Source: Streptomyces sp. NBC_00341 (GTDB lineage: Bacteria; Actinomycetota; Actinomycetes; Streptomycetales; Streptomycetaceae). From it: 64,000 bases of DNA. How positions within the stretch are numbered: the first letter of the stretch is position 1; each line of letters begins with the position of its first letter. The notes under the pieces were generated by a model. That model ran no database searches. It saw nothing but the letters and a program-made list of their open reading frames with translations, and had not been told where the DNA came from. The stretch is from NCBI RefSeq assembly GCF_041435055.1, contig NZ_CP108002.1, positions 7,564,001 to 7,628,000 on the forward strand. The letters are read 5' to 3'. Both the position numbers and the translations under genes were made by a program. Shown here in pieces: positions 1 to 64,000 of the stretch.

Positions 1-1
1 C

Positions 2-955
2 GACGTGATGGGGCACGGTCTCAACTCGGCCGCGATGATGGGCCAGTTGCGGACCGCAGTGCTGACCATGGCCACCATGGAGATGCCGCCCGCGCAGCTG
101 CTGCGCAATCTGGACGACCTGGCCCAGCGCCTCGGCGAGCAGTACCTCGCCACCTGCCTCTACGCGGTGTACGACCCGATCCGTTCCGAGCTCCAGATCG
201 CCAACGCCGGGCACATCCCGCCGGTACTGGTCCATGCCGAGGACGGCCGGGCCGAGCTGCTCGATCTGCCGACCGGCGCCCCGATCGGGGTCGGCGGGGT
301 GGCCTTCGCGACTGCGACCGTACGGGTCCTGCCGGGCGACCGCCTGGTGCTCTGCACCGACGGGCTGGTCGAGGTGCGCGGCCAGGACATCGGTGCCGGT
401 CTCGCCGCGCTCTGCGCCTCCGCCGCGCATCCCGCCGCGTCCATGGACGACGCCTGCGACACGATCATCCGGGCACTCAACCCCCGCGACGGCCGCAAGG
501 ACGATGTCGCCCTGCTGATGGCCCGGCTCAACGGCATCCCGGAGGACGACGTCGCGGAGTGGCAACTCGCCCTGGACCCGCGCGAGGTGGCGCGTGCCCG
601 CCGGATGGTCCGGGGCAAGCTGCTCGACTGGGAGCTGCCCGACGCCGTGGAGTCGGCCGAGCTGATGGTCAGCGAACTCGTCACCAACGCCGTGAAGCAC
701 GGACGCACCCATCACATCGGTCTCCGCCTGGTGCGTACCGGCGCCCTGCTCTGCGAGGTCAGCGACGACGAGCCCGCCCCCGCCGCACTCCTCGACGCCA
801 CCGCGGAGGACGAGTTCGGCCGCGGCCTCGTCCTGGTGACCGGCCTCGCCCGGGAGTGGGGCAGCAGCACGACGGCCCGCGGCAAGACCGTCTGGTTCGA
901 GCTGGCGCTCTCCCGGCTGCCCGGCCGCCGGCGGAACGGCGGTAACCGCAGGTAA
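2..955 (+). CDS. SpoIIE-type PP2C phosphatase with C-terminal anti-sigma ATPase domain (5'-truncated by window)
   Basis: Only the C-terminal 317 residues are in the window; the frame is open from base 2, so the true start lies upstream. The first visible residues (DVMGHG) are the metal-binding motif of SpoIIE/RsbU PP2C phosphatases, and that domain runs to about visible residue 175 (CTDGLVE, RKDDVALL). A GHKL ATPase domain of the RsbW/SpoIIAB type follows, with the N box ELVTNAVKHG and a GRGL motif. In this family the phosphatase dephosphorylates an anti-anti-sigma factor and the ATPase acts as kinase or anti-sigma factor; both are joined in one chain, as is common in Streptomyces. Any N-terminal sensor (PAS or GAF) would be outside the window. 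The partner sigma factor is not visible. Function is sure at family level, target unknown. Confidence 0.9.
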   Translation, partial: DVMGHGLNSAAMMGQLRTAVLTMATMEMPPAQLLRNLDDLAQRLGEQYLATCLYAVYDPIRSELQIANAGHIPPVLVHAEDGRAELLDLPTGAPIGVGGVAFATATVRVLPGDRLVLCTDGLVEVRGQDIGAGLAALCASAAHPAASMDDACDTIIRALNPRDGRKDDVALLMARLNGIPEDDVAEWQLALDPREVARARRMVRGKLLDWELPDAVESAELMVSELVTNAVKHGRTHHIGLRLVRTGALLCEVSDDEPAPAALLDATAEDEFGRGLVLVTGLAREWGSSTTARGKTVWFELALSRLPGRRRNGGNRR

Positions 956-1068
956 GGGAGAGGCCGCCACCGGCTGCCGATTACGTGCGCGCACTTGCCC
1001 CGACCCGCCGGGGAAGGTAGTCCCTTGTCGTACAAGGTGCCTCTTCGTGACCGGACTTGGGAGTGCGC

Positions 1069-1788
1069 ATGAACGATCCACAGCGGTACCGCGAGGCGTG
1101 GGAAGGCTTCTGGGAAGCGACATCGGACGCGCCGGGCGAGGCGATCTGGGACTCCGATCCCTCACTGAGCGCCGTACCGCACAGCGAACTGCTCCTGCCG
1201 TACGCCGACGCCTCGCTGCCCGTCGTCGACCTCGGCTGCGGCAACGGCACCCAGACCCGCTACCTCGCCACCCGGTTCGCCCACGCCATCGGAGTGGACC
1301 TCTCGCACGCCGCGATCGGCCATGCCCGCCGGGCGGACACCGAGGGCGTCGCCGAGTTCGCCCAGCTCGACCTGACCGACGGCGACGCGGTCCGCGCCCT
1401 GCACGAGCGGATAGGGGACGCCAACGTCTATATGCGGGCGGTGATCCACCAGAGCGAGGCCGAGTCCAGGCCCGCGGTGGCCGCAGCAGTGGCGACGCTG
1501 CTAGGCGCGCGCGGCCGGGCCTTCGTGGCGGAGCTGACCCCGGCCTCCAAGGACGTACTCCGGCTGGCGGCACAGGGGCCGGACGGTCCGCCCAAGAAGC
1601 TGCGCCGGGTCTACGACCACGGGCTCAAACCGGCGGATGCCGCCGAGGAGGAGGTGCCCGGCCTCCTGAGCGCTGCTGGGCTGACCACGCTGGACAGCGG
1701 TCGCACGGCCCTGCCGCAGACCGAGCAGCTGCCCGACGGGACCCGGATCGACCTGCCGGCCAGGTGGTTCGTGCTGGCCGTCGGCTGA
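1069..1788 (+). CDS. Class I SAM-dependent methyltransferase
   Basis: A 239-residue protein with a typical motif I, VVDLGCGNG (residues 52-60), an acidic residue ending strand 2 (GVDLS) and a Rossmann-type methyltransferase layout. It probably transfers a methyl group from S-adenosylmethionine to an unknown small molecule; no substrate-specific domain is visible. I chose ATG 1069 because GGGAG lies 5 bases upstream; an in-frame TTG at 1057 would only add four residues. It stands alone between the SpoIIE-type gene and a convergent LysR gene. Confidence 0.85.
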   Translation: MNDPQRYREAWEGFWEATSDAPGEAIWDSDPSLSAVPHSELLLPYADASLPVVDLGCGNGTQTRYLATRFAHAIGVDLSHAAIGHARRADTEGVAEFAQLDLTDGDAVRALHERIGDANVYMRAVIHQSEAESRPAVAAAVATLLGARGRAFVAELTPASKDVLRLAAQGPDGPPKKLRRVYDHGLKPADAAEEEVPGLLSAAGLTTLDSGRTALPQTEQLPDGTRIDLPARWFVLAVG

Positions 1789-1831
1789 ACGGGGTCCGCG
1801 AGCGCGCCGGGGTCCCGGGCCGGGAGAGACC

Positions 1832-2722
1832 TCAGCGCGCGTCCTGCCCCCGCACCAGGGTCATGAGCGCCCGCGCCCCGGGGCTCATGACCCGCGCGTC
1901 CGGAAGCACCACGACGCTCTCGTAGTACGGCTGGACGGGCCCGTCCAGCCGTACCGTCGCCAGGCCCCGCGCCTCGGGCTTGCGGGTGAAGTGGTGCGGC
2001 ACCACCGCGATGCCGAGCCCTTCCTGCACCAGTTCGAGCAGGCTGTGGACATCGTTCACCTCAAGTGCCACCGTGCGGCGGACCAGCGCGGCCGTGAACG
2101 CCTCGTCGGCCGCCCGGCGCGGACCCCAGTCCGGATGGAAGTCGATGAACGGCTCGCCCGGCAGCTCGTCCCACCCGGCCCGGTCCCTCGCGGCCAGCCG
2201 GTGGCCGGGGGCGCACAGCAGGACCATGGGCTCACGGGCCAGCGGGACCAGCTCGCCGCGCCACTCCACGGAGCTGACCGTGGCGGCGAAGGCGATGTCG
2301 AGCCGCCCGCCGGCCACCCCGTCCACCAGACTCGTCGTCCCCTCCTGGCGGAGCCGGATCTCCATGTGCGGATGCTCACGGTGGAAGGCGGCGAGCAGCC
2401 GGGGCAGACTCACCCCGGCCACGCACTGCTCGACCCCCACCGACAGGGTGCCGCGCAGCAGCCCCCGTACGGCGTCGACGGCGTCCTTCGCCGCCCGCGC
2501 GCCCGCCAGCGTGCGCTCGGCCTCCACCAGCAGGGCGCGCCCCGCCTCGGTCAGCCGGACGCTGCGGGTGGTCCGGCTGAACAGCGGGGTCCGCAGCTCC
2601 TGCTCCAGCGCCCGGACGGAGGCGGAGAGGCCGGACTGCGACACGGCGAGGCGCTCGGCGGCCCGGGTGAAGTGCTGTTCCTCGGCGACCGCGACGAAGT
2701 GTTCCAGCTGGCGCAACTCCAT
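1832..2722 (-). CDS. LysR-family transcriptional regulator
   Basis: A 296-residue LysR regulator. The winged HTH occupies residues 1-60 (MELRQLEHFVAVAEEQHFTR, then AERLAVSQSGLSASV), followed by a substrate-binding-fold effector domain. The start is ATG at 2722; the frame stays open upstream but the homology begins exactly here. It is transcribed divergently from the aldo-keto reductase at 2852, the usual arrangement in which a LysR protein controls its neighbour from the shared 130-bp intergenic region. A TATATT box lies 8 bases before the start codon on this strand, so the mRNA may be leaderless. The effector is unknown. Confidence 0.9.
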   Translation of the reverse strand: MELRQLEHFVAVAEEQHFTRAAERLAVSQSGLSASVRALEQELRTPLFSRTTRSVRLTEAGRALLVEAERTLAGARAAKDAVDAVRGLLRGTLSVGVEQCVAGVSLPRLLAAFHREHPHMEIRLRQEGTTSLVDGVAGGRLDIAFAATVSSVEWRGELVPLAREPMVLLCAPGHRLAARDRAGWDELPGEPFIDFHPDWGPRRAADEAFTAALVRRTVALEVNDVHSLLELVQEGLGIAVVPHHFTRKPEARGLATVRLDGPVQPYYESVVVLPDARVMSPGARALMTLVRGQDAR

Positions 2723-2851
2723 GATTGAGAAATATAGGCGCTGAATCCAAGCGGAATCTCCTGTTGGACTGCTGGATCGTTCTGCGCGAGCCTGGAGCCC
2801 GCACGGCGTACCCCGTCGTGGACCGGAACGATCTCTCCCGTGGAGCCCCGC

Positions 2852-3853
2852 ATGTACATCCCGTCCGCAGACCGCTACCAGGACATGCCCTACCGGCGCA
2901 CCGGGCGCAGCGGTCTGAAGCTGCCGGCCCTCTCGCTCGGCCTGTGGCACAACTTCGGCGGGGACCGGACTCCGGAGACCCAGGGGCAGATCCTGCGCCG
3001 GGCCTTCGACCTCGGCATCACCCACTTCGACCTGGCGAACAACTACGGACCGCCGCCCGGCTCCGCCGAGACCGCGATGGGCCGCGCGCTGGCCACGGAC
3101 TTCGCCCGGCACCGGGACGAGATCATCGTCTCCACCAAGGCCGGCTACCTGATGTGGGACGGCCCGTACGGGGAGTGGGGCTCGCGCAAGAACCTGCTCT
3201 CCTCGCTCGACCAGAGCCTCGGCCGGCTCGGGCTCGACTACGTCGACATCTTCTACTCCCACCGCCCCGACCCCGAGACCCCGCTCGAAGAGACGATGGG
3301 CGCCCTCCACTCGGCGGTCCAGCAGGGCAAGGCGCTCTACGTGGGCGTCTCCAACTACTCCGCCGAGCAGACCCGGGAGGCCGCGCGCATCCTGAAGGAC
3401 CTCGGCACCCCGCTGCTCATCCACCAGCCGCGCTACTCGATGCTGGACCGCTGGGCCGAGGACGGCCTGCTCACCGCCCTCGACGAGCTGGGCGCCGGCT
3501 CCATCGCGTACTCGCCGCTGGAACAGGGCATCCTCTCCGACCGCTACCTCCGCGGCATCCCGGAGGGCTCACGGGCGGCGGGCAGCAGCCCGTTCCTGTC
3601 GGCCGACTCCGTCACCCCTGAGCTGGTTGGACGCCTCCGCGAGCTCGACGAACTGGCCTCCGAGCGCGGCCAGTCGCTGGCCCAGCTGGCGCTGGCCTGG
3701 GTGCTGCGCGGCGGCCGGGTCACCTCCGCCGTCGTCGGTGCGAGCAGCGTCGCCCAGCTGGAGAACAGCGTCCAGGCGGTCCGCAACCTGGAGTTCAGCG
3801 ACAAGGAGCTCAAGCGGATCGAGAAGCTGCTGAAGGGCGCGAAGCGCCGCTGA
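2852..3853 (+). CDS. Aldo/keto reductase, YghZ/L-glyceraldehyde-3-phosphate reductase type
   Basis: A 333-residue TIM-barrel oxidoreductase that should reduce aldehydes or ketones with NADPH. The catalytic tetrad is visible as Asp60 and Tyr65 (FDLANNYG), Lys96 (VSTKAGY) and His137 (YSHRPDP). The N-terminal RRTGRSGLKLPALSLGLWHN and the NNYGPPPG loop are characteristic of the YghZ/MgrA group, which handles L-glyceraldehyde 3-phosphate and methylglyoxal-like compounds. ATG 2852 is preceded by TGGAG at the right distance; the in-frame GTG at 2840 lacks this. It is divergent from, and probably regulated by, the LysR gene at 1832-2722. Substrate assignment is by subgroup only. Confidence 0.88.
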   Translation: MYIPSADRYQDMPYRRTGRSGLKLPALSLGLWHNFGGDRTPETQGQILRRAFDLGITHFDLANNYGPPPGSAETAMGRALATDFARHRDEIIVSTKAGYLMWDGPYGEWGSRKNLLSSLDQSLGRLGLDYVDIFYSHRPDPETPLEETMGALHSAVQQGKALYVGVSNYSAEQTREAARILKDLGTPLLIHQPRYSMLDRWAEDGLLTALDELGAGSIAYSPLEQGILSDRYLRGIPEGSRAAGSSPFLSADSVTPELVGRLRELDELASERGQSLAQLALAWVLRGGRVTSAVVGASSVAQLENSVQAVRNLEFSDKELKRIEKLLKGAKRR

Positions 3854-3931
3854 GACAGCCGCGCGTGCGGGCGCCCCGCAACAGGGGAGCCCGCACTCCC
3901 CGTCCGGCAGCGGGCTGTGAGGATGGCCGCC

Positions 3932-4486
3932 ATGACATGGACGGCGCCCCACCGCACCCGTACGACCCCCGACGGCCTCCAGCTGAACGCACCCGGCACC
4001 GCGGACGAGCGGACCATGCTGGCCGGCTGGCTCCAGTGGCACCGCGAGACGCTCCTGGTCAAATGCGCCGGACTCGGCCCTCAGGAGCTGGCCCGCACCA
4101 CCGCAGGACCGTCCGGGCTCAGCCTGCTCGGGCTGGTGCGGCATCTGGCCGAGATCGAACGCTGGTGGTTCCGGCGGAGCTTCGCCGGCCAGCCGCTCGG
4201 TGAGGTGTTCACCGGGCCGGACGACGGTGACGAAGGTCTCCAGGGTGTGGACCCGGCCCGCGCGGAGCACGACTACGCGGCCTACCTGGCCGAGGTCGCG
4301 GCGGCCGGGGAGGCGGTCGCGGGCCGGGACCTCGACGAGACCTTCGTGACGGCGCAGGGCGGCAGGACCTGCAGCCTGCGCTGGGTCTACCTGGCCATGA
4401 TCCAGGAATATGCCCGGCACAACGGCCACGCGGATCTGCTGCGCGAGCGGACCGACGGCGAGACCGGTGACTATCCACGGGGCTGA
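3932..4486 (+). CDS. DinB/DUF664-family protein
   Basis: A 184-residue predicted four-helix-bundle protein of the DUF664/DinB-like group common in actinomycetes. The motif LLGLVRHLAEIERWWFRR gives the first conserved histidine, and MIQEYARHNGHADLLRE near the C-terminus holds the His pair expected to bind a divalent metal together with it. Some DinB-fold relatives are thiol transferases (mycothiol or bacillithiol dependent); that role is only a possibility here. ATG 3932 has GAGG 9 bases upstream; ATG 3923 is an in-frame alternative. Confidence 0.8.
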   Translation: MTWTAPHRTRTTPDGLQLNAPGTADERTMLAGWLQWHRETLLVKCAGLGPQELARTTAGPSGLSLLGLVRHLAEIERWWFRRSFAGQPLGEVFTGPDDGDEGLQGVDPARAEHDYAAYLAEVAAAGEAVAGRDLDETFVTAQGGRTCSLRWVYLAMIQEYARHNGHADLLRERTDGETGDYPRG

Positions 4487-4573
4487 GCCGCACGGCGCCC
4501 TTCAGTGGAATGGACCAATGGAGGTCCCGACAGCCCTGGCCTGCCCGTTCTGTGACGCGTACCGTGTGGCCGC

Positions 4574-5407
4574 ATGAAGATCCTCGTGAGTGCCGACATG
4601 GAAGGCGCCACCGGCGTGACCTGGCCGGCCGATGTGCTGCCCGGCACGCCGCAGTGGGAGCGCTGCCGTTCCCTGTTCACCTCCGACGTCAACGCCGCGG
4701 CCCTCGGGTTCTACGACGGGGGCGCCGACGAGGTGCTCGTCAACGAGGCCCACTGGACGATGCGCAACCTGCTCCTGGAACGGCTCGACGACCGGGTCCA
4801 GATGCTCACCGGCAAGCACAAGTCGCTCAGCATGGTGGAGGGCATCCAGCACGGGGACGTCGACGCGGTCGCCTTCATCGGCTACCACACGGGTGCCGGT
4901 ACGGAAGGCGTCCTGGCCCACACCTATCTGGCCAACTCCATCACCGGGGTCTGGCTGAACGGGATCAGGGCCAGTGAGGGGCTGCTGAATGCGCACGTCG
5001 CGGCCGAGTACGGCGTCCCCGTCGTGCTCGTCACCGGGGACGACCTGACCTGTGTCGATGCGGCGGGCTACGCGCCCGACGCCCGCACGGTCGCGGTCAA
5101 GGACTACGTCTCGCGCTACGCGGCGGTCTGCCGCACCCCCGCCCGTACCGCCGCCGACATCCGTGCGGCGGCCAAGGAGGCGGTCGCTTTGGCGGGCCGG
5201 TACTCGCCCGTCGACGGCGGACCGTTCACCGTGGAGCTGGAGTTCGACGCCGAGCACCTGGCAGCGGCGGCCACCGTCGTACCGGGCGTCGCGGTCTCCG
5301 GCGAGAGGCGTGTCGTCTATACGAGCGAGACGATGTACGAAGGTATCCGCACGTTCAAGGCGGTGACGACCATCGTGTCGTCCGCCGTGGAGGAACAGTA
5401 TGGCTGA
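4574..5407 (+). CDS. M55-family D-aminopeptidase (DppA-like)
   Basis: A 277-residue zinc peptidase of the DppA family, which in Bacillus releases D-amino acids such as D-Ala from short peptides. The start MKILVSADMEGATG carries the diagnostic SxDxEG signature (Asp8, Glu10), with further metal-ligand candidates at NEAHW (His60) and GYHTGAG. The length matches the family. It is the first gene of a four-peptidase unit: the next gene overlaps it by 8 bases. TACCGT lies 8 bases before ATG and no Shine-Dalgarno is obvious, so the operon mRNA may be leaderless. Cytoplasmic, since no signal peptide is seen. Confidence 0.87.
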   Translation: MKILVSADMEGATGVTWPADVLPGTPQWERCRSLFTSDVNAAALGFYDGGADEVLVNEAHWTMRNLLLERLDDRVQMLTGKHKSLSMVEGIQHGDVDAVAFIGYHTGAGTEGVLAHTYLANSITGVWLNGIRASEGLLNAHVAAEYGVPVVLVTGDDLTCVDAAGYAPDARTVAVKDYVSRYAAVCRTPARTAADIRAAAKEAVALAGRYSPVDGGPFTVELEFDAEHLAAAATVVPGVAVSGERRVVYTSETMYEGIRTFKAVTTIVSSAVEEQYG

Positions 5408-6743
5408 GGTGACCAACCCCAGGAGCGGCGTCGACGCACTCGCGCTCGACGAATCGGTGACGTTCACCTCCGAACTGATCCGCATCGACACCACCAACCG
5501 GGGCGGCGGCGACTGCCGCGAACGCCCGGCGGCCGAGTACGTGGCCGAGCGGCTGGCCGCCGCCGGACTCGAACCGACGCTCCTGGAGCGCACCCCCGGC
5601 CGCACCAACGTGGTCGCCAGGATCGCCGGCACAGACCCGTCCGCCGACGCGCTGCTGGTCCACGGACACCTGGACGTGGTGCCCGCGGAGGCCGACGACT
5701 GGTCCGTGCACCCCTTCTCCGGTGAGGTCCGCGACGGTGTCGTCTGGGGCCGGGGCGCCATCGACATGAAGAACATGGACGCGATGGTCCTCGCCGTCGT
5801 CCGGTACTGGGCCAGGGCGGGCGTCCGGCCCCGCCGCGACATCGTGATCGCGTACACCGCCGACGAGGAGGCCAGCGCCGACGACGGCTCGGGCTTCCTC
5901 GCCGATCAGCACCCCGGACTCTTCGAAGGCTGTACGGAGGGCATCAGCGAATCCGGTGCCTTCACCTTCCACGCGGGGCCGAACATGCCGCTCTACCCCA
6001 TCGCGGCGGGCGAGCGCGGCACCGGATGGCTCAAGCTGACCGCCCACGGCAAGGCGGGGCACGGCTCCAAGGTCAACAAGGCCAACGCGGTCAGCACGCT
6101 GGCCGCCGCCGTCGCCCGGATCGGCGCCCACGAGTGGCCGGTGCGCCTCACCCCGACGGTCCGGGCCGCGCTCACCGAGATCGCCGCACTGCACGGCATC
6201 CACCCCGACCTCGACGCCCCCGGCTTCGACGTGGACGAGCTTCTCGGCAAGATCGGACCGGCCGCCGCCCTCATCGAGCCGACCGTCCGCAACAGCGCCA
6301 ACCCGACGATGCTGGACGCCGGGTACAAGGTCAACGTCATCCCGGGCCACGCCACCGCGTTCATCGACGGCCGTACGGTGCCCGGCGGCGAGGACGAGTT
6401 CCACGCCACCATGGACCGGCTGACCGGACCCTCTGTCGACTGGGAGTTCCACCACCGCGAGGTGGCCCTCCAGGCCCCGGTCGACTCGCCCACGTACGCG
6501 AAACTCCGGTCCGCCGTCGAGCGGTTCGACCCGGACGGCCATGTGGTGCCGTACTCCATGTCGGGCGGCACCGACGCCAAGCAGTTCTCCCGGCTCGGCA
6601 TCACCGGCTACGGCTTCTCCCCGCTGAAGCTGCCCGTCGGCTTCGACTACCAGGCCCTCTTCCACGGCGTGGACGAACGTGTCCCCGTCGAGGCGCTGCA
6701 CTTCGGCGTCCGGGTCCTGGACCACTATCTCCGCACCGCCTGA
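5400..6743 (+). CDS. M20/M25/M40-family metallopeptidase (dipeptidase/deacylase)
   Basis: A 447-residue M20 peptidase. The di-zinc site is visible: HGHLDVVP (His90, Asp92), the bridging Asp in GAIDMKN, and the adjacent acidic pair in ADEEAS. A dimerisation lid domain lies in the middle and a late SGGTDAK segment is also typical. Members hydrolyse dipeptides, N-acyl amino acids or peptide tails. It overlaps the preceding DppA-like gene by 8 bases, so the two are translationally coupled; GTGGAGGAAC just before the ATG provides the Shine-Dalgarno. No secretion signal. The exact substrate cannot be told from sequence. Confidence 0.9.
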   Translation: MAEVTNPRSGVDALALDESVTFTSELIRIDTTNRGGGDCRERPAAEYVAERLAAAGLEPTLLERTPGRTNVVARIAGTDPSADALLVHGHLDVVPAEADDWSVHPFSGEVRDGVVWGRGAIDMKNMDAMVLAVVRYWARAGVRPRRDIVIAYTADEEASADDGSGFLADQHPGLFEGCTEGISESGAFTFHAGPNMPLYPIAAGERGTGWLKLTAHGKAGHGSKVNKANAVSTLAAAVARIGAHEWPVRLTPTVRAALTEIAALHGIHPDLDAPGFDVDELLGKIGPAAALIEPTVRNSANPTMLDAGYKVNVIPGHATAFIDGRTVPGGEDEFHATMDRLTGPSVDWEFHHREVALQAPVDSPTYAKLRSAVERFDPDGHVVPYSMSGGTDAKQFSRLGITGYGFSPLKLPVGFDYQALFHGVDERVPVEALHFGVRVLDHYLRTA

Positions 6744-6764
6744 ACCACTCGGGGGAATTCGAAC

Positions 6765-8750
6765 ATGGCAACCACGCAGGCCTACGGAAGCTGGCCGTCC
6801 CCGATCGACGCCGCGCTGGCCGCCTCGCGGGACGGCCGGCCCGAGTACGTCGAAGCGGTCGGCGACGAACTGTGGTGGACGGAACCCCGCCCGGCCGAGT
6901 CCGGCCGGCGCGCCCTGGTGCGACGACTGGCCGACGGCACCACCGAGGAGCTGCCCGCCCCCTGGAACGTCCGCAGCCGGGTCATCGAGTACGGCGGACG
7001 GCCCTGGACGGGTACGGAACGCGCCGAGGCCGGCCCGCTGATCGTCTTCGTCCACTTCGACGACCAACGGCTGTACGCCTACGAGCCGGACGGGCCCGGC
7101 GAGCCGTGGCCGCTCACCCCCGTCTCGGCGGTCGGCGGCGGACTGCGCTGGGCCGATCCGCGACTGCGTCCGGACCGGGGCGCCTCCGGCGAGGTCTGGT
7201 GCGTCCTGGAGGAGTTCACCGGCGAGGGGCCGGCCGAACTGCGCAGGCTGATCGCCGCCGTGCCGCTGGACGGATCGGCGGCCGGTGACCGCTCCGCGGT
7301 ACGCGAACTCTCCGACGACCGGCACCGGTTCGTCACCGGACCCGAGCTCTCGCCCGACGGACGGCGGGCGGCCTGGATCGCCTGGGACCACCCGCGGATG
7401 CCGTGGGACGGCACCGAGGTGATCGTCGCGGACATCGGTGACGACGGAACGTTCCACGCCCCCCGGACCCTGCTGGGCGGTCCGGAGGAATCCGTACCGC
7501 AGATCCAGTGGGCCGACGACGGACGGCTGCTCTTCGCCAGTGACCGCAGCGGCTGGTGGAACCTGTACCGCGCGGAACCGGACGGCAGCGCGGTGGAACT
7601 CTGCCCCAGGCAGGAGGAGTTCGCCGGACCGCTGTGGAAGATCGGGCTCAGCTGGTTCCGGCCGCTGGAGAACGGGCTGATCGCCACCCTGCACGGCACG
7701 GGCGCCACCACGCTCTCCGTCCTCGACCCGGAGACCGGGACGCTCGTCGACATCGCCGGGCCCTGGACCGAATGGGCCGGGACGCTCGCCGTACAGGGCA
7801 GCCGGGTCATCGGCATCGCCGCGAGCCCGCACAGCGCGTACGAGATCGTGGAGCTGGACACAGCGACCGGGCACACCCGGATCATCGCGGCGGAGCACGA
7901 GGACGCCGTCGACCCCGCGTACTACCCCGAGCCCGCGGAGCGCACCTTCGCCGGTCCCGGCGGCCGGGAGATCCACGCCCACATCTACCCGCCGCACAGC
8001 CCCGACCGGACCGGACCGGCCGGCGAACTGCCGCCCTACGTCGTATGGGCGCACGGCGGCCCCACCGGGCACGCCGCCCTCGTCCTCGACCTGGAGATCG
8101 CCTACTTCACCTCGCGCGGCATCGGGGTGGCCGAGGTCAACTACGGCGGCTCGACCGGTTACGGACGGGAGTACCGCAACCGCCTGCGCGAACAGTGGGG
8201 CGTCGTCGACGTGGAGGACTGCGCGGCCGTGGCCGGCGCGCTCGCCGCCGAGGGCACCGCGGACCCGGACCGGCTCGCCGTCCGTGGCGGCAGCGCCGGC
8301 GGCTGGACCACGGCCGCCTCGCTGACCGGCACCGACGTCTACGCCTGCGGCACGATCATCTACCCCATCCTCGACCTGACCGGCTGGGGCAGCGGCGAGA
8401 CCCACGACTTCGAGTCGCAGTACCTGGAATCGCTGGTGGGCCCGCTGGCCGAGGTCCCCGAGCGCTACCGCGACCGCTCTCCGAGCACCCGCACCGACCG
8501 GCTCACCACACCGTTCCTGCTGCTCCAGGGCGAGGACGACCCGATCTGCCCGCCCGTACAGTGCGAGCGGTTCCTGGCCGCCGTGGAGGGGCGCGGCATC
8601 CCGCACGCCTACCTCACCTACCCGGGCGAGGGCCACGGCTTCCGCCGCGCCGACACCATGATCAGCGCGCTGGAGGCCGAACTCTCCCTCTACGCCCAGA
8701 CCTTCGGCATCGAGAGGCCCGACGTGCCGAGGCTGGAGCTGCGGAAGTGA
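6765..8750 (+). CDS. S9-family prolyl oligopeptidase/acylaminoacyl-peptidase
   Basis: A 661-residue serine peptidase with an N-terminal beta-propeller (about residues 1-400) that restricts access to small peptides, and a C-terminal alpha/beta-hydrolase domain. The triad is visible: Ser510 in GGSAGGW, an Asp near 592 in LQGEDDPICP, and His624 in GEGHGF. The HGGP oxyanion motif (VVWAHGGPTGH) is present. Domain order and length fit acylaminoacyl-peptidase/dipeptidyl-peptidase-like S9C enzymes. It starts 21 bases after the M20 gene behind GGGGGAA and its stop overlaps the start of the S66 gene, placing it in the peptidase operon. Probably cytoplasmic. Confidence 0.92.
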   Translation: MATTQAYGSWPSPIDAALAASRDGRPEYVEAVGDELWWTEPRPAESGRRALVRRLADGTTEELPAPWNVRSRVIEYGGRPWTGTERAEAGPLIVFVHFDDQRLYAYEPDGPGEPWPLTPVSAVGGGLRWADPRLRPDRGASGEVWCVLEEFTGEGPAELRRLIAAVPLDGSAAGDRSAVRELSDDRHRFVTGPELSPDGRRAAWIAWDHPRMPWDGTEVIVADIGDDGTFHAPRTLLGGPEESVPQIQWADDGRLLFASDRSGWWNLYRAEPDGSAVELCPRQEEFAGPLWKIGLSWFRPLENGLIATLHGTGATTLSVLDPETGTLVDIAGPWTEWAGTLAVQGSRVIGIAASPHSAYEIVELDTATGHTRIIAAEHEDAVDPAYYPEPAERTFAGPGGREIHAHIYPPHSPDRTGPAGELPPYVVWAHGGPTGHAALVLDLEIAYFTSRGIGVAEVNYGGSTGYGREYRNRLREQWGVVDVEDCAAVAGALAAEGTADPDRLAVRGGSAGGWTTAASLTGTDVYACGTIIYPILDLTGWGSGETHDFESQYLESLVGPLAEVPERYRDRSPSTRTDRLTTPFLLLQGEDDPICPPVQCERFLAAVEGRGIPHAYLTYPGEGHGFRRADTMISALEAELSLYAQTFGIERPDVPRLELRK

Positions 8751-9709
8751 CGCTCGCGCCTTCCGCGCCCCTAGCCCCGCTCACCCGCCCCGCCCGGCTG
8801 CGCGCGGGCGCCAGGGTCGCCGTCGTCTCCCCGAGCGGGCCCGTACCCGTCGACCGCCTGGAGCCCGGCCTGGACATCCTGCGCGGCTGGGGCCTCGAAA
8901 CCGTGACGATGCCTCATGTCCTGGACGTACACCCCGGCCTCGACTACCTGGCCGGTGCGGACGAGGCGCGTGCCCGGGATCTCCAGGAGGCCTGGTGCGA
9001 TCCGTCGGTCGACGCGGTGATCTGTGCACGGGGCGGGTACGGGGCGCACCGCATGGTCGATCTGGTCGACTGGGCGGCGATCCGGGCCGCCGGACCCAAG
9101 GCGTTCGTCGGCTACAGCGACATCACCGTCCTCCACGAGGCGTTCGCCATCCGGACGGGCTTCGCCACCCTGCACGGCCCCATGGTGGGCACGGAGGCCT
9201 TCCTCAAGGACCCGCGCACCCAGGAGTCGCTGCGGGCCACCCTGTTCGAGCCGGAGACCGTGCGGACGCTGGGTCTCGACGGGGCGGGAGTGCTGGCGCC
9301 CGGCCGGGCCGGGGGGATCACCTACGGCGGCTGCGTGAGCCTGCTCGCCGCCGGACTGGGCACCCCGCACGCCCGGCGACCGGCCCGCGGCGGGCTGCTG
9401 GTCATCGAGGACACCGGCGAGTCCCCGTATGCCATCGACCGCATCCTCACCCAGCTGCTGCGGGCCGGGGCGCTCGACGGCGTCGCCGGGGTGGCCTGCG
9501 GCTCCTGGATGGGCTGCGGGCCGTACGAGAAGGTGCGGGCGGTGCTCGCCGACCGGCTCGGCGGCCTCGGTGTCCCCGTCGTCGAGGAGCTGGGTTTCGG
9601 GCACGGCCCCACCGGGCTGACGATCCCGCTCGGGGCGCCGGCCGTACTCGACGCGCCTGCGGACGGCGGCCCGGCCACCCTCACGGTCCAGGTCGCGGCG
9701 CTGCTCTGA
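8747..9709 (+). CDS. S66-family LD-carboxypeptidase (MccF-like)
   Basis: A 320-residue serine carboxypeptidase of the S66 family, whose members include LdcA (murein tetrapeptide recycling) and MccF (hydrolysis of microcin C). The nucleophile is the Ser in VGYSDITVLHEAF; the Glu in EDTGESPYAIDRIL and a His in FGHGPTGLTIPLG complete the triad. ARGGYGAHR is the conserved strand before the nucleophile. The GTG start overlaps the TGA of the S9 gene (GTGA), so translation is coupled. Position at the end of an operon of three other peptidases suggests removal of the last residue from peptides trimmed by the others. It has no signal peptide. Confidence 0.9.
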   Translation: MTLAPSAPLAPLTRPARLRAGARVAVVSPSGPVPVDRLEPGLDILRGWGLETVTMPHVLDVHPGLDYLAGADEARARDLQEAWCDPSVDAVICARGGYGAHRMVDLVDWAAIRAAGPKAFVGYSDITVLHEAFAIRTGFATLHGPMVGTEAFLKDPRTQESLRATLFEPETVRTLGLDGAGVLAPGRAGGITYGGCVSLLAAGLGTPHARRPARGGLLVIEDTGESPYAIDRILTQLLRAGALDGVAGVACGSWMGCGPYEKVRAVLADRLGGLGVPVVEELGFGHGPTGLTIPLGAPAVLDAPADGGPATLTVQVAALL

Positions 9710-9792
9710 GCGGGAGGGACCGGCACGCCTGCCCGCGCCGCTGTCACCCGAATGGGCGTACAGAACGGCCCCCGGCCCCCGGACGGAGTCAT

Positions 9793-9824
9793 CCTGGTGC
9801 CCCGGGGGCCGAGGCCGCACCAGG
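9793..9824 (+). terminator. Inverted repeat, possible terminator or leader hairpin
   Basis: CCTGGTGC (9793-9800) and GCACCAGG (9817-9824) form a perfect 8-bp stem with a GC-rich 16-base loop. It lies after the peptidase operon and just before the ribosome-binding region of the next small gene. There is no T tract. It could end the peptidase transcript or fold in the leader of the small membrane protein gene. Confidence 0.35.
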
Positions 9825-9843
9825 AGCAGGGAAGGGGCCGTTC

Positions 9844-10083
9844 ATGAGCCCGAAAGACGTGTCGAGCGGCGGTACGCGCAGCACCGGTCCCTTCACCCCG
9901 GCCCGCATCCTGATCCTCGTCATCGCGGTCCTGTCGGTGGTGTTCATCGCCGAGAACACCACCGACGTGACGGTCCGCCTGCTGATCCCGCTGGTGACGA
10001 TGCCGCTCTACGTGGCGCTGGTGGTGATGTTCGTGGCCGGGATGGCCTGCGGCGCCTACTTCTTCCGCAGGCGGCCCAAGTAG
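9844..10083 (+). CDS. Small LapA-domain (DUF1049-like) membrane protein
   Basis: A 79-residue protein with two predicted transmembrane helices (about residues 21-40 and 50-72), the acidic/Asn-rich connector ENTTDVTVRLLIPLVT between them and a positively charged end (RRRPK). This layout is that of the lipopolysaccharide-assembly protein A domain family, widespread in bacteria without LPS, where its role is unclear. GGGAAGGGG upstream provides a Shine-Dalgarno. It may stand alone behind the hairpin at 9793. Confidence 0.75.
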   Translation: MSPKDVSSGGTRSTGPFTPARILILVIAVLSVVFIAENTTDVTVRLLIPLVTMPLYVALVVMFVAGMACGAYFFRRRPK

Positions 10084-10117
10084 CACCGGGGCCCCGCACG
10101 CCACATACGCTGGGCCG

Positions 10118-10666
10118 ATGTCCGACACCACCTACCTGGCCGAGGGACCGCGCACCGCGATCCGCCCCTTCACCCCCGCGGACGCGGACGAGTTCACCGC
10201 ACGTGCGCGGGAGAGCCGCGAACTGCACCGGCCGTGGCTCTTCCCGCCTACCGATCCGGACACGTACGCGGCCTACGCGACCGTACTCATCGAGGATCCG
10301 TCGAAGGCGGGCTTCCTCGTGTGCGAGCGGCACGGGGCCGGTGGTGACGGTGCCGTCGCCGGCTTCATCAACATCAACAACATCGTCATCGGCGGCTTCC
10401 GCTGCGGAGCGCTCGGATACGGCGCCTTCGCCCACGCGGCCGGGCGCGGACTGATGGCCGAGGGGCTCGGACTGGTGCTTCGGTACGCCTTCGGACCCCT
10501 CGGCCTGCACCGCCTCGAAGCCAACGTTCAGCCGGGCAACGAGGCGTCGATCGCGCTGGTGCGCCGGGCCGGATTCCGGCTGGAGGGCTTCTCGCCGGAC
10601 TTCCTGTTCATCGACGGGGCCTGGCGCGATCACGAGCGCTGGGCGATCACCGCGGAGATGCGCTGA
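10118..10666 (+). CDS. GNAT-family N-acetyltransferase (RimJ/RimL type)
   Basis: A 182-residue acetyl-CoA-dependent transferase resembling RimJ/RimL. It has the opening pattern GPRTAIRPFTPADADEF, the beta-4/alpha-3 acetyl-CoA-binding segment GYGAFAHAAGRGLMAEG, and the typical LGLHRLEANVQPGNEASI and RRAGFRLEGFSPDF stretches. Family members acetylate protein N-termini or small amines; the substrate here is unknown. TACGCT (10106-10111) sits 6 bases before the ATG with no Shine-Dalgarno, indicating a leaderless transcript. The MerR gene is convergent. Confidence 0.87.
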   Translation: MSDTTYLAEGPRTAIRPFTPADADEFTARARESRELHRPWLFPPTDPDTYAAYATVLIEDPSKAGFLVCERHGAGGDGAVAGFININNIVIGGFRCGALGYGAFAHAAGRGLMAEGLGLVLRYAFGPLGLHRLEANVQPGNEASIALVRRAGFRLEGFSPDFLFIDGAWRDHERWAITAEMR

Positions 10667-10685
10667 CCACACCGGCCCGGTGGCC

Positions 10686-11636
10686 TCAGCCCGTCCCGGC
10701 GACCAGTTGCGCGTCCAGCGCCGCGAACAGCCAGTCGTGCGCGGACCCCGGGGTCGGCTCCGGTGTTCCGCCCGGCGGGGTGACCACCTCGGACACCAGC
10801 TCCCAGTAGCGGTCGATCCGGGGATCGGCCGCCAGCTGCCCGGCCAGCACCCGGCGGAAGGCGAGGGTGTCCCGGCTGCCGTACGCGCTCGCGTACGCGT
10901 CCACGAAACTGTCCAGCTCCGGGCCCGGAGACGGCCGCAGTCCCCGGCGCATCCGGGCGCCCGCCAGCTCGTAAGCCTCGGCCAGACCGGCGTACAGCAC
11001 AGCCGGCCGGCCGGCCCCCTCGCTCCGGTGCGCCGCCGGCTGAGGTCGCTCGGTGCCGGCGCACGGACGGGTCACGAAGGCGTACAGCCGGGCGAAGGCG
11101 AGAACCTGGGCGGGCTCCGGCTCTTCGGGCGGCTGCGGCACCACAGCCTCCAGGAACGCGGCGGTCGCCCCGGCCGGCATCCGGGGCGGCAGCCAGCCCC
11201 GCCAGAAACGGGCCAGCGGCGCGGTGTCCGGAGGCGCGGACACCGCGCCGATCAGGCGCAGCCGGTCCGCACGCTCACCCGGCCGGCACTCCTGCACCAG
11301 CCGCAGCCCCGCCTCCCGCCAGCGCAGCGCCCGGAGCTGGGAGCCCAGTTCGCGCAACTGCCCCGCGACGGCGTCCTCCAGCACGCTGCCCGCCCCGGTC
11401 TCCTCCTCGTCGAGGACCCGGTGCACCTCACGCACCGGAAGGCCCAGCGCACGCAGCGAGCGGACCAGCCGCAGCCGGCCGAGCGCCTCCGGGCCGTACC
11501 GGCGATGCCCGCCGGCGCTGCGGCAGGCCTCCGGCAGCAGGCCGCTGTCCGAGTAGAAGCGGACGGTCTTGACGGTGACACCCGCACGCTCGGCGAGTTC
11601 ACCGATGCCGTACAGGCCGTCGTGGGACGGGAACAC
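10686..11636 (-). CDS. MerR-family transcriptional regulator
   Basis: A 316-residue regulator. The N-terminal MerR winged helix is clear: GIGELAERAGVTVKTVRFYSD at residues 10-30, then GGHRRYG. A coiled-coil dimer helix and a large (about 190-residue) C-terminal domain without recognisable ligand motifs follow. This is longer than metal-sensing MerR proteins and fits the multidrug or effector-sensing type seen in Streptomyces. Start is GTG 11636 with GGAGGGAGG upstream. It is divergent from the double hydrolase gene at 11731 across a 94-bp gap, so that gene is its most likely target. Confidence 0.85.
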   Translation of the reverse strand: MFPSHDGLYGIGELAERAGVTVKTVRFYSDSGLLPEACRSAGGHRRYGPEALGRLRLVRSLRALGLPVREVHRVLDEEETGAGSVLEDAVAGQLRELGSQLRALRWREAGLRLVQECRPGERADRLRLIGAVSAPPDTAPLARFWRGWLPPRMPAGATAAFLEAVVPQPPEEPEPAQVLAFARLYAFVTRPCAGTERPQPAAHRSEGAGRPAVLYAGLAEAYELAGARMRRGLRPSPGPELDSFVDAYASAYGSRDTLAFRRVLAGQLAADPRIDRYWELVSEVVTPPGGTPEPTPGSAHDWLFAALDAQLVAGTG

Positions 11637-11730
11637 TTGAACCTCCCTCCGGGGGAGCTTCTACCGTACCGGCGGGCGCTGCCGCAGAGTCGTGGCGGCG
11701 TCGCGGGCGAGGAGCGCTGAGGAGAGACCG

Positions 11731-13251
11731 ATGACCGCATTCATCCTGGTACCTGGCATGTTCACCGATACACACGTATGGCGGGAGACCGCCGCGCGGC
11801 TGACCGCGGAGGGCGACGAGGTGCACGCGGTGGCCCTCACCGGAACCGGTGGCCCCCGCCCCGCCGCGGCGGACACCATCGATCTGGAGACCCACATCGC
11901 GGACGTGCTCGCGGTGATCGACTCGGTCGGCGCCGCGCCCGGCCGGCCGATCGTGCTGGTCGGCCACGACTACGGCATCCATCCGGTGCTGGGCGCCGCC
12001 GACCGCAGGGCCGAGAGCGTCGGCCGGATCGTGTACCTGGACTCGGGGCTGCCGCAGGACGGCGTTCCCGCCCTGGCCGCGGTACCCGACCCGGCCCTGC
12101 GTGAGGAGCTGGCCGAGCGCGCCGGTACCGACGGGGCCCACGGGGAGCTGCCCGCCCCGGCCCGCGACGGGTGGCAGCGCTGGGGCAGCACCGAGGGCGT
12201 TCCCGACGCGGCGCTGGACCGGCTCACCGCGTCCGCCACGCCGCAACCGCTGCGCACCCTGCTCCAGCCGCTGCGGCTGACCGGCGCGGCGGCCTCGCTG
12301 CCCGTCACCGGGGTGCTGTGCAACGCGGGCGGCTCCAGCATCGAGATGGTCCAGCGGGGCGTGGACTTCGGTGAACCCACCCTCCAGGTCTTCACCGGCC
12401 CACAGGTGACGTTCTTCGAACTCCCCACCGGCCACTGGCCGATGCTGTCCCTCCCGGCCGAGCTCGCGGAGGTCCTGCGGCGGGCGGCCGAGGGCGGGGG
12501 ACACCGGCTGGTGGCCCCCGACGCCGCGCAGCCGCCCGCACACCTGCGGCCGTTCCTGCTCGACGTACCGGACATCCCGCGCGAGCGGACCGGCCACACC
12601 GACCTGTACCTGCCCGCCGCAGAGGGCCCGCGCCCGGCCGTGGTGTTCGTGCACGGCGGACCGGTACCCGCCGAGGCGAGGCCGACCCCGAGGGACTGGC
12701 CGGCCCTGACCGGGTACGCCCGCTACGCGGCCGGGCAGGGCGTCGTGGGCGTGACCCTCGATCACCGACTGCACGACGTCGCCGACTACCCGCTCGCCGC
12801 CGAGGACATCGGGGCCACCCTTGAGCTGGTCCGGGCCGATCCCCGGGTGGACGGGGAGCGGATCGCTCTGTGGTTCTTCTCGGGCGGCGGTCTGCTCATG
12901 GCGGACTGGCTGCGGCAGCCGCCGTCCTGGCTGCGCTGCCTGGCGGCGAGCTACCCGGTGCTGGCGCCACTGCCCGTGCTGGGCCCGGTCGACGCCCGAT
13001 TCCGGCCGGCGGACGCGGTGCCGAAGGCCGGCGCCCTGCCCCTCGTGATCACCCGCGTCGGCCGCGAGAGGCCGGAGATCGCCGCCACGGTGGAGGAGTT
13101 CCTCACCGCGTCCCGGGACTGCGGGGCGGCGGTGGAGGTGATCGACGTACCGAACGCCCACCACGCCTTCGAGACCATCGACCTGACCCCGGAGTTGCGC
13201 GACGCGGTGCATCGCGGGATGCGCGCGGTGCTGGACCACCTGGCGGTGTGA
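11731..13251 (+). CDS. Fused double alpha/beta-hydrolase
   Basis: A 506-residue protein made of two alpha/beta-hydrolase domains. Domain 1 (about 1-265) begins MTAFILVPGMFTDTHVW and has GHDYG at the nucleophile elbow, giving Asp80 instead of serine, as in epoxide hydrolases and haloalkane dehalogenases; a candidate catalytic His follows in TGHWPM. Domain 2 (about 270-506) resembles dienelactone-hydrolase-like esterases, with HGGP, a Ser384 elbow (FSGGG) and a late His in NAHHAF. GGAGAG lies 4 bases before ATG. It is divergent from the MerR regulator, which probably controls it. A role in detoxifying a reactive or halogenated/epoxide compound is inference from the Asp elbow. Confidence 0.8.
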   Translation: MTAFILVPGMFTDTHVWRETAARLTAEGDEVHAVALTGTGGPRPAAADTIDLETHIADVLAVIDSVGAAPGRPIVLVGHDYGIHPVLGAADRRAESVGRIVYLDSGLPQDGVPALAAVPDPALREELAERAGTDGAHGELPAPARDGWQRWGSTEGVPDAALDRLTASATPQPLRTLLQPLRLTGAAASLPVTGVLCNAGGSSIEMVQRGVDFGEPTLQVFTGPQVTFFELPTGHWPMLSLPAELAEVLRRAAEGGGHRLVAPDAAQPPAHLRPFLLDVPDIPRERTGHTDLYLPAAEGPRPAVVFVHGGPVPAEARPTPRDWPALTGYARYAAGQGVVGVTLDHRLHDVADYPLAAEDIGATLELVRADPRVDGERIALWFFSGGGLLMADWLRQPPSWLRCLAASYPVLAPLPVLGPVDARFRPADAVPKAGALPLVITRVGRERPEIAATVEEFLTASRDCGAAVEVIDVPNAHHAFETIDLTPELRDAVHRGMRAVLDHLAV

Positions 13252-13261
13252 ACGCGGGGCC

Positions 13262-14053
13262 CTAAGGCGTTTCCCGTGGACGGGTGGCCGGCAGGCGGGC
13301 CAGTACGGCGCCCCGGAGCAGCACCTCGCGCAGCTGTACGGGGGTCAGCGTGCGGGTGGACATGTTGCGTTGGCTGGGGTGGTAACTGCCGACCAGGTGC
13401 AGTGTTCGTTGTCCGTCGCGGCTGGTGAGGGCTGCTTCAGCGCCGTGCCCGAAGGCGGGACGGGGGCGGGGCAGCTGCCAGCCGGCGTCGGCCAGCACCG
13501 GGAGCAGTGTCTGCCAGGCGAAGCCGCCGAGCACCACGACGGCGCGCAGCGCCGGGCTCAGCAGTGCCAGTTCGCGGACGAGCCAGGGGCGGCAGGTGTC
13601 GCGCTCGGCGCTGGTCGGCCGGTTGCCCGGCGGTGCGCAGTGCACCGGCATCGTGATGCGTACTCCGTGCAGCCGCAGGCCGTCCCCGCGGTGCGTGGAG
13701 GTCGGCTGAGAGGCGAGCCCGACGTCGTGCAGGGCGGCGAACAGCGCGTCCCCCGAGGCGTCGCCGGTGAAGATCCGTCCCGTGCGATTGCCGCCGTGTG
13801 CGGCGGGCGCCAGCCCGACGAGTGCCAGCGGGGCGTCCGGGGGACCGAAGCCGGGCACCGGTCGTGCCCAGTACGTCCAGTCCTGGAACGCCGGACGCTT
13901 GACCCGGGCGGTCTCCTCCCGCCAGGCGACCAGCCGTGGGCAGGCGCGGCACGTGGCCAGTGCCGCGTCCAGCTCGGGCAGGGAACGGGCCTCCGAAGCC
14001 GCGACGGCCGGGAAGTCGGCCGCCTCCGGCACGGGGGGAGTCGTGTCACACAT
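13262..14053 (-). CDS. Family 5 (UDGB-type) uracil-DNA glycosylase
   Basis: A 263-residue DNA repair enzyme. The N-terminal CRACPRL pair of cysteines plus HCAPPGNRP and another Cys downstream (RDTCRPW) fit the four-cysteine Fe-S cluster of family 4/5 glycosylases. The motif GLAPAAHGGNRTGRIFTGD is the family 5 version of motif A, and GSYHPSQRN is the C-terminal His motif. Such enzymes excise uracil and other deaminated bases, useful in a high-GC genome with frequent cytosine deamination. ATG start. The PfpI-like gene ends 6 bases upstream of it on the same strand, so they are probably cotranscribed. Confidence 0.9.
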   Translation of the reverse strand: MCDTTPPVPEAADFPAVAASEARSLPELDAALATCRACPRLVAWREETARVKRPAFQDWTYWARPVPGFGPPDAPLALVGLAPAAHGGNRTGRIFTGDASGDALFAALHDVGLASQPTSTHRGDGLRLHGVRITMPVHCAPPGNRPTSAERDTCRPWLVRELALLSPALRAVVVLGGFAWQTLLPVLADAGWQLPRPRPAFGHGAEAALTSRDGQRTLHLVGSYHPSQRNMSTRTLTPVQLREVLLRGAVLARLPATRPRETP

Positions 14054-14059
14054 GCCGGC

Positions 14060-14623
14060 TCATTCGACAGCGAGGGCGGCATCGATCTCGTGGAGGAAGG
14101 GGTCCAGGTCTCCGGGGTTGCGGGAGGTGATGAGCGTCCAGCCGTTCGTGTCATCGGTGACTACCGGCTCGTCGGCCCAGGTGCCGCCCGCGTTGCGGAT
14201 GTCCGTGGCCAGCGAGGAGTACGACGTGAGCCGCTTGCCCGCGACGACATCCGCCTCGACCAGGGCCCACGGCCCGTGGCAGATCGCCGCGATGGGGCGC
14301 CCCGTCTCCTTGAAGGCGCGGACGAGCTCCACCGCCGGGCCCTGACAGCGCAGCTTGTCCGCGTTCAGGGTCCCGCCCGGAATGAGCAGCAGGTCGTACG
14401 CGGCGGCGTCGGCCGCGTCCAGCGTGAGATCGGGCCGCACGGTCTTACCGGGGTCCTTGTCACCGACGAGCGTCCGGATGTCGTCGGTGGACAGGGCCGC
14501 GATGTCCACGTGGGCGCCCCAGCCGCGCAGATGTTCGACAGGCACCACGAGTTCGTCCTGCTCGACGCCGTAGTTGGTCACGACGGCCAGTACCTTGCGC
14601 TTGCTTCCGTCATTCGCGGTCAT
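14060..14623 (-). CDS. DJ-1/PfpI-family protein
   Basis: A 187-residue class I glutamine-amidotransferase-like protein. The nucleophile elbow AICHGPW gives the reactive Cys and adjacent His; the conserved early Glu lies near GVEQDE. It belongs to the PfpI/YhbO group linked to protein or nucleotide deglycation and stress resistance; a peptidase activity is less certain. It is preceded by the small Lys/Arg-rich gene 28 bases upstream on the same strand and followed by the glycosylase gene, making a likely three-gene stress operon (14978 to 13262). Confidence 0.88.
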   Translation of the reverse strand: MTANDGSKRKVLAVVTNYGVEQDELVVPVEHLRGWGAHVDIAALSTDDIRTLVGDKDPGKTVRPDLTLDAADAAAYDLLLIPGGTLNADKLRCQGPAVELVRAFKETGRPIAAICHGPWALVEADVVAGKRLTSYSSLATDIRNAGGTWADEPVVTDDTNGWTLITSRNPGDLDPFLHEIDAALAVE

Positions 14624-14651
14624 GATCTCTGCCTCTTTCCCGGGGAGCGGC

Positions 14652-14978
14652 TCAGCGGCCGACGGCCTTGAGCAGCTGCTCCTTGTTCATCTTCGAGCGG
14701 CCTTCGATGTTCTTCCTCTTGGCGTCCTCGTACAGCTGGTCCCTGGTGCGTCCCTGGGCGCCGCTGTGGGAGCGCTGCCCGCCACGCTGGGAGGCGGACT
14801 TCGGGTCACGCGTCGACGACTTGCTCGCCGTCTCCGCCTCGCCCGAGCGCGCGCGCTCCTTGTTCACGGTCCGGGCCGCGATCTCCTTCGCCCGCTTCTC
14901 CGAGGTACCGCGCTTCTCCGCGCTCTCCTTCACGTGCTCGTACTGACGCTCGCGCTTCGGGCTGGATCCAGCGGGCAT
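14652..14978 (-). CDS. Small Lys/Arg-rich protein with Rho-N/SAP-like C-terminus
   Basis: A 108-residue hydrophilic protein, very rich in Lys, Arg, Glu and Ser. The start reads MPAGSSPKRERQYEHVKESA; the C-terminal segment TRDQLYEDAKRKNIEGRSKM followed by NKEQLLKAVG resembles the Rho N-terminal/SAP-like nucleic-acid-binding helix pair. Homologues are often labelled plasmid stabilisation proteins, but no partner toxin or antitoxin is seen. It may bind DNA in stressed cells; that is inference. It heads the operon with the PfpI-like and glycosylase genes, and a sigma-B-like promoter lies upstream (15041-15064). Confidence 0.7.
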   Translation of the reverse strand: MPAGSSPKRERQYEHVKESAEKRGTSEKRAKEIAARTVNKERARSGEAETASKSSTRDPKSASQRGGQRSHSGAQGRTRDQLYEDAKRKNIEGRSKMNKEQLLKAVGR

Positions 14979-15303
14979 GGGACTCGCCTCGTCTCTCTGT
15001 GTCTCTTCTTCCGAGTCTCTTCTTCCGACTCGGACTCGGGTTTCCCTCAGTCCACTTCCGAAACGTGTTCTCCGCGACGTGAGCGCGACCACCCGAGGGG
15101 TGACTGTTCGGGGTGCCCACGGCGGCTGAGCCCTCATCCAGCCGAGGTGTCCACTCGGTGAATGCGGCTTAGGTTGAGAGGGGCGGGAACCCGTTCCCCG
15201 TCCCTCATGCGTCCTCTGCACGTGGCCCGTGCTTCCGGTCCGGACGCGCCATCGCGGGTGACCCGCGGGTGACCGGCCACCGTCCCGGAGGAGATGACCG
15301 GTT
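14979..15303. other. 325-bp intergenic region between divergent stress genes
   Basis: No gene. Contents: a 14-base tandem duplication GTCTCTTCTTCCGA (15001-15028), a sigma-B-like element reading left (15041-15064), and the inverted repeat GGGAAC-CC-GTTCCC (15185-15198) between the two divergent genes. The last may be an operator. Confidence 0.5.
15041..15064 (-). promoter_or_regulatory. Sigma-B-like promoter candidate for the 14978-13262 operon
   Basis: On the minus strand the sequence reads GTTT, 14 bases, GGGAAA. Streptomyces sigma-B promoters have the form GNNT, 14-16 bases, GGGTAY, so the -35 element and spacing fit and the -10 element fits in part. About 60 bases separate it from the ATG of the Lys-rich gene. 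Confidence 0.3.
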
Positions 15304-15963
15304 GTGAACAACCGTAGGACCATAGAGGCGCTGCTCACCGAGCACGGCCGGACGTTCGCCGACGAGGCGGGCATCCGGCTGCGTGACACTCCACAGCCGC
15401 TGTACCAACTGCTGGTGCTCAGCCACCTCCTGAGTGCCAGGATCAGAGGCTCCGTCGCGGTGGCCGCCGCACAGGCGCTCTTCGCGCATGACATGCGATC
15501 GCCCCGCCGCATGCTCGAATCGACCTGGCAGCAACGTGTGGACGCCCTCGGGGAGGGCGGCTACCGCCGCTACGACGAGAAGACCGCTACCCAGCTCGCC
15601 GACGGGGCCGAGCTGCTGCTCGACGAGTACGGCGGTGACCTGCGGCGTCTCCGCCGGTCGGCCGACGGTGATCTCGACGCCTTGCGGAGCGGGCTGCGCC
15701 GGACGCCGGGCATCGGACCGGCCGGCGCCGACATCTTCCTGCGCGAGGCCCAGGCGGTATGGCCCGAGACAGCGCCGTACCTCGACAAGAAGGCCCTCCA
15801 GGGTGCGGAGAAGCTGGGGCTGCCGACCTCACCGGAGAAGCTGGCCGGACTGGCGGAACAGGCCCGCCCCTCCGGCCACCACGGGCCCGCGGTCCTCGCG
15901 GCGGCGCTGGTACGCGCGGCCTTGGACAAGGACATCGTCGCGGACCTCCGGGCGCGCGCATAA
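15304..15963 (+). CDS. Endonuclease III-like HhH-GPD protein
   Basis: A 219-residue DNA-repair-like protein. RRTPGIGPAGADIFLREA is a helix-hairpin-helix DNA-binding motif in the position found in endonuclease III-type glycosylases, and the helical N-terminal half (LYQLLVLSHLLSARI) matches the fold. The usual catalytic Lys/Asp pair is not obvious: the HhH region is followed by DKKALQGAEKL rather than the canonical Asp motif, and no Fe-S cysteine loop is present. Activity is therefore uncertain. GTG start with GGAGGAG ten bases upstream. Its neighbours are stress and repair genes. Confidence 0.75.
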   Translation: MNNRRTIEALLTEHGRTFADEAGIRLRDTPQPLYQLLVLSHLLSARIRGSVAVAAAQALFAHDMRSPRRMLESTWQQRVDALGEGGYRRYDEKTATQLADGAELLLDEYGGDLRRLRRSADGDLDALRSGLRRTPGIGPAGADIFLREAQAVWPETAPYLDKKALQGAEKLGLPTSPEKLAGLAEQARPSGHHGPAVLAAALVRAALDKDIVADLRARA

Positions 15964-16061
15964 GCCACTACGGGCGCACGCCGCAAATCTGCCGGAGCGG
16001 CCCCGCTACCGAGGTGCCGGGCCGCCCCCCAAGCAGACCCGGCACCCCGACAGCTCCGCGA

Positions 16062-17585
16062 TCAGGCCTTCGCCTGCATGTTCCGCCGTGCGGGGTTGCC
16101 CTGCTCCGCGGCCTTCGGGTCCTTCTCGTCGGCCTTGGCGCGCACACCCTGCTCGATGCGCTCACCGATCGACTTGTCGATGTTCGACCAGTACTGGAAG
16201 GCCCGTCGCAGAACAGGCTCGGTGACCCCGTTGAGCAGATGGCCGACGACGTTGTCCACCAGCCGCTCGCGGGCCGCGTCGTCCAGGACCTCACGGACCA
16301 GGGTGCCGGGCTGTCCCCAGTCGTCGTCCTCTGCGTGGTCCACATAGGCCGCCCGGGTGATCTCACCGTCGGCGTACCAGCTCGGCGGGGAGCCGTGCCG
16401 CGCGGTGTCGGCGGCGGGCCCGCCCTTGGAGTTCGGGGCGTACACGGGATCGCTGGTCTTCCGGTACGCCATCGCCCCGTCCTTCGAGTACGTGTTCACC
16501 GGAACGACAGGCGCGTTGACGGGCAGCTGCTGGTAGTTGGCCCCGATGCGGTAGCGGTGCGCGTCCGCGTACGAGAACAGCCGCGCGAGCAGCATCCGGT
16601 CGGGGCTCGGGCCGATGCCGGGGACCAGGTTGTTCGGCTGGAAGGCCGCCTGCTCGATCTCGGCGTGGTTGTCGGTGGGGTTGCGGTCCAGCGTCATCCG
16701 GCCGACCTCGATCAGCGGGTAGTCGCTGTGCGGCCACACCTTGGTCAGGTCGAACGGGTTGAAGCGGTACCCCGCGGCGTCCTCGTACGGCATGACCTGC
16801 ACGTGCAGCGTCCAGCTCGGGTACTCACCGTCACGGATGTGTTCGAAGAGATCCCGCGTGTGGTAATCGGTGTCGGCCGAGGCCATCTGGTCGCCCTCGT
16901 CCTGGGTGAAGCACTCGATGCCCTGGTCGGTCTTGAAGTGGTACTTCACCCAGAAGCGCTCGCCCTGCGCGTTGATCCACATGTAGGTGTGCGAGGTGTA
17001 GCCGTTCATGTGCCGCCAGCTACGCGGGATGCCCCGGTCGCCCATCAGCCATGCGACCTGGTGGGCCGACTCGGGCGAGAGGGTCCAGAAGTCCCACTGC
17101 ATGTCATGGTCGCGCAGGTTGTTGTCCGCGCGGCGCTTCTGGGACCGGATGAAGTGCTGGAACTTCATCGGATCCTTGATGAAGAACACGGGGGTGTCGT
17201 TCCCCACCATGTCGTAGTTGCCCTCGCTGGTGTAGAACTTCACCGCGAAGCCGCGCGGGTCCCGCCAGGTGTCCGGGCTGCCGCGCTCGCCGGCGACGGT
17301 CGAGAACCGGGCCACGAGATCGGTCCTGGTGCCGGGCTGGAAGACCGCGGCCTTGGTGTAGGCGCTGATGTCGTTGGTCACCTCGAAATGCCCGAAGGCA
17401 CCGCTCCCCTTGGCATGGGGCTGACGCTCGGGAATCCGCTCCCGGTTGAACTGCGCCATCTGCTCGATCAGGTAGGCGTCCTGCAACAGGACCGGTCCGC
17501 CGGGGCCGACGGTGAGCGAGTGTTCGTCACTCTCCACCGGAGCGCCGGAATCCGTGGTGGTCGCCTCGCGTGAGGTGTCGGTCAT
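16062..17585 (-). CDS. Monofunctional haem catalase (clade 3 small-subunit type)
   Basis: A 507-residue catalase converting hydrogen peroxide to water and oxygen. The distal His is His57 in [13 protein letters not shown], the distal Asn is in [10 protein letters not shown], and the proximal haem tyrosine is in [12 protein letters not shown]. Length and NADPH-binding-region sequence fit the small-subunit group. ATG 17585 has AGGAGG correctly spaced; the frame's earlier ATG at 17636 lacks it. A sigma-B-like promoter (17668-17692) would give a leader of about 75 bases. The convergent neighbour is the HhH protein. The C-terminus is Lys/Arg-rich (RRNMQAKA). Confidence 0.95.
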
Positions 17586-17667
17586 CGGGCTGTCCTCCTG
17601 CTGCGTTGTCAGGTGCGCGATGTAGGTCGGGATCACGCATGCGGTGGGCGTCTCGCGACTACGCGCC

Positions 17668-17692
17668 TAGCCCTGTCTGGATGGTGCCAAAC
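17668..17692 (-). promoter_or_regulatory. Sigma-B-like promoter for the catalase gene
   Basis: Minus strand: GTTT (17692-17689), a 15-base spacer, GGGCTA (17673-17668). This matches the Streptomyces sigma-B pattern GNNT-N14-16-GGGTAY except for one base. The start would fall near 17660, 75 bases before the catalase ATG. Confidence 0.5.
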
Positions 17693-17919
17693 ATTGACAG
17701 ACCGCGCTCTTCGGCGATCAGGTGCCGGCACCTGCGCGAAGGCGCCCTGTGCCGGTACGGCGTTCCGTGGGAGCGGCGGTCCGGACTGCCCCCGCGCCCG
17801 GAGTCCGTGCTCCGGATGCGAGGCGGGTGCAAAAGGGTGAAGGATGGACTGACGGGGTTCCCCTGTGCCGCGTTCTCGGCTCGGGGTGACGCTCCGGCCG
17901 ACAGGGGGGCACATCACCC

Positions 17920-17957
17920 GCGGATATCCGCAGATGTCCACGGATATGCGCGGATGT
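17920..17957. repeat. Tandem repeat with palindrome GCGGATATCCGC
   Basis: CGGATATCCGCAGATGT (17921-17937) is repeated as CGGATATGCGCGGATGT (17941-17957), with two differences and a 20-base period. The first copy contains the perfect 12-bp palindrome GCGGATATCCGC (17920-17931). It ends 27 bases before the start of the small hydrophilic gene, where a repressor or activator could bind. Confidence 0.5.
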
Positions 17958-17984
17958 GCGATGCGAGCAGGGAAGTGGGTTCCG

Positions 17985-18194
17985 ATGTCGGACAGAACAG
18001 GTGCAGCAAAGGTCCAGGAAGAGCCGCAGGAGGAGCGCGGGGCGATGGGGTCCCGCGACACGGGCTCGGACAAGCCCTCCGGCGGGCCGGTCGACAGGCC
18101 CGCCGGTAAGGCGGACGAGAAGGCCGACACCTCCGTCAAGCCCCGCAAGTCCTCCCATCCGGACGCCCCCGACCTGCAGTCCGGCGGCGGCTGA
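17985..18194 (+). CDS. Small hydrophilic protein of unknown function
   Basis: A 69-residue protein beginning MSDRTGAAKVQEEPQEE and containing a Pro/Gly/Lys-rich stretch (KPSGGPVDRPAGKADE) and a PRKSSHPDAPDLQSGGG end. It looks intrinsically disordered, with no cysteine, membrane helix or motif I recognise. GGAAG lies about 10 bases before ATG. The frame continues upstream to 17865 but that part has the composition of noncoding sequence. It lies 78 bases before an aldo-keto reductase gene on the same strand, so it may share its transcript. Confidence 0.55.
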   Translation: MSDRTGAAKVQEEPQEERGAMGSRDTGSDKPSGGPVDRPAGKADEKADTSVKPRKSSHPDAPDLQSGGG

Positions 18195-18272
18195 GACATC
18201 TCCGGCCCGAGGGCCCCGGGAAGCCCGGGGCACCACGCGGAGAGCCTTGTCAGCGAGGAGCGAGGAGTGGCT

Positions 18273-19100
18273 ATGACCTCAGTACCTACCATCACCCTCA
18301 ACAACGCGGTGCGGATCCCCCAACTGGGTTTCGGCACCTTCCAGATCCCGCCCGACGCGACCCGGGAGGCGACGCTGGCCGCGCTGGAGACCGGCTACCG
18401 GCACATCGACACCGCGGAGATGTACGGCAACGAGAAGGAGGTCGGCCAGGCGGTCCTGGAGTCCGGCCTGGACCGCGCCGACGTCTTCGTGACCAGCAAG
18501 CTCAACAACGGCGCCCATGGCCACGACGAGGCTCTCCTGGCGTTCGACCGCACCATGGATGAGCTCGCTCTCGACTACCTGGACCTCTTTCTCATCCACT
18601 GGCCGCTGCCCGGAAGGGGCGACTTCGTGGAGACCTGGAAGGCGCTGGAGGAGATCTACCGATCCGGCCGGACCAAGGCCATCGGGGTCTCCAACTTCCA
18701 GCCCCACCACCTGCGCCGACTGCTGGAAAGCAGCGAGGTGGTGCCCGTGGTCAACCAGATCGAGGCGCACCCCTACCTCACGCAGGACGATGTCAGGGCG
18801 TTCGGCGCGGAGCACGAGATCGTCACGGAGGCCTGGTCGCCCATCGCGCAGGGCAAGGTGCTGGACGACCCGGCCATCAACCGCATCGCGGACCGGGTGG
18901 GCAGGACGCCTGCCCAGGTGACCCTGCGCTGGCACATCCAACGCGGGGACATCGTCTTCCCCAAGTCGGTGACGCGGAAGCGCGTCGAGGAGAACTTCGC
19001 CCTCTTCGACTTCGACCTCAGCGAGGGCGACATGGGCGAGATCTCCGCGCTGAACCGTAACGAGCGGACGGGGCCCGACCCCGACCGTTTCACCGGCTGA
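18273..19100 (+). CDS. Aldo/keto reductase, AKR5 (2,5-diketo-D-gluconate reductase-like)
   Basis: A 275-residue NADPH-dependent reductase. The tetrad is Asp46 and Tyr51 (HIDTAEMYGNE), Lys76 (VTSKLNN) and the His in LIHWPLPG. SVTRKRVEENFALFDF is the C-terminal NADP-binding signature (PKSV...R). The family reduces diketogluconates, methylglyoxal and many aldehydes. ATG 18273 has GAGGAG 5 bases upstream and is preferred to GTG 18267. It sits among stress-response genes and resembles the AKR at 56385, which would be a paralogue. Confidence 0.9.
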   Translation: MTSVPTITLNNAVRIPQLGFGTFQIPPDATREATLAALETGYRHIDTAEMYGNEKEVGQAVLESGLDRADVFVTSKLNNGAHGHDEALLAFDRTMDELALDYLDLFLIHWPLPGRGDFVETWKALEEIYRSGRTKAIGVSNFQPHHLRRLLESSEVVPVVNQIEAHPYLTQDDVRAFGAEHEIVTEAWSPIAQGKVLDDPAINRIADRVGRTPAQVTLRWHIQRGDIVFPKSVTRKRVEENFALFDFDLSEGDMGEISALNRNERTGPDPDRFTG

Positions 19101-19169
19101 CGTCGGACTTCGCGTCCACATCAGCGGGAGGACGGCGGCTCCGAGAGGGGAGGCCGTCAGGAGTAGCCG

Positions 19170-19362
19170 ATCAACGTCGACCTCGGCCACCTCACGCCGG
19201 GCCGACTCGGCCAACTCGCGGCGATCATCGCTGTACTCGCTCATGGTCGTCATGGCGTTGGTCACCACGGCGATGACGGGGCCGCTGCTGAGCTGGGTGT
19301 GCCGCAAGCCGATTGAGGAACTACCGGTGCCGGTCCCACTGCGAGAGACCGCTGGGCGGTAG
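19170..19362 (+). pseudogene. Degenerate C-terminus of a CPA2-type cation/proton antiporter
   Basis: From 19228 to the TAG at 19360-19362 the plus strand reads LYSLMVVMALVTTAMTGPLL followed by SWVCRK, closely resembling the last transmembrane helix of Kef/NapA-type Na+(K+)/H+ antiporters (the M-V-V-M-A-L-V-T-T-A-M-T-G-P-L-L motif). Just upstream, in a different frame, INVDLGHLTP resembles the NxGLxLGVLTP stretch that normally precedes it. The rest of the about 400-residue gene is absent and no usable start exists, so this is a frame-shifted remnant. Confidence 0.5.
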
Positions 19363-19418
19363 TTGTCCGGCTGCGCTTCCTGGCGGGTGCGGCGCGGTCG
19401 GATCGCCCCACGGCGGGC

Positions 19419-19763
19419 TCACACAGGCCTGCGCCCCTTGTAGTTGATCTTCATGGTGTCCATGTCCGTCGCCGTGGATCGCAGTTCGCCATGCCCGTAC
19501 CCGCGCTTGCGCAGCTCCGTCTCCGCGCGGTCCTCGGCGATCGCGCACGCCATCTCCGCACCGTCCTCGGCTTCCGACACCACCACGTAGCGGAAGCTGA
19601 AGTGCTTGAGGACGCGGTCGTAGGTGAGCGAACCCGTTTCGCTGAACGCCATGGACGCCAGGCCGTGCTGCTCCACCTCGGCCAGCATCCGCTCCCGCGC
19701 CGCGTCCGTCAGCCCGTCCCAGGTGCCGCGCACGATCACTCGGTAGGTGTGCTGCGTGCTCAT
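19419..19763 (-). CDS. DUF6204-family protein
   Basis: A 114-residue protein starting MSTQHTYRVIVRGTWDGLTD, with a pattern (FSETGSLTYDRVLKHFSFRY) seen in small Streptomyces proteins of the DUF6204 group; the molecular role is unknown. The alternation of strands and helices suggests a ferredoxin-like fold. No signal peptide. It lies between two gene remnants (antiporter and arginase), an area that has lost DNA. Confidence 0.65.
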   Translation of the reverse strand: MSTQHTYRVIVRGTWDGLTDAARERMLAEVEQHGLASMAFSETGSLTYDRVLKHFSFRYVVVSEAEDGAEMACAIAEDRAETELRKRGYGHGELRSTATDMDTMKINYKGRRPV

Positions 19764-19798
19764 CGTGATCCACCGTCTCCATAACGTCCCGCAACCGC

Positions 19799-20050
19799 TT
19801 GAGCGGCAAGCCTACGGCCAGGAGGATGGCGGCCACGCGGAATATTGTCGTGCGCGACGCGCCCCCGGTGGACAGCCCCGACGACGGCGGACCGCTCCCC
19901 GGTGAGCTGGGCCCGCTGCTGCGTGCACTGGTCCGCTCACCTCGCTGTGTGGGGCTCAACATCACCGTCTACGATCCCGATCCGGACCCGGACGGAACCG
20001 CCGGCGCCCTGCTCACCGACCTGGTGGTCGCGGCTTTTGCCGAAGAGTGA
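19799..20050 (+). pseudogene. Truncated arginase/agmatinase-family (ureohydrolase) C-terminus
   Basis: The 83-codon frame ends with PPVDSPDDGGPLPGELGPLL, RALVRSPRCVGLNITVYDPD and PDPDGTAGALLTDLVV, which parallels the C-terminal third of arginases (DP...PAVDSPxPGGL, then LxALxASPRVVGLxVTxxxPDxDPDG). The metal-binding N-terminal two thirds are missing; the only in-frame start codon is a TTG without Shine-Dalgarno and the first 20 codons do not resemble the family. I read it as a decayed gene tail. A functional short protein is unlikely because both manganese sites are lost. Confidence 0.6.
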
Positions 20051-20146
20051 CGGCCGATCCCCTGGTCCGGGCGGCCTCCAGCGTGTTCCATGGTCATCGG
20101 GGGGCGCCCGGACCTGCGGCGGCCCGCGCGAGGGAGCGAGGTTGCC

Positions 20147-22117
20147 TTGGCCACCACCGTACGACGTGACGTACTGACCCTGCCCGCTGCGGCGGTGGGA
20201 GCGGAGAATCCGCTGCCCGCGTTGCGGCCCCTCGACGAGATGCATGTCGTCGACGACCGCGACCGGGCCGGTCTGCCCCGTGACATGGCCCGGCAGATCG
20301 GCCACGAGCCGCTGGCCACCGTCCTGCCCGTGGCCGTCCTCGACGGGTACGGGCGCGAGCGCACCGCCACGGACCTCGATGTGATCGTGATCGAGAACGA
20401 CCGGCTCCGGGCCACCGTGCTGCCCGGGTTCGGCGGCCGTATCCACTCCCTCTTCCACAAGCCCACCGGCCGGGACCTCGTCTACACCAACCCCGTCCTC
20501 CAGCCCGCCGACTTCGCGCTCAACGGCGCCTGGTTCTCCGGCGGCATCGAGTGGAACATCGGCGCGACCGGCCACACCACCCTGTCCTGCGCCCCCGTGC
20601 ACGCCGCCCGGGTCACCGCACCCGACGGCGGCGAGATGGTCCGGCTCTGGGAGTGGGAGAGGCTGCGCGACCTGCCGTTCCAGGTGGACCTGTGGCTGCC
20701 CGACGGCTCCGACTTCCTGCACGTCGGCGTACGGATACGCAATCCGCACGAGCGCCCCGCACCGGTCTACTGGTGGTCCAACATCGCGGTACCGGAGGGC
20801 GAGCGCACCCGGGTGGTGGCCCCGGCCGACCGGGCCTGGCACTTCGGCTACGAACGCACCCTGAACCTGGTCCCGGTCCCCGAGAGCGGCTCGGTCGACC
20901 GGACGTACCCGCTGCGCAGCGACTTCCCCGCCGACTACTTCTACGAGGTGCCCGACGACGCCCGCCGCTGGATCGCCTCCCTCGACGAGAACGGCCACGG
21001 CCTCGTCCAGACCTCCACCGACCTGCTGAAGGGCCGCAAGCTGTTCCTCTGGGGCAGCGGGGCCGGCGGCCGCCGCTGGCAGGAGTGGCTCACCGAACCC
21101 GGCACCGTCGGCTACGCGGAGATCCAGGCGGGACTGGCCCGCACCCAGCTGGAGCACGTGCCGCTGGAGCCCGGCGCCGAGTTCAGCTGGCTGGAGTCGT
21201 ACGGGCCCCTGTCGGCGGACCCCGCCGCCGTGCACGGCGACGACTGGCCGGCCGCCCGCGCGGAGACCGAGCAGCGGCTCGCCGCCGCCCTGCCGCGTGC
21301 CGATGTGGACGCCGCGTACGAGGCCTGGCGCCGCTGTGCCGACACCGAACCCGGCGAGGTCCTCGCCACCGGTTCCGGCTGGGGCGCGCTCGAAGTCCGG
21401 CGCGCGGGGTACAAGCTGCCGGGCACCCCCTTCGCCGAGTCCACGCTGGGTGAACAACAGTCGCCCTGGCTGGAGTTGCTGGAACAGGGGACCTTCCCCG
21501 AACCGCCCGGGGCGACGCCGCCCGGCCCCTCGCTGGTCTCCCCGCACTGGCGCGACATGCTGGAGACGGCCGCCGCGGAGCCGCTCACCGAATACCACCT
21601 GGGCGTCGCCCAGTGGCACGCCGGCGACCGTGCCCAGGCGGTCCGCAGCTGGGAACGCGGACTGGCACTGGCCCCGTCCCGCTGGCCGCTGCTGCGCTGC
21701 CTCGCGGTCGCCGCCCAGGAGAGCCGTCAGTGGGAGCGGGCGGCCGACCACTACACGGAGGCGTTCGACGACCTGTGCGCCCGGCGCGGCGACGACGGCG
21801 ACACCTGGGCGGCCGCCACCGCCGCCCTTGGCCGGGAGGCGATCGAGGCACTGCTGACGGCGGGCCTGCCGGGGCAGGCCCGCACCGTCTGGGACGGGCT
21901 GCTCCCGGCGATCCGCAGCCGTGGCCGCTTCCGTCTGCTGGAGGCGCGGCTGCTGATCGCGGAGGGCGAACGCGCCGCCGCCCGCGCGCTGTTCGACGAG
22001 GGCTTCGAGGTCGCCGATCTGCGAGAGGGCGCGGAGGTCCTGGACGAGGTGTGGGCCGAGCTGACGGACGAACCGCTGCCGGACCGGTACAACTACCGGA
22101 TGCGCCCGCGCTCCTGA
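20147..22117 (+). CDS. DUF5107 protein with C-terminal TPR-like repeats
   Basis: A 656-residue protein. The first ~420 residues match the DUF5107 pattern (VIENDRLRATVLPGFGGRIH, then NGAWFSGGIEWNIGATGHT), a beta-sandwich resembling galactose mutarotase or carbohydrate-processing folds. The C-terminal 220 residues are alpha-helical with TPR-like repeats (YHLGVAQWHAGDRAQAVRSW, LRCLAVAAQESRQWERAADH). The start is taken as TTG 20147 (LATTVRRDVLTLP) with GAGG 5 bases before; the upstream frame is GC-rich filler. A role in handling sugars is plausible from the fold alone. It stands alone. Confidence 0.8.
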   Translation: MATTVRRDVLTLPAAAVGAENPLPALRPLDEMHVVDDRDRAGLPRDMARQIGHEPLATVLPVAVLDGYGRERTATDLDVIVIENDRLRATVLPGFGGRIHSLFHKPTGRDLVYTNPVLQPADFALNGAWFSGGIEWNIGATGHTTLSCAPVHAARVTAPDGGEMVRLWEWERLRDLPFQVDLWLPDGSDFLHVGVRIRNPHERPAPVYWWSNIAVPEGERTRVVAPADRAWHFGYERTLNLVPVPESGSVDRTYPLRSDFPADYFYEVPDDARRWIASLDENGHGLVQTSTDLLKGRKLFLWGSGAGGRRWQEWLTEPGTVGYAEIQAGLARTQLEHVPLEPGAEFSWLESYGPLSADPAAVHGDDWPAARAETEQRLAAALPRADVDAAYEAWRRCADTEPGEVLATGSGWGALEVRRAGYKLPGTPFAESTLGEQQSPWLELLEQGTFPEPPGATPPGPSLVSPHWRDMLETAAAEPLTEYHLGVAQWHAGDRAQAVRSWERGLALAPSRWPLLRCLAVAAQESRQWERAADHYTEAFDDLCARRGDDGDTWAAATAALGREAIEALLTAGLPGQARTVWDGLLPAIRSRGRFRLLEARLLIAEGERAAARALFDEGFEVADLREGAEVLDEVWAELTDEPLPDRYNYRMRPRS

Positions 22118-22133
22118 CGTCCATACAGGCGAT

Positions 22134-22496
22134 TCAGGGGGTACCGGCGGACGGGTTTCGGTCGACGTACTCGAAGACCGAACCGTCCGGGTGTACGGCG
22201 ATCAGGTTGCGGCCGACGGGCGTGTGGACCGGGCCCGCGATGACGCGGGCGCCCACCCGGGTCAGCGAGGCGTTGGCCTCGTCCACGTCCTTGACCGCGA
22301 TCGTCGCCGTCACCTTGCGCAGGATCTCCAGCTCGGACTCGGGGCCGCTCATCAGCAGGAAGCAGCTGATGGCGGCCACCGAGACCCCGCCGCGCTCGAA
22401 GCGCAGCGCCGAGCTGCCCGTGAGGTTCTCGTAGAAGGCCACCGCGGCCTCCAGGTCGTCGACGCAGATCCGCAGCGTGGTTCCCAGGATTTCCAT
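22134..22496 (-). CDS. VOC-superfamily (glyoxalase/bleomycin-resistance-like) protein
   Basis: A 120-residue protein with the beta-alpha-beta-beta-beta VOC pattern: ILGTTLRICVDDLEAAVAFY at the start and HPDGSVFEYVD at the end carrying the usual late Glu ligand. VOC proteins bind metals or sequester antibiotics, and substrate cannot be deduced. TACCCT (minus strand, 22509-22504) is 7 bases before ATG without a Shine-Dalgarno, so the message is probably leaderless. It converges on the DUF5107 gene with a 16-base gap. Confidence 0.8.
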   Translation of the reverse strand: MEILGTTLRICVDDLEAAVAFYENLTGSSALRFERGGVSVAAISCFLLMSGPESELEILRKVTATIAVKDVDEANASLTRVGARVIAGPVHTPVGRNLIAVHPDGSVFEYVDRNPSAGTP

Positions 22497-22547
22497 GCGG
22501 AACAGGGTAGTTGGCCGGTCAGCGGGGTGTGATCGGTTCGGTGGCGC

Positions 22548-23357
22548 TCATGCGCGGCAGAGCACCTCGCCGTGCGGGACCATGAACCAGCCGTCGCTCT
22601 GCTCGCCCCAGGTGCGCCACGCCTCGGCGATCGCGGTCAGCTGTTCCGGCGTCGCGTGCCCGCCCTCGACCGCCAGTTTCGCGTAGACCGAGCCGACGGT
22701 ACGGTCCGCCCACAGCCCGCTCCACCAGTCCCGGCTCTCCGGGGTGGCGAAACACCAGGCGGCGGCCGTCGGGATGATGTCGGTGAAGCCGGCCTGCCGG
22801 GCCCAGGAGAGCAGCCGACGCCCCGCGTCCGGCTCACCGCCGTTCGTGCGGGCCACCCGGCCGTACAGGTCCAGCCAGGCGTCCATGACGGGCACCTCGG
22901 GGAACCAGGTCATCGCCGCGTAGTCGCTGTCACGGGCCGCGACCACGCCACCGGGGCGGCAGACCCGGCGCATCTCGCGCAGCGCCTGCACCGGGTCCCC
23001 GACATGCTGGAGCACCTGGTGGGCGTGGACCACGTCGAAGGTGTCGTCGGGGAAGTCCAGGGCGTGCACGTCGGCGGTGGTGAACTCCAGGTTTTCCAGA
23101 ACGCGTTCGGCCGCGACCTCGGCCGCCTGGTCCAGGATCTCGCGGGTGGTGTCGACGGCGGTCACCCGGCCGGGTGCGACGAGCGCGGCGATGTCCGCGG
23201 TGATGGTGCCGGGACCGCAGCCCACGTCCAGCACGGCCATGCCGGGGCGCAGTTCGCCGAGGAGATATCCCGCGGAATTGGCGGCGGTGCGCCAGCGGTG
23301 CGAGCGCAGCACCGACTCGTGGTGGCCGTGGGTGTAGACGGCGGTCTCCTTCGACAT
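22548..23357 (-). CDS. Class I SAM-dependent methyltransferase (UbiE/menaquinone type)
   Basis: A 269-residue methyltransferase. Motif I VLDVGCGPGTITADI, motif II-like FPDDTFDVVHAHQVLQHV and post-motif RRVCRPGGVVAARDSDY are all typical of the UbiE-like group acting on small molecules. The start is ATG 23357, which has AAAGGA about 10 bases upstream; an ATG at 23387 has none. It is one of four unrelated methyltransferases in the window and has no evident pathway partner. Confidence 0.85.
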   Translation of the reverse strand: MSKETAVYTHGHHESVLRSHRWRTAANSAGYLLGELRPGMAVLDVGCGPGTITADIAALVAPGRVTAVDTTREILDQAAEVAAERVLENLEFTTADVHALDFPDDTFDVVHAHQVLQHVGDPVQALREMRRVCRPGGVVAARDSDYAAMTWFPEVPVMDAWLDLYGRVARTNGGEPDAGRRLLSWARQAGFTDIIPTAAAWCFATPESRDWWSGLWADRTVGSVYAKLAVEGGHATPEQLTAIAEAWRTWGEQSDGWFMVPHGEVLCRA

Positions 23358-23597
23358 GGCCGTGCGTCCTTTCTCGAAGTGCGACATGCGGGGCGTGGGA
23401 CGTGAACCGCGCGAAACGCGAGCCGCGAAGTGCTGATCGGTACGGCTACGGTACGCCCGGACGCCGAATAATGAGATGGCTATCTTGCGATGTGAGACAA
23501 TTCGGCCCGGGGTCGGAACACGCGAAGGGGCGGCCGACTCGGCGTCGGCCGCCCCTCGTTCGCCCGTCCCCGGGCCGGTCTCACATCCGTAGACGGG

Positions 23598-25103
23598 TCA
23601 GAGCTGCATCGGGCAGTACACCGTCAGCGCCTCCGGCAGCTTGTCGATCATCAGCTCGCGTCCGCTGTGCGCCACTTCGCCGTCGTACGCGTACGGTGTG
23701 CCCGGCCGCAGCCCGGCGATCCGGACCCGGTGACGCCGGACGGCGGCATGCATGGGGGAGCGGGTCAGCGGACCCGCGACGGCCGCCGCGAGCAGCCGGA
23801 GCCCCGGGGTCCGTCCGCCGTGCACCACCCGTACGTCCAGCAGTCCGTCCGCGAGGTTGTGCCGTCGGCCGGGTGCCGGGCCCACCCGCTGGAACAGCCC
23901 GTTGCCGACGAACAGCAGCCACAACGGGCGCCGCCGCCCCTGGAGTTCGGCCTCCAGCGGGCGCCGGCCGCGCAGCACCTGCAACGCGGCGAGCACGCCG
24001 GCCGGCCAGCCGCCGATCCGGGGGGACCAGTGCTCGCGGGTCCGCACCAGCTCGGGATAGACACCCATGCTGAACGCGTTGAGGAAGTAGCCGTGGGCGC
24101 CGCCGGGTCCGTCGGGGCCCGGCCGGAAGCGGCCCAGGTCCACCCGGACCGCGTCGCCCGCGGCGATCGCGGCGCAGGCGTCGGCCACGGTCTCGATGCC
24201 CAGGTCGTACGCGAAGTGGTTCAGCGTCCCGCCGGGGAACACCGCGAGCGGCAGACCGTGCACGGAGGCCACCGCCGCCGCCCGGTTGACCGTGCCGTCG
24301 CCGCCGCAGACGCCCAGCGCCAGGCCCCGGTCCGCCGCCTTCTCCAGCTCGGCGGAGACCTCCTCGGGGGGACACTCGACCACCTCGGCGTTCGGCAGCG
24401 CGTCCCGGACCAGCGCGGCCGTGGCCGTGGCCGTCCCCGACGCCTCGTTCACCACGACGACCAGGTTCTGGCCGTCGGGCAGCGCGGGCGCGTGGGCGGG
24501 CGGCCTGCCCGGTGCGGGCAGCTGCCCCCGGGTCGGTACGACACCGCGCAGGGCGAACGCCGCTCCTATGCCGAGCGCCGCACCGGCCAGCACATCGCTC
24601 GGATAGTGGACGCCGGTGTAGACGCGGGAGGCCGCCACGGACAGCGCGACCGGCGCGATGACCGCTCCCCAGCCCTTCGACTCCAGGGCCACCCCGGTGG
24701 CGAAGGCGGCGGCGGACGCGGCGTGCCCGGAGGGGAACGACGTGGTGACCGGCTGGCGCTTGAGCTGTCGAATCACCGGAACGGCGTCCAGTATCGGCCG
24801 CTCCCTGCGGACCGCCCCCTTGCCGACCGTGTTGATCGCGGCCGAGGCCACGGCCAGTGAGGCGATCCCGCGGAACGCGGCCCGCCGGGCACGGGCGCTG
24901 CCGCCGAACGCGGCCATGCCCGCCGCGGCACCGGCCCACAGCAGCCCGTGATTGGCGCTGCGGCTGAGCCGCGGCAGCACGGGTGCGGCGGCCGGCCAGT
25001 CCCGTCGGGCCAGGCCCTGGAAGACGGCGAGATCGCATCGGTGCAGCAGGTTCCGCAGCCCGGCGGGGCTCGGCGGATGTGAAGGGTTGCTCGGTGACGA
25101 CAT
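23598..25103 (-). CDS. PAP2 phosphatase fused to diacylglycerol/sphingosine kinase-like domain
   Basis: A 501-residue bifunctional membrane-lipid enzyme. Residues 50-190 form a PAP2 domain with all three motifs: K-x6-RP at 95-103 (KGAVRRERP), PSGH at 124-127 and SR-x5-H-x3-D at 159-170; hydrophobic helices lie between. Residues 212-501 form a lipid-kinase catalytic domain with the nucleotide-binding GGDGT at 267-271 and PGGTLNHFA. The pair could dephosphorylate a lipid phosphate and phosphorylate a lipid in one protein, for example in phospholipid turnover or undecaprenyl recycling. The fusion is known in actinobacteria. ATG start. Confidence 0.88.
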   Translation of the reverse strand: MSSPSNPSHPPSPAGLRNLLHRCDLAVFQGLARRDWPAAAPVLPRLSRSANHGLLWAGAAAGMAAFGGSARARRAAFRGIASLAVASAAINTVGKGAVRRERPILDAVPVIRQLKRQPVTTSFPSGHAASAAAFATGVALESKGWGAVIAPVALSVAASRVYTGVHYPSDVLAGAALGIGAAFALRGVVPTRGQLPAPGRPPAHAPALPDGQNLVVVVNEASGTATATAALVRDALPNAEVVECPPEEVSAELEKAADRGLALGVCGGDGTVNRAAAVASVHGLPLAVFPGGTLNHFAYDLGIETVADACAAIAAGDAVRVDLGRFRPGPDGPGGAHGYFLNAFSMGVYPELVRTREHWSPRIGGWPAGVLAALQVLRGRRPLEAELQGRRRPLWLLFVGNGLFQRVGPAPGRRHNLADGLLDVRVVHGGRTPGLRLLAAAVAGPLTRSPMHAAVRRHRVRIAGLRPGTPYAYDGEVAHSGRELMIDKLPEALTVYCPMQL

Positions 25104-25308
25104 GGGACAGCGAATACCCTGCCGGACCGCTCCGAATCAAGAGGCGCGACCGGACGGCGCGGTCCGGCCCGCCCGCCGGACGGCTCCGGCCGCCCCCCAT
25201 TCGATGACACAAGCGGAGAATTGCCGCGAAAGCGCGCATGGTCCGGTGTCGGACGTCACTGCGTCATTGCCCGGACAAGTGCGCCACCCGTAGCCTGCGT
25301 TCGTGATG

Positions 25309-25323
25309 CCGGTCACTGACCGG
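25309..25323. promoter_or_regulatory. Palindrome CCGGTCA-C-TGACCGG upstream of IclR gene
   Basis: A perfect 7+1+7 palindrome 31 bases before the IclR start codon. IclR-family proteins usually repress their own operon from such a site, so this is a candidate operator; binding is not shown. Confidence 0.45.
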
Positions 25324-25354
25324 AATGCCGAACGCGAGAGGGTGGTGCGCGACC

Positions 25355-26128
25355 ATGGGGCGACTTGTACCGGCGGTGACCAGGGCGCTGGACGTGCTCG
25401 AACTGTTCCTCGACGGCGACGGGACGCTCTCGGCGCCCGAGGTCACCCGCAGGCTCCAGCTGCCCCGCACCACCGTCCATGAGCTGCTGACCACGCTGGC
25501 CGCCCGCTCCTACCTGGTCACGACCCCGGACCAGCCCGGCCGGTACCGCCTCGGCGTCCGCACCTACCAGCTCGGCAGCCGCTACGCCGAGCAGCTCGAC
25601 CTCGCCGCCGAGGGCCGGCAGGTGGCCCAGCAGGTGGCCGAGACGTGCGGGGAGACCGTTCACGTGGCGATCCTGGAGGAGACCGACGTCATCTTCATCG
25701 CCAAGGTGGACTCCACCCACGCGGTCCGGATGGTCTCGGCTGCCGGCCGCAGGCTGCCCGCCCACTGCACGTCCGTCGGCAAGATGCTCCTCGCTGCCCT
25801 GCCCGGCCCGGAGCTCGACGCCCGCCTCGACGGCCTCGAACTCACCGGCATGACCCCGGACAGCATCACCGAGGAGGCGGAGCTGCGCACCGCGCTCGAC
25901 GCCGTCCGGGAGCGGGGCATCGCGGTGGAGCACCGCGAGTCCAACCGCGATGTGAGCTGTGTGGCCGCGCCCGTACGGGACCGGACCGGCCGGGTCGTCG
26001 CCGCGCTCTCCATCTCCGTCCCGATGATCCGCTGGAGCGACGGGCGCGAGCAGGAGCTGGCCTCCCTCGCCGCCGAGGGGGCCGAGGCGCTCTCCGGCCG
26101 GCTCGGACACCACGGGGGGCGGGGATGA
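25355..26128 (+). CDS. IclR-family transcriptional regulator
   Basis: A 257-residue regulator with an N-terminal winged helix (RALDVLELF, LSAPEVTRRLQLPRTTVHEL) and a C-terminal effector domain (HVAILEETDVIFIAKVDS, CTSVGKMLLA, SCVAAPVRDRTGRVVAALSI). In this family small metabolites such as sugar acids are sensed. The stop overlaps the start of the SMP-30-like gene (ATGA), so both form an operon and the regulator probably controls sugar-lactone metabolism. ATG 25355 is used; an in-frame ATG at 25325 has no better support. A palindromic operator candidate lies at 25309-25323. Confidence 0.9.
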   Translation: MGRLVPAVTRALDVLELFLDGDGTLSAPEVTRRLQLPRTTVHELLTTLAARSYLVTTPDQPGRYRLGVRTYQLGSRYAEQLDLAAEGRQVAQQVAETCGETVHVAILEETDVIFIAKVDSTHAVRMVSAAGRRLPAHCTSVGKMLLAALPGPELDARLDGLELTGMTPDSITEEAELRTALDAVRERGIAVEHRESNRDVSCVAAPVRDRTGRVVAALSISVPMIRWSDGREQELASLAAEGAEALSGRLGHHGGRG

Positions 26129-26976
26129 ACCGCCCGCGCCCCGAAGTCGCCGTCCGCGCGCACGCCGCCCTCGGTGAGGGCCCGACCTGGGACCCGGCCA
26201 CCGGACGGCTGATCTGGGTCGACATCCTCGCCGCCCGGATCCACACCTACGAACCGGCCACCGGCCGCCGTACGGTCATGGCCACCGAACAGCACGTCGG
26301 AGCGGCCAAACCACGCGCGGGCGGCGGCCTGGTCGTCAACCTGCGCGACGGCATCGGTCTCTACGACGCCGACGGCGCCTTCCGCTGGCTCGTCCACGAC
26401 GCCGAACCGGGACGGCGCGGCAACGACGCGGCGGTGGCCCCCGACGGGGCGCTGTGGGCGGGCACCATGCGCTACGACGACACGGAGGCGGGCGGGAGCC
26501 TCACCCGCGTCGCACCCGACGGCACGGCCACCCGGGTGCTGCCCCTGGTGGCCTGCAGCAACGGCACCGGATGGAGCCCCGACGGGCGGCTGATGTACTA
26601 CATCGACACAGCGACCCGCCGGATCGATGTCTTCGACGTGGACGGTGAACAGGTCCTCGACCGCCGCCCGTTCGCCACCGTGGAGGAGGGGGCCGGCTTC
26701 CCCGACGGGCTGACGGTGGACGCGCTGGGAGCCGTCTGGGTCGCCCTGTGGGACGGGGCCGCGCTGCGCCGCTACACGGCGGACGGTGTGCTGGAGCACA
26801 TCGTCGAACTGCCGGTGCGACGGCCGACGTCCTGCGCCTTCGGCGGCCCGGACCTGCGCGACCTGTACATCTCCACGGCCCGCGGCGGCCTCGACGCCCC
26901 GCACCCGCTCGACGGTTCGCTGCTGGTCCTGCCGGACGCCGGCCGGGGCATGCCCGCCACCCCCTTCGCGGGCTGA
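26125..26976 (+). CDS. SMP-30/gluconolactonase-family hydrolase
   Basis: A 283-residue six-bladed beta-propeller lactonase. The first metal ligand is the Glu in LGEGPTWDP; later ligands fit the Asn in CSNGTGWSPD and the Asp in FPDGLTVDALGAVWVALW. Such enzymes hydrolyse sugar lactones (for example arabino- or gluconolactone) to acids. It overlaps the IclR gene by 4 bases and is the only structural gene of that operon, so the rest of the sugar pathway must be elsewhere. Cytoplasmic. Confidence 0.9.
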   Translation: MNRPRPEVAVRAHAALGEGPTWDPATGRLIWVDILAARIHTYEPATGRRTVMATEQHVGAAKPRAGGGLVVNLRDGIGLYDADGAFRWLVHDAEPGRRGNDAAVAPDGALWAGTMRYDDTEAGGSLTRVAPDGTATRVLPLVACSNGTGWSPDGRLMYYIDTATRRIDVFDVDGEQVLDRRPFATVEEGAGFPDGLTVDALGAVWVALWDGAALRRYTADGVLEHIVELPVRRPTSCAFGGPDLRDLYISTARGGLDAPHPLDGSLLVLPDAGRGMPATPFAG

Positions 26977-27136
26977 CGGGCCAGGCCGAGCGGGACCCGC
27001 ACGGGGGCCGTGCCCAGGACGTCACGGCGGTTACGCTTCCCGGCCCACCGGGCGGCCCGCGCCATTCCCTCGTATAAAGGGGCTCACACGGCCCGCTCGA
27101 CGGGCGGCTGACCGAGCGGCGGCGGAGGAGGCCCGG

Positions 27137-28402
27137 ATGGGCCGGGAACGGACCGGGCGTCAGGGACGCGGGCGGACCGGGCGCGGCGCACCGGGAGTCC
27201 GGGAGGACCGGGGCCCGGTGCGGTACGGACCGCCCGCGCCCGGCCCCGGACTGCCGGTCCTGCCCGAACTGGCCGAGGTACTGGCGGCGGCGGCCGGCCG
27301 CGGCGTGCCGGAGCCGGCCGGGGGCTCGGCGGCGCTGCGCGAGGCGGCCTGCGCCTACTGGGAGCGGCGCGGACTGCGCGGCGGCCCCGAGCGCGTCGCG
27401 GCCGCGCCGGGCACCTCCGCGCTGCTGCTGGCCCTGATCGCCGCGCACGGCGGCGACGTGCTGATGCCGCGCCCCTGCCCCGCTGCCTGGATCCCGCAGG
27501 CCCGGCTGCTGGGCCGGCCCGCCTACCACGTGCCGACCCCCGCCGAGTGCGGCGGCGTGCCCGACCCGTACGCGCTGCTGGAGACCGTCCGCAGGGTGCG
27601 GGCCGAGGGCGGCAGGCCCCGGCTGCTGCTGATCTCCGTCGTCGACGACCCCACCGCCACCGTCGCGCCGCCGGAACTCGTGCGCGAGGCCTGCGAGGCC
27701 GCCGTCGCGGAGGGGCTGCACATCGTCAGCGACGAGACCTGGCGCGACACCCTGCACCGGCCGCGCGACACGGTGCTGCTGAGCCCGGCCGAGATGTGCC
27801 CCGACGACGTGACGGTGATCTCCGACCTGACCGGTGCGCTGACCCCGTCCGCCTGGCCGGTCGCGGTCGCCCGGTTCCCGGACACCGGCCGGGCGGCGGT
27901 CCGCCACGCCCGTACGCTCGACATCCTCACCGCGCTCGGCGCCTTCGTCGCCGGTCCGGTCGCGGCGGCCGCGGCGCACGCGCTGCGCGAACCGGACGCC
28001 GTCACGGAGCGGGTCCGCCGGGCGGCGGCCATGCAGGCACAGGTCGCCGCCGCCGCCCACCGGGCGGTCCTCGCCTCCGGCGCGCTGGCCCGGCCCCCGC
28101 AGGCCGGCCGCCACCTCTACGCGGACCTCGGCCCGCTCAGGTCCCGGCTCGCCGCCCGGGGTGTCACGGACTCGCTGGAGCTGGAGGAGTACCTGACGGA
28201 GCGGCTCGGCGCACCGGCCCCCGGCGGCCACCGGTTCGGCGACGAGCTGGGGGCCCTGCGGGTGCGGCTGGGCACCGGGACGCTGCTCGGGTCGACCCCG
28301 GAGCAGCAGCTGGAGTCACTGGCCGCGGCGCGGCCCCTGGAACTGCCGCACGTCGAGGCAGCCCTCGGCGTCTTCCGCTCCGCCCTCGACGAACTCCGCT
28401 GA
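27137..28402 (+). CDS. Aminotransferase-fold protein lacking the PLP lysine
   Basis: A 421-residue protein with the class I/II aminotransferase layout: substrate-side GGSAALREAACAYWERR, the cofactor-ring segment APGTSALLLALIAA, VSDETWRD (the Asp that normally contacts the pyridine nitrogen) and a final domain with RVRLGTG. Where active enzymes have S-x-S-K, this one reads VISDLTGALTPSAWPVAVAR, so the Schiff-base lysine appears replaced. Transamination is therefore unlikely; it could be a pseudoenzyme or bind PLP non-covalently. GGAGGAGG precedes ATG 27137. Gene stands alone, 160 bases after the SMP-30 gene. Confidence 0.75.
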   Translation: MGRERTGRQGRGRTGRGAPGVREDRGPVRYGPPAPGPGLPVLPELAEVLAAAAGRGVPEPAGGSAALREAACAYWERRGLRGGPERVAAAPGTSALLLALIAAHGGDVLMPRPCPAAWIPQARLLGRPAYHVPTPAECGGVPDPYALLETVRRVRAEGGRPRLLLISVVDDPTATVAPPELVREACEAAVAEGLHIVSDETWRDTLHRPRDTVLLSPAEMCPDDVTVISDLTGALTPSAWPVAVARFPDTGRAAVRHARTLDILTALGAFVAGPVAAAAAHALREPDAVTERVRRAAAMQAQVAAAAHRAVLASGALARPPQAGRHLYADLGPLRSRLAARGVTDSLELEEYLTERLGAPAPGGHRFGDELGALRVRLGTGTLLGSTPEQQLESLAAARPLELPHVEAALGVFRSALDELR

Positions 28403-28439
28403 CGGACCCCCGGGCCGCTCCGCCGGAGCACCCCGGCCG

Positions 28440-29060
28440 TCAGCGGCCGAAGCGCACCCGCAGCCGGCGCCACAGCGCGGGCGCCCCGCTGATCAGCAGC
28501 GTCAGACCCACCGCGGCCACCACCCCCTGCCACGGCTCGGGGAACAGCGAGCCGCCCAGAACGCCGATCAGCTGGTACGTGGCGGCCCAGGCCAGACAGG
28601 CCGGCACATCCCCGCGGGCGAACCGCCGCATCGGCATCCGGCCCAGCAGGCAGGCCAGCATCACCGGAATCCGCCCGGCCGGTACCAGCCGGGACAGCAC
28701 CAGCACCATCGCGCCGTGCTCGTCGAGCTTCTGCTGCGCCTGCGCGAGCCGCTCCGGAGCGGCCCGTTCGCTGATCACCCGCAGCCACTTGGAACCGTTC
28801 TTCGAGCGCACCCCGCGCTGACCCAGCCAGTACAGGCAGACGTCTCCGAGGAACGCGGCGCCGGACGCCACCGCGAAGACGTACAGCAGCGCGAACGGCG
28901 ACGACTGGTGGAACGCCACCACCGCCGCCGAGCTCACCAGCGCACCCGTCGGCACCACCGGCACCAGCGCGCCCAGCGCCACCAGCAGGAACAGCGACGG
29001 ATAGCCGACCGCCTGCTGCGTCGACTCCGTAGGGAGCCGGCTCACGACCTCGTGGATCAC
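28440..29060 (-). CDS. DedA-family integral membrane protein
   Basis: A 206-residue DedA/VTT-domain protein. Conserved elements are GALVPVVPTGAL near the N-terminus, GAAFLGDVCLYWLGQRG in the middle, and SRLVPAGRIPVMLACLLGRMPMRRF, the re-entrant loop with the key Arg. DedA proteins are lipid scramblase or undecaprenyl-phosphate transport proteins needed for membrane homeostasis. The start overlaps the stop of the metallo-hydrolase gene (4 bases), so the two genes are coupled. Confidence 0.87.
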   Translation of the reverse strand: MIHEVVSRLPTESTQQAVGYPSLFLLVALGALVPVVPTGALVSSAAVVAFHQSSPFALLYVFAVASGAAFLGDVCLYWLGQRGVRSKNGSKWLRVISERAAPERLAQAQQKLDEHGAMVLVLSRLVPAGRIPVMLACLLGRMPMRRFARGDVPACLAWAATYQLIGVLGGSLFPEPWQGVVAAVGLTLLISGAPALWRRLRVRFGR

Positions 29061-29839
29061 CCGTCGGCCTCCGGCCGGACATGTTCGCCGTGCTCCAGCC
29101 GGTGCACCGCCACCCCCGGCGCCAGCAGCGCCGCCTGCCGGACGAACTCGTCACCCGGCGAATGGAACTCGTGCGGCCGGATTCCGTCCATCCCGATCGG
29201 CCAGTACGTGCCGTAGTGCACCGGCACCGCCGAGCGCGGCGACAGCCGGGCCAGCGCCTGGGCGGCCCGCCCCGCGTCGAGGTGGCTGTGGCCCAGGTAG
29301 GGCCCCCAGCCGCCGACCGGCAGCAGCGCCACGTCCACCGGCCCGACCTCCTCTGCCATGTCGTCGAACAGTCCGGTGTCCCCGGCGAAGTAGGTGCGCG
29401 CCGAGCCCTGGACGACGTAACCAAGGGCTGGGGAGCGGTGCGGGCCCACCGGCAGCCGCCGCCCGTCGTGCAGGGCCGGGACCGCACGGATCAGCACCGC
29501 ACCGACCCGCACCTCGTCGCCGGGCACGACCTCGGTGATCCGCAGCCCGCGCATCCTGCGCAGCAGCCGCAGCCCCGGAACCGCCCGGACCGCACCCAGC
29601 GGCACGATCAGCCGGCCGCCCGGGGCGATGCGGGCCAGCGACGGCAGATGCAGATGGTCGGAGTGCAGATGCGAGATGAGGACGACATCGGCGACGGCCG
29701 CCGCCGGGCCGGGCAGCTCTCCACGACGGCGGCGCAGATGCGCGATGCGCCGTACGAAGAGGGGGTCGGTCAGCACCCGGACCCCGGAGTCCTCGATCGT
29801 GCAGGTGGCATGACCCCACCAGGTGACTTCCACCGGCAC
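29057..29839 (-). CDS. MBL-fold metallo-hydrolase (UlaG/RomA-like)
   Basis: A 260-residue metallo-beta-lactamase-fold protein. The metal motif HLHSDH is in ISHLHSDHLHLPSL; further ligands are likely in TYFAGDTGLFDD and PVHYGTYWP. The opening VTWWGHATCTIED resembles the RomA/YtnP/UlaG and NAPE-PLD-like groups, which act on phosphodiester or lactone substrates including N-acyl phospholipids. GTG 29839 has GGAGG 6 bases upstream. It is cotranscribed with the DedA gene, so a lipid-related substrate is attractive but unproven. Confidence 0.85.
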   Translation of the reverse strand: MPVEVTWWGHATCTIEDSGVRVLTDPLFVRRIAHLRRRRGELPGPAAAVADVVLISHLHSDHLHLPSLARIAPGGRLIVPLGAVRAVPGLRLLRRMRGLRITEVVPGDEVRVGAVLIRAVPALHDGRRLPVGPHRSPALGYVVQGSARTYFAGDTGLFDDMAEEVGPVDVALLPVGGWGPYLGHSHLDAGRAAQALARLSPRSAVPVHYGTYWPIGMDGIRPHEFHSPGDEFVRQAALLAPGVAVHRLEHGEHVRPEADG

Positions 29840-30013
29840 GCGCCGCCTCCTGTTCCCCGGACCTGCCGTCGAGCCTACGGGTAACAGCCGCGCCCGGTCC
29901 GTGAGCCCCGGTGCTCCCGCTCCCGTGCGCCCCCCGCGCGTCCCGCCACGCGCCTTTTTGTACGGGGACCCGGGGCGTAGGGTCGCAGGACGCCTAGCTC
30001 GGGGAGAACGGCC

Positions 30014-30418
30014 ATGGGGGACGTACGGGTGGCGGCCATCGCCAGTCTCACGCCGCTGGAGGAGCTCGACAGCGATCCGTTCCTCGTGGACACCCGCAGC
30101 CAGCACGAGATGTGCGCCCGCTGGGCGGCCGACAAGGGCTACGTCGTCACCCGGCAGCTGCGCCTGTACGGACTGCGCCCCGACCACCAGGCACTCTGGG
30201 CCGATGTCGAGGACGGCGAGGTCGAACTCTTCGTCGCCCCCAACGACCGGGTGCTCGCGCGGGCCGTCGCCTCGGTCCCGCGGTTCACCGAGGAGTGCGA
30301 GCGGCGCGGCGTCCGCCTGGAGATCGCCGGTCTGGACGAGCCGCTCTACAGCTCCCGGACCAAAGCCGGTGTGCACCGCAGGCTCTCGATGCCGACCGCC
30401 GGATACGACGGCTCCTGA
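30014..30418 (+). CDS. Stand-alone serine-recombinase N-terminal-like domain
   Basis: A 134-residue protein that resembles only the catalytic domain of resolvases/invertases. TRSQHEMCARWAADKGYVV matches the QxxxxxxYAxxxGY helix, and RPDHQALWADVEDGEVELFV followed by NDRVLAR matches RPxxxxLLxDVxxGxVDxVVVxxxDRLAR. The usual YxRVSTxxQ start is changed (VAAIASLTPLEE), so the nucleophile is uncertain, and there is no DNA-binding domain. It is probably not a recombinase now. GGGGAG lies 7 bases before ATG. Free-standing, 99 bases upstream of the membrane phosphodiesterase gene on the same strand. Confidence 0.6.
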   Translation: MGDVRVAAIASLTPLEELDSDPFLVDTRSQHEMCARWAADKGYVVTRQLRLYGLRPDHQALWADVEDGEVELFVAPNDRVLARAVASVPRFTEECERRGVRLEIAGLDEPLYSSRTKAGVHRRLSMPTAGYDGS

Positions 30419-30517
30419 ACCGCCCGGCCGGAGATCGCCGGTCCAGTGGGCCGTCCCGCTGTGAAAAGCTGGACCGGGGCCCGGAAGAGCGGGGCCCGGA
30501 CGTGAGGTGGCAGCGGC

Positions 30518-32635
30518 GTGGGTGACGGGCGATGGCGAAGAGCCGGAAGCGCCCTGATGCGGGTGATTGTGGTGTGGGGCGTCTCGACGCTCACGATGCT
30601 TGTGCTCGCGGGGATTCTGCCGGACTTCCAGCTCCAGTCGGACGACGGCGACAGCATCACCAAGACCGCGTTCACCGCGGCCTGGGGCGCGGGCGCGTTC
30701 GGACTGCTCTCCGCACTGGTCTGGCCGGTGCTGGTACGGGCCCTGCTCATCGTGCCGGCCCTGGTCCTGGGCGCGCTGGTGTTCTTCCTCAACGGCTCGC
30801 TGCTGCTGATAGCGCTGCGGCTCATCCCGGACGGGCGCGGCGCGGCCGACCCGCAGATGGCGGTCGTCGTCGCGGCCGTGATGTCCGCGGTCGCCTCGGC
30901 GACGTCCACCGCCCTCGCCGTCCGTGACGACAACGCCTACCGCCGCCGTCTGTCGCGCCTCGCGGACCGGCGGCGCCGCCGCAGCGGCAGCGGTGACGGC
31001 GCGGACGGGGGGCCGCCCGGCACGGTCTTCATCCAGCTCGACGGAGTCGGCCACGACGTCCTCGCGCAGGCCGCCGCCGACGGCCTGATGCCGACCGTCG
31101 CCCACTGGCTGGCCGACGGGACGGGCCACCGGCTCACCCCGTGGCGCACCGACTGGTCCAGCCAGACCGGCGCCAGCCAGCTCGGCATCCTGCACGGCAC
31201 CAACTTCGACGTCCCGGCCTTCCGCTGGTACGAGAAGGAGACCGGCGACGTCATGGTCTCCAGCAGACCGGCGAGCGCCCTCGAAATGCAGCGCAGAGCC
31301 GTCCTCCGCACCCGTGACGGCGGACTGCTCACCCTCGACGGGGCCGGCCGGGGCAACCTCTTCAGCGGCGGCGCCGACCAGCTCGCGCTCGTCCTGTCGA
31401 TGGCCGCCAGACGCGGCAAGGGCCGCCGCTCACGGGCCGGGTACTTCGCCTACTTCGCGGACCCGGCCAACGCCGTCCGTACCGCGCTCTCGTTCGTCGC
31501 CGAGGTCGGCAGGGAGATAGGCCAGTCCACCCGGGCCCGCCTCCGCAAGGAGACGCCCCGGATCAAGCGCGGCGGGCTCTACCCCTTCATCCGGGCCTTC
31601 GCGACCGTCGTCGAACGCGATGTGGTGGTCGCCGCCGTCATGGGCGACATGTTCGCCGGACGGACCGCGGTCTACGCCGACCTGGTCGCCTACGACGAGG
31701 TCGCCCACCACTCCGGGCCGCGCAGCCGGGACGCGGAGAAGGTCCTCGCCCGGCTGGACCGCTCGCTCGCGCTGATCGTCAAGGTCGCGGAACACACCCC
31801 GCGCACGTACCGGATCGTGCTCCTGTCCGACCACGGCCAGAGCCCCGGGGAGACCTTCGCGGGGGTGTACGGGCTGACGCTGAAGGACCTGGTGCGGGCG
31901 GGCAGCGGACTGCCGGTGCCCCGCCGGGCGCAGCGCACCCGGAGCGGTTCCGAAGCCCGTGACGCGGTACGGATCGCGCTGCACCGGCCGGTCGACGGGG
32001 ACCGGCAGGAGAACCAGGCCCACCCCTCGGAGCCGGTCGTCCTCGCCTCCGGCAACCTCGGCCTGATCTCCTTCCCCGACCTCGCCGGCCGCGCCTCCCT
32101 GGAGCAGCTCGACCGCCGCCACCCCGCGCTGCTCAGCACGCTCGCCAACCACCCCGGCATCGGCTTCCTGCTGGTGCGCAGCGAGGCCCACGGCTCCGTG
32201 GTGCTGGCGCGCGGCGGCACCCGGATCCCGGTGGCGGAGCTGCGGGACGGGGACGGGCCGCTGGCCCCCTTCGGCCCGGGAGCGGCGGCCGCGATCCGGC
32301 GCACCGACACCTTCCCGCACGTCGCGGACGTGATGGTCAACTCGATGTACGACCCGGAAACGGGCACCGTGCACGCCTTCGAGGAGCAGATCGGCTCGCA
32401 CGGGGGCCTGGGCGGCGAACAGTCCCGGCCCTTCCTGCTCTGGCCGCGCGGGATGACGGACCCGCTCGACGCGGCGGCCGCGGAGGGCGAGGAGCGGCCG
32501 GCCGAGCTGGTCGGCGCGGAGACCGTCCACCGGGTCCTGCGGCGCTGGCTCGACGAGGTCTCGGGGCCGCAGGTGCCCGTGGGACAGCCGGACCGGGCCG
32601 GTGACGCCGACGCGGGCACCGGCGCGCGCGGCTGA
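30518..32635 (+). CDS. Membrane-anchored alkaline-phosphatase-superfamily protein with holin-like N-terminus
   Basis: A 705-residue protein. Residues 1-130 contain four hydrophobic segments of the phage-holin IV-like family (MRVIVVWGVSTLTMLVLAGI and three more), followed by an Arg-rich linker and a type I phosphodiesterase/alkaline-phosphatase-fold domain. Metal-site motifs are QLDGVGHDVL, the DEVAHHSG block, LLSDHGQS and GSHGGLGGE. The presumed nucleophile lies in QTGASQLGILHG. This points to hydrolysis or transfer of a phosphodiester or phospholipid head group; side of the membrane is not certain. GTG 30518 has GAGGTGG upstream. Often annotated simply as phage holin family, which hides the enzyme. 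Confidence 0.8.
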   Translation: MGDGRWRRAGSALMRVIVVWGVSTLTMLVLAGILPDFQLQSDDGDSITKTAFTAAWGAGAFGLLSALVWPVLVRALLIVPALVLGALVFFLNGSLLLIALRLIPDGRGAADPQMAVVVAAVMSAVASATSTALAVRDDNAYRRRLSRLADRRRRRSGSGDGADGGPPGTVFIQLDGVGHDVLAQAAADGLMPTVAHWLADGTGHRLTPWRTDWSSQTGASQLGILHGTNFDVPAFRWYEKETGDVMVSSRPASALEMQRRAVLRTRDGGLLTLDGAGRGNLFSGGADQLALVLSMAARRGKGRRSRAGYFAYFADPANAVRTALSFVAEVGREIGQSTRARLRKETPRIKRGGLYPFIRAFATVVERDVVVAAVMGDMFAGRTAVYADLVAYDEVAHHSGPRSRDAEKVLARLDRSLALIVKVAEHTPRTYRIVLLSDHGQSPGETFAGVYGLTLKDLVRAGSGLPVPRRAQRTRSGSEARDAVRIALHRPVDGDRQENQAHPSEPVVLASGNLGLISFPDLAGRASLEQLDRRHPALLSTLANHPGIGFLLVRSEAHGSVVLARGGTRIPVAELRDGDGPLAPFGPGAAAAIRRTDTFPHVADVMVNSMYDPETGTVHAFEEQIGSHGGLGGEQSRPFLLWPRGMTDPLDAAAAEGEERPAELVGAETVHRVLRRWLDEVSGPQVPVGQPDRAGDADAGTGARG

Positions 32636-32647
32636 CCGCCGGCGGCG

Positions 32648-33700
32648 TCAGGCGGAGCGGCGCCTCACCAGGGTCGGATGGAAGATCGCCGACGGCACCG
32701 GCTCACCGGGGCTGCCGATCTGCTTCAGCAGCAGCCGGGCCATCTCGGCGGACATCTCCTCCACCGGCTGCCGGACCGTCGTCAGCGGCGGATCGCAGGC
32801 CGTGGCCGCACTGCTGTCGTCGAACCCGACCAGGGCGATGTCATCGGGGATCTCCTTGCCCGCCCGCAGCAGCACCGGGAGCGCGCCCAGCGCCATCAGG
32901 TCGGACGCGATGAACACCGCGTCCAGGTCCGCACGGTCGTCGAGGAGCCGCTTCATCGCGGCGGCGCCGCCCGTATGCGTGAAGTCGCCCTCCACGGCCG
33001 TCACGTCCCGGATGCCGTGCGCCGAGAGCGCGTCCAGGAAACCCGTCAGCCGCGCCTGACCGGCCGGCATGTCCTGCGGGCCCGACACCGTGCCGATCCG
33101 GCGGCGGCCCAGCGAGACCAGGTGTTCGGCGGCCAGCTGCGCCCCCGCCCGCTGGTCGGCCTCGACATAGGTGAGCGGGGTCGGCCGGCGGGGCTCACCC
33201 GCGAGCACGGCGGGCAGCCGGGTGTCGTGCAGCAGCCCCGGCAGCGGGTCGTCCGCGTGCGAGGAGATGAGAACCACCCCGTCGACGTGCCCGTGGCGCA
33301 GGTAGGACAGCAACTGGTCGCGGGAGGACTGGTCGTCGGCCAGCATCAGCACCAACTGGATACCGGCCGGGCGCAGGACTTCGAGCAGCCCGCTGACCAC
33401 CCGCCCGAAGTACGGGTCGGAGAACATCCGGCCTATGAAGGGCTCGGAGACCGGGCGCCGTTCGCGTTCCGAGACGACGAGCGCGACCGAGTCGGTGCGC
33501 CGGGTGACCAGCGAGCGGGCGGCGCGGTTGGGCACGTATCCGGTGGCGTCCACGGCCTCTTCGACCATCCGGCGCAGCGCCGGGTCCACGGTCGTCGCGC
33601 CGTTGATCACCCGGGAGACGGTGGCCCGTGACACCCCCGCCACGGCGGCCACGTCCTCCAGAGTGGCGGGGCGCGCGGGCAGCGGTGAGTCGGCAGTCAT
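32648..33700 (-). CDS. LacI-family transcriptional regulator
   Basis: A 350-residue LacI/GalR regulator: HTH and hinge at residues 11-65 (ATLEDVAAVAGVSRATVSRV, then YVPNRAARSL), and a periplasmic-binding-protein-like effector domain (residues 70-345) with the usual SGPQDMPAGQARLTGF and GFDDS segments. It probably senses a sugar. Its stop nearly abuts the convergent phosphodiesterase gene. ATG 33700 has only a weak AAAGAA upstream. The nearby DUF1996 promoter carries GAGAGCGCTCTC palindromes of the type bound by actinobacterial LacI proteins, so this is the obvious candidate ligand, though not proven. Confidence 0.9.
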   Translation of the reverse strand: MTADSPLPARPATLEDVAAVAGVSRATVSRVINGATTVDPALRRMVEEAVDATGYVPNRAARSLVTRRTDSVALVVSERERRPVSEPFIGRMFSDPYFGRVVSGLLEVLRPAGIQLVLMLADDQSSRDQLLSYLRHGHVDGVVLISSHADDPLPGLLHDTRLPAVLAGEPRRPTPLTYVEADQRAGAQLAAEHLVSLGRRRIGTVSGPQDMPAGQARLTGFLDALSAHGIRDVTAVEGDFTHTGGAAAMKRLLDDRADLDAVFIASDLMALGALPVLLRAGKEIPDDIALVGFDDSSAATACDPPLTTVRQPVEEMSAEMARLLLKQIGSPGEPVPSAIFHPTLVRRRSA

Positions 33701-33774
33701 GCAGTTCTTTATACCGGGCGGTACGGGCGGTCCGGAAACGGGTACGGAGCCTTGCGGCGGCACGCAGCGGGGCG

Positions 33775-34386
33775 TCAGCCGGCGACCCCGGAGGGGCCCG
33801 GAAGCCGATCGAGTTCGGTGAGTTCCGCCTTGCGCGCGGACACCAGGGCAGTGGCCAGCCGCTTGGCATCGGGCCTGGTCCCGGACTCCGTCTCGGAGCG
33901 CGACACCTGGGCGGACTGGCGCAGATGGTCGCGGATCAGGGCCGTGAAGAGGCGGTCGAACGCCCGGCCCTCGACGGCGCGGGCCTGTTCGAGATCGTGC
34001 TCCGTCACCATCCCCGGCATGTCGTGCCCCTCGTGCACATTGGTGTCGGGCAGTCCCATCCGGGCCAGCAGCGGGCGCAGCCGCGCGAGTTCGCCGTTCT
34101 GCGCGGTACGGAGCCTGACCGCCCAGCCCCGTATGCGAGGATCGGCGGCGCGCTGCCCGGCGAGTGAGAGCAGGGCCACGGCCTGCTCGTTCATCGGGGT
34201 CATCAGCTGCGCCCAGGCGGCGTCCGTCGGATCGGCCGGAGTCCCGCCCCCGGTGGCGGCGGATGCTGCGGCGGCGACCGAGGGGGCGGGCGGGGCCGGG
34301 TGCTTCGCGTCGGCCGGGGCATCGCATCCGGCCAGGAGGAGGAACAGGAGCAGCGACAGCGCTGCGGTGCTGCGGGCCGCCTTCAT
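33775..34386 (-). CDS. DUF305-family lipoprotein with altered His motif
   Basis: A 203-residue secreted protein. The signal peptide MKAARSTAALSLLLFLLLAGC ends in a lipobox, giving lipidated Cys21. Two DUF305 ferritin-like repeats follow. The first normally reads M-x-P-H-H-x-Q-A but here is LMTPMNEQAVAL, so the histidine pair is lost; the second reads LFTALIRDHLRQSA. EGHDMPGMV, a Met/His-rich loop, remains and could bind copper. DUF305 proteins are linked to copper handling in the envelope. ATG 34386 with GAGGAC upstream. It lies between the LacI gene and the DUF1996 gene on the same strand. Confidence 0.8.
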   Translation of the reverse strand: MKAARSTAALSLLLFLLLAGCDAPADAKHPAPPAPSVAAAASAATGGGTPADPTDAAWAQLMTPMNEQAVALLSLAGQRAADPRIRGWAVRLRTAQNGELARLRPLLARMGLPDTNVHEGHDMPGMVTEHDLEQARAVEGRAFDRLFTALIRDHLRQSAQVSRSETESGTRPDAKRLATALVSARKAELTELDRLPGPSGVAG

Positions 34387-34495
34387 GGCGAGGTCCTCGG
34401 GGGAAGGGCCCGCCCGGGGCACGGGGCCCCGGGCAGGCATCGGACGGACGGCGGCGGTTCAGCCGGTGGCCGGCGGGCGGTGGAGTGACGGTTGA

Positions 34496-35458
34496 TCAGG
34501 GGGTGCCGTCGGCGCCGCACTTCACGATGGCGTTGATGCAGTCCCGGACGCGCTGGGCCATCTCGGCCTCGGGCCACACGTTGAAGAAGTCACCGTGCAT
34601 CGTGTAGCCGGGGCCGGACGCCAGCCGGAACCGGGCCGGGTCGCCGTTGACCGGGTAGCGGAGCACCTGGCGCAGCTTGGGAACCGGAACGGGGTGGGTC
34701 GAGGGGCATTCGCCGTTGACCGGATACGCCATGTGGCTCTTGTGGTCGGCGGAGTCGAGGTCCGTGCCGTTCCAGCACTGCGGGAAGTCCAGGTACGACT
34801 CCAGCATCCCGTCCGCCGGGCAGTTCACGAAGTCGTGCGACGGGTTGACCTCCCCGTGGTGGAGGCACGACCAGCGCGAGATCGTGTTGTCGTCGGGACC
34901 GGTCGCCTTCGCGTTCCCCGCGACGATGCGCAGTCCGCGCGGGAAGGGCTGGATCCGCTGGATGACATCGTCGCGGACGCCTTCGCCCAGGTAGTAGAAC
35001 GTGGTGCCGGTGGGTTCGACCTCCTTGTCGCCGTCGTACAGGGTCGGCACCCAGTACGACGACAGGTCCGTGTCGGGTGAGCAACTGCTCCTGGCCTTCT
35101 CCAGCGAGGCGAGGTCGGAGTTGCCGTTCGTCGAGTCGTTGCCGAAGAAGCTGTGCATGTGCGAGGCGCCGGGCAGGCCCGGGAAGACGATCGGGTCGTC
35201 GGGCGCCCGGTGGGTGTAGGGGCATTCGGCGAGGAACTCGGCCACCCGGACGACGTCCGCGGCCTTGGCGGCCGGAACGGCGTTCGTGCCCGAGTCCGGA
35301 CCGGCGGACGCGTTGCCGGTGGCGGACTGGAGGAAGGAGACGGCGAGCGCCGCGGCGACGAGTCCCGCGACGCGGTACCGCCGGCGCGGTGGCACCGCGC
35401 GGTGACTGTGTTCGCCGGTGGGACGAGGACGGGCGAATCTCTGACGGAAGAAGAGCAC
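34496..35458 (-). CDS. Secreted DUF1996-domain protein
   Basis: A 320-residue exported protein. A long positively charged N-region (RQRFARPRPTG...RRRYR) is followed by a hydrophobic core and AxA-type cleavage sites near residue 50 (ATGNASA). DUF1996 spans about residues 70-300 with conserved ECPYTHRAPDDPIVFPG, SHMHSFFGN, FPQCWNG and HKSHMAYP; these proteins occur in fungi and actinomycetes, often beside carbohydrate-binding domains, with unknown activity. GTG 35458 has AGGAG upstream. A strong vegetative-type promoter with an overlapping palindromic operator lies at 35496-35545, so expression is likely repressed until an effector (perhaps a sugar) appears. Confidence 0.85.
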   Translation of the reverse strand: MLFFRQRFARPRPTGEHSHRAVPPRRRYRVAGLVAAALAVSFLQSATGNASAGPDSGTNAVPAAKAADVVRVAEFLAECPYTHRAPDDPIVFPGLPGASHMHSFFGNDSTNGNSDLASLEKARSSCSPDTDLSSYWVPTLYDGDKEVEPTGTTFYYLGEGVRDDVIQRIQPFPRGLRIVAGNAKATGPDDNTISRWSCLHHGEVNPSHDFVNCPADGMLESYLDFPQCWNGTDLDSADHKSHMAYPVNGECPSTHPVPVPKLRQVLRYPVNGDPARFRLASGPGYTMHGDFFNVWPEAEMAQRVRDCINAIVKCGADGTP

Positions 35459-35495
35459 GGCACTCCTGTTCGGAGGAAGTGGGGGTTCCTTGTGC

Positions 35496-35511
35496 GAGAG
35501 AGCGCTCTCTC
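35496..35511. promoter_or_regulatory. LacI-type operator 1 (perfect 16-bp palindrome)
   Basis: GAGAGAGCGCTCTCTC is a perfect palindrome with a central CG, in the style of actinobacterial LacI-family operators (compare the CebR box TGGGAGCGCTCCCA). It starts 5 bases downstream of the -10 element of the DUF1996 promoter, covering the transcription start, so a bound repressor would block initiation. Confidence 0.7.
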
Positions 35512-35516
35512 AAAGG

Positions 35517-35545
35517 AACGTAAAATGATGCCCTGGACATGTCAA
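35517..35545 (-). promoter_or_regulatory. Vegetative sigma promoter of the DUF1996 gene
   Basis: Minus strand: TTGACA (35545-35540), a 17-base spacer, TACGTT (35522-35517). Both hexamers and the spacing fit the principal sigma factor. Transcription would begin near 35510, about 50 bases before the GTG. Confidence 0.75.
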
Positions 35546-35602
35546 TAGAGTGAACGGCGCCGCAACTGGCTGCTGTTTGCAGCTTGTTGAGGGGCCGTTC
35601 GT

Positions 35603-35620
35603 TGGGAGAGCGCTCTCTCA
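35603..35620. promoter_or_regulatory. LacI-type operator 2
   Basis: TGGGAGAGCGCTCTCTCA shares GAGAGCGCTCTC with operator 1; only one base pair of the 18 positions breaks symmetry. The two centres are 108 bases apart, close to ten helical turns, a spacing suited to DNA looping. Confidence 0.65.
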
Positions 35621-35693
35621 ATATCATCCCCGATTCGGCTTCGACGGAAGTCGGCACGCGCCGGGGCGGGCGGCGGGCCGAGGGGATCGCGGA

Positions 35694-35721
35694 GGCCCCG
35701 GCGGGACTCCGCCGCCGGGGC
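35694..35721. terminator. GC-rich hairpin at the right edge of the DUF1996 upstream region
   Basis: GCCCCGGCGG-GACT-CCGCCGCCGGGGC forms a strong stem (with a 3-base bulge). It has no T tract. It ends exactly where the IS110 element begins, so part of it may belong to the insertion target. Confidence 0.4.
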
Positions 35722-35722
35722 G

Positions 35723-35730
35723 TTGATGCT
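35723..35730 (+). repeat. IS110 end: inverted repeat TTGATGCT (3' side of transposase)
   Basis: TTGATGCT here pairs with AGCATCAA at 37030-37037. GCTCCTAT (35728-35735), overlapping it, is repeated at 36898-36905 inside the element's noncoding region. Confidence 0.6.
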
Positions 35731-35740
35731 CCTATGGCTG

Positions 35741-36820
35741 TCAAGCGGCTTGGAGCCATTGGCGGTAGGCGTGGATGAGGTCGTCGTTGCGGCTGGTGCC
35801 CTTCTCGAGCCGGGAGATGGTGGTCGGCCAGGTGCCGAAGTGCTGGGCGGCGGCGGTGAGTGTGATGTTCTTGGCCCGTCGCAGGGGGAGGAGATCAGCG
35901 ATGCCGGGAGTGGTGACCGTGGTGGACAGGCATCGGAAGATCTCTCGGGTGATGGCCCGTTTCAGCAGGCGGATGATCTCTTTCTTCGTCCGGCCGGCAG
36001 TGGTGTGTCGGGAGACGTGTTCGCGGGTTCGGGGATCGCCTGCCATGCGGGTTGGGGCGATGCGGTAGAGGGCTGCGTTGGCGGCCCGGTCGCCGCCGCG
36101 AGAGAGACGGTGGCGGTTGGTTCTGCCGCTGGAGGCGGGGACCGGGGCGGCTCCGCAGAGGGCCGCGAAGGATGCCTCGGTCCGCATCCGTTCGGGGTTG
36201 TCGCCTGCGGTGATCAGCAGTTGAGCGGCGGTGTCGGGGCCGACGCCGTAGGCGGCCCGTAGGCCCGGGTTGGCTGTGGTGACCTCGGTGTTCAGCGCCC
36301 GCGTAAGCGCGTCGTGCTCGGCGGTGAGGTCCATGACCCGGCGGGCGAGGCTTTTCAGCGCGGTCAGGACGCCGGTGCGGGCCTTGACCGCGGAGCGGGC
36401 GGCGTTGTGCAGGGCGCGTATTCCGGCGACGGTGTCGTCCTTGGGGGCGCTGGAGGCGCGTCCGGACAGGGCGGCGCGGGCGGCGGCGTAGGCGTCGATC
36501 GGGTCGGACTTGCCGGTGCGGCGGCGTTCGGCCCGGTCGGGCCGGTTGACCTCGACGACCCGGAAGCCATGGGCGCGTGCCGCCCGGGTGAAGCCGGCCC
36601 CGTAGGAGGCGGTGCCTTCCACCCCGATCGCGACCACCTGCCCGTGTGCGGCCAGGAAGGCCGGGGCCGCGGCGTATCCGGGGGCGGTGGTGGCGAACTC
36701 GGCGTCCGCGAGGTGGCCGCCGTTGTCGCTGATCACCGCGACGTGGATGGTGTCGGCGTGGGAGTCGACCCCGCCGAAGACGTTTCCGTCCACGGTGTCC
36801 GACGCGACTGCTGCTGTCAT
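35741..36820 (-). CDS. IS110-family transposase (DEDD/serine) with C-terminal HTH
   Basis: A 359-residue recombinase. The RuvC-like DEDD site is visible as Asp19 (GGVDSHADT), Glu68 (GVEGTASYG), Asp106 and Asp109 (KSDPIDA). The Tnp domain carries the catalytic serine in PVPASSGRTNRH (residues 230-231), as in IS621-type enzymes. After the usual end the protein has about 100 more residues ending in an XRE-like HTH (TLTAAAQHFGTWPTTISRLE). The frame is intact, so the element may be active. These enzymes work with a guide (bridge) RNA encoded in their own noncoding end; a candidate lies directly upstream. Confidence 0.93.
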   Translation of the reverse strand: MTAAVASDTVDGNVFGGVDSHADTIHVAVISDNGGHLADAEFATTAPGYAAAPAFLAAHGQVVAIGVEGTASYGAGFTRAARAHGFRVVEVNRPDRAERRRTGKSDPIDAYAAARAALSGRASSAPKDDTVAGIRALHNAARSAVKARTGVLTALKSLARRVMDLTAEHDALTRALNTEVTTANPGLRAAYGVGPDTAAQLLITAGDNPERMRTEASFAALCGAAPVPASSGRTNRHRLSRGGDRAANAALYRIAPTRMAGDPRTREHVSRHTTAGRTKKEIIRLLKRAITREIFRCLSTTVTTPGIADLLPLRRAKNITLTAAAQHFGTWPTTISRLEKGTSRNDDLIHAYRQWLQAA

Positions 36821-36859
36821 GCTGATACTGCCTTCCCAGCCGAAGGTGGGCGCCGGCCG

Positions 36860-37040
36860 GGTGGCGCAGACAGGACATTGAAGGGGCTTCTGACCAAGCT
36901 CCTATCAGGTCATGTTCCGCCCGGCCGGAGCCATCAGAACAGGTCCCGGCAGCCGGACAGACCAACGGGAAGACAGCCCAGCAGGGCGTCAGTCAGTGGT
37001 AGAGCCACGACCACCGGGACCTGAGTACCAGCATCAATGT
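36860..37040 (-). ncRNA. Candidate IS110 bridge RNA
   Basis: On the minus strand this region can fold into (i) a long-range stem CAGGTCCCGG/CCGGGACCTG (37023-37014 with 36949-36940) enclosing 64 bases with the inner hairpin GTCGTGG-CTCTA-CCACTGAC, and (ii) a hairpin TGACC/GGTCA (36912-36908 with 36895-36891) with a 12-base loop containing ATAGGAGC. The loop sequence also occurs at the far end of the element, as a donor-binding loop would. A stretch at 36984-37000 matches the reconstructed insertion site. Size (about 180 bases) and place agree with known bridge RNAs. Ends are estimates; no promoter was identified. Confidence 0.5.
37030..37037 (-). repeat. IS110 end: inverted repeat (5' side of transposase)
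   Basis: AGCATCAA on the plus strand, partner of TTGATGCT at 35723-35730; the core GT follows at 37039-37040 and chromosomal sequence resumes. Confidence 0.6.
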
Positions 37041-37057
37041 CAGTGGTGGGCGGCAGT

Positions 37058-39184
37058 ATGGAGGGCATGACGAACTCAGCTGTTGTGCTCGCCGATACCG
37101 CCGCATACGCCGTCGCGGTCGAAGAGGCGTCGCAGGCCGCCGCCGCGTACTACGCCACGGGCGAGAGCACGCTCGACGACGATGCGTACGACCGGCTGGC
37201 GCGCGGGATCGCCGCCTATGAGCAGGCCCATCCGCAGGAAGTGCTGGCCGACTCGCCCACCGGCAAGGTGGCGGGCGGCGCGGCCGTCGGGGATGTGCCG
37301 CACACCGTCCCGATGCTCTCACTGGACAACGTCTTCTCGGCCGAGCAGTTCGTCACCTGGACCGCGTCGCTGGAGCGCCGGATAGGCAGGCCGGTCACCG
37401 CCTGGAGCGTCGAGCCGAAGCTCGACGGGCTGGCGGTCGCCGCGCGTTACCGCGAGGGCCGGCTGGAGCAGCTGGTCACCCGTGGCGACGGCACGGCCGG
37501 TGAGGACGTCTCGCATGCGATCGGTACCGTCGCCGGTCTTCCCGAGCAGCTCGGTGAGTCGGTCACGATCGAGATGCGCGGCGAGATCCTGATGACGGCC
37601 GAGCAGTTCGAACAGGCCAACGCGATCCGTACCGAACACGGCGGCGCCCCCTTCGCCAACGCGCGCAACGGCGCGGCGGGCACCCTGCGCGCCAAGGACC
37701 GCCCCTACACCGTGGAGATGACGTTCTTCGCGTACGGCGCCCTGCCGCTGCCCGAATCCGGCGAGCTGACCGGCACCCTGGCCGAGCTGCCCCACAGCGA
37801 GGTCCTGGGATACGCCGCGCGGCTCGGCGTGCACACCGCGGCGGACACCGACGTGGCGCCGCGCACCGTCACCACCGTCGAGGACGTCCAGCTGCGGGTC
37901 GAGGAAATCGCCGCGCTGCGCGCCTCGTTGCCCTTCGGGATCGACGGCATCGTGATCAAGGCCGACCTCGCGGCGGACCAGCGTGAGGCCGGCTCCGGCA
38001 CCCGCGCACCGCGCTGGGCGATCGCGTACAAACTGCCGGCCGTCGAGAAGGTCACCCGGCTCCTCGCCGTCGAGTGGAACGTGGGCCGGACCGGCATTAT
38101 CGCGCCGCGTGCGGTGCTGGAGCCGGTCGAGATCGACGGATCGACCGTCAGCTACGCCACGCTGCACAACCCGGCCGACATCACCCGCCGCGATCTGCGC
38201 CTGGGCGACCATGTGATGGTCTACAAGGCGGGCGACATCATTCCCCGGATCGAGGCCCCCGTCGCCCATCTGCGGACCGGCGAGGAGCAGTCGATCGAGT
38301 TCCCCGAGGCCTGCCCGCAGTGCGGCTCCGAGATCGATACGAGCGAGCAGCGCTGGCGCTGCGTCCGCGGCCGGAACTGCCGCCTCGTCGCCTCCATCTC
38401 GTACGCGGCAGGGCGCGACCAGCTCGATATCGAGGGGCTCGGTGCGACTCGGGTCGTCCAGCTGGTCGATGCCGGACTGGTCGCGGACTTCGCGGATCTG
38501 TTCGCACTGGAGCGTGAGCAACTGCTCGGTCTGGAGCGGATGGGGGACACCAGTACGGACAATCTGCTGGCCGCGATCGACACGGCGCGCACCCAGCCGC
38601 TCTCGCGGGTGTTCTGCGCCCTGGGAGTACGTGGCACCGGCCGCTCCATGTCGCGCCGGATCGCCCGGTACTTCGCGGACATGGACCGCATCAGATCCGC
38701 CGACGCCGAGACGCTCCAGCTCGTCGACGGCATCGGCAAGGAGAAGGCCGGGGGAGTCGTCGCGGAGCTGGTGGAGCTGGCACCGCTGATCGAGAAGCTC
38801 GTCGCCGCCGGGGTCAACATGACGGAGCCGGGCGCGACCCCGCCCCCGGAGCCGGGCCAGGAAACCGACGCGAATGGCGAGGGCACGGATGGCAAGGGCG
38901 CGGAGGGCGACGATGCGGACGGGCGGCCGCTCGGCGGGATGACCGTCGTGGTCACCGGGTCCATGACGGGCGCCCTGGAGAAGCTCTCGCGCAACGAGAT
39001 GAACGAGCTGATCGAGCGGGCGGGCGGGAAGGCCTCCTCCAGCGTCTCCAAGCGCACCACGCTGCTGGTGGCCGGCGAGAAGGCCGGGTCCAAGCGCACC
39101 AAGGCGGAGGATCTGGGTATCCGGATCGCCGCGCCCGAGGAGTTCGCCGAGCTGGTCGGTGCGTTCCTGCCGTCCCAGGTGTGA
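37058..39184 (+). CDS. ligA: NAD+-dependent DNA ligase (LigA family)
   Basis: A 708-residue ligase sealing DNA nicks with NAD+. The adenylation lysine is in [10 protein letters not shown], with the nucleotidyltransferase motifs [10 protein letters not shown] and FGIDGIVIK; an OB fold, a four-Cys zinc finger (CPQCGSEID...WRCVRGRNC), helix-hairpin-helix repeats and a C-terminal BRCT domain ([10 protein letters not shown] to the end) follow. A Gly/Asp/Pro-rich linker precedes the BRCT. The Ia-domain [20 protein letters not shown] diverges from the housekeeping pattern, so this may be the second LigA that some Streptomyces carry. ATG 37058 (GGTGGG 7 bases upstream) and ATG 37067 are both possible. 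The IS110 element has displaced its upstream region. Confidence 0.9.
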
Positions 39185-39348
39185 GGAGGATGGGGGCGAT
39201 CAGGGGATCAGGGGATCAGTCCTTGGATGTTGCGCGGGAGTGGCTTTCTTTGCCTGCCTATTGCATAGTGAGGGCTCGGTCATGCCTCGCTATCAGCGGG
39301 TCAATGGGTGTGTGAACGGCTGCGAGAGCAGGCCGGGGGTGAGGGGCG
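39185..39348. other. Intergenic region between ligA and the MreB-like gene
   Basis: Holds a short tandem repeat GATCAGGG (39198-39216) and an unusually AT-rich patch (39240-39272) that probably contains the promoter for the MreB-like gene, though no clear -35/-10 pair is visible. Confidence 0.4.
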
Positions 39349-40163
39349 ATGCGTTCTTTGCGCGACGGACAGCGGCACGTTCGCTCCGTTCACCGGCAGC
39401 ACCGGGGAGCGACCCGGGGGCTCGCGCTCGACCTCGGCAGCTCCCGGACCCGTGCCTGGCTTCCCGGGCAGGGTGTCGTGTCCGACACCGGAAACGGCCC
39501 CGGCGGTGAGTACGGCCGCGGCGGCCCGGTCCGGCGCGGACGCATCGTCGACGCCGAGTCCTGCGGGCGGATGCTCGGCCGGATCGCGGACACGGCGCTG
39601 GGTGCCGACCGCAGCGACACCGTGATCGTCCTCAGCCACCCCGTCCTCGCGGGCCCCGAACACCGCGCCGCCGCGCGGCAGATCCTTGGCGCGCTCGGTC
39701 CGTCGAGCGTCATCGTCCTGGACAGCGCCAGGGCCGCCGCCGCGTGCGCGGGGCCGCAGGACGGCGGCCCGCTGCTCGTCGTCGACATCGGTGCCGAACT
39801 GACCGAGGCAACGCTCCTGGTGGACGGGCGGGTCCGCGACGCGCGGCTGGCCGAGACCGGGCTCAGCGATCTGGACCCGGGCGAACCGCCCACCGCCGTC
39901 GTCCGGGCCGTCCTGGACATGATCATGGCGATGTGGCAGCAGGACCGTCACGGCGCGGTGCTCGGCGCCCTGCGCAGGGGCCCGCTGCTCGCCGGAGGCG
40001 GTGCGCTGCGGCCGGACGTCACCAACCGGATCGCGGTCCGCCTCGGCGTCCCGGTCCGGCTCCCCGACGATCCGGCGACCACCGTCGTGCGCGGGGCCGG
40101 GCTGGTCCTCAGCTCCGTGCTCCGCCACGCCACCGTCGCACCGGCCCTGCCCGGCCGAGCCGG

Positions 40164-40167
<4 letters not shown>
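39349..40167 (+). CDS. Short MreB-like actin-family ATPase
   Basis: A 272-residue actin-fold protein. Phosphate-1 loop LALDLGSSRTRAWLPG, connect region VRRGRIVDAES, phosphate-2 loop VVDIGAELTEATLL and adenosine motif LLAGGGALRPDV are in the MreB order. It is about 70 residues shorter than MreB because the segments for subdomains IB and IIB are reduced. Streptomyces have a third, short MreB-like protein of this kind (SCO6166 in S. coelicolor) besides MreB and Mbl; I think this is its counterpart. GTG of the next gene overlaps its stop (GTGA). SecDF follows downstream. Confidence 0.82.
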
Positions 40168-40895
<728 letters not shown>

Positions 40896-40941
40896 TCCAA
40901 GGCGAGAGCCCGAGGGCCCCGGCGACCCTCGGAGGAAACCC

Positions 40942-43239
40942 ATGACTCGCGCCACCACGGTGCGGGCGGTTCTGGCTGCTGCCGTTCTGCTCGTCGCCGT
41001 GTTCATCACGCTGACCATGTCCCCCAGACTCGGCCTCGACCTCCAGGGCGGCACCAGAATGGTGCTCCAGGCCAAGGACTCCACCACCGCGAAGGCGGAC
41101 CGGGAGAGCACGGACCGCACCCTGGAGGTACTGCGCAAGCGCATCGACTCACTCGGCGTCGCGGAACCGACCCTGACCCGCTCCGGCGAGGACCGGATCA
41201 TCGTCGAACTCCCGGACGTCCAGGACCCCCGCAAGGCCGCCGAGGTCATCGGCAGAACCGCCCAGCTGACCTTCCACGCCGTCCAGGGACCCGGCACACC
41301 CGACGGCTCCGGTGCCAAGGACGGGACGACGCTCCCCGACGAGCAGGGCCGCCGCCTCGCCCTGGGGCCCGCCGCGCTGTCCGGCGCGGGCGTCAAGGAC
41401 GCCTCCGCCTCCTTCGACGCCCAGCAGGGCGCCGGCTGGTCCGTCTCGCTGGACTTCCACAAGGACGCCGGCCGGGACTGGACCCGGCTCACGGGGGAGG
41501 CCGCCTGCCACCCGGTCCAGGACGAGCGGCGCCGGGTCGCCATCGTCCTGGACAAGCAGGTCATCTCCTCGCCGCAGGTCTCCCCGACCGTCGGCTGCGG
41601 TACGGGCCTGCCGTCCGGCTCCACCCAGATCACCGGCTCCTTCAGCGCCGACGAGGCCCGCGAACTCGCCCTGCTGATCCAGGGCGGCGCCCTGCCGGTG
41701 CCCGTCGAGATCGTCGAGCAGCGGACCGTCGGTCCGACGCTCGGCGCCGCCGCCATCGACGCCAGCGCCCGCGCCGCCCTCATCGGCGCCGCGGCCACGG
41801 CCCTGTTCATCACCGTCGTCTACCGGCTCTTCGGCGCGCTCGCCGCCGTCGCGCTCGGCGCCTATGGAGTGATCTCGTACGCGGCGCTCGTCGCACTCGG
41901 CGTCACCCTCACTCTGCCCGGACTCGCCGGATTCGTGCTCGCCATCGGCATGGCGGTCGACGCCAACGTGCTGGTCTTCGAACGGGCCAGGGAGGAACAC
42001 GCCCAGCATCCGGGCCGCTCCCTGCGCACCTCGCTGACCGCCGGATTCCGGCACGCCTGGAGCGCCGTCGCGGACTCCAACGTGACGACACTGATCGCGG
42101 CGGGCCTGCTCTTCTTCCTCGGTTCAGGACCGGTCAAGGGCTTCGGCGTCACGCTCGGCATCGGCGTCCTCGCGTCGATGTTCTCCGCACTGGTCATCGC
42201 CCGCGCCCTCACCGAGATCGCCGCGGGCTCCACGTTCGTCGGTACCTACCGGGGCGTCAACGGCATCGCGAGCCCCGGCCGGGTCCGGACCTGGCTCAAC
42301 CGCCGCGATCCCCAGCTGATGCGGTCCCCGCGCCGCTGGCTGCTCGTCTCCGCGGTGCTGGTCGCCGTGGCGGTCACCGGCATCCTGGTGCGCGGGGTCA
42401 ACCTCGGCGTCGAATTCACCGGGGGCCGCCTCGTCGAGTACGCGACCAGCCGTCCGGTCGACGTCGAGAGCGCCCGTTCCGCGCTGGCCGGCGCGGGCTT
42501 CGCCGACGCGGAGGTCACCACGGCGGGCGCGGGCGACATCTCGGTGCGGACCGGGGAACTGGACAACGCGGGCGAACACGCGCTGCGCGCCGCGCTCGCA
42601 GAGGAGGGCGGCGCGACCACCAAGGTCCGGGACGAACTCATCGGCCCCAGCCTGGGCGACGAGCTGCGGCGCAACGCGCTGATCGCACTGGCCATCGCCG
42701 TACTCGTCCAGCTCGTCTATCTGGCCGTCCGGTTCCGCTGGACGTTCGCGGTGGCCTCGGTCGGGGCGCTGGTCCACGACGTGATCGTTCTGGTCGGCGC
42801 CTTCGCCTGGCTGGGACGCACCGTGGACGGCATCTTCCTGGCGGCGCTCCTCACCGTCATCGGCTACTCCGTCAACGACTCTGTGGTGGTCTTCGACCGG
42901 GTGCGGGAGCTGTGGGCCAAGGCCCGCCGGGAGCCGCTCGGGACCGTGGCGAACCGGGCCGTTCTGCAGACGGTCCCCAGAACCGTCAACACCGGGATGG
43001 GCGCCCTGTTCATCCTCGTCGCGCTGGCCGTCCTGGGCGGTGACTCGCTCGCGGACTTCGCCCTCGCCCTGCTGATCGGCATCGTCGTCGGCACGTACTC
43101 CTCCGTCATGACCGCGGTACCGGCCGCGCTGCTCCTGGAACGCGGCAGCAAGACGCCGCCGCCCGTCCGGAAGGGCGTCCCGCGCGGCCGGCCCGGCGCC
43201 GGGCGCCGGGCGCCGCTCGACAACGGGGCGCGCGTGTAG
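40942..43239 (+). CDS. secDF: Fused SecDF protein-export membrane component
   Basis: A 765-residue natural fusion of SecD and SecF. The SecD half has TM1, LGLDLQGGTRMVL (the first periplasmic P1 motif), IVELPDVQDPRKAAEVIG, and a five-helix bundle with AIGMAVDANVLVFERAREE. The SecF half has VNLGVEFTGGRLVEY and IGYSVNDSVVVFDRVREL. SecDF uses the proton gradient to pull secreted proteins from the SecYEG channel. Streptomyces have separate SecD and SecF plus a fused paralogue (SCO6160 in S. coelicolor), and this is the fused kind. GGAGGAAA precedes ATG. It lies close downstream of the MreB-like gene and the low-complexity membrane protein. Confidence 0.93.
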   Translation: MTRATTVRAVLAAAVLLVAVFITLTMSPRLGLDLQGGTRMVLQAKDSTTAKADRESTDRTLEVLRKRIDSLGVAEPTLTRSGEDRIIVELPDVQDPRKAAEVIGRTAQLTFHAVQGPGTPDGSGAKDGTTLPDEQGRRLALGPAALSGAGVKDASASFDAQQGAGWSVSLDFHKDAGRDWTRLTGEAACHPVQDERRRVAIVLDKQVISSPQVSPTVGCGTGLPSGSTQITGSFSADEARELALLIQGGALPVPVEIVEQRTVGPTLGAAAIDASARAALIGAAATALFITVVYRLFGALAAVALGAYGVISYAALVALGVTLTLPGLAGFVLAIGMAVDANVLVFERAREEHAQHPGRSLRTSLTAGFRHAWSAVADSNVTTLIAAGLLFFLGSGPVKGFGVTLGIGVLASMFSALVIARALTEIAAGSTFVGTYRGVNGIASPGRVRTWLNRRDPQLMRSPRRWLLVSAVLVAVAVTGILVRGVNLGVEFTGGRLVEYATSRPVDVESARSALAGAGFADAEVTTAGAGDISVRTGELDNAGEHALRAALAEEGGATTKVRDELIGPSLGDELRRNALIALAIAVLVQLVYLAVRFRWTFAVASVGALVHDVIVLVGAFAWLGRTVDGIFLAALLTVIGYSVNDSVVVFDRVRELWAKARREPLGTVANRAVLQTVPRTVNTGMGALFILVALAVLGGDSLADFALALLIGIVVGTYSSVMTAVPAALLLERGSKTPPPVRKGVPRGRPGAGRRAPLDNGARV

Positions 43240-43376
43240 CCCCGCCACTGCCCCGCCTTGCCACCGTGCCGCCGGACCGGCGCGGTGGCGAGGCGCGTCG
43301 GTCGTGGCATTCGTACCGGGCACAACGGCACAATCCTGGTCAACCAACCCGTGCTCGTCGTGATCGGAGCGTGCCC

Positions 43377-44120
43377 GTGCCCGTCGTGCTGCGTGAGGCA
43401 TGGACCACCCTCGTACCGGACATGAACGACCGGCACGGGCCGCTGCCGCCGCTGATGCTCGCCCTGACCGTCGTCACCGGACTGGTCGACGCCGTCAGCT
43501 ACCTGCAACTGGGCCGGGTCTTCGTCGCGAACATGACCGGCAACGTGGTCTTCTCCGGCTTCGCGTTCGCCGGCGCCCCCGGCTTCTCGCTGGCCGCCTC
43601 GCTCGTCGCGCTCGCCGCCTTCGCGGCCGGGGCGCTGACCGGCGGCCTGCTCGTCCACCACTCCCACGCCCACCGCGGCCGCATGCTGCTGCACGCGCTG
43701 TGCGTCGAGACCGTGTGCGTACTGGCCGCCCTGGTCGTCACGCTGATCTCCGGCAGCCCGTACGACGGCGGCGTGCGGTTCGCCCTCATCGTGCTGCTCG
43801 CACTCGGACTCGGTGTGCAGAACGCCGTCTCGCGGGCGCTCGCCGTACCCGACCTCACCACCACCGTCCTGACGCTGACCATCACCGGCATCGCCTCCGA
43901 CGGGAGGCTCGCCGGGGGCGGCGGCAGCAGGGCCGGCCGCCGCATCCTCTCGGCCGCCGCCATGCTGGCCGGCGCCCTGGTCGGAGCCGTGGCCGTGCTG
44001 CACGGGCATCCGGTGCTGCCGCTGGTCCTGGCCGTGGCGATCCTCGCGGTGGTGTGCCTGGCCGCGCGGGTCCTGGCACGGGACGACGGACCGTGGACCC
44101 GGCCCGTCGTCAAGAAGTGA
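43377..44120 (+). CDS. DUF1275/YoaK-family membrane protein
   Basis: A 247-residue integral membrane protein with six hydrophobic segments. LTVVTGLVDAVSYLQLGRVF and VANMTGNVVFSGFA are the signature of the DUF1275 (YoaK) family, and a later GVQNAVSRALAVPDLTTTVL repeats the pattern. Function in the family is unknown; transport is presumed. GTG 43377 has CGGAGC 7 bases upstream. Stop lies 4 bases from the convergent XRE gene. Confidence 0.85.
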   Translation: MPVVLREAWTTLVPDMNDRHGPLPPLMLALTVVTGLVDAVSYLQLGRVFVANMTGNVVFSGFAFAGAPGFSLAASLVALAAFAAGALTGGLLVHHSHAHRGRMLLHALCVETVCVLAALVVTLISGSPYDGGVRFALIVLLALGLGVQNAVSRALAVPDLTTTVLTLTITGIASDGRLAGGGGSRAGRRILSAAAMLAGALVGAVAVLHGHPVLPLVLAVAILAVVCLAARVLARDDGPWTRPVVKK

Positions 44121-44123
44121 CCG

Positions 44124-44930
44124 TCAGGACGCGAGTGACCGCAGATACGCCGCGGTGCCGGGGTCGGCGGGCAGGAACGTCTCGATGGCCAGCTCCGCGA
44201 CCGTCACGTCCATCGGCGTGTTGAACGTGGCGATGGACGCGACGAACGAGAGCAGCCGGCCGTCCTGCTCGATCAGCAGCGGCAGCGCGAACGGCACCGA
44301 CGACGAGGGCCCGTCCCACCCCCGACCACCCGGCGCCGGCTCCACCGGATAGCCCGCGACCTCCTCGTACAGCTCACGCAGCTCCGCCGAACGGACCAGG
44401 GCGATCTGACGCTCCATCTGCGCCAGCAGATCGGCCCGCCACTCGCGCAGATTGCGGATCCGGGGGGCCAGGCCCTCCGGGTGCAGGGTGAGCCGCATCG
44501 CGTTCAGCGGCGCGGCGAGCAGGTGCTCCGCGACCCCGGCCGTCATCCGGGCGATCCCCTCATTGGCCGCCACCACGTTGTACATGCCGTCCACGACGAG
44601 CGCCGGATACGGGTCGTACCCCTGGAGCAGCCGGTCCATCCCCTCGCGCAGCGCGCCCATCGCCGGGTCGTCCAGCGCGGTCTCCGTGTAGCGAGGGGCG
44701 TAACCGGCGACCACCAGCAGGGCGTTGCGTTCCCGCACGGGCACGTCCAGGTGCTCCGCCAGCCGCAGGACCATCTCCTCGCTCGGGCGGGCGCGGCCCG
44801 TCTCGATGAAGGAGATGTGCCGGGCGGAGGAGTCGGCCCGCAGCGCGAGCTCCAGCTGGCTGATCCGGCTCCGCTCCCGCCAGCTGCGCAGCAGCGGCCC
44901 TACCCCCGTGTCAAGCGCGACAGTTGTCAT
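44124..44930 (-). CDS. XRE-family regulator with MmyB-like ligand domain
   Basis: A 268-residue regulator. The HTH lies at residues 8-65 (LLRSWRERSRISQLELALRA, RHISFIETGRARPS) and a C-terminal MmyB-like domain follows (YDPYPALVVDGMYNVVAANE, then RNLREWRADLLAQM), thought to bind a fatty-acid-like ligand. This architecture is frequent in Streptomyces and often controls an adjacent oxidoreductase. TACGGT (44942-44937) is 6 bases before ATG, so the mRNA is probably leaderless. It is divergent from the pterin dehydratase gene. Confidence 0.88.
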   Translation of the reverse strand: MTTVALDTGVGPLLRSWRERSRISQLELALRADSSARHISFIETGRARPSEEMVLRLAEHLDVPVRERNALLVVAGYAPRYTETALDDPAMGALREGMDRLLQGYDPYPALVVDGMYNVVAANEGIARMTAGVAEHLLAAPLNAMRLTLHPEGLAPRIRNLREWRADLLAQMERQIALVRSAELRELYEEVAGYPVEPAPGGRGWDGPSSSVPFALPLLIEQDGRLLSFVASIATFNTPMDVTVAELAIETFLPADPGTAAYLRSLAS

Positions 44931-44980
44931 GCCGAGACCGTAACGTCACCGGCACCGACCACGAGCGAGGGAGCCCCCGT

Positions 44981-45286
44981 ATGCCCGCCGAACCGCTGCC
45001 GCGGAACGAGATCGAGAACCGGCTGCGCGAACTGCCCGGCTGGACGCTGGAGGGGGACCGGATCACCCGCACCTACCGGCTCCCGTCGCATTTCGCCGCC
45101 GCCGGGCTCACCGTCCATGTCGCCCAGATCCAGGACGAGCTGAACCACCACTCCGATCTGACGCTCGGGTACGACACCGTCGCGCTCTCGGTGAACTCCC
45201 ACGACGCGGGCGGGAAGGTCACCGAGAAGGACCTGTCCCTCGCCGCCAGGGTGGCGGCCGTAGCTCCGGGCCACGGCGCACGGTAG
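44981..45286 (+). CDS. phhB: Pterin-4a-carbinolamine dehydratase
   Basis: A 101-residue enzyme that recycles the hydroxy-tetrahydropterin made by aromatic amino-acid hydroxylases. The catalytic pattern ELNHHSDLTLGYDTVALSV contains the conserved His-His pair and the following Asp/Tyr region; LPGWTLEGDRITRTYRLPSH is the typical start. GAGGGA precedes ATG. No hydroxylase is nearby, so it may serve another pterin enzyme. It is divergent from the XRE regulator across 50 bases. Confidence 0.9.
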   Translation: MPAEPLPRNEIENRLRELPGWTLEGDRITRTYRLPSHFAAAGLTVHVAQIQDELNHHSDLTLGYDTVALSVNSHDAGGKVTEKDLSLAARVAAVAPGHGAR

Positions 45287-45303
45287 CCGGGGCCGGCGGC
45301 CCG

Positions 45304-46266
45304 TCAGGTCACCGGGCCGAACCGGGGATGCGCGGCCAGCCAGCGCGCGCAGCTCTCGCTGCGCTCCACCGCCTCCGCGTACGCGGCCCGGGTGTGGCCG
45401 CTCACCGCGGCGGCCGCCGCGGAAGCCGCCGCCGAGCGCGGATGCCAGCCCAGCAGATGGCGCCAGCTCAGCGGTGAACCGGTGATCGGACGGGTCACCA
45501 CGCCGGGCGTCGGCGGGAAGGTCGCCCGGCACAGCCCGACGGCCCGCCCCACCTGCACCAGATGGACGACGGACGCGGTGTCCGTCTCGTACACCGACAC
45601 CGGGCTGAAACCCGCCCGCGCGCAGGCTGCCACGAAGCAGTCCGCGAAGCACCCCTCACCCGGCACATCGGCCCAGCACTCGTTCGCCAGCGCGGCGAGC
45701 TCCAGCTCGGGCGCCCCGGCCAGCGGATGGCCCTCCGGCAGCATCACGAAGACCGGATCGACCCCGACGACCTGCCACGTCAGCCGGTCCGCGACCGGCG
45801 GCGGACTCTCACCGCAGGTACCGATGAGGGCGAAGTCGAGCCGTCCGTCGACCAGTTGGGCGGCGATCTCGGCCACCGACCAGCTGGTGTACGTGGACAC
45901 CTGCGCGGCCGGGTGCGCCGTCGCCAGCCGGTCCACGAGCCCGCCGAGCAGCGGACCGTGCGTGCCGCCCAGCCGGAAGCGCTCCATGACCCCTCGCGCG
46001 TTGGCGAACCGCACCGCCTCCGCCTGGAGTTCACTGACGGCGGGCAGCACCACCCGGGCCCGTTCGAGCACCAGCTCACCCAGCGGTGTCGGCCGCGCAC
46101 CCGTGTGGTCCCGGTCGAACAGCGGGCCCCCGAGCGCCTTCTCGATCCTCCGCAGCTGTGCGCTCAGCGCCGGCTGCGCGAGGCCGAGCGCGGCGGCGGC
46201 CTTGGTGAGACTTCCGGTGTCGGCGATGGCACGTACGGTACGCAGATGGCGCAACTCCAGCTCCAT
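45304..46266 (-). CDS. LysR-family transcriptional regulator
   Basis: A 320-residue LysR protein with the N-terminal HTH (MELELRHLRTVRAIADTGSL, then KAAAALGLAQPALSAQLRRI) and an effector domain. The C-terminus is extended by about 25 Ala-rich residues. TAACTT is 6 bases before ATG on this strand and no Shine-Dalgarno is present, indicating a leaderless message. It is divergent, over 91 bases, from the AfsR-like regulator, which also appears leaderless; control of that gene is possible. Confidence 0.9.
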   Translation of the reverse strand: MELELRHLRTVRAIADTGSLTKAAAALGLAQPALSAQLRRIEKALGGPLFDRDHTGARPTPLGELVLERARVVLPAVSELQAEAVRFANARGVMERFRLGGTHGPLLGGLVDRLATAHPAAQVSTYTSWSVAEIAAQLVDGRLDFALIGTCGESPPPVADRLTWQVVGVDPVFVMLPEGHPLAGAPELELAALANECWADVPGEGCFADCFVAACARAGFSPVSVYETDTASVVHLVQVGRAVGLCRATFPPTPGVVTRPITGSPLSWRHLLGWHPRSAAASAAAAAVSGHTRAAYAEAVERSESCARWLAAHPRFGPVT

Positions 46267-46357
46267 AAGCGCAAGTTATGGCCCATTGCGGCTGCTGGCA
46301 ATCGTGACCGGAGCGGCGGAGGGAGTTCCGGCCGACGGCGCTGGCTACGCTGCGAGG

Positions 46358-49300
46358 GTGACCACCGATCTGATCCTGCTGCCGCGTGTCGCCTATCGCG
46401 GGCAGGAGATCACCGCGCCCCGGCTGCGCGGTCTCCTCGCGCTGCTCGCGGGCGACCTGCGCACGGGTTGCAGCACCGAGCGGCTGGTGGCGGGGCTGTG
46501 GCCGGACGAGCTGCCGCAGCGGCCGGGAAAGGCGGTTCAGGTCCTGGTGTCCAGGGCGCGGGCGCAGCTGGGCGCCGGTGTCCTCGTCAGTACGCCGACC
46601 GGATACCGCCTCGCGCTGGACGAGGACCGGGTCGACAGTTCCGCGCTGCTGCTGCACGCCGCCGCGAGCGCGGACCGGGCCAGGGCCGGCGACCACGCGG
46701 GATCACTGGCCGAGGCCGAGGCCGGGCTCACCCTGTGGGAGGGCACTGGTGACGGCGCGGCCGGCACCGCAGACCCGGTGGCCGTGCTGCGCGCCGATCG
46801 GGCCCCCGCCCACGCCGCCCTGGTTCGCGCGCGGGCGCTCGCGCTCGCCCGGCTCGGACGGCACGCGGAGGCGGCCGGGCCGCTGGCCGGGTCCGCGTCC
46901 GGCCATCCGCGTGACGAGGAGGTGCTGGCCGAACTGCTGCGCGCCGAGGCGGCGACGGCAGGCCCGTCCGCCGCGCTGACCCGGTACGAGGCGTACCGCC
47001 GCGAGCTGCGCGACGGGCTCGGCACGGAGCCGGGCGCCGGGCTCCGGGCGCTCCAGCGGGAGCTGCTGCGCGGGGAGCCGCCCGTCGTCAGGCACGGCGT
47101 GCCGCACGAGCCGAACCCGCTCCTCGGCCGGGACGAGGACATCGCGGCGGTGGAGCGGCTGCTGCTCGCCTCCCGCGCCGTCACCGTCGTCGGTCCCGGC
47201 GGCCTCGGCAAGACCCGGCTCGCGCACGCCGTCAGCCGCCGGGCCGGGCAGCGCGTCGTCCACTTCGTAGCGCTGGCCGGTGTCACCGCGGACGGGGACG
47301 TGGCCGCGGAGGTGGCCTCCGCGCTCGGTGCGGGCGAGGGCCGGCCCGGCGCCCTGGGCGGCCATGTCCCGGCCGACCCGGTGGCCGGCATCCTCGGCGC
47401 GCTAGGCCCGGGGCCCGCGCTGCTCGTCCTGGACAACTGCGAGCAGGTCGTCCGGGGCGTCGCCGGACTCGTACAGGCCCTGGTCGCGTCCTCGCAGGAC
47501 CTGCGGGTACTCGCGACCGGCCGCGCGCCCCTGGGCCTGACGTCGGAGGCGGTGTACGCGCTGTCGGAGCTCGGGCTCGACACCTCCGTCGAGCTGTTCA
47601 CCCAGCGGGCCCGGGCCACCCGGCCGGGCGTGCTGCTGCCCTCGGACGCGGTGGCCGGACTGTGCCGACAGCTCGACGGACTGCCGCTCGCCGTCGAACT
47701 GGCGGCGGCCCGGGTGCGGGTGCTCTCGGTGCCGGAGATCGCCCGCCGCCTCGGTGACCGGTTCGCGCTGCTGCGCGGCGGGGTGCGGGGTGTGCCGGAG
47801 CGCCACCGCACGCTGCACGCGGTCGTGGAGTGGAGCTGGAACCTGCTCACGCGGGACGCCCGGGCCGCGCTGCGCACGCTGTCCGTCTTCCCCGGCGGCT
47901 TCTCGGGCGATGCGGCGGAGCACGTCATAGGCGAGGACGCGCTGCTCCTCCTCGAACAGCTGGCGGGCCAGTCGCTGGTCACCGTCACGGACACCCCGGC
48001 CGGGGTGCGGTTCCGGATGCTGGAGACGGTACGGGAGTTCAGTGCGGCCCGGCGTACGGAGAGGGGCGGGGACGGGGAGGCCGTGGGCCGGTTCCTCTGC
48101 TGGGCGCGGGACTTCGGGGTCGCGCACCACGAGGTGCTCTTCGGCCCGGACCGGTCGGCGGCCTGGGAGCGGACCAAGGCCGAGCAGGACAACCTGGTGG
48201 CGGCCCTGCGGGAGGCCCTGGCCCGTGCCGACGGCCCGGCCACGGCCGCGGTCACCGCCGTCCTGGCCGCCCTGTGGCTCACCGACTCCAACCTTCCCCG
48301 GCTCACCGCCCTCGCGGCGGACACCGGCCCACCGCTCTCGCACTTCAGGCCCGGGCCCGAGTACGTCGAAGTCGCCCGCGCGGCGGCGGTGTTGTGCGCG
48401 GCGGCCCTGCTGATGGGCCACGGACTGCGGGCCGTACGCCAGCTCGTCACCCTCCGGCGGCTGCCCCCGGCCCCGCCGGACACGCTGCTGCGCGCGACCT
48501 CGACCGTGCTGAGCGCGGTCCCCGAGATGCTGCCGCCCGACTACGGCGTGCTGGGTGAGCTCTGCGGCAGCGGGCAGCCGCTGGTGGCCGGCGTGGCGGA
48601 GTGCATCGCCACCTACGTCTGGGAGTACGGGCACGAGACCGACCGGGCGCTCGCCTCGGCCCGCCGGATGATCGCCGCCCTGGAGCCGGTCGACAACCCG
48701 GCCATGCAGGTCATGGGCCTTTCCCGGGCGAGCGAGCTGTGCCTGAAGACCGGGCGGGGCGAGGCCGCGTACGGATATCTGAGGACCGCCCTGGAGGTCC
48801 TGCCGCGGCTCGGTGACGAGCACGACTACATCGGCATCCGCAGCGGCCTGGCCCTCGCCTGCCTGCAACGGGGGGACCCCGACGAGGCCGAGTACTGGCT
48901 CCGGCAGGCGGAGGGCGACGGCACGTGGCAGCAGGACGTGTTCTACAGCCCCGACCTCGGTGTGCGGGCCGAGATCGCGCTCGCCCGCGGGCTGACGGAG
49001 GCCGGGCTCGCCCTGTGGCGCGGCGCGGTGGACCGGCTGCCCGGGGCCGGTTCGATGTACGGCGGCGATCCATGGGCGGACCCGTGGGCGCTGCAGATCC
49101 AATCGGTCGCGGTGACGGCTCACGCACACGCCGGCCGCCTCCGGCTCGTCGCGGAGCCGGTGGAACGGCTGCGGCGGCTCCTGGGAGCGCTGGTCTCCGG
49201 CCCGGCCGGCACGCCGGTGGAACTCCCCGTCGCCGGGACGGTGCTGCACGCGCTCGGTTCGGCGGGGCTCGCGTCCGGCGACGTCTCAGCCGTCCGGATG

Positions 49301-49564
49301 ATCGCGCTGGCCGAACGGCTGGGGGTGCTGCGGGAGTTCCAGCCGACGATGTCGCAGGCCCGCGCCCGGCAGGCGGCCGAGTGCGCCGACGCGGCGGCGT
49401 ACCGCCACGCGGTGTCCCAGTACGCCGCCCTGGGGCGGGACGGGCTCCAGGAGGCGGTCCGGGCGTGCACGGCCGCATCCGCCACCGGCTCCGGCGCCGC
49501 CGACGAGCACGGCCGGGGCGGCTACTTCGGGTCGCGGCCGAACAGCGACGTCGACCACCAGTAG
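46358..49564 (+). CDS. AfsR-like regulator (OmpR-type HTH, BTAD, NB-ATPase, TPR)
   Basis: A 1,068-residue large regulator. Residues 1-90 form a shortened SARP-type DNA-binding domain (LRGLLALLAGDLRTGCSTER, RPGKAVQVLVSRAR), about 95-240 the bacterial transcriptional activation domain, then an AAA/STAND ATPase with Walker A GPGGLGKTRL (about 278-287) and Walker B LLVLDNCEQV, and a TPR-rich C-terminal half. Such proteins act as signal-dependent switches for secondary metabolism, morphology or export. GTG 46358 is preceded by TACGCT 6 bases earlier, so leaderless. Its 3' end overlaps the convergent ABC permease gene by 43 bases. The adjoining exporter could be a target. Confidence 0.9.
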   Translation: MTTDLILLPRVAYRGQEITAPRLRGLLALLAGDLRTGCSTERLVAGLWPDELPQRPGKAVQVLVSRARAQLGAGVLVSTPTGYRLALDEDRVDSSALLLHAAASADRARAGDHAGSLAEAEAGLTLWEGTGDGAAGTADPVAVLRADRAPAHAALVRARALALARLGRHAEAAGPLAGSASGHPRDEEVLAELLRAEAATAGPSAALTRYEAYRRELRDGLGTEPGAGLRALQRELLRGEPPVVRHGVPHEPNPLLGRDEDIAAVERLLLASRAVTVVGPGGLGKTRLAHAVSRRAGQRVVHFVALAGVTADGDVAAEVASALGAGEGRPGALGGHVPADPVAGILGALGPGPALLVLDNCEQVVRGVAGLVQALVASSQDLRVLATGRAPLGLTSEAVYALSELGLDTSVELFTQRARATRPGVLLPSDAVAGLCRQLDGLPLAVELAAARVRVLSVPEIARRLGDRFALLRGGVRGVPERHRTLHAVVEWSWNLLTRDARAALRTLSVFPGGFSGDAAEHVIGEDALLLLEQLAGQSLVTVTDTPAGVRFRMLETVREFSAARRTERGGDGEAVGRFLCWARDFGVAHHEVLFGPDRSAAWERTKAEQDNLVAALREALARADGPATAAVTAVLAALWLTDSNLPRLTALAADTGPPLSHFRPGPEYVEVARAAAVLCAAALLMGHGLRAVRQLVTLRRLPPAPPDTLLRATSTVLSAVPEMLPPDYGVLGELCGSGQPLVAGVAECIATYVWEYGHETDRALASARRMIAALEPVDNPAMQVMGLSRASELCLKTGRGEAAYGYLRTALEVLPRLGDEHDYIGIRSGLALACLQRGDPDEAEYWLRQAEGDGTWQQDVFYSPDLGVRAEIALARGLTEAGLALWRGAVDRLPGAGSMYGGDPWADPWALQIQSVAVTAHAHAGRLRLVAEPVERLRRLLGALVSGPAGTPVELPVAGTVLHALGSAGLASGDVSAVRMIALAERLGVLREFQPTMSQARARQAAECADAAAYRHAVSQYAALGRDGLQEAVRACTAASATGSGAADEHGRGGYFGSRPNSDVDHQ

Positions 49565-50310
49565 CCGAGCACGGCCAGGGCCACGCACCACAGGACCGCG
49601 AGCCACCCGTTGTCGCCGATCCCGCTGCCGAGCAGCAGCCCGCGAAGGGTCTCGATGGCCGGGGTGAACGGCTGGTACTCGGCGAAGGGGCGGAACCAGC
49701 CCGGCATCGCGTCGACGGGGACGAAGGCGCTCGAAATGAGCGGGAGGACGACCATCGGCAGCGCGTTGTTGCTCGCCGCCTCGGGGTTCGGGGAGGCCAT
49801 GCCCATTCCGACCGCGATCCAGGTGAACGCGGTGGCGACGAGTACGAGCAGCCCGAACGCCGCCAGCCACTCGACGGGCGTGGCGTCGGTGGACCGGAAG
49901 CCGATGGCCACGGCGACTGCGCCGACGAGGACCACGCTGAGGACCGACTGCAGCACACTGCCTACGACATGCCCGATGAGCACCGCCCCCCGGTGGATCG
50001 CCATCGTGCGGAAGCGGGCGATGATCCCCTCGGTCATGTCCATCGAGACGGACACCGCGGTTCCCGCCGGGGTGGAGCCGATGGTCATCAGCAGGATGCC
50101 CGGCACGAGATAGGCGATGTAGGCGGAGCGGTCGGCGCCGCCGCCGATGCCCGCGCTCATCACGTCACCGAAGACGTAGACGAAGAGCAGCAGCAGGACG
50201 ATCGGCATGAGCAGCAGGTTCAGGGTGAGGGACGGGTAGCGCCGGGCGTGCAGCAGATTGCGGCGCAGCATGGTGCCCGAGTCGCGTGCGGCGAGGGAGA
50301 AGGTGCTCAT
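49522..50310 (-). CDS. ABC-2-type permease (DrrB-like)
   Basis: A 262-residue six-helix membrane protein. LNLLLMPIVLLLLFVYVFGD, GSTPAGTAVSVSMDMTEGI (the conserved loop with E-G) and MPGWFRPFAEYQPFTPAIE are signatures of DrrB-type drug-export permeases. It pairs with the ATP-binding protein encoded directly upstream, whose stop overlaps its start by 4 bases. The transported compound is unknown; daunorubicin resistance is only the family prototype. Confidence 0.9.
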   Translation of the reverse strand: MSTFSLAARDSGTMLRRNLLHARRYPSLTLNLLLMPIVLLLLFVYVFGDVMSAGIGGGADRSAYIAYLVPGILLMTIGSTPAGTAVSVSMDMTEGIIARFRTMAIHRGAVLIGHVVGSVLQSVLSVVLVGAVAVAIGFRSTDATPVEWLAAFGLLVLVATAFTWIAVGMGMASPNPEAASNNALPMVVLPLISSAFVPVDAMPGWFRPFAEYQPFTPAIETLRGLLLGSGIGDNGWLAVLWCVALAVLGYWWSTSLFGRDPK

Positions 50311-51284
50311 CGGACGGCTTCCTTGGTTGTGGGGGGCGCGTCGGTGCCGCTGGTGAGGGCGAAGAACACGTCGTCGAGGTCGGGGGTGTGCACGGTCAGC
50401 TCGTCGGCTTCGGTGCCGGTCGCGTCCAGCCGGTCCAGGACGGAGCGCAGTTCGCGCTGGCTGCCGTCGCTGGGCATCCGCAGCGAGAGCGCCTCGTCGT
50501 CCCGGGCGCCCTCGGGCAGCGCGACGGCGGCGGTCCGGTACGCGGACGGGTCGGTGAACCTGAGCCGCACGTGCCCGCCGGGGACGAGCCGCTTCAGCTC
50601 GTCGGCGCTGCCCTCGGCGGCGACCGTTCCGTCGCTCAGTACCGCGATGCGGTCCGCGAGTTCGTCGGCTTCGTCCAGGTACTGCGTGGTGAGGAAGACG
50701 GTGACGCCACCGGAGACCAGTCGGCGGATGACGCCCCACATGTTGTGACGGCTGCGCGGGTCGAGACCGGTGGTCGGCTCGTCGAGGAAGATGATCCGCG
50801 GGCCGCCGACCAGGGTCATGGCGATGTCGAGGCGCCGCTTCATGCCGCCGGAGTAGGTGGCGGCGGGCCTCTTCGCCGCGTCCGTCAGGTCGAAGCGCTC
50901 CAGCAGTTCGGCGGTGGCGGCGCGGCCGTCGCGGCGGGAGAGGTGGTGCAGGTCGGCCATGAGGAGCATGTTCTCCTCGCCGGTGATCAGGCCGTCGACG
51001 GCGGAGAACTGCCCGGTGACGCCGATCGCCGCCCGCACGGCCTGCGGGGAGGCGGCCAGGTCGTGGCCGGCGACCCGGATGTCACCGGAGCCGGCGTCCG
51101 CGGAGACGAGGGTGGAGAGGATCTTGACGGCGGTGGTCTTCCCGGCGCCGTTCGGGCCGAGCAGGGCGAAGACCGTGCCGGCCGGCACCGCCAGATCGAT
51201 GCCGTTCAGTACGGTCTTGTCACCGTAGGTCTTGCGCAGCCCCCTGGCCGCGATGGCGAGAGGGCGAGTGGTTGTTGTGGTCAT
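50307..51284 (-). CDS. ABC transporter ATP-binding protein (DrrA-like)
   Basis: A 325-residue ATPase: Walker A GPNGAGKT (43-50), Q-loop GVTGQFSAVDG, signature YSGGMKRRLD, Walker B IIFLDEPTTGLD, H-loop-like LTTQYLDEAD, and the C-terminal extension typical of DrrA (HVRLRFTDP... to TPDLDDVFFALT). It energises the DrrB-like permease. The start codon lies in the right arm of an inverted repeat (CATGCCGC/GCGGCATG, 51282-51304) and no Shine-Dalgarno is visible. A 20-bp palindrome at 51329-51348 lies upstream. Control by the TetR gene at 51731 is likely. Confidence 0.93.
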   Translation of the reverse strand: MTTTTTRPLAIAARGLRKTYGDKTVLNGIDLAVPAGTVFALLGPNGAGKTTAVKILSTLVSADAGSGDIRVAGHDLAASPQAVRAAIGVTGQFSAVDGLITGEENMLLMADLHHLSRRDGRAATAELLERFDLTDAAKRPAATYSGGMKRRLDIAMTLVGGPRIIFLDEPTTGLDPRSRHNMWGVIRRLVSGGVTVFLTTQYLDEADELADRIAVLSDGTVAAEGSADELKRLVPGGHVRLRFTDPSAYRTAAVALPEGARDDEALSLRMPSDGSQRELRSVLDRLDATGTEADELTVHTPDLDDVFFALTSGTDAPPTTKEAVR

Positions 51285-51328
51285 GCCGCGCAGGTTGCGG
51301 CATGACGCGTTCAGCGTGGTTTCACGAT

Positions 51329-51348
51329 GGTTTCAGCGCGCTGAAACC
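51329..51348. promoter_or_regulatory. 20-bp perfect palindrome upstream of the ABC exporter operon
   Basis: GGTTTCAGCGCGCTGAAACC is fully symmetric; an extra half site GGTTTCA occurs at 51318-51324. It lies 45 bases upstream of the ATPase start, between that gene and the DoxX-like gene. It could be an operator or, read as RNA, a terminator-like stem. Confidence 0.6.
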
Positions 51349-51368
51349 GGGCGGCGGGCCGGGGCCGG

Positions 51369-51734
51369 TCAGAGCGTGGACAGGTGGGACAGGAACAGGA
51401 CCGCTGTCGACAGCGCCAGCATTCCCAGGCAGTTCAGCCAGAACTCCTGCTTGAGGAACCGGGCCCGGTAGTGGGCGTAGGAGGCGCACAGGAAGTACAC
51501 GATCACCGCGGCGTTGGTCGTCACGGCGACACCCTCGTACCGGAGTCCGGCGGCAAGTCCGGCCGCCGCCAGGAACTTGACGACCACCAGCACCCACCAC
51601 CAGTCGCGGGGGAAACGCACTCCCTCCAGGCATTGCTGGACGAACATCGGGGGGCGCACGGACATGACCGCGTCGCAGAAGAGCACCAGGGCGAGCAGTG
51701 CGGTCGGCCACCACGGATCGGGAGTGCTGATCAT
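51369..51734 (-). CDS. DoxX-like small membrane protein
   Basis: A 121-residue protein with four hydrophobic helices (WWPTALLALVLFCDAVMSV, WWWVLVVVKFLAAAGLAAGL, AAVIVYFLCASYAHYRARF, FWLNCLGMLALSTAVLFL). The pattern matches the DoxX-like family, of unknown role. It overlaps the end of the TetR gene by 4 bases, so the two are coupled, and it lies upstream of the ABC exporter genes on the same strand, forming a TetR-DoxX-ABC cassette. Confidence 0.8.
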   Translation of the reverse strand: MISTPDPWWPTALLALVLFCDAVMSVRPPMFVQQCLEGVRFPRDWWWVLVVVKFLAAAGLAAGLRYEGVAVTTNAAVIVYFLCASYAHYRARFLKQEFWLNCLGMLALSTAVLFLSHLSTL

Positions 51735-52348
51735 CGTTGGGTTCCTTCACGGTCGACGACGAAATGGATGACTTCCTGGAACTGGGAGATCGCGCCCCGC
51801 TGGTCGAGAGCGCCGTTGCCGACGGTCATGAGGATGCCCAGGTAGGCGAAGTAGAGGGTGCGCGCACCGGCGCCCGCGCCGGTGGCGGTGAGCGGCGTGC
51901 GGGCCAGCAGGGATTCGAGTTCGGTGAGCAGGGCCCGGGCGAGGGCCTGGAAGACCTCGGACTCGTGGGTGCCCCGGACGATGACCGCGGCGTACTCCCG
52001 GGACAGTTCGAGGTCGAGTGCGAAGTAGCTGATGAAGGGTTCGACGAGATCCAGGACCTCCCGGGCCGCCGCGGCGGGCGGCAGCGGTGTCGCCCCGCCC
52101 CGCCCGTGTTCGGCCTCCCGGCCGTGGTGCACGGCGGCGATCCAGGTGTCGAAGATGGCGACGAGCAGCGCGTCCTTGTCACCGACCGACATGACGGTCC
52201 CGGTGCTCACCTCGGCGTCTGTGGCGATCTGGCGGATCGTGCTGGAGCCGAACCCCTGCTCGCGGAAGAGCCGTTCGGCCGATGACAGCACCCTGAGCCG
52301 GGTCGCCTCCCGCTTCGCCGCGCGCGACTGAACGCGTTCAGTGAACAT
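51731..52348 (-). CDS. TetR-family transcriptional regulator
   Basis: A 205-residue TetR regulator. The HTH covers residues 15-62 (RVLSSAERLFREQGFGSSTI, then IATDAEVSTGTVMSVGDKDA). The ligand domain is divergent. TACCAT lies 7 bases before ATG, so the message is leaderless. The start codon is inside one of two adjacent 12-bp palindromes (52329-52353), pointing to direct autorepression. A related sequence, ATGACGCGTTCA, lies in front of the ABC ATPase gene (51302-51313), so the exporter is probably in the same regulon. Confidence 0.9.
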   Translation of the reverse strand: MFTERVQSRAAKREATRLRVLSSAERLFREQGFGSSTIRQIATDAEVSTGTVMSVGDKDALLVAIFDTWIAAVHHGREAEHGRGGATPLPPAAAAREVLDLVEPFISYFALDLELSREYAAVIVRGTHESEVFQALARALLTELESLLARTPLTATGAGAGARTLYFAYLGILMTVGNGALDQRGAISQFQEVIHFVVDREGTQR

Positions 52349-52353
52349 GTTCA
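52329..52353. promoter_or_regulatory. Tandem TetR-type operators TGAACGCGTTCA and TGAACATGTTCA
   Basis: Two perfect 12-bp palindromes with the same TGAAC/GTTCA half sites, separated by one base. The second overlaps the ATG of the TetR gene and the first lies inside its coding start, which fits autorepression of a leaderless transcript. Confidence 0.7.
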
Positions 52354-52555
52354 GGATGGTAGGGCGGCCCGCCCGCACACGCAAGAGGACGCTCCCGGGC
52401 CGGTACGGGAATCGGCTTACGGCCCAGAGGGCGACCATGGGCTTCTTCGGCAAGTCGCCAGGCGGCAGCGGCCTCGCGGCACGGTCGCCGCCCATCTGGA
52501 GCCCGCCCTCCGGGCGGACGACGCGATGTTGCGGACACGCCCTAGAGTCGTTCGC

Positions 52556-53320
52556 ATGCTGGACTACGACGACGAGGCGGCCGTCTACGACGCCACGCGC
52601 GGCGGCGTGCCGCGGGCCGAGGCCGCCGCCGCCGCGGTGCTCGGTCTGATCCCGCCCGGTGCCCGCTCGCTGCTCGACATCGGCTGCGGGACCGGGCTGG
52701 TCACCGAACGGATCGCCGCGGGACGGCCAGGTCTGCGGGTGTCCGGCACCGACGCCGCGTTCGGCATGGCCCGGGTCGCGAAGCAGCGCGTCGGCGGTGT
52801 GGCGCTCGCCGACGCACGCCGACTGCCGCTGCGGGACGGGGCCGTCGACGCGGTGACGGCGGTCTGGCTGCTGCACCTGCTGCGCGGCGACGGCGATGTC
52901 CGGGCCGTGGTGGCGCAGGCGGCGCGGGTGCTGCGGCCCGGCGGCGTGTTCGTCGCCACGGTCGACAAGGACGCCTCGCACGACGTGGCCGGCGACATCG
53001 ACGCGGCGTTCGCCCCGTACCTGGCGCCCTCCCCGTCCGACGCCACGGACCGGGTCATCGGGTACGGGGCCGAGTGCGGCCTCGACGTGGTGGGGAGCGC
53101 GGTCTTCCGGGGGCACGGGCAGGGCCGGACGCCGATGAGCGCGGCACGCGGAGTACGCCGCGGGTACTACGCCTCGCGCCTGGAACTGCCCGGGGCGGCG
53201 GCCGACCGGCTCATCGAGGCCCTGGCCGCGCTGCCCGGCCAGGACCGGTGCCGCGCGGAACCGGAGTACCGGCTGCTGGCGTTCCGTCGTGGGCCGGGAC
53301 CGGGGCCGGCCCGGGGGTGA
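52556..53320 (+). CDS. Class I SAM-dependent methyltransferase
   Basis: A 254-residue methyltransferase with the start DYDDEAAVYDATRGGVPRAE seen in UbiE-like enzymes, motif I LLDIGCGTGLVTERI, and ARVLRPGGVFVATVDKD as post-motif. TAGAGT lies 7 bases before ATG without a Shine-Dalgarno, so the message is probably leaderless. The 207 bases between it and the TetR gene contain no gene I can support. Substrate unknown. Confidence 0.85.
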   Translation: MLDYDDEAAVYDATRGGVPRAEAAAAAVLGLIPPGARSLLDIGCGTGLVTERIAAGRPGLRVSGTDAAFGMARVAKQRVGGVALADARRLPLRDGAVDAVTAVWLLHLLRGDGDVRAVVAQAARVLRPGGVFVATVDKDASHDVAGDIDAAFAPYLAPSPSDATDRVIGYGAECGLDVVGSAVFRGHGQGRTPMSAARGVRRGYYASRLELPGAAADRLIEALAALPGQDRCRAEPEYRLLAFRRGPGPGPARG

Positions 53321-53353
53321 CGCGGGCCCCGGCCGGACAGTGTCCGACGCCCC

Positions 53354-54220
53354 CTACGCGTCCCAGGCACCGCTCCGCGCGGCCTCTGCGGCGAAGGCGG
53401 TGAACGACGTCGCGTCACGCTCCAGGGCGTGCTTGACGCCCTCCGTGACCGTGGCGTTGTGCCCGTCCAGCAGCATCGCGAACAGCTCCGCCAGGAAGCC
53501 CGCTTCGGCCTCCGGCACGCCGAACTCGGCCAGCATCGCCGCGTACTGAGGGGCCGTCACGGCGAGGTAGCGTACCTCGCGGCCGCTCGCCCGGGTGATC
53601 TCCGCGGCCGCCTCAGCGAAGGTCAGCAGCCGGGGGCCGGTCAGTTCGTGCACCTGCCCCGCACCGCCGTCCCCGCACAGCGCCGCGACCACCACGTCGG
53701 CGAGGTCCCCGGCGTCCACGAACGGCTCGGCGGTGGAGCCGGCCGGGAACACCAGCTCGCCGCCCAGCACCCCATCGAGCAGCGCGCCCTCGCTGAAGTT
53801 CTGCGCGAAGAACGCCGAGCGCACCACGGTGAGTTCGGCATCCCCGGCCGCCGACCGCAGCGCCTCCTCCGCGACCACCGCCTGCGGTTCGCCCCGCCCC
53901 GACAGCAGCACGAGCCGCCGCACCCCGCAGCCCCGCGCGATCCGCCCGAAGGCCGCCATCGCCTCCGGTGCGCCGGGCGCCGCCAGATCGGGGTAGTACG
54001 CGATGTACGCCGCCTCCGCACCCCGCAGCGCCGCCTCCCAGCCCGACTCGTCCGCCCAGTCGAACACCACCTCGCCCCCGCGCGATCCGGCCCGCACCGG
54101 CACCCCGCGCGCCGCGAGCCGCTCCACCACCCGGCGGCCCGTCTTGCCCGTCCCACTCGTCACCAGCACCGGGCCGGCCGTACGCGATTGCTGCTGCTGC
54201 TTCGCCCTGTCGTTTGTCAT
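53354..54220 (-). CDS. NmrA-like NAD(P)-binding protein
   Basis: A 288-residue atypical short-chain dehydrogenase. The nucleotide motif is VLVTSGTGKTGRRVVERLAA (G-x-x-G-x-x-G), followed by LVLLSGRGE and VVRSAFFAQNFSEG, typical of the NmrA/quinone-oxidoreductase-2-like group. The catalytic Tyr-x3-Lys is absent, as is usual for this branch, which can act as redox sensors or reductases. A QQQQ stretch precedes the domain. It is divergent from the AraC gene, a common pairing in actinomycetes, so the AraC protein may regulate it. Confidence 0.85.
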   Translation of the reverse strand: MTNDRAKQQQQSRTAGPVLVTSGTGKTGRRVVERLAARGVPVRAGSRGGEVVFDWADESGWEAALRGAEAAYIAYYPDLAAPGAPEAMAAFGRIARGCGVRRLVLLSGRGEPQAVVAEEALRSAAGDAELTVVRSAFFAQNFSEGALLDGVLGGELVFPAGSTAEPFVDAGDLADVVVAALCGDGGAGQVHELTGPRLLTFAEAAAEITRASGREVRYLAVTAPQYAAMLAEFGVPEAEAGFLAELFAMLLDGHNATVTEGVKHALERDATSFTAFAAEAARSGAWDA

Positions 54221-54301
54221 GACCCAAGGCTCGCCGCGCAGCCCCGCCCCCTCCATCCCTCAGCCGCTCAGCTCCCTTCGTGAACGTCTACGCTGCTGCC
54301 C

Positions 54302-55327
54302 ATGGACGCACTTGCCGGACTTCTGGACGGGCCGCGGGCCAGAGGGGCCTTCCTGCTGCGGATGGTGATGGAACCGCCGTGGTCCGTACGGATCGAGGAC
54401 CGGGCCCCGCTCTGCCTGATGTCGATGACCGAGGGCGAGGCCTGGATCGTGCCCGCCGACGACGCCGAACCCGTACTGCTGCGCCCCGGCGACCTGGCCA
54501 TCGCGCGCGGCCCGGAACCGTACACCGTCGCGGACCGGCCCGGCACCCGGCCGCGGACCCGGATCGGTCCGGGCGGCGTCTGCACCACCCTGCGCGGCGA
54601 ACCGCTCGCCCAGTCCATGCACTTGGGCGTACGGACCTGGGGCAACGCCCCGGACGGCGAGGCGTCCATGCTCGTCGGCACCTACCTGCTCGACGGTGAG
54701 ATCAGCAGGCGCCTCCTGGACGCCCTGCCCGCCCTGATCCTCCTCCCCGGTGACGGTGACGGTGACGGTGACGGTGACGGTGACGGTGACGGCGTGGGCG
54801 TGGGCGACGGCCGCGGCAACCCGCTGCTGACCCTGCTCGACCGCGAGATCGCCAGGGACGAGCCGGGGCAGAGCGTGGTGCTGGACAGGCTGCTCGACCT
54901 GCTGCTGATCGACGCCCTGCGCACCTGGTTCTCCCGGCCAGGGGCCGAGGCCCCCGCCTGGTACAGAGCCATGGGCGACCCCGTCGTCGGACAGGCGCTG
55001 CGGCTGCTCCAGAACGAGCCGGCCCACCCCTGGACGGTCGCCGCGCTGGCCGACCGGACCGGAGTCTCCCGGGCCGGGCTCGCCCGCCGCTTCACCGAAC
55101 TGGTGGGGGAGCCCCCGATGGCGTACCTGACGGGCTGGCGCCTCGCCGTCGCGGCGGATCTGCTGCGGGAGACGGACGCGACGGTCGAGGCCGTTGCCCG
55201 GAAGGTCGGCTACAGCCAGGCGTTCGCCTTCAGCACCGCTTTCAAGCGGGTGCGCGGGGTCGGCCCGCAGGACTACCGGAACGGCCGGGACTTGCCGGAC
55301 CGGCAACAAAGTTTGCCCGTGACCTGA
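54302..55327 (+). CDS. AraC-family regulator with N-terminal cupin
   Basis: A 341-residue regulator. The cupin_6-type domain occupies residues 1-145 (MDALAGLLDGPRARGAFLLR, PGDLAIARGP), then a Gly-Asp repeat linker (about residues 150-163) and a pair of HTH motifs at the C-terminus (WTVAALADRTGVSRAGLARR; VEAVARKVGYSQAFAFSTAF). TACGCT (54289-54294) lies 7 bases before ATG, so leaderless. It is divergent from the NmrA-like gene. The ligand of the cupin is unknown. Confidence 0.9.
   Translation: MDALAGLLDGPRARGAFLLRMVMEPPWSVRIEDRAPLCLMSMTEGEAWIVPADDAEPVLLRPGDLAIARGPEPYTVADRPGTRPRTRIGPGGVCTTLRGEPLAQSMHLGVRTWGNAPDGEASMLVGTYLLDGEISRRLLDALPALILLPGDGDGDGDGDGDGDGVGVGDGRGNPLLTLLDREIARDEPGQSVVLDRLLDLLLIDALRTWFSRPGAEAPAWYRAMGDPVVGQALRLLQNEPAHPWTVAALADRTGVSRAGLARRFTELVGEPPMAYLTGWRLAVAADLLRETDATVEAVARKVGYSQAFAFSTAFKRVRGVGPQDYRNGRDLPDRQQSLPVT
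54749..54790 (+). repeat. Seven-copy GGTGAC tandem repeat
   Basis: Seven exact GGTGAC units encode a Gly-Asp repeat in the linker between the cupin and HTH domains of the AraC-like protein. Gain or loss of a unit keeps the frame and changes linker length. Confidence 0.9.
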
Positions 55328-55347
55328 TGTGTGGTGAGGCTGTCCCC

Positions 55348-56274
55348 ATGAGCAACGACACCGGTCACGGTCACCACCACGACAGCAGCCACGGGCACCG
55401 GCACGAGAGCGGCCATGCCCACCATCACGGCACCGATCTCGACTGGGACGCCATCGGCCCGCTGCTGGAGAAGGACGCCGAACTCAGCACCGGCCAGTAC
55501 ACGGAGGCCGCCCGCTGGATCGCCGGTCTGCCCGGCGCCCACGAGGTCCGCCGGGTCCTGGACATCGGCAGCGGACCGGGCGTCGTCGCCTGCCTGCTCG
55601 CCGAGGTGTTCCCGCAGGCCGAGGTCGTCGCCGTGGACGGCACCCCGGCCCTGCTGGAGCGCACCCGCGACCGCGCGAAGCGGCTCGGGCTCGGTGACCG
55701 CGTCACCACCCTGCACGCGGACCTGCCCGCCGAACTGGACCGCGCCGGGGAGGCGGACCTCATCTGGGCGGGCAACGCGCTGCACCACATGGGCGACCAG
55801 CGCGCCGCACTGGCCGGATTCGCCGGGCTGTTGCGTCCCGGCGGCACCGTCGCACTCGTCGAGGGCGGGCTGCAACCCCGCCATCTCCCGCGCGACATCG
55901 GCTTCGGCCGGCCCGGTCTGGAGGAGCGGCTCGACGTGATCCAGGCCGAGACCTTCGAGCAGATGCGGGCGGACCTGCCCGGCACCAAGCGGGAGACCGA
56001 GAACTGGGCCGCCCTCTTCACCGCGGTGGGCCTCGACCCGCACGGCACCCGGAGCTTCCTGCTCGACCTGCCCGCGCCCCTCACCGACGTGGCACGGAAT
56101 CACGTCATCGACAACTTCACCCGCCGCCGCGAGACCCTGGGCGAGCGGCTGGACGCCGAGGACAACGCGCTGCTCGACCGGCTGACCGACCCCGAGGACC
56201 CGGCCGGACTGCACCGGCGCACCGACACCTTCCTGCTGCTGGCCCGGACGTTCCACCTCGGCCGCAAGGCCTGA
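55348..56274 (+). CDS. SAM-dependent methyltransferase with His-rich N-terminal tail
   Basis: A 308-residue methyltransferase. The first 30 residues carry clustered histidines (HGHHHDSSHGHRHESGHAHH) that look like a metal-binding tail; the catalytic domain follows with motif I VLDIGSGPGVVACLLAEVF, AVDGT, the LIWAGNALHHMGD block and GLLRPGGTVALVEGG. It acts on an unknown small molecule. The gene starts 20 bases after the AraC gene stops, so cotranscription is possible, and it ends at a strong bidirectional terminator. Confidence 0.83.
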   Translation: MSNDTGHGHHHDSSHGHRHESGHAHHHGTDLDWDAIGPLLEKDAELSTGQYTEAARWIAGLPGAHEVRRVLDIGSGPGVVACLLAEVFPQAEVVAVDGTPALLERTRDRAKRLGLGDRVTTLHADLPAELDRAGEADLIWAGNALHHMGDQRAALAGFAGLLRPGGTVALVEGGLQPRHLPRDIGFGRPGLEERLDVIQAETFEQMRADLPGTKRETENWAALFTAVGLDPHGTRSFLLDLPAPLTDVARNHVIDNFTRRRETLGERLDAEDNALLDRLTDPEDPAGLHRRTDTFLLLARTFHLGRKA

Positions 56275-56311
56275 GCGCGACAAGGCTCGGCCGCAGGGCC
56301 TGAGCACGACG

Positions 56312-56342
56312 AAGGGAGTCCGCCGGACCGGCGGACTCCCTT
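56312..56342. terminator. Bidirectional rho-independent terminator
   Basis: AAGGGAGTCCGCCG-GAC-CGGCGGACTCCCTT: a perfect 14-bp stem with a 3-base loop followed by T residues on the plus strand, and A residues at the other side giving T residues on the minus strand. It separates the convergent methyltransferase and aldo-keto reductase genes. Confidence 0.9.
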
Positions 56343-56384
56343 TCTGTGACGTCAGTGGCGGGACGTCACCGCTGGCCTTCCGGC

Positions 56385-57221
56385 TCAGGCGCCGAGGTTG
56401 AACTCACCCGGGTGCGAGCCGAGCCGCTTGCCCTCGTCCAGTGCCGCGAACGCGGCCAGGTCGTCCTCGTCCAGCTCGAAGCCGAACACATCGATGTTCT
56501 CCGCGATCCGCGACGGGGTCACGGACTTCGGGATCACCACATGGCCGGTCTGGAGGTGCCAGCGGAGCACCGCCTGAGCGGGCGTGCGGCCGTGCTTCCG
56601 CGCGACCGCGACCACCGTCGGGACCTCCAGGAGGCCCTTGCCCGAGCCCAGCGGCGACCAGGCCTCGGTCAGGATGCCGTGCTTGGCGTGCAGCGCGCGG
56701 GACTCGGCCTGCTGGAGCTGCGGGTGCAGCTCGATCTGGTTGAGCGCGGGTACGACCGAGGTCTCGCCGAGCAGCCGCTCCAGGTGCTCGGGGAGGAAGT
56801 TCGACACGCCGATGGCCTTCGCGCGGCCGTCCGCGTAGATCTTCTCGAACGCCCGGTAGGTGTCCACGTACGCGTCCTTGGCGGGAACCGGCCAGTGGAT
56901 CAGGTACAGGTCGACGTAGTCGAGACCGAGCTTGTCCAGCGAGGCGTCGAACGCGCGCAGCGTCGAGTCGTAGCCCTGCTCGCTGTTCCACAGCTTGGTG
57001 GTCACGAAGAGCTCGTCGCGGGCGATACCGGAGGCGGCGATGGCCTTGCCGGTGCCCCCCTCGTTCCGGTAGATCGCGGCGGTGTCGATGCTGCGGTACC
57101 CGGACTCGATGGCTGTGGCGACCGCCTTCGCGGCCTCGTCGTCCGGCACCTGCCAGACTCCGAAACCGAGCTGGGGCATCTCGACGCCGTTGTTGAGGGT
57201 GAGGGAGGGGACCTGGCTCAC
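56385..57221 (-). CDS. Aldo/keto reductase, AKR5 (2,5-diketo-D-gluconate reductase-like)
   Basis: A 278-residue NADPH-dependent reductase: SIDTAAIYRNE (Asp and Tyr), VTTKLWN (Lys), LIHWPVPAK (His), and VIPKSVTPSRIAENIDVFGF (the cofactor clamp). Function as for the paralogous gene at 18273: reduction of diketogluconate or other aldehydes. GTG 57221 has AAGGA 9 bases upstream; the open frame extends to 57284 but lacks a better site. It converges on the His-tailed methyltransferase at the terminator. Confidence 0.9.
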   Translation of the reverse strand: MSQVPSLTLNNGVEMPQLGFGVWQVPDDEAAKAVATAIESGYRSIDTAAIYRNEGGTGKAIAASGIARDELFVTTKLWNSEQGYDSTLRAFDASLDKLGLDYVDLYLIHWPVPAKDAYVDTYRAFEKIYADGRAKAIGVSNFLPEHLERLLGETSVVPALNQIELHPQLQQAESRALHAKHGILTEAWSPLGSGKGLLEVPTVVAVARKHGRTPAQAVLRWHLQTGHVVIPKSVTPSRIAENIDVFGFELDEDDLAAFAALDEGKRLGSHPGEFNLGA

Positions 57222-57308
57222 GAGCGGTCGATCCTTACGTTGGGGGGTGGGACTCGAAGCTTCAACGATCAAGACGGCCCGCACATTCCCGTCCGCGGAC
57301 GCATTCTT

Positions 57309-57401
57309 CCCGGCTCAGCGGTACGGCCAGTGCCCGGCTCAGCGGTACGGCCTCTTCCCGGCTCAGCAGTACGGCTTCTCCCCGCGCTCAGCGGTACAGC
57401 G
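57309..57401. repeat. Four-copy tandem repeat of the acyl-CoA ligase 3' end
   Basis: CCCGGCTCAGCGGTACGGCC recurs at 57309, 57333 and (two changes) 57358, and a fourth, partial copy at 57383 is the last codons and stop of the ligase gene (CTG TAC CGC TGA on the minus strand). Period 24-25 bases. The copies downstream of the stop are untranslated. Confidence 0.85.
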
Positions 57402-59211
57402 CGTCCACCTCGGCCGCGTACGCCGTCTCGATCGCCTTGCGCTTCAGCTTCAGCGACGGGGTCAGCAGCCCGTGCTCCTCGGTGAACTGGTGGGCCAGAA
57501 TCCGGAACGTCCGGATCGACTCGGCCTGTGAGACCGCCGTGTTCGCGGCCACCACCGCCCGCCGGACCTCCATCTCCAGATCCGGGTCCCGCACCAGTTC
57601 GCCCGGTGACAGCCGCTGCCGGCCCTGCATGGCGAGCCAGTGCTCCACCGACTCCTGGTCCACGGTGACCAGGGCCGCGATGTACGGCCGGTCGTTGCCG
57701 ACCACGATGCACTGCGCCACCAGCGGATGCGCCCGCACCCGCTCCTCCAGACCGGCCGGCGAGACGCTCTTGCCGCCGGACGTCACCAGGATCTCCTTCT
57801 TGCGCCCGGTGATCGTCAGATAGCCGTCCTCGTCCAGCGCGCCCAGGTCCCCGGTGGCCAGCCAGCCGTCGTTCAGCACCGCGTCGGTGGACTTCGGGTC
57901 GCCCAGGTACCCGGAGAACACATTGCGGCCGTACACCCAGATCTCGCCGTCGGCCGCGATGTGCACCGTGGTGCCGGGGATCGGCTGCCCGACCGTGCCG
58001 TACCGGGTGCGCTCCGGCGGATTGGCGGTGGCCGCCGCGGTCGTCTCGGTCAGCCCGTACCCCTCGTACACCGTGACACCGGCCCCCGCGAAGAACAGCC
58101 CGAGCTGCCGCTCCATCCCCGAGCCGCCGGACATGGCGTGCCGGATCCGGCCGCCCATCGCCTCGCGCACCTTCTTGTACACGACCTTGTCGAAGAACTG
58201 GTGCTGCATCCGCAGCCCGGCGGACGGGCCGGGACCGGTCCCGAACGCTCGCGCCTCCATCGCCTCCGCGTACTTCACCGCGATGTCCACGGCCTTGTCG
58301 AAAGGGCCCAGCCTGCCCTCCGTCTCGGCCTTGCGGCGGGCCCCGTTGAAGACCTTCTCGAAGATGTACGGCACCGCCAGGATGAACGTGGGGCGGAACG
58401 TCACCAGGTCCGGCATCAGCGCCTTCGCCGACAGCTCCGGCTGGTGGCCCAGCTTCACCCGGCCCCGGATCGCCGTGACCTCCACCATCCGCCCGAAGAC
58501 GTGCGCCAGCGGCAGGAAGAGCAGGGTCGAGGCCTCGTCGCCCGGCCGGGAGTGGAAGACCGACTCCCACCGCGATGCCATCGTCTCCGTCTCGAACATG
58601 AAGTTGGCGTGCGTGATCACACAGCCCTTGGGCCGCCCCGTCGTGCCCGACGTGTAGATGACGGTCGCGACCGAGTCGGGCGTCACGGCACGCCGGTGCC
58701 GGTGCACCACCTCGTCCTCGACATGGGCGCCCGCGGCGACCAGCTCGGACACCGCGTCGGTGTCCAGCTGCCACAGCCGCTTCAACTGGGGCAGCTGGTC
58801 GATGACCGAGGCGACCGTCATCGCGTGGTCCTCGTGCTCGACCATCACCGCAGAGACCTCGGCGTCGTGGAGCATCCACAGGACCTGCTCGGCCGAGGAC
58901 GTCGGATAGACCGGAACGGACTGCGCGCCGACCGCCCACAGTGCGAAGTCGAAGAGCGTCCACTCGTAGCGCGTGCGCGACATCAGGGCGACCCGGTCCC
59001 CGAACCGCACGCCGTGCGCGATCAGTCCCTTGGCCAGTGCGAGCACCTCGTCGCGGAACGTGCCGGAGGTGACATCGAGCCACTTCCCGGACGCGTCCTT
59101 GCGGCCGAGGGCGATCCGGTGCGGATCCTCCTCGGCGTAGTCGAAAACCACATCAGCGAGCCCGCCCACGTGGGGCGCGGCCGCCATGGGTGGGACAGTG
59201 AACTCGCGCAA
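57388..59211 (-). CDS. Long-chain fatty-acyl-CoA/AMP-dependent synthetase
   Basis: A 607-residue AMP-forming ligase. The P-loop-like motif IYTSGTTGRPKGCVITHANF, the FLPLAHVFGRMVE block, EGYGLTET, WLATGDLGALDEDGYLTITG and RKKEILVTSGGKSVSP define the long-chain acyl-CoA synthetase (FadD15-like) group. It activates fatty acids to acyl-adenylates and acyl-CoA. The best start is TTG 59211 with AGGAG seven bases upstream; no ATG lies nearby except internal Met. The 3' end is duplicated downstream as a tandem repeat (57309-57401). Confidence 0.92.
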   Translation of the reverse strand: MREFTVPPMAAAPHVGGLADVVFDYAEEDPHRIALGRKDASGKWLDVTSGTFRDEVLALAKGLIAHGVRFGDRVALMSRTRYEWTLFDFALWAVGAQSVPVYPTSSAEQVLWMLHDAEVSAVMVEHEDHAMTVASVIDQLPQLKRLWQLDTDAVSELVAAGAHVEDEVVHRHRRAVTPDSVATVIYTSGTTGRPKGCVITHANFMFETETMASRWESVFHSRPGDEASTLLFLPLAHVFGRMVEVTAIRGRVKLGHQPELSAKALMPDLVTFRPTFILAVPYIFEKVFNGARRKAETEGRLGPFDKAVDIAVKYAEAMEARAFGTGPGPSAGLRMQHQFFDKVVYKKVREAMGGRIRHAMSGGSGMERQLGLFFAGAGVTVYEGYGLTETTAAATANPPERTRYGTVGQPIPGTTVHIAADGEIWVYGRNVFSGYLGDPKSTDAVLNDGWLATGDLGALDEDGYLTITGRKKEILVTSGGKSVSPAGLEERVRAHPLVAQCIVVGNDRPYIAALVTVDQESVEHWLAMQGRQRLSPGELVRDPDLEMEVRRAVVAANTAVSQAESIRTFRILAHQFTEEHGLLTPSLKLKRKAIETAYAAEVDALYR

Positions 59212-59520
59212 TGACCTGCTCCTTGTGGCGCTCCGCACAGCGCCGTGACGCTACCCCACCGGACGCTGCCGCGGGAGAGCCCGCAACAACCGGTGAAACA
59301 TGGCGTCTGCACTGGTCAGGGGCTGAAATCCGGCCAGATGGGCAAGGCTCGGGCGCGCTTCCGACCAAGGAGTAAGTGGCTCGCGCGGGAATCTCCACCG
59401 AATCTGTACGCCGCGATCACTGCCGTTCCGTGCGGATACGGGGGTTTGGTCCGCAGCTGCCGGGCCTGACCGGGTTGGGCCGCCCCGGCCCGGACCGCGG
59501 CGTCCCGTTGATTGTCCCCC
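59212..59520. other. 309-bp intergenic region
   Basis: Contains the Shine-Dalgarno and presumably the promoter of the acyl-CoA ligase on its left side. I find no gene: a 74-codon plus frame at 59245 lacks Shine-Dalgarno and family features. No repeat or RNA gene was seen. Confidence 0.5.
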
Positions 59521-60405
59521 TCAAGGCCGCCCCGCAACCCCCGGCGGACGGATCAGCCGCTCGCCGCCCGCCAGGATCGCCGCCGCGAGCGCGTCCGCCG
59601 CCTTCTGCGCACCGTCCCGGCGGCGGCCGTGCAGCAGGACGAAGTCCACCTCGCCCAGATCCGGCAGTCCCGCTCTGGCCGGCAGCGGGACCAGGCCGGG
59701 CGGGACCAGACCCCGGCTGTGCGCCATCACGCCGAGCCCCGCGTGGGCGGCGGCGGTCAGCCCGCTGAGGCTGCCGCTGGTGCACGCCACCCGCCAGGAA
59801 CGGCCCGCGCCCTCCAGCACCTCGAGGGCGCGGGCCCGGGTGATGGCCGGCGGCGGGAAGAGGACGAGCGGCACCGGCCGGTCCGGGTCGATCCGCAGCG
59901 TCGGCGCACCGATCCAGGTCAGCGCGTCCTGCCAGACCAGCTCCCCGTGCGTGTCACCGGTGCGCCGCTTGGCCAGCACCAGATCGAGCCGGCCGGCCGC
60001 CAGCTGCTGGTGCAGTGTCCCCGACAGCTCCACGGTGAGCTCCAGCTCGACCTCGGGATGGTCGTGGCGGAACGCCTGGAGGATCTCCGGCAGCCGCGTC
60101 AGCACGAAGTCCTCCGAGGCCCCGAACCGCAGTCGGCCGCGCAGCCGGGTGCCGGTGAAGAACGCCGACGCCCGCTCGTGGGCCTCCAGGATCGTCCGGG
60201 CGAAACCCAGCATCGCCTCACCGTCCACGGTGAGGTCGACCCGGTGCGTGTCACGGGTGAACAGCTGCCGTCCGGTCGCCTCCTCCAGCCGCCGCACGTG
60301 CTGGCTCACCGTGGACTGCCGCACCCCGAGCCGGCGGGCGGCCCGGGTGAAGCTCAGCGTCTGGGCGACCGCGAGAAACGTACGCAACTGCGCGGGTTCG
60401 TACAT
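59521..60405 (-). CDS. LysR-family transcriptional regulator
   Basis: A 294-residue LysR protein with a canonical HTH (QLRTFLAVAQTLSFTRAARR, LGVRQSTVSQHVRRLEE) and effector domain. TAACGT lies 7 bases before ATG 60405 with no Shine-Dalgarno, so the transcript is probably leaderless. It is divergent from the SBF-type transporter gene over 134 bases, a frequent pair in Streptomyces, and most likely regulates it. Confidence 0.9.
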   Translation of the reverse strand: MYEPAQLRTFLAVAQTLSFTRAARRLGVRQSTVSQHVRRLEEATGRQLFTRDTHRVDLTVDGEAMLGFARTILEAHERASAFFTGTRLRGRLRFGASEDFVLTRLPEILQAFRHDHPEVELELTVELSGTLHQQLAAGRLDLVLAKRRTGDTHGELVWQDALTWIGAPTLRIDPDRPVPLVLFPPPAITRARALEVLEGAGRSWRVACTSGSLSGLTAAAHAGLGVMAHSRGLVPPGLVPLPARAGLPDLGEVDFVLLHGRRRDGAQKAADALAAAILAGGERLIRPPGVAGRP

Positions 60406-60539
60406 GCCCGCCACGTTATCGCGAGACACGATCACAGTCAGAGCGGTATACGGGATTCCCGATGTCGGCGGGCAGGGGCACGATGGCTACGGGACAGCCC
60501 CTGGGGCAAGGCCCCTGAACGAGAGAACACGTGGAGCAC

Positions 60540-61568
60540 ATGAGCCGCCGCAAGCCGAAGCTGCCGTCCTGGCTGCCGCTCGACCCGTACATCCTGGCGC
60601 TGATCGGCACCGTCGTCCTCGCGGCGCTGCTGCCGGCCTCCGGCGCGGCCGCCGAGGTCGCGGGCGGGGCCTCCACCGGCGCGGTCGCCTTCCTCTTCTT
60701 CCTCTACGGCGCACGGCTCTCCACCGCCCAGGCGCTCGACGGCGTCCGGCACTGGCGGCTCCACCTCACCGTCCTGGCCTGCACGTTCGTCGCGTTCCCG
60801 CTGCTGGGGCTGGCGAGCGAGGGGCTGGTCCCGTATGTACTGACGCCCCAGCTCCAGAGCGGCTTCCTCTTCCTCTGCCTGGTCCCCTCGACCATCCAGT
60901 CGTCGATCGCCTTCACCTCGATCGCCCGGGGCAACGTGCCCGCAGCGATCTGCGCGGGCTCCTTCTCCTCGATCGCCGGAATCTTCGTCACCCCGCTGCT
61001 CGCGGCGGCGCTGCTCGGCAACAGCGGGGGCGGATTCTCCGGGGACGCGCTGCTGAAGATCGGCGTCCAGCTGCTGCTGCCGTTCGTCGCGGGACAGCTG
61101 CTGCGCCGCTGGATCGGCGGCTTCATCGCCCGGCACAAGAAGATCCTCGGCCTGGTCGACCGGGGCTCGATCCTGCTCGTCGTCTACACCGCGTTCAGCG
61201 AGGGCATGGTCGCGGGCATCTGGCACCAGGTCACCCCGGCCCGGCTCGGGGCGCTGCTCGGCGCCGAGGCGGTGCTGCTCGCACTGATGCTCACGCTGAG
61301 CTGGTACGGGGCCAAGCGGCTCGGCTTCGGCCGGGAGGACCGCATCGCCATCCAGTTCGCCGGCTCGAAGAAGAGCCTGGCCTCCGGCCTGCCCATGGCC
61401 AGCGTCCTGTTCGGCGCGCAGGCGAGCCTGGCCGTGCTGCCGCTGATGCTCTTCCACCAGACGCAGCTCATGGTGTGCGCGGTGCTCGCGAAGCGGCGCG
61501 CCCGTGACCTGCGGGAGACGGCCACGGACGGCGAGGCGCTGACGGCGGCGCCCGTCACCGTGACCTGA
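60540..61568 (+). CDS. SBF-like (bile acid:sodium symporter family) transporter
   Basis: A 342-residue membrane protein with about ten hydrophobic helices. The GAVAFLFFLYGARLSTAQAL segment, LVPSTIQSSIAFTSIARGN and AIQFAGSKKSLASGLPMA are typical of the SBF-like family (PF13593 type), sodium-dependent carriers of organic anions such as bile-acid-like or keto acids. ATG 60540 follows GGAG; GTG 60531 is an alternative. It is divergent from the LysR gene and ends at a strong hairpin. Confidence 0.87.
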   Translation: MSRRKPKLPSWLPLDPYILALIGTVVLAALLPASGAAAEVAGGASTGAVAFLFFLYGARLSTAQALDGVRHWRLHLTVLACTFVAFPLLGLASEGLVPYVLTPQLQSGFLFLCLVPSTIQSSIAFTSIARGNVPAAICAGSFSSIAGIFVTPLLAAALLGNSGGGFSGDALLKIGVQLLLPFVAGQLLRRWIGGFIARHKKILGLVDRGSILLVVYTAFSEGMVAGIWHQVTPARLGALLGAEAVLLALMLTLSWYGAKRLGFGREDRIAIQFAGSKKSLASGLPMASVLFGAQASLAVLPLMLFHQTQLMVCAVLAKRRARDLRETATDGEALTAAPVTVT

Positions 61569-61593
61569 CGGCCGCGAGGGCGCCTCGCGGCCG
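61569..61593. terminator. GC-rich bidirectional terminator hairpin
   Basis: CGGCCGCGAGG-GCG-CCTCGCGGCCG is a perfect 11-bp stem with a 3-base loop, starting right after the transporter stop codon and facing the convergent fdhD gene. It lacks a T tract, as is common in Streptomyces. Confidence 0.7.
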
Positions 61594-61608
61594 GGCGGCG
61601 GAGGCGCC

Positions 61609-62463
61609 TCAGCCCCGGCCGGCCTCGGTATCCGCCTCCAGGGCGATGCGGTGCTCACCCGCGTACACGTTCATGGAAGGCCCCCGCAGGAAGCCGACCA
61701 GGGTCAGACCGGTCTCCGCCGCCAGGTCGACGGCGAGGGAGGACGGCGCGGAGACGGCCGCCAGCATCGGGATGCCGGCCATCACCGCCTTCTGCGCCAG
61801 CTCGAACGAGGCCCGGCCGGAGACCAGCAGGATCGACCGGGACAGCGGCAGCCGGTGGTCGGTGAGGGCTCGCCCGACCAGCTTGTCGACCGCGTTGTGC
61901 CGCCCCACGTCCTCCCGTATGTCCATCAGCTCGCCCGTCTCGGAGAACAGCGCCGCCGCGTGCAGGCCCCCGGTCCGGTCGAACACCTGCTGCGAGGCGC
62001 GCAGCAGGTCGGGGAGGGCGGACAGCAGCGCGGGCTCCACCCGGAGCGGGGGAGTGTCGGCGACGGGGTGCCGGGTCGTGGTGCGGACCGCGTCCAGACT
62101 GGCCTTCCCGCACAGCCCGCAGGACGACGTCGTGTAGACGTTGCGCTCCAGCGTGATGTCCGGGACCACGACACCGGGCGCGAGCCGCACGTCCACCACG
62201 TTGTACGTGTTGACCCCGTCGGCCGTCGCCCCGGCGCAGTACACGATCGACTGCACCTCGTGGCCCTCACCGATCACGCCCTCGCTCACCAGGAAGCCCG
62301 CCGCCAGCGCGAAGTCGTCGCCCGGGGTGCGCATCGTGATGGCGAGCGGCTTGCCGTTCAGCCGGATCTCCAGCGGTTCCTCCGCGACGAGCGTGTCGGG
62401 GCGGGTGGACACGGCCCCGTCCCGGATACGGATGGTGCGGCGGCGCTCGGTGACCCGTCCCAT
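61609..62463 (-). CDS. fdhD: Formate dehydrogenase accessory sulfurtransferase FdhD
   Basis: A 284-residue protein that transfers sulfur from a cysteine desulfurase to the molybdenum cofactor of formate dehydrogenase. The conserved SSCGLCGK motif supplies the redox cysteines; EPLEIRLNGKPLAITMRTPG and EDVGRHNAVDKLVGRAL are the cofactor-binding and family blocks. It has no formate dehydrogenase next to it here; in Streptomyces the two are often near each other, so the enzyme must be encoded elsewhere. Confidence 0.93.
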   Translation of the reverse strand: MGRVTERRRTIRIRDGAVSTRPDTLVAEEPLEIRLNGKPLAITMRTPGDDFALAAGFLVSEGVIGEGHEVQSIVYCAGATADGVNTYNVVDVRLAPGVVVPDITLERNVYTTSSCGLCGKASLDAVRTTTRHPVADTPPLRVEPALLSALPDLLRASQQVFDRTGGLHAAALFSETGELMDIREDVGRHNAVDKLVGRALTDHRLPLSRSILLVSGRASFELAQKAVMAGIPMLAAVSAPSSLAVDLAAETGLTLVGFLRGPSMNVYAGEHRIALEADTEAGRG

Positions 62464-62780
62464 GACAGCCAGACCCGATTTCTGTACGTGGTGGAAGCCG
62501 AAGCGGCCCTTGGTGCGGAGGTTGCCCGTCGGGCACCGGCTGCGTCGAGGTGACCCCCACGGTCTCATTCTGCTGCACGTGCGGGGTGACACCGATGATG
62601 GTCCCGGAGTGCGCGCCGGGAGACAGAAATATTGTCTACAGTATGCGGTCCGCCGCGCAGAGGCTGTTGTCAAGCCTCCAATCGTTGAGCGGTAATCCTG
62701 TGGGATCACGTGCCTCTGTACCGGTCAGTAGCGACCAAGACTGGATGGTTCCTGCCATATGTAGCGAGGGGAACCTGAAT
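62464..62780. other. 317-bp intergenic region between fdhD and the KAS III gene
   Basis: No gene. It includes an AT-rich patch (62621-62644) with AGACA/TGTCT arms and a GntR-like box (next entry). The rest, 62645-62780, is unusually AT-rich for this genome and contains the leader of the KAS III gene. Confidence 0.5.
62621..62644. promoter_or_regulatory. GntR/FadR-type operator candidate
   Basis: The core TTGTCTACA (62632-62640) resembles FadR-subfamily boxes of the form TNGTNNNACNA, with AGACA seven bases before TGTCT. It lies between fdhD and the KAS III gene, and a GntR regulator is encoded just after that gene. Confidence 0.45.
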
Positions 62781-63731
62781 ATGACCGGCTCACGTGTCGT
62801 GGCGCTCGGCCACTATCAGCCCGCCAAGGTGCTCACCAACCATGACCTCGCGGCCATGGTCGACACCAGTGACGAGTGGATCACCAGCCGCGTCGGCATC
62901 AAGACCCGTCACCTCGGCGGCCCCGAAGAGCCGGTGGACGAGCTGGCCGCGCACGCGGCGGCCAAGGCGCTCGCCGCTGCCGGGCTCCAGCCCTCGGCCA
63001 TCGATCTGGTTCTGGTCGCCACCTCCACCGCGATCGACCGGTCACCGAGCATGTCGGCCAGGGTCGCCGCCCGCCTCGGCATGACGTCGCCCGCGGTGAT
63101 GGACATCAACGTGGTCTGTTCCGGTTTCACCCACGCCCTCGCCACCGCCGACCACGCCGTACGCGCGGGGGCGGCCACCCGCGCGCTGGTGATCGGCGCC
63201 GACAAGATGGGCGACATCGTCGACTGGACCGACCGCTCCAGCTGCGTGCTGATGGGGGACGGCGCCGGGGCCGCAGTGGTGGTCGCGGACTCCGGCTCGG
63301 CCGCCCGGCCGGGGATCGGGCCGGTGCTGTGGGGCTCCGTGCCCGGTATGGGGGACGCGGTACGGATCGAGGGGACGCCGCCGCGCTTCGCCCAGGAGGG
63401 CCAGTCGGTCTACCGCTGGGCGACCACCCAGCTGCCGCCCATCGCGCGCAAGGTGTGCGAGAAGGCCGGACTCACCCCGGAGGACCTCGCCGCGGTGGTG
63501 CTGCACCAGGCCAACCTGCGGATCATCGAACCGGTCGCCAGGAAGATCGGCGCGGTCAACGCGGTCATCGCCAGGGACGTGGTGGATTCCGGCAACACGT
63601 CCGCCGCCTCCATCCCGATGGCCCTGTCCAAGCTGGTGGAACGGGGCGAGGTGGCGGCCGGGGCTCCGGCGCTGCTCTTCGGCTTCGGCGGGAACCTCAG
63701 TTACGCGGGTCAGGTGATCCGCTGTCCCTGA
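62781..63731 (+). CDS. Beta-ketoacyl-ACP synthase III (FabH-like)
   Basis: A 316-residue KAS III enzyme, which condenses an acyl-CoA starter with malonyl-ACP. The triad is Cys113 (INVVCSGFTHA), His242 (VVLHQANLRI) and Asn272 (SGNTSAAS). It begins MTGSRVVALGHYQP with GAGGG upstream. No acyl carrier protein or FabD/FabF neighbours are present, so it is not the housekeeping cluster; it may be an additional FabH supplying branched or unusual starters. A GntR operator candidate lies upstream and a GntR gene starts 72 bases downstream. Confidence 0.9.
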   Translation: MTGSRVVALGHYQPAKVLTNHDLAAMVDTSDEWITSRVGIKTRHLGGPEEPVDELAAHAAAKALAAAGLQPSAIDLVLVATSTAIDRSPSMSARVAARLGMTSPAVMDINVVCSGFTHALATADHAVRAGAATRALVIGADKMGDIVDWTDRSSCVLMGDGAGAAVVVADSGSAARPGIGPVLWGSVPGMGDAVRIEGTPPRFAQEGQSVYRWATTQLPPIARKVCEKAGLTPEDLAAVVLHQANLRIIEPVARKIGAVNAVIARDVVDSGNTSAASIPMALSKLVERGEVAAGAPALLFGFGGNLSYAGQVIRCP

Positions 63732-63803
63732 GGGGGCAATGGTGCTCGGTAGGCTGTAGACGGCAGGCAATCGCTCGTTGCTCGTTGCTCGGAGGGGACC
63801 GCA

Positions 63804-64000
63804 GTGTCGTCCGCAGGACTGCCGCCAGGGACCGTGCCGAAGCTGGAACGACCCGGTCCGCTGCGTGAGCAGGTGTACGGGACACTGCTCGAACTCATCG
63901 CCACCCGTGCGCTCCGCCCCGGCCGGCACCTGGTCGAGAGCGAACTGGCCGGCCGCCTCGGGGTATCCCGGCAGCCGGTGCGCGAGGCCCTGCAGCGGCT
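63804..64000 (+). CDS. GntR-family transcriptional regulator (3'-truncated by window)
   Basis: The first 65 residues are visible. The winged HTH is complete: GPLREQVYGTLLELIATRAL, RPGRHLVESELAGRLGVSRQ, PVREALQRL. The spacing fits the FadR/VanR subfamily. GTG 63804 has GGAGG 8 bases upstream. The effector domain is beyond the window. Position suggests control of the KAS III gene and of the box at 62621-62644. Confidence 0.88.
   Translation, partial: MSSAGLPPGTVPKLERPGPLREQVYGTLLELIATRALRPGRHLVESELAGRLGVSRQPVREALQR

Follow-up and report, generated by a model that had tools for sequence, protein, structure and literature searches.

IS900 is among the IS110-type elements that target the start or ribosome-binding regions of genes; a functional gene-start region is preferred there, although these elements are not known to target a promoter motif that belongs to a single regulator. 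The closest described systems with RNA guides are IS621 (PMC11208160, PMC11208158) and ISEc21 with its seekRNA (PMC11187229). The noncoding RNA of IS621 has two internal loops, in which the left guide pairs with the bottom strand and the right guide, short in the case of the target, with the top strand; the guides are placed on opposite loop sides in opposite sense, and all four guide pairings include the CT core (PMC11208160). The IS621 recombinase has RuvC-like and Tnp domains, and its coiled-coil domain (residues 123−188) mediates dimerization (PMC11208158). In ISEc21, which is of the IS110 type, the noncoding region is upstream, no target duplication is made, the bottom-strand match is located 5′ of the top-strand match, and the target is a conserved transposase codon stretch in the gene of an IS3-type element; the same study reported natural redirection through guide changes in ISMch6 (PMC11187229). 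On the side of the target, the RecA-NDp consensus has been quoted as tTGTCRgtg - 8 nt - TannnT and credited to Gamulin 2004 (PMC5656591). In the PafBC literature (PMC6789036, PMC8223512, PMC11804915), PafBC activates via this motif, with the HTH of PafB on the −26 motif and PafC on sigma domain 4 (PMC11804915).

The window, i.e. the whole 64,000-nt stretch of Streptomyces sp. NBC_00341 DNA that was analysed, contained an IS110-type element, the bridge RNA of which very probably guides insertion, mostly to PafBC-type DNA-damage promoters. The two internal loops, the strands paired by the left and right guides, the short right target guide, the opposite placement and sense of the guides, and the recombinase domains were shared with IS621. 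The differences were a CA core in place of CT, a promoter class as the target, and a window recombinase that was shortened in the coiled-coil region. Further, the core was not included in all four guide pairings, since the fit of the left target guide ended with base one of the core and that of the left donor guide was lost ahead of the core; the inclusion of the core in all four was taken as a trait of IS621 that is not needed for IS110 membership. The upstream noncoding region, the lack of a target duplication, the order of the two matches and the natural redirection by guide changes were common with ISEc21. A subgroup of relatives at an IS256-type gene resembled ISEc21 also in having a conserved transposase codon stretch as the target, whereas the targets of the lineage were mostly chromosomal promoters of many different genes. 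The targets had the sequence and spacing of RecA-NDp/PafBC promoters, many of them lay before DNA-repair genes, and the host encoded PafB/PafC-type proteins; the motif is known as a transcription signal, whereas here it was found as an insertion target.

The element (35724−37039, minus strand) was 1316 nt long when the core dinucleotide of both ends is counted, which is TG on the plus strand and CA on that of the transposase. It was present in one copy in the 9.06-Mb genome, the remaining match being just 43 bp. The relatives of its transposase comprised 251 tblastn-confirmed stretches, the best 80 of which were kept, and matches to the noncoding end were found in 96 of 392 genomes of the genus. 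On the transposase strand, the conservation of the right end ran to GCATCA. One genome carried two copies that were alike in their left ends, L005 and L006; these had GC and GT, respectively, directly after GCATCA, so the two bases belonged to the flank. The conservation of the left end began at CA. Taken together, the variation past GCATCA and the left-end conservation from CA gave CA (TG on the plus strand) as the shared core, located at 35724−35725 for the right end (RE) and at 37038−37039 for the left end (LE), where it coincided with bases 2−3 of tTGTCRgtg.

A natural empty site supported the same boundaries. The ligA upstream region of genome G005 (L114) was uninterrupted and read GGGGCGTTGTCAGTGGTGG, with the junction GGGGCGT-TG-TCAGTGGT. 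Its right flank aligned with the window from the core onward (83%), and its left flank aligned at 79% up to approximately 106 bases short of the junction. Within those ~106 bases the sequence was diverged and gave no BLAST alignment, yet the junction 7-mer GGGGCGT was identical. In agreement with the IS110 type, the core dinucleotide was common to target and donor, and no further target duplication was seen in L114. The preliminary description had set the core at GT (35722−35723 / 37039−37040) within the site GGGGC-GT-CAGTGGT, and had named an empty site as a check. Both the L005/L006 flanks and the empty site contradicted this core: the joined site GGGGCGTCAGTGGT differed from the sequence found in L114, which places the boundary at TG and not at GT.

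The transposase (recombinase) of 359 aa was encoded at 35741−36820 on the minus strand. Both IS110 domains were recognized above the Pfam cut-off, namely DEDD_Tnp_IS110 (PF01548, 68 bits) and Transposase_20 (PF02371, 62.9 bits). The noncoding region was located upstream of the recombinase gene, as in the IS110 type, and measured 217 nt from the LE core to the start codon, while 15 nt separated the stop codon from the RE core. The bottom-strand guide was 5′ and the top-strand guide was 3′ in the element; the downstream noncoding region and reversed guide order of the IS1111 type were not found. Compared by BLASTP with a 404-aa protein of a relative (L004, 74% identical), the window transposase was without 45 aa after residue 149. 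Putative catalytic motifs (DEDD and the Tnp serine, assigned by eye) were outside this gap. Because the missing 45 aa belong to the coiled-coil region, the window copy may be immobile.

Ten relatives (L022, L028, L032, L035, L041, L047, L052, L061, L062 and L065) measured 1.76−1.94 kb core to core versus ~1.45 kb, with additional DNA following the transposase gene, ahead of the assigned right end. This DNA may be cargo, a longer right end or the result of a wrongly assigned end.

The noncoding left end (36821−37037, minus strand) was predicted to encode a bridge RNA with two stem-loops. Folding of 36821−37038 gave a z-score of −5.58, and none of 200 shuffled sequences was equally stable. The consensus of 20 chosen relatives consisted of two stem-loops with the guides located in internal loops; 97.3% of its cells were paired, and 16 of 48 pairs had changes on both sides. 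The pairing was as high in 0 of 500 shuffles, and slid versions of the structure paired in 31−49% of cells, although this scoring favours the structure, which had been drawn from the very alignment that was scored. The target-binding loop carried a terminal hairpin, GACGCCC-TGCT-GGGC-T-GTC (36972−36990, minus strand), with a helix of seven pairs, three of which had both-side changes and 99.3% of the cells of which were paired. A search of Rfam with 35600−37200 gave no match at E up to 1. The preliminary description had placed an RNA with a target-binding loop in the noncoding end of an IS110 element, and both the IS110 type and a fold as a two-loop bridge RNA were supported.

The donor loop would contain the guides for the ends of the element itself. 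The left donor guide ATAGGAGC (36898−36905, minus strand), assigned from the sequence and the relatives, was identical to the RE end of the element, with the divergence setting in before the core. The right donor guide TCAATG (36876−36881, minus strand) was the complement of CATTGA at the LE. Covariation was scored for 77 of the 107 rows of aligned elements described below, and LE positions 3 and 5 covaried with the right donor guide (0 of 2000 permutations). Hence, TCAATG, TCACTG, TGACTG and TTACTG in the RNA tracked CATTGA, CAGTGA, CAGTCA and CAGTAA at the LE, respectively; 65 elements matched at all six positions and 12 of the 77 did not. The predicted RNA would thus have the target and donor loops with guides in opposite sense that mark the IS110 type.

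In five relatives (L029, L007, L021, L025 and L026, the last two from one genome) the left donor guide ATAGGAGC of the bridge RNA was interrupted, at one identical position, by a second element of ~1.28 kb. In L029 it spanned 1638−2917 and carried its own IS110-type transposase (PF01548, PF02371), and a further locus, L099, retained an apparent single end of it. The second element may be an IS homing into the guide RNA of another IS.

To compare target guides with flanks, 151 loci were examined. The hairpin anchor was missing in 16, and the 135 remaining rows reduced to 123 distinct ones. After 16 of these had been dropped for a weak anchor, a weak left end or no CA core, 107 rows with 106 distinct 30-nt sites were left. 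The presence of CA at the LE was a condition for the kept rows, so the sample selects for that core. A usable right flank was available for 67 of the 106 sites, the right end being the best ATAGGAGCATCA-like match downstream at 1.1−3 kb core to core, where some of the longer ones may be misplaced.

The left target guide ACCACTGA with the first core base C (36992−37000, minus strand) matched all eight bases of the left flank (LT). Across the 106 sites, each element's RNA bases ahead of a constant TGACG agreed with its own left flank. The agreement at LT −5, −6, −7 and −8 was 0.91, 0.94, 0.92 and 0.79 against permuted values of 0.62, 0.65, 0.42 and 0.51 (z = 8−11; 0 of 2000 permutations as high, n = 106). 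It was 0.82 at LT −3, and the guide-covarying region was LT −3 to −8, with no clear covariation signal at LT −9 and further out among the 106 sites. At the core only the first base fitted the left guide (RNA C-U vs C-A). The right target guide CGTTG (36963−36967, minus strand) was antisense to the target CA-ACG. Its complementarity to the right flank (RT) at +1, +2 and +3 was 0.88, 0.70 and 0.57 versus 0.52, 0.46 and 0.32 after permutation (z = 5.3−7.3; 0 of 2000 as high, n = 67), and RT +4 was borderline (0.46 vs 0.36; 85 of 2000 permutations as high, n = 67). All these permutations treat the rows as independent, when the sites are partly kin through related elements and some related promoters. 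The left and right target guides faced each other across the internal loop and ran in opposite senses.

The sites read by these guides were mostly of one kind. Overall, the 106 sites gave the motif TGTCRGTG-N8-TANNNT. Read from the core toward the flank, they showed TGTC, A (82%) or G (14%), G, T (77%) and G (77%), then eight weaker positions, then T (61%) or C (22%), A18 (94%), three variable positions and T22 (92%). A18 and T22 were both present in 94 of the 106 sites, and the pair was missing in 12. By this alignment the target sites are equal to the RecA-NDp consensus in sequence and spacing. The window site itself (37038−37059, plus strand), assigned as the PafBC/RecA-NDp-type ligA promoter from the 106-site motif, the published consensus (PMC5656591) and L114, read TGTCAGTG-N8-CAGTAT, the first −10 base being C in place of the consensus T. 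The insertion point cut the motif after its first base and left the remainder joined to the gene. In the window, the first t of the motif was replaced by an element-supplied a, so that the ligA side read AATGTCAGTG-N8-CAGTAT, followed by ATG at 37067, and the promoter probably remained functional after the insertion. The literature searches, which left most subscription papers outside, found no paper linking IS110 to PafBC.

In five relatives (L027, L033, L036, L068 and L106, with L049 less clear) the insertions apparently shared a single conserved site, which lay within an IS256-type transposase gene. These had ATCACTGA-type guides, and the site was placed at ITDKV codons by eye from the flanks. 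This subgroup matched A18/T22, by chance or not, although the site would not be a promoter.

The gene at the window site, ligA, encoded an NAD-dependent DNA ligase (37067−39184, plus strand; domains DNA_ligase_aden and DNA_ligase_OB). Its start was 29 nt from the core, and the distance from the −10 hexamer to the ATG was only 7 nt, so the ligA transcript is probably leaderless. An upstream ATG at 37037 was considered as the start and rejected; it was created by the element end, and the ATG at 37067 fitted the start offsets found elsewhere. The element-made ATG (37037−37039) was in frame with ligA (ORF 37037−39184), and automatic annotation may choose it. A gene call was obtained for 80 sites (77 promoter-type and 3 not), while 26 sites had none. 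In 42 of the 77 promoter-type sites with a gene call the start codon was 28−30 nt from the core, i.e. 6−8 nt past the −10, as expected of leaderless transcripts.

Further, 64 downstream proteins, many of them truncated at 700 aa or where the locus ended, were scanned for domains; the proteins of 16 sites, which included near-duplicates as well as ORFs located at the IS256-type gene, were left out. DNA repair or replication families accounted for 17 of the 64 as a raw count. These were NAD ligase, Lhr (four), AlkZ-like (three), DnaN (two), PolA (two), UvrB, a UvrA-type protein, O6-methylguanine methyltransferase (MGMT), DnaE and a RadA-like ATPase, the last assigned by our own reading of its domain set. 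The UvrA-type protein was at a site without A18/T22 (L163), three helicases (L020, L153 and L155) were excluded from the repair count, and the remaining 47 proteins were of other or unknown families. The host genome encoded two adjacent WYL-WCX proteins of the PafB/PafC type, one with HTH_PafC (L187), ~7.4 kb 3′ (downstream) of a pafA-type Pup ligase gene. A transposase-like ORF, recognized by eye, separated the pafA-type gene from genes of the FKBP-like and PafB/PafC types (L186:5423−6364).

The guides of the lineage were not uniform. The tree sample (n = 76) contained the guide classes CCACTGA (22), GGCACTGA (22), GGGTCTGA (15), ATCACTGA (7) and others (10). These 76 rows were what was left of 107 after hand-listed short, truncated or interrupted left ends and left ends below 210 nt had been removed. 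A tree built without the guides needed 13 guide-class changes, the least possible being 4; in this tree 31 of 65 inner branches were poorly supported and the bootstrap had not settled. Three guide classes read TGTCAGTGG, TGTCAGTGC and TGTCAGACC, all inside the promoter class, while the ATCACTGA class included the IS256-type transposase gene sites (by eye). Because most guides of the lineage read variants of the PafBC motif, retargeting seems largely confined to that motif.

The guide explains the promoter bias in part. In 13 Streptomyces genomes (G000−G012), TGTCAGTGG-N8-ANNNT occurred 16−74 times per genome versus 0−2 for the reversed control, and forms a large class of promoters. Background rates were taken from the same 13 same-genus genomes of 21 searched, the eight of other genera being left out. 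A18/T22 accompanied 608 of 907 genomic matches to TGTCAGTGG, 236 of 506 to TGTCAGTGC and 89 of 245 to TGTCAGACC. Among the insertions the respective counts were 27 of 30 (P = 0.004), 27 of 29 (P = 1.4e-7) and 18 of 18 (P = 1.2e-8), so the insertions exceeded the background for all three guides.

Such a −10 excess could be a by-product, if the guide matches many sites and the insertions inside genes are lost by selection, and we give this account slightly less than an even chance. The 9-mer TGTCAGTGG is itself promoter-enriched, as the 608 of 907 matches indicate. The host genome contained 66 guide matches, and all except that of the window, i.e. 65, were assigned to classes with a crude GC3 test; A18/T22 was present in 35 of the 65, and in 30 of the 50 that were not scored as coding. 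The insertions (27 of 30) exceeded these noncoding-like sites as well (Fisher P = 0.005), in a comparison made for the first guide (TGTCAGTGG) only and with a crude coding call. On inspection by eye, at least four of the other 20 noncoding-like sites (L191, L196, L229 and L245) came close to the −10 or had it at a shifted position, which could narrow the true gap.

It is less likely, though conceivable, that targeting is helped, beyond RNA pairing, by the recombinase or by the condition of the promoter, such as an open complex, RNA polymerase or active PafBC. A18 and T22, at a distance of 16−20 bp from the core and beyond the stretch that covaries with the guide (LT −3 to −8), were nevertheless conserved (94% and 92%), and their frequency was above the background of guide-matched sites. 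The same excess is obtainable by selection, however, and several insertions were in apparent coding sites. A stronger version, considered rather improbable, is that the lineage is a one-regulon specialist whose guides follow the PafBC motif and whose insertion also senses the promoter as an open complex or bound PafBC−RNA polymerase. If so, the element would be directed to repair genes upon their activation, at an insertion point that spares the promoter.

The preliminary description had assigned the target reading to one contiguous segment, 36984−37000, acting in a single sense as the target loop for both sides of GGGGC-GT-CAGTGGT. The plus strand there does read GGGCGTCAGTCAGTGGT, as had been described. 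The 9-nt half GTCAGTGGT (36992−37000) was the target guide and fitted the true site; the 10-nt half GGGCGTCAGT was absent from it, being reduced to GGGCGT out of register. On the RNA, that other half (TGACGCCC) proved to be the 5′ arm of the conserved terminal hairpin and was rejected as a guide. Of 67 elements with varying flanks, 29 had ACGCCC as the arm and 26 had ACGTCC, and no covariation with the right flank was detected at its six positions (|z| at most 1.5, 67 elements). The right flank started with ACGCCC in 7 of the 67 elements, and 5 of these had the ACGCCC arm. As the junction was wrong (L005/L006, L114), the arm did not covary and the right guide that does covary is antisense and located elsewhere, a contiguous segment reading both sides is very improbable. 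A target-binding loop fitting the site at 36992−37000 is what stood of this claim, and other copies, proposed as a check, had flanks matching the same segment of their own RNA. Half of the observation therefore held, and the mechanism did so in its broad lines. The match had also been considered improbable by chance, which did not hold for the window by itself: when the 217-nt noncoding end was simulated 5000 times with a first-order Markov model, 359 of the simulated sequences had at least 9 nt in common with one or the other strand of the 32-nt empty site, so the single-window match was only suggestive. That the 9 nt matched by chance in an element without an RNA-determined site is nevertheless barely credible, since the guide covaried with the left flanks across 106 sites, and the 9-nt half was accepted as real.

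Returning to guidance by a bridge RNA, we proposed the following sequence of events. The 217-nt noncoding left end would encode the bridge RNA (seekRNA), which is presumably expressed. In its target loop, the left guide ACCACUGAC and the right guide CGUUG would jointly read 5′-ACCACTGA-CA-ACG, and the donor loop would contain guides that recognize the RE and LE of the element itself. The DEDD/serine recombinase carrying these guides would then recombine the ends into the target at the CA core. The target in this lineage would be mostly one functional class, the −26 motif of PafBC (RecA-NDp) promoters, which are expected to depend on PafBC. The element would enter between the first t and TG, directed away from the gene, so that TGTCRGTG and the −10 would remain with the gene and the displacement would be limited to upstream DNA. 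Such avoidance of damage is probably why the promoter niche is favoured. The basis of this scheme was established by comparison of sequences, i.e. the boundaries, the guide−target and guide−donor covariation, the RNA fold, the promoter motif and the pafBC-type genes of the host.

What appears to be new is an IS110 lineage with RNA guides that read a DNA-damage promoter motif, with most of the sampled relatives at such switches. The targets of bridge RNAs are programmable, and the finding bears on why a lineage would keep one of them: across dozens of genomes the natural guides track the promoter motif of a transcription factor, and insertion takes place at the one edge where the motif is apparently spared. 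The relatives also yield a set of natural guide−target pairs with a CA core. A role of the −10 in targeting would show that a factor besides RNA pairing chooses IS110 sites. The finding suggests a route by which RNA-guided elements reach safe, repeated niches, and in Streptomyces foreign upstream DNA may in this way end up beside DNA-repair genes.
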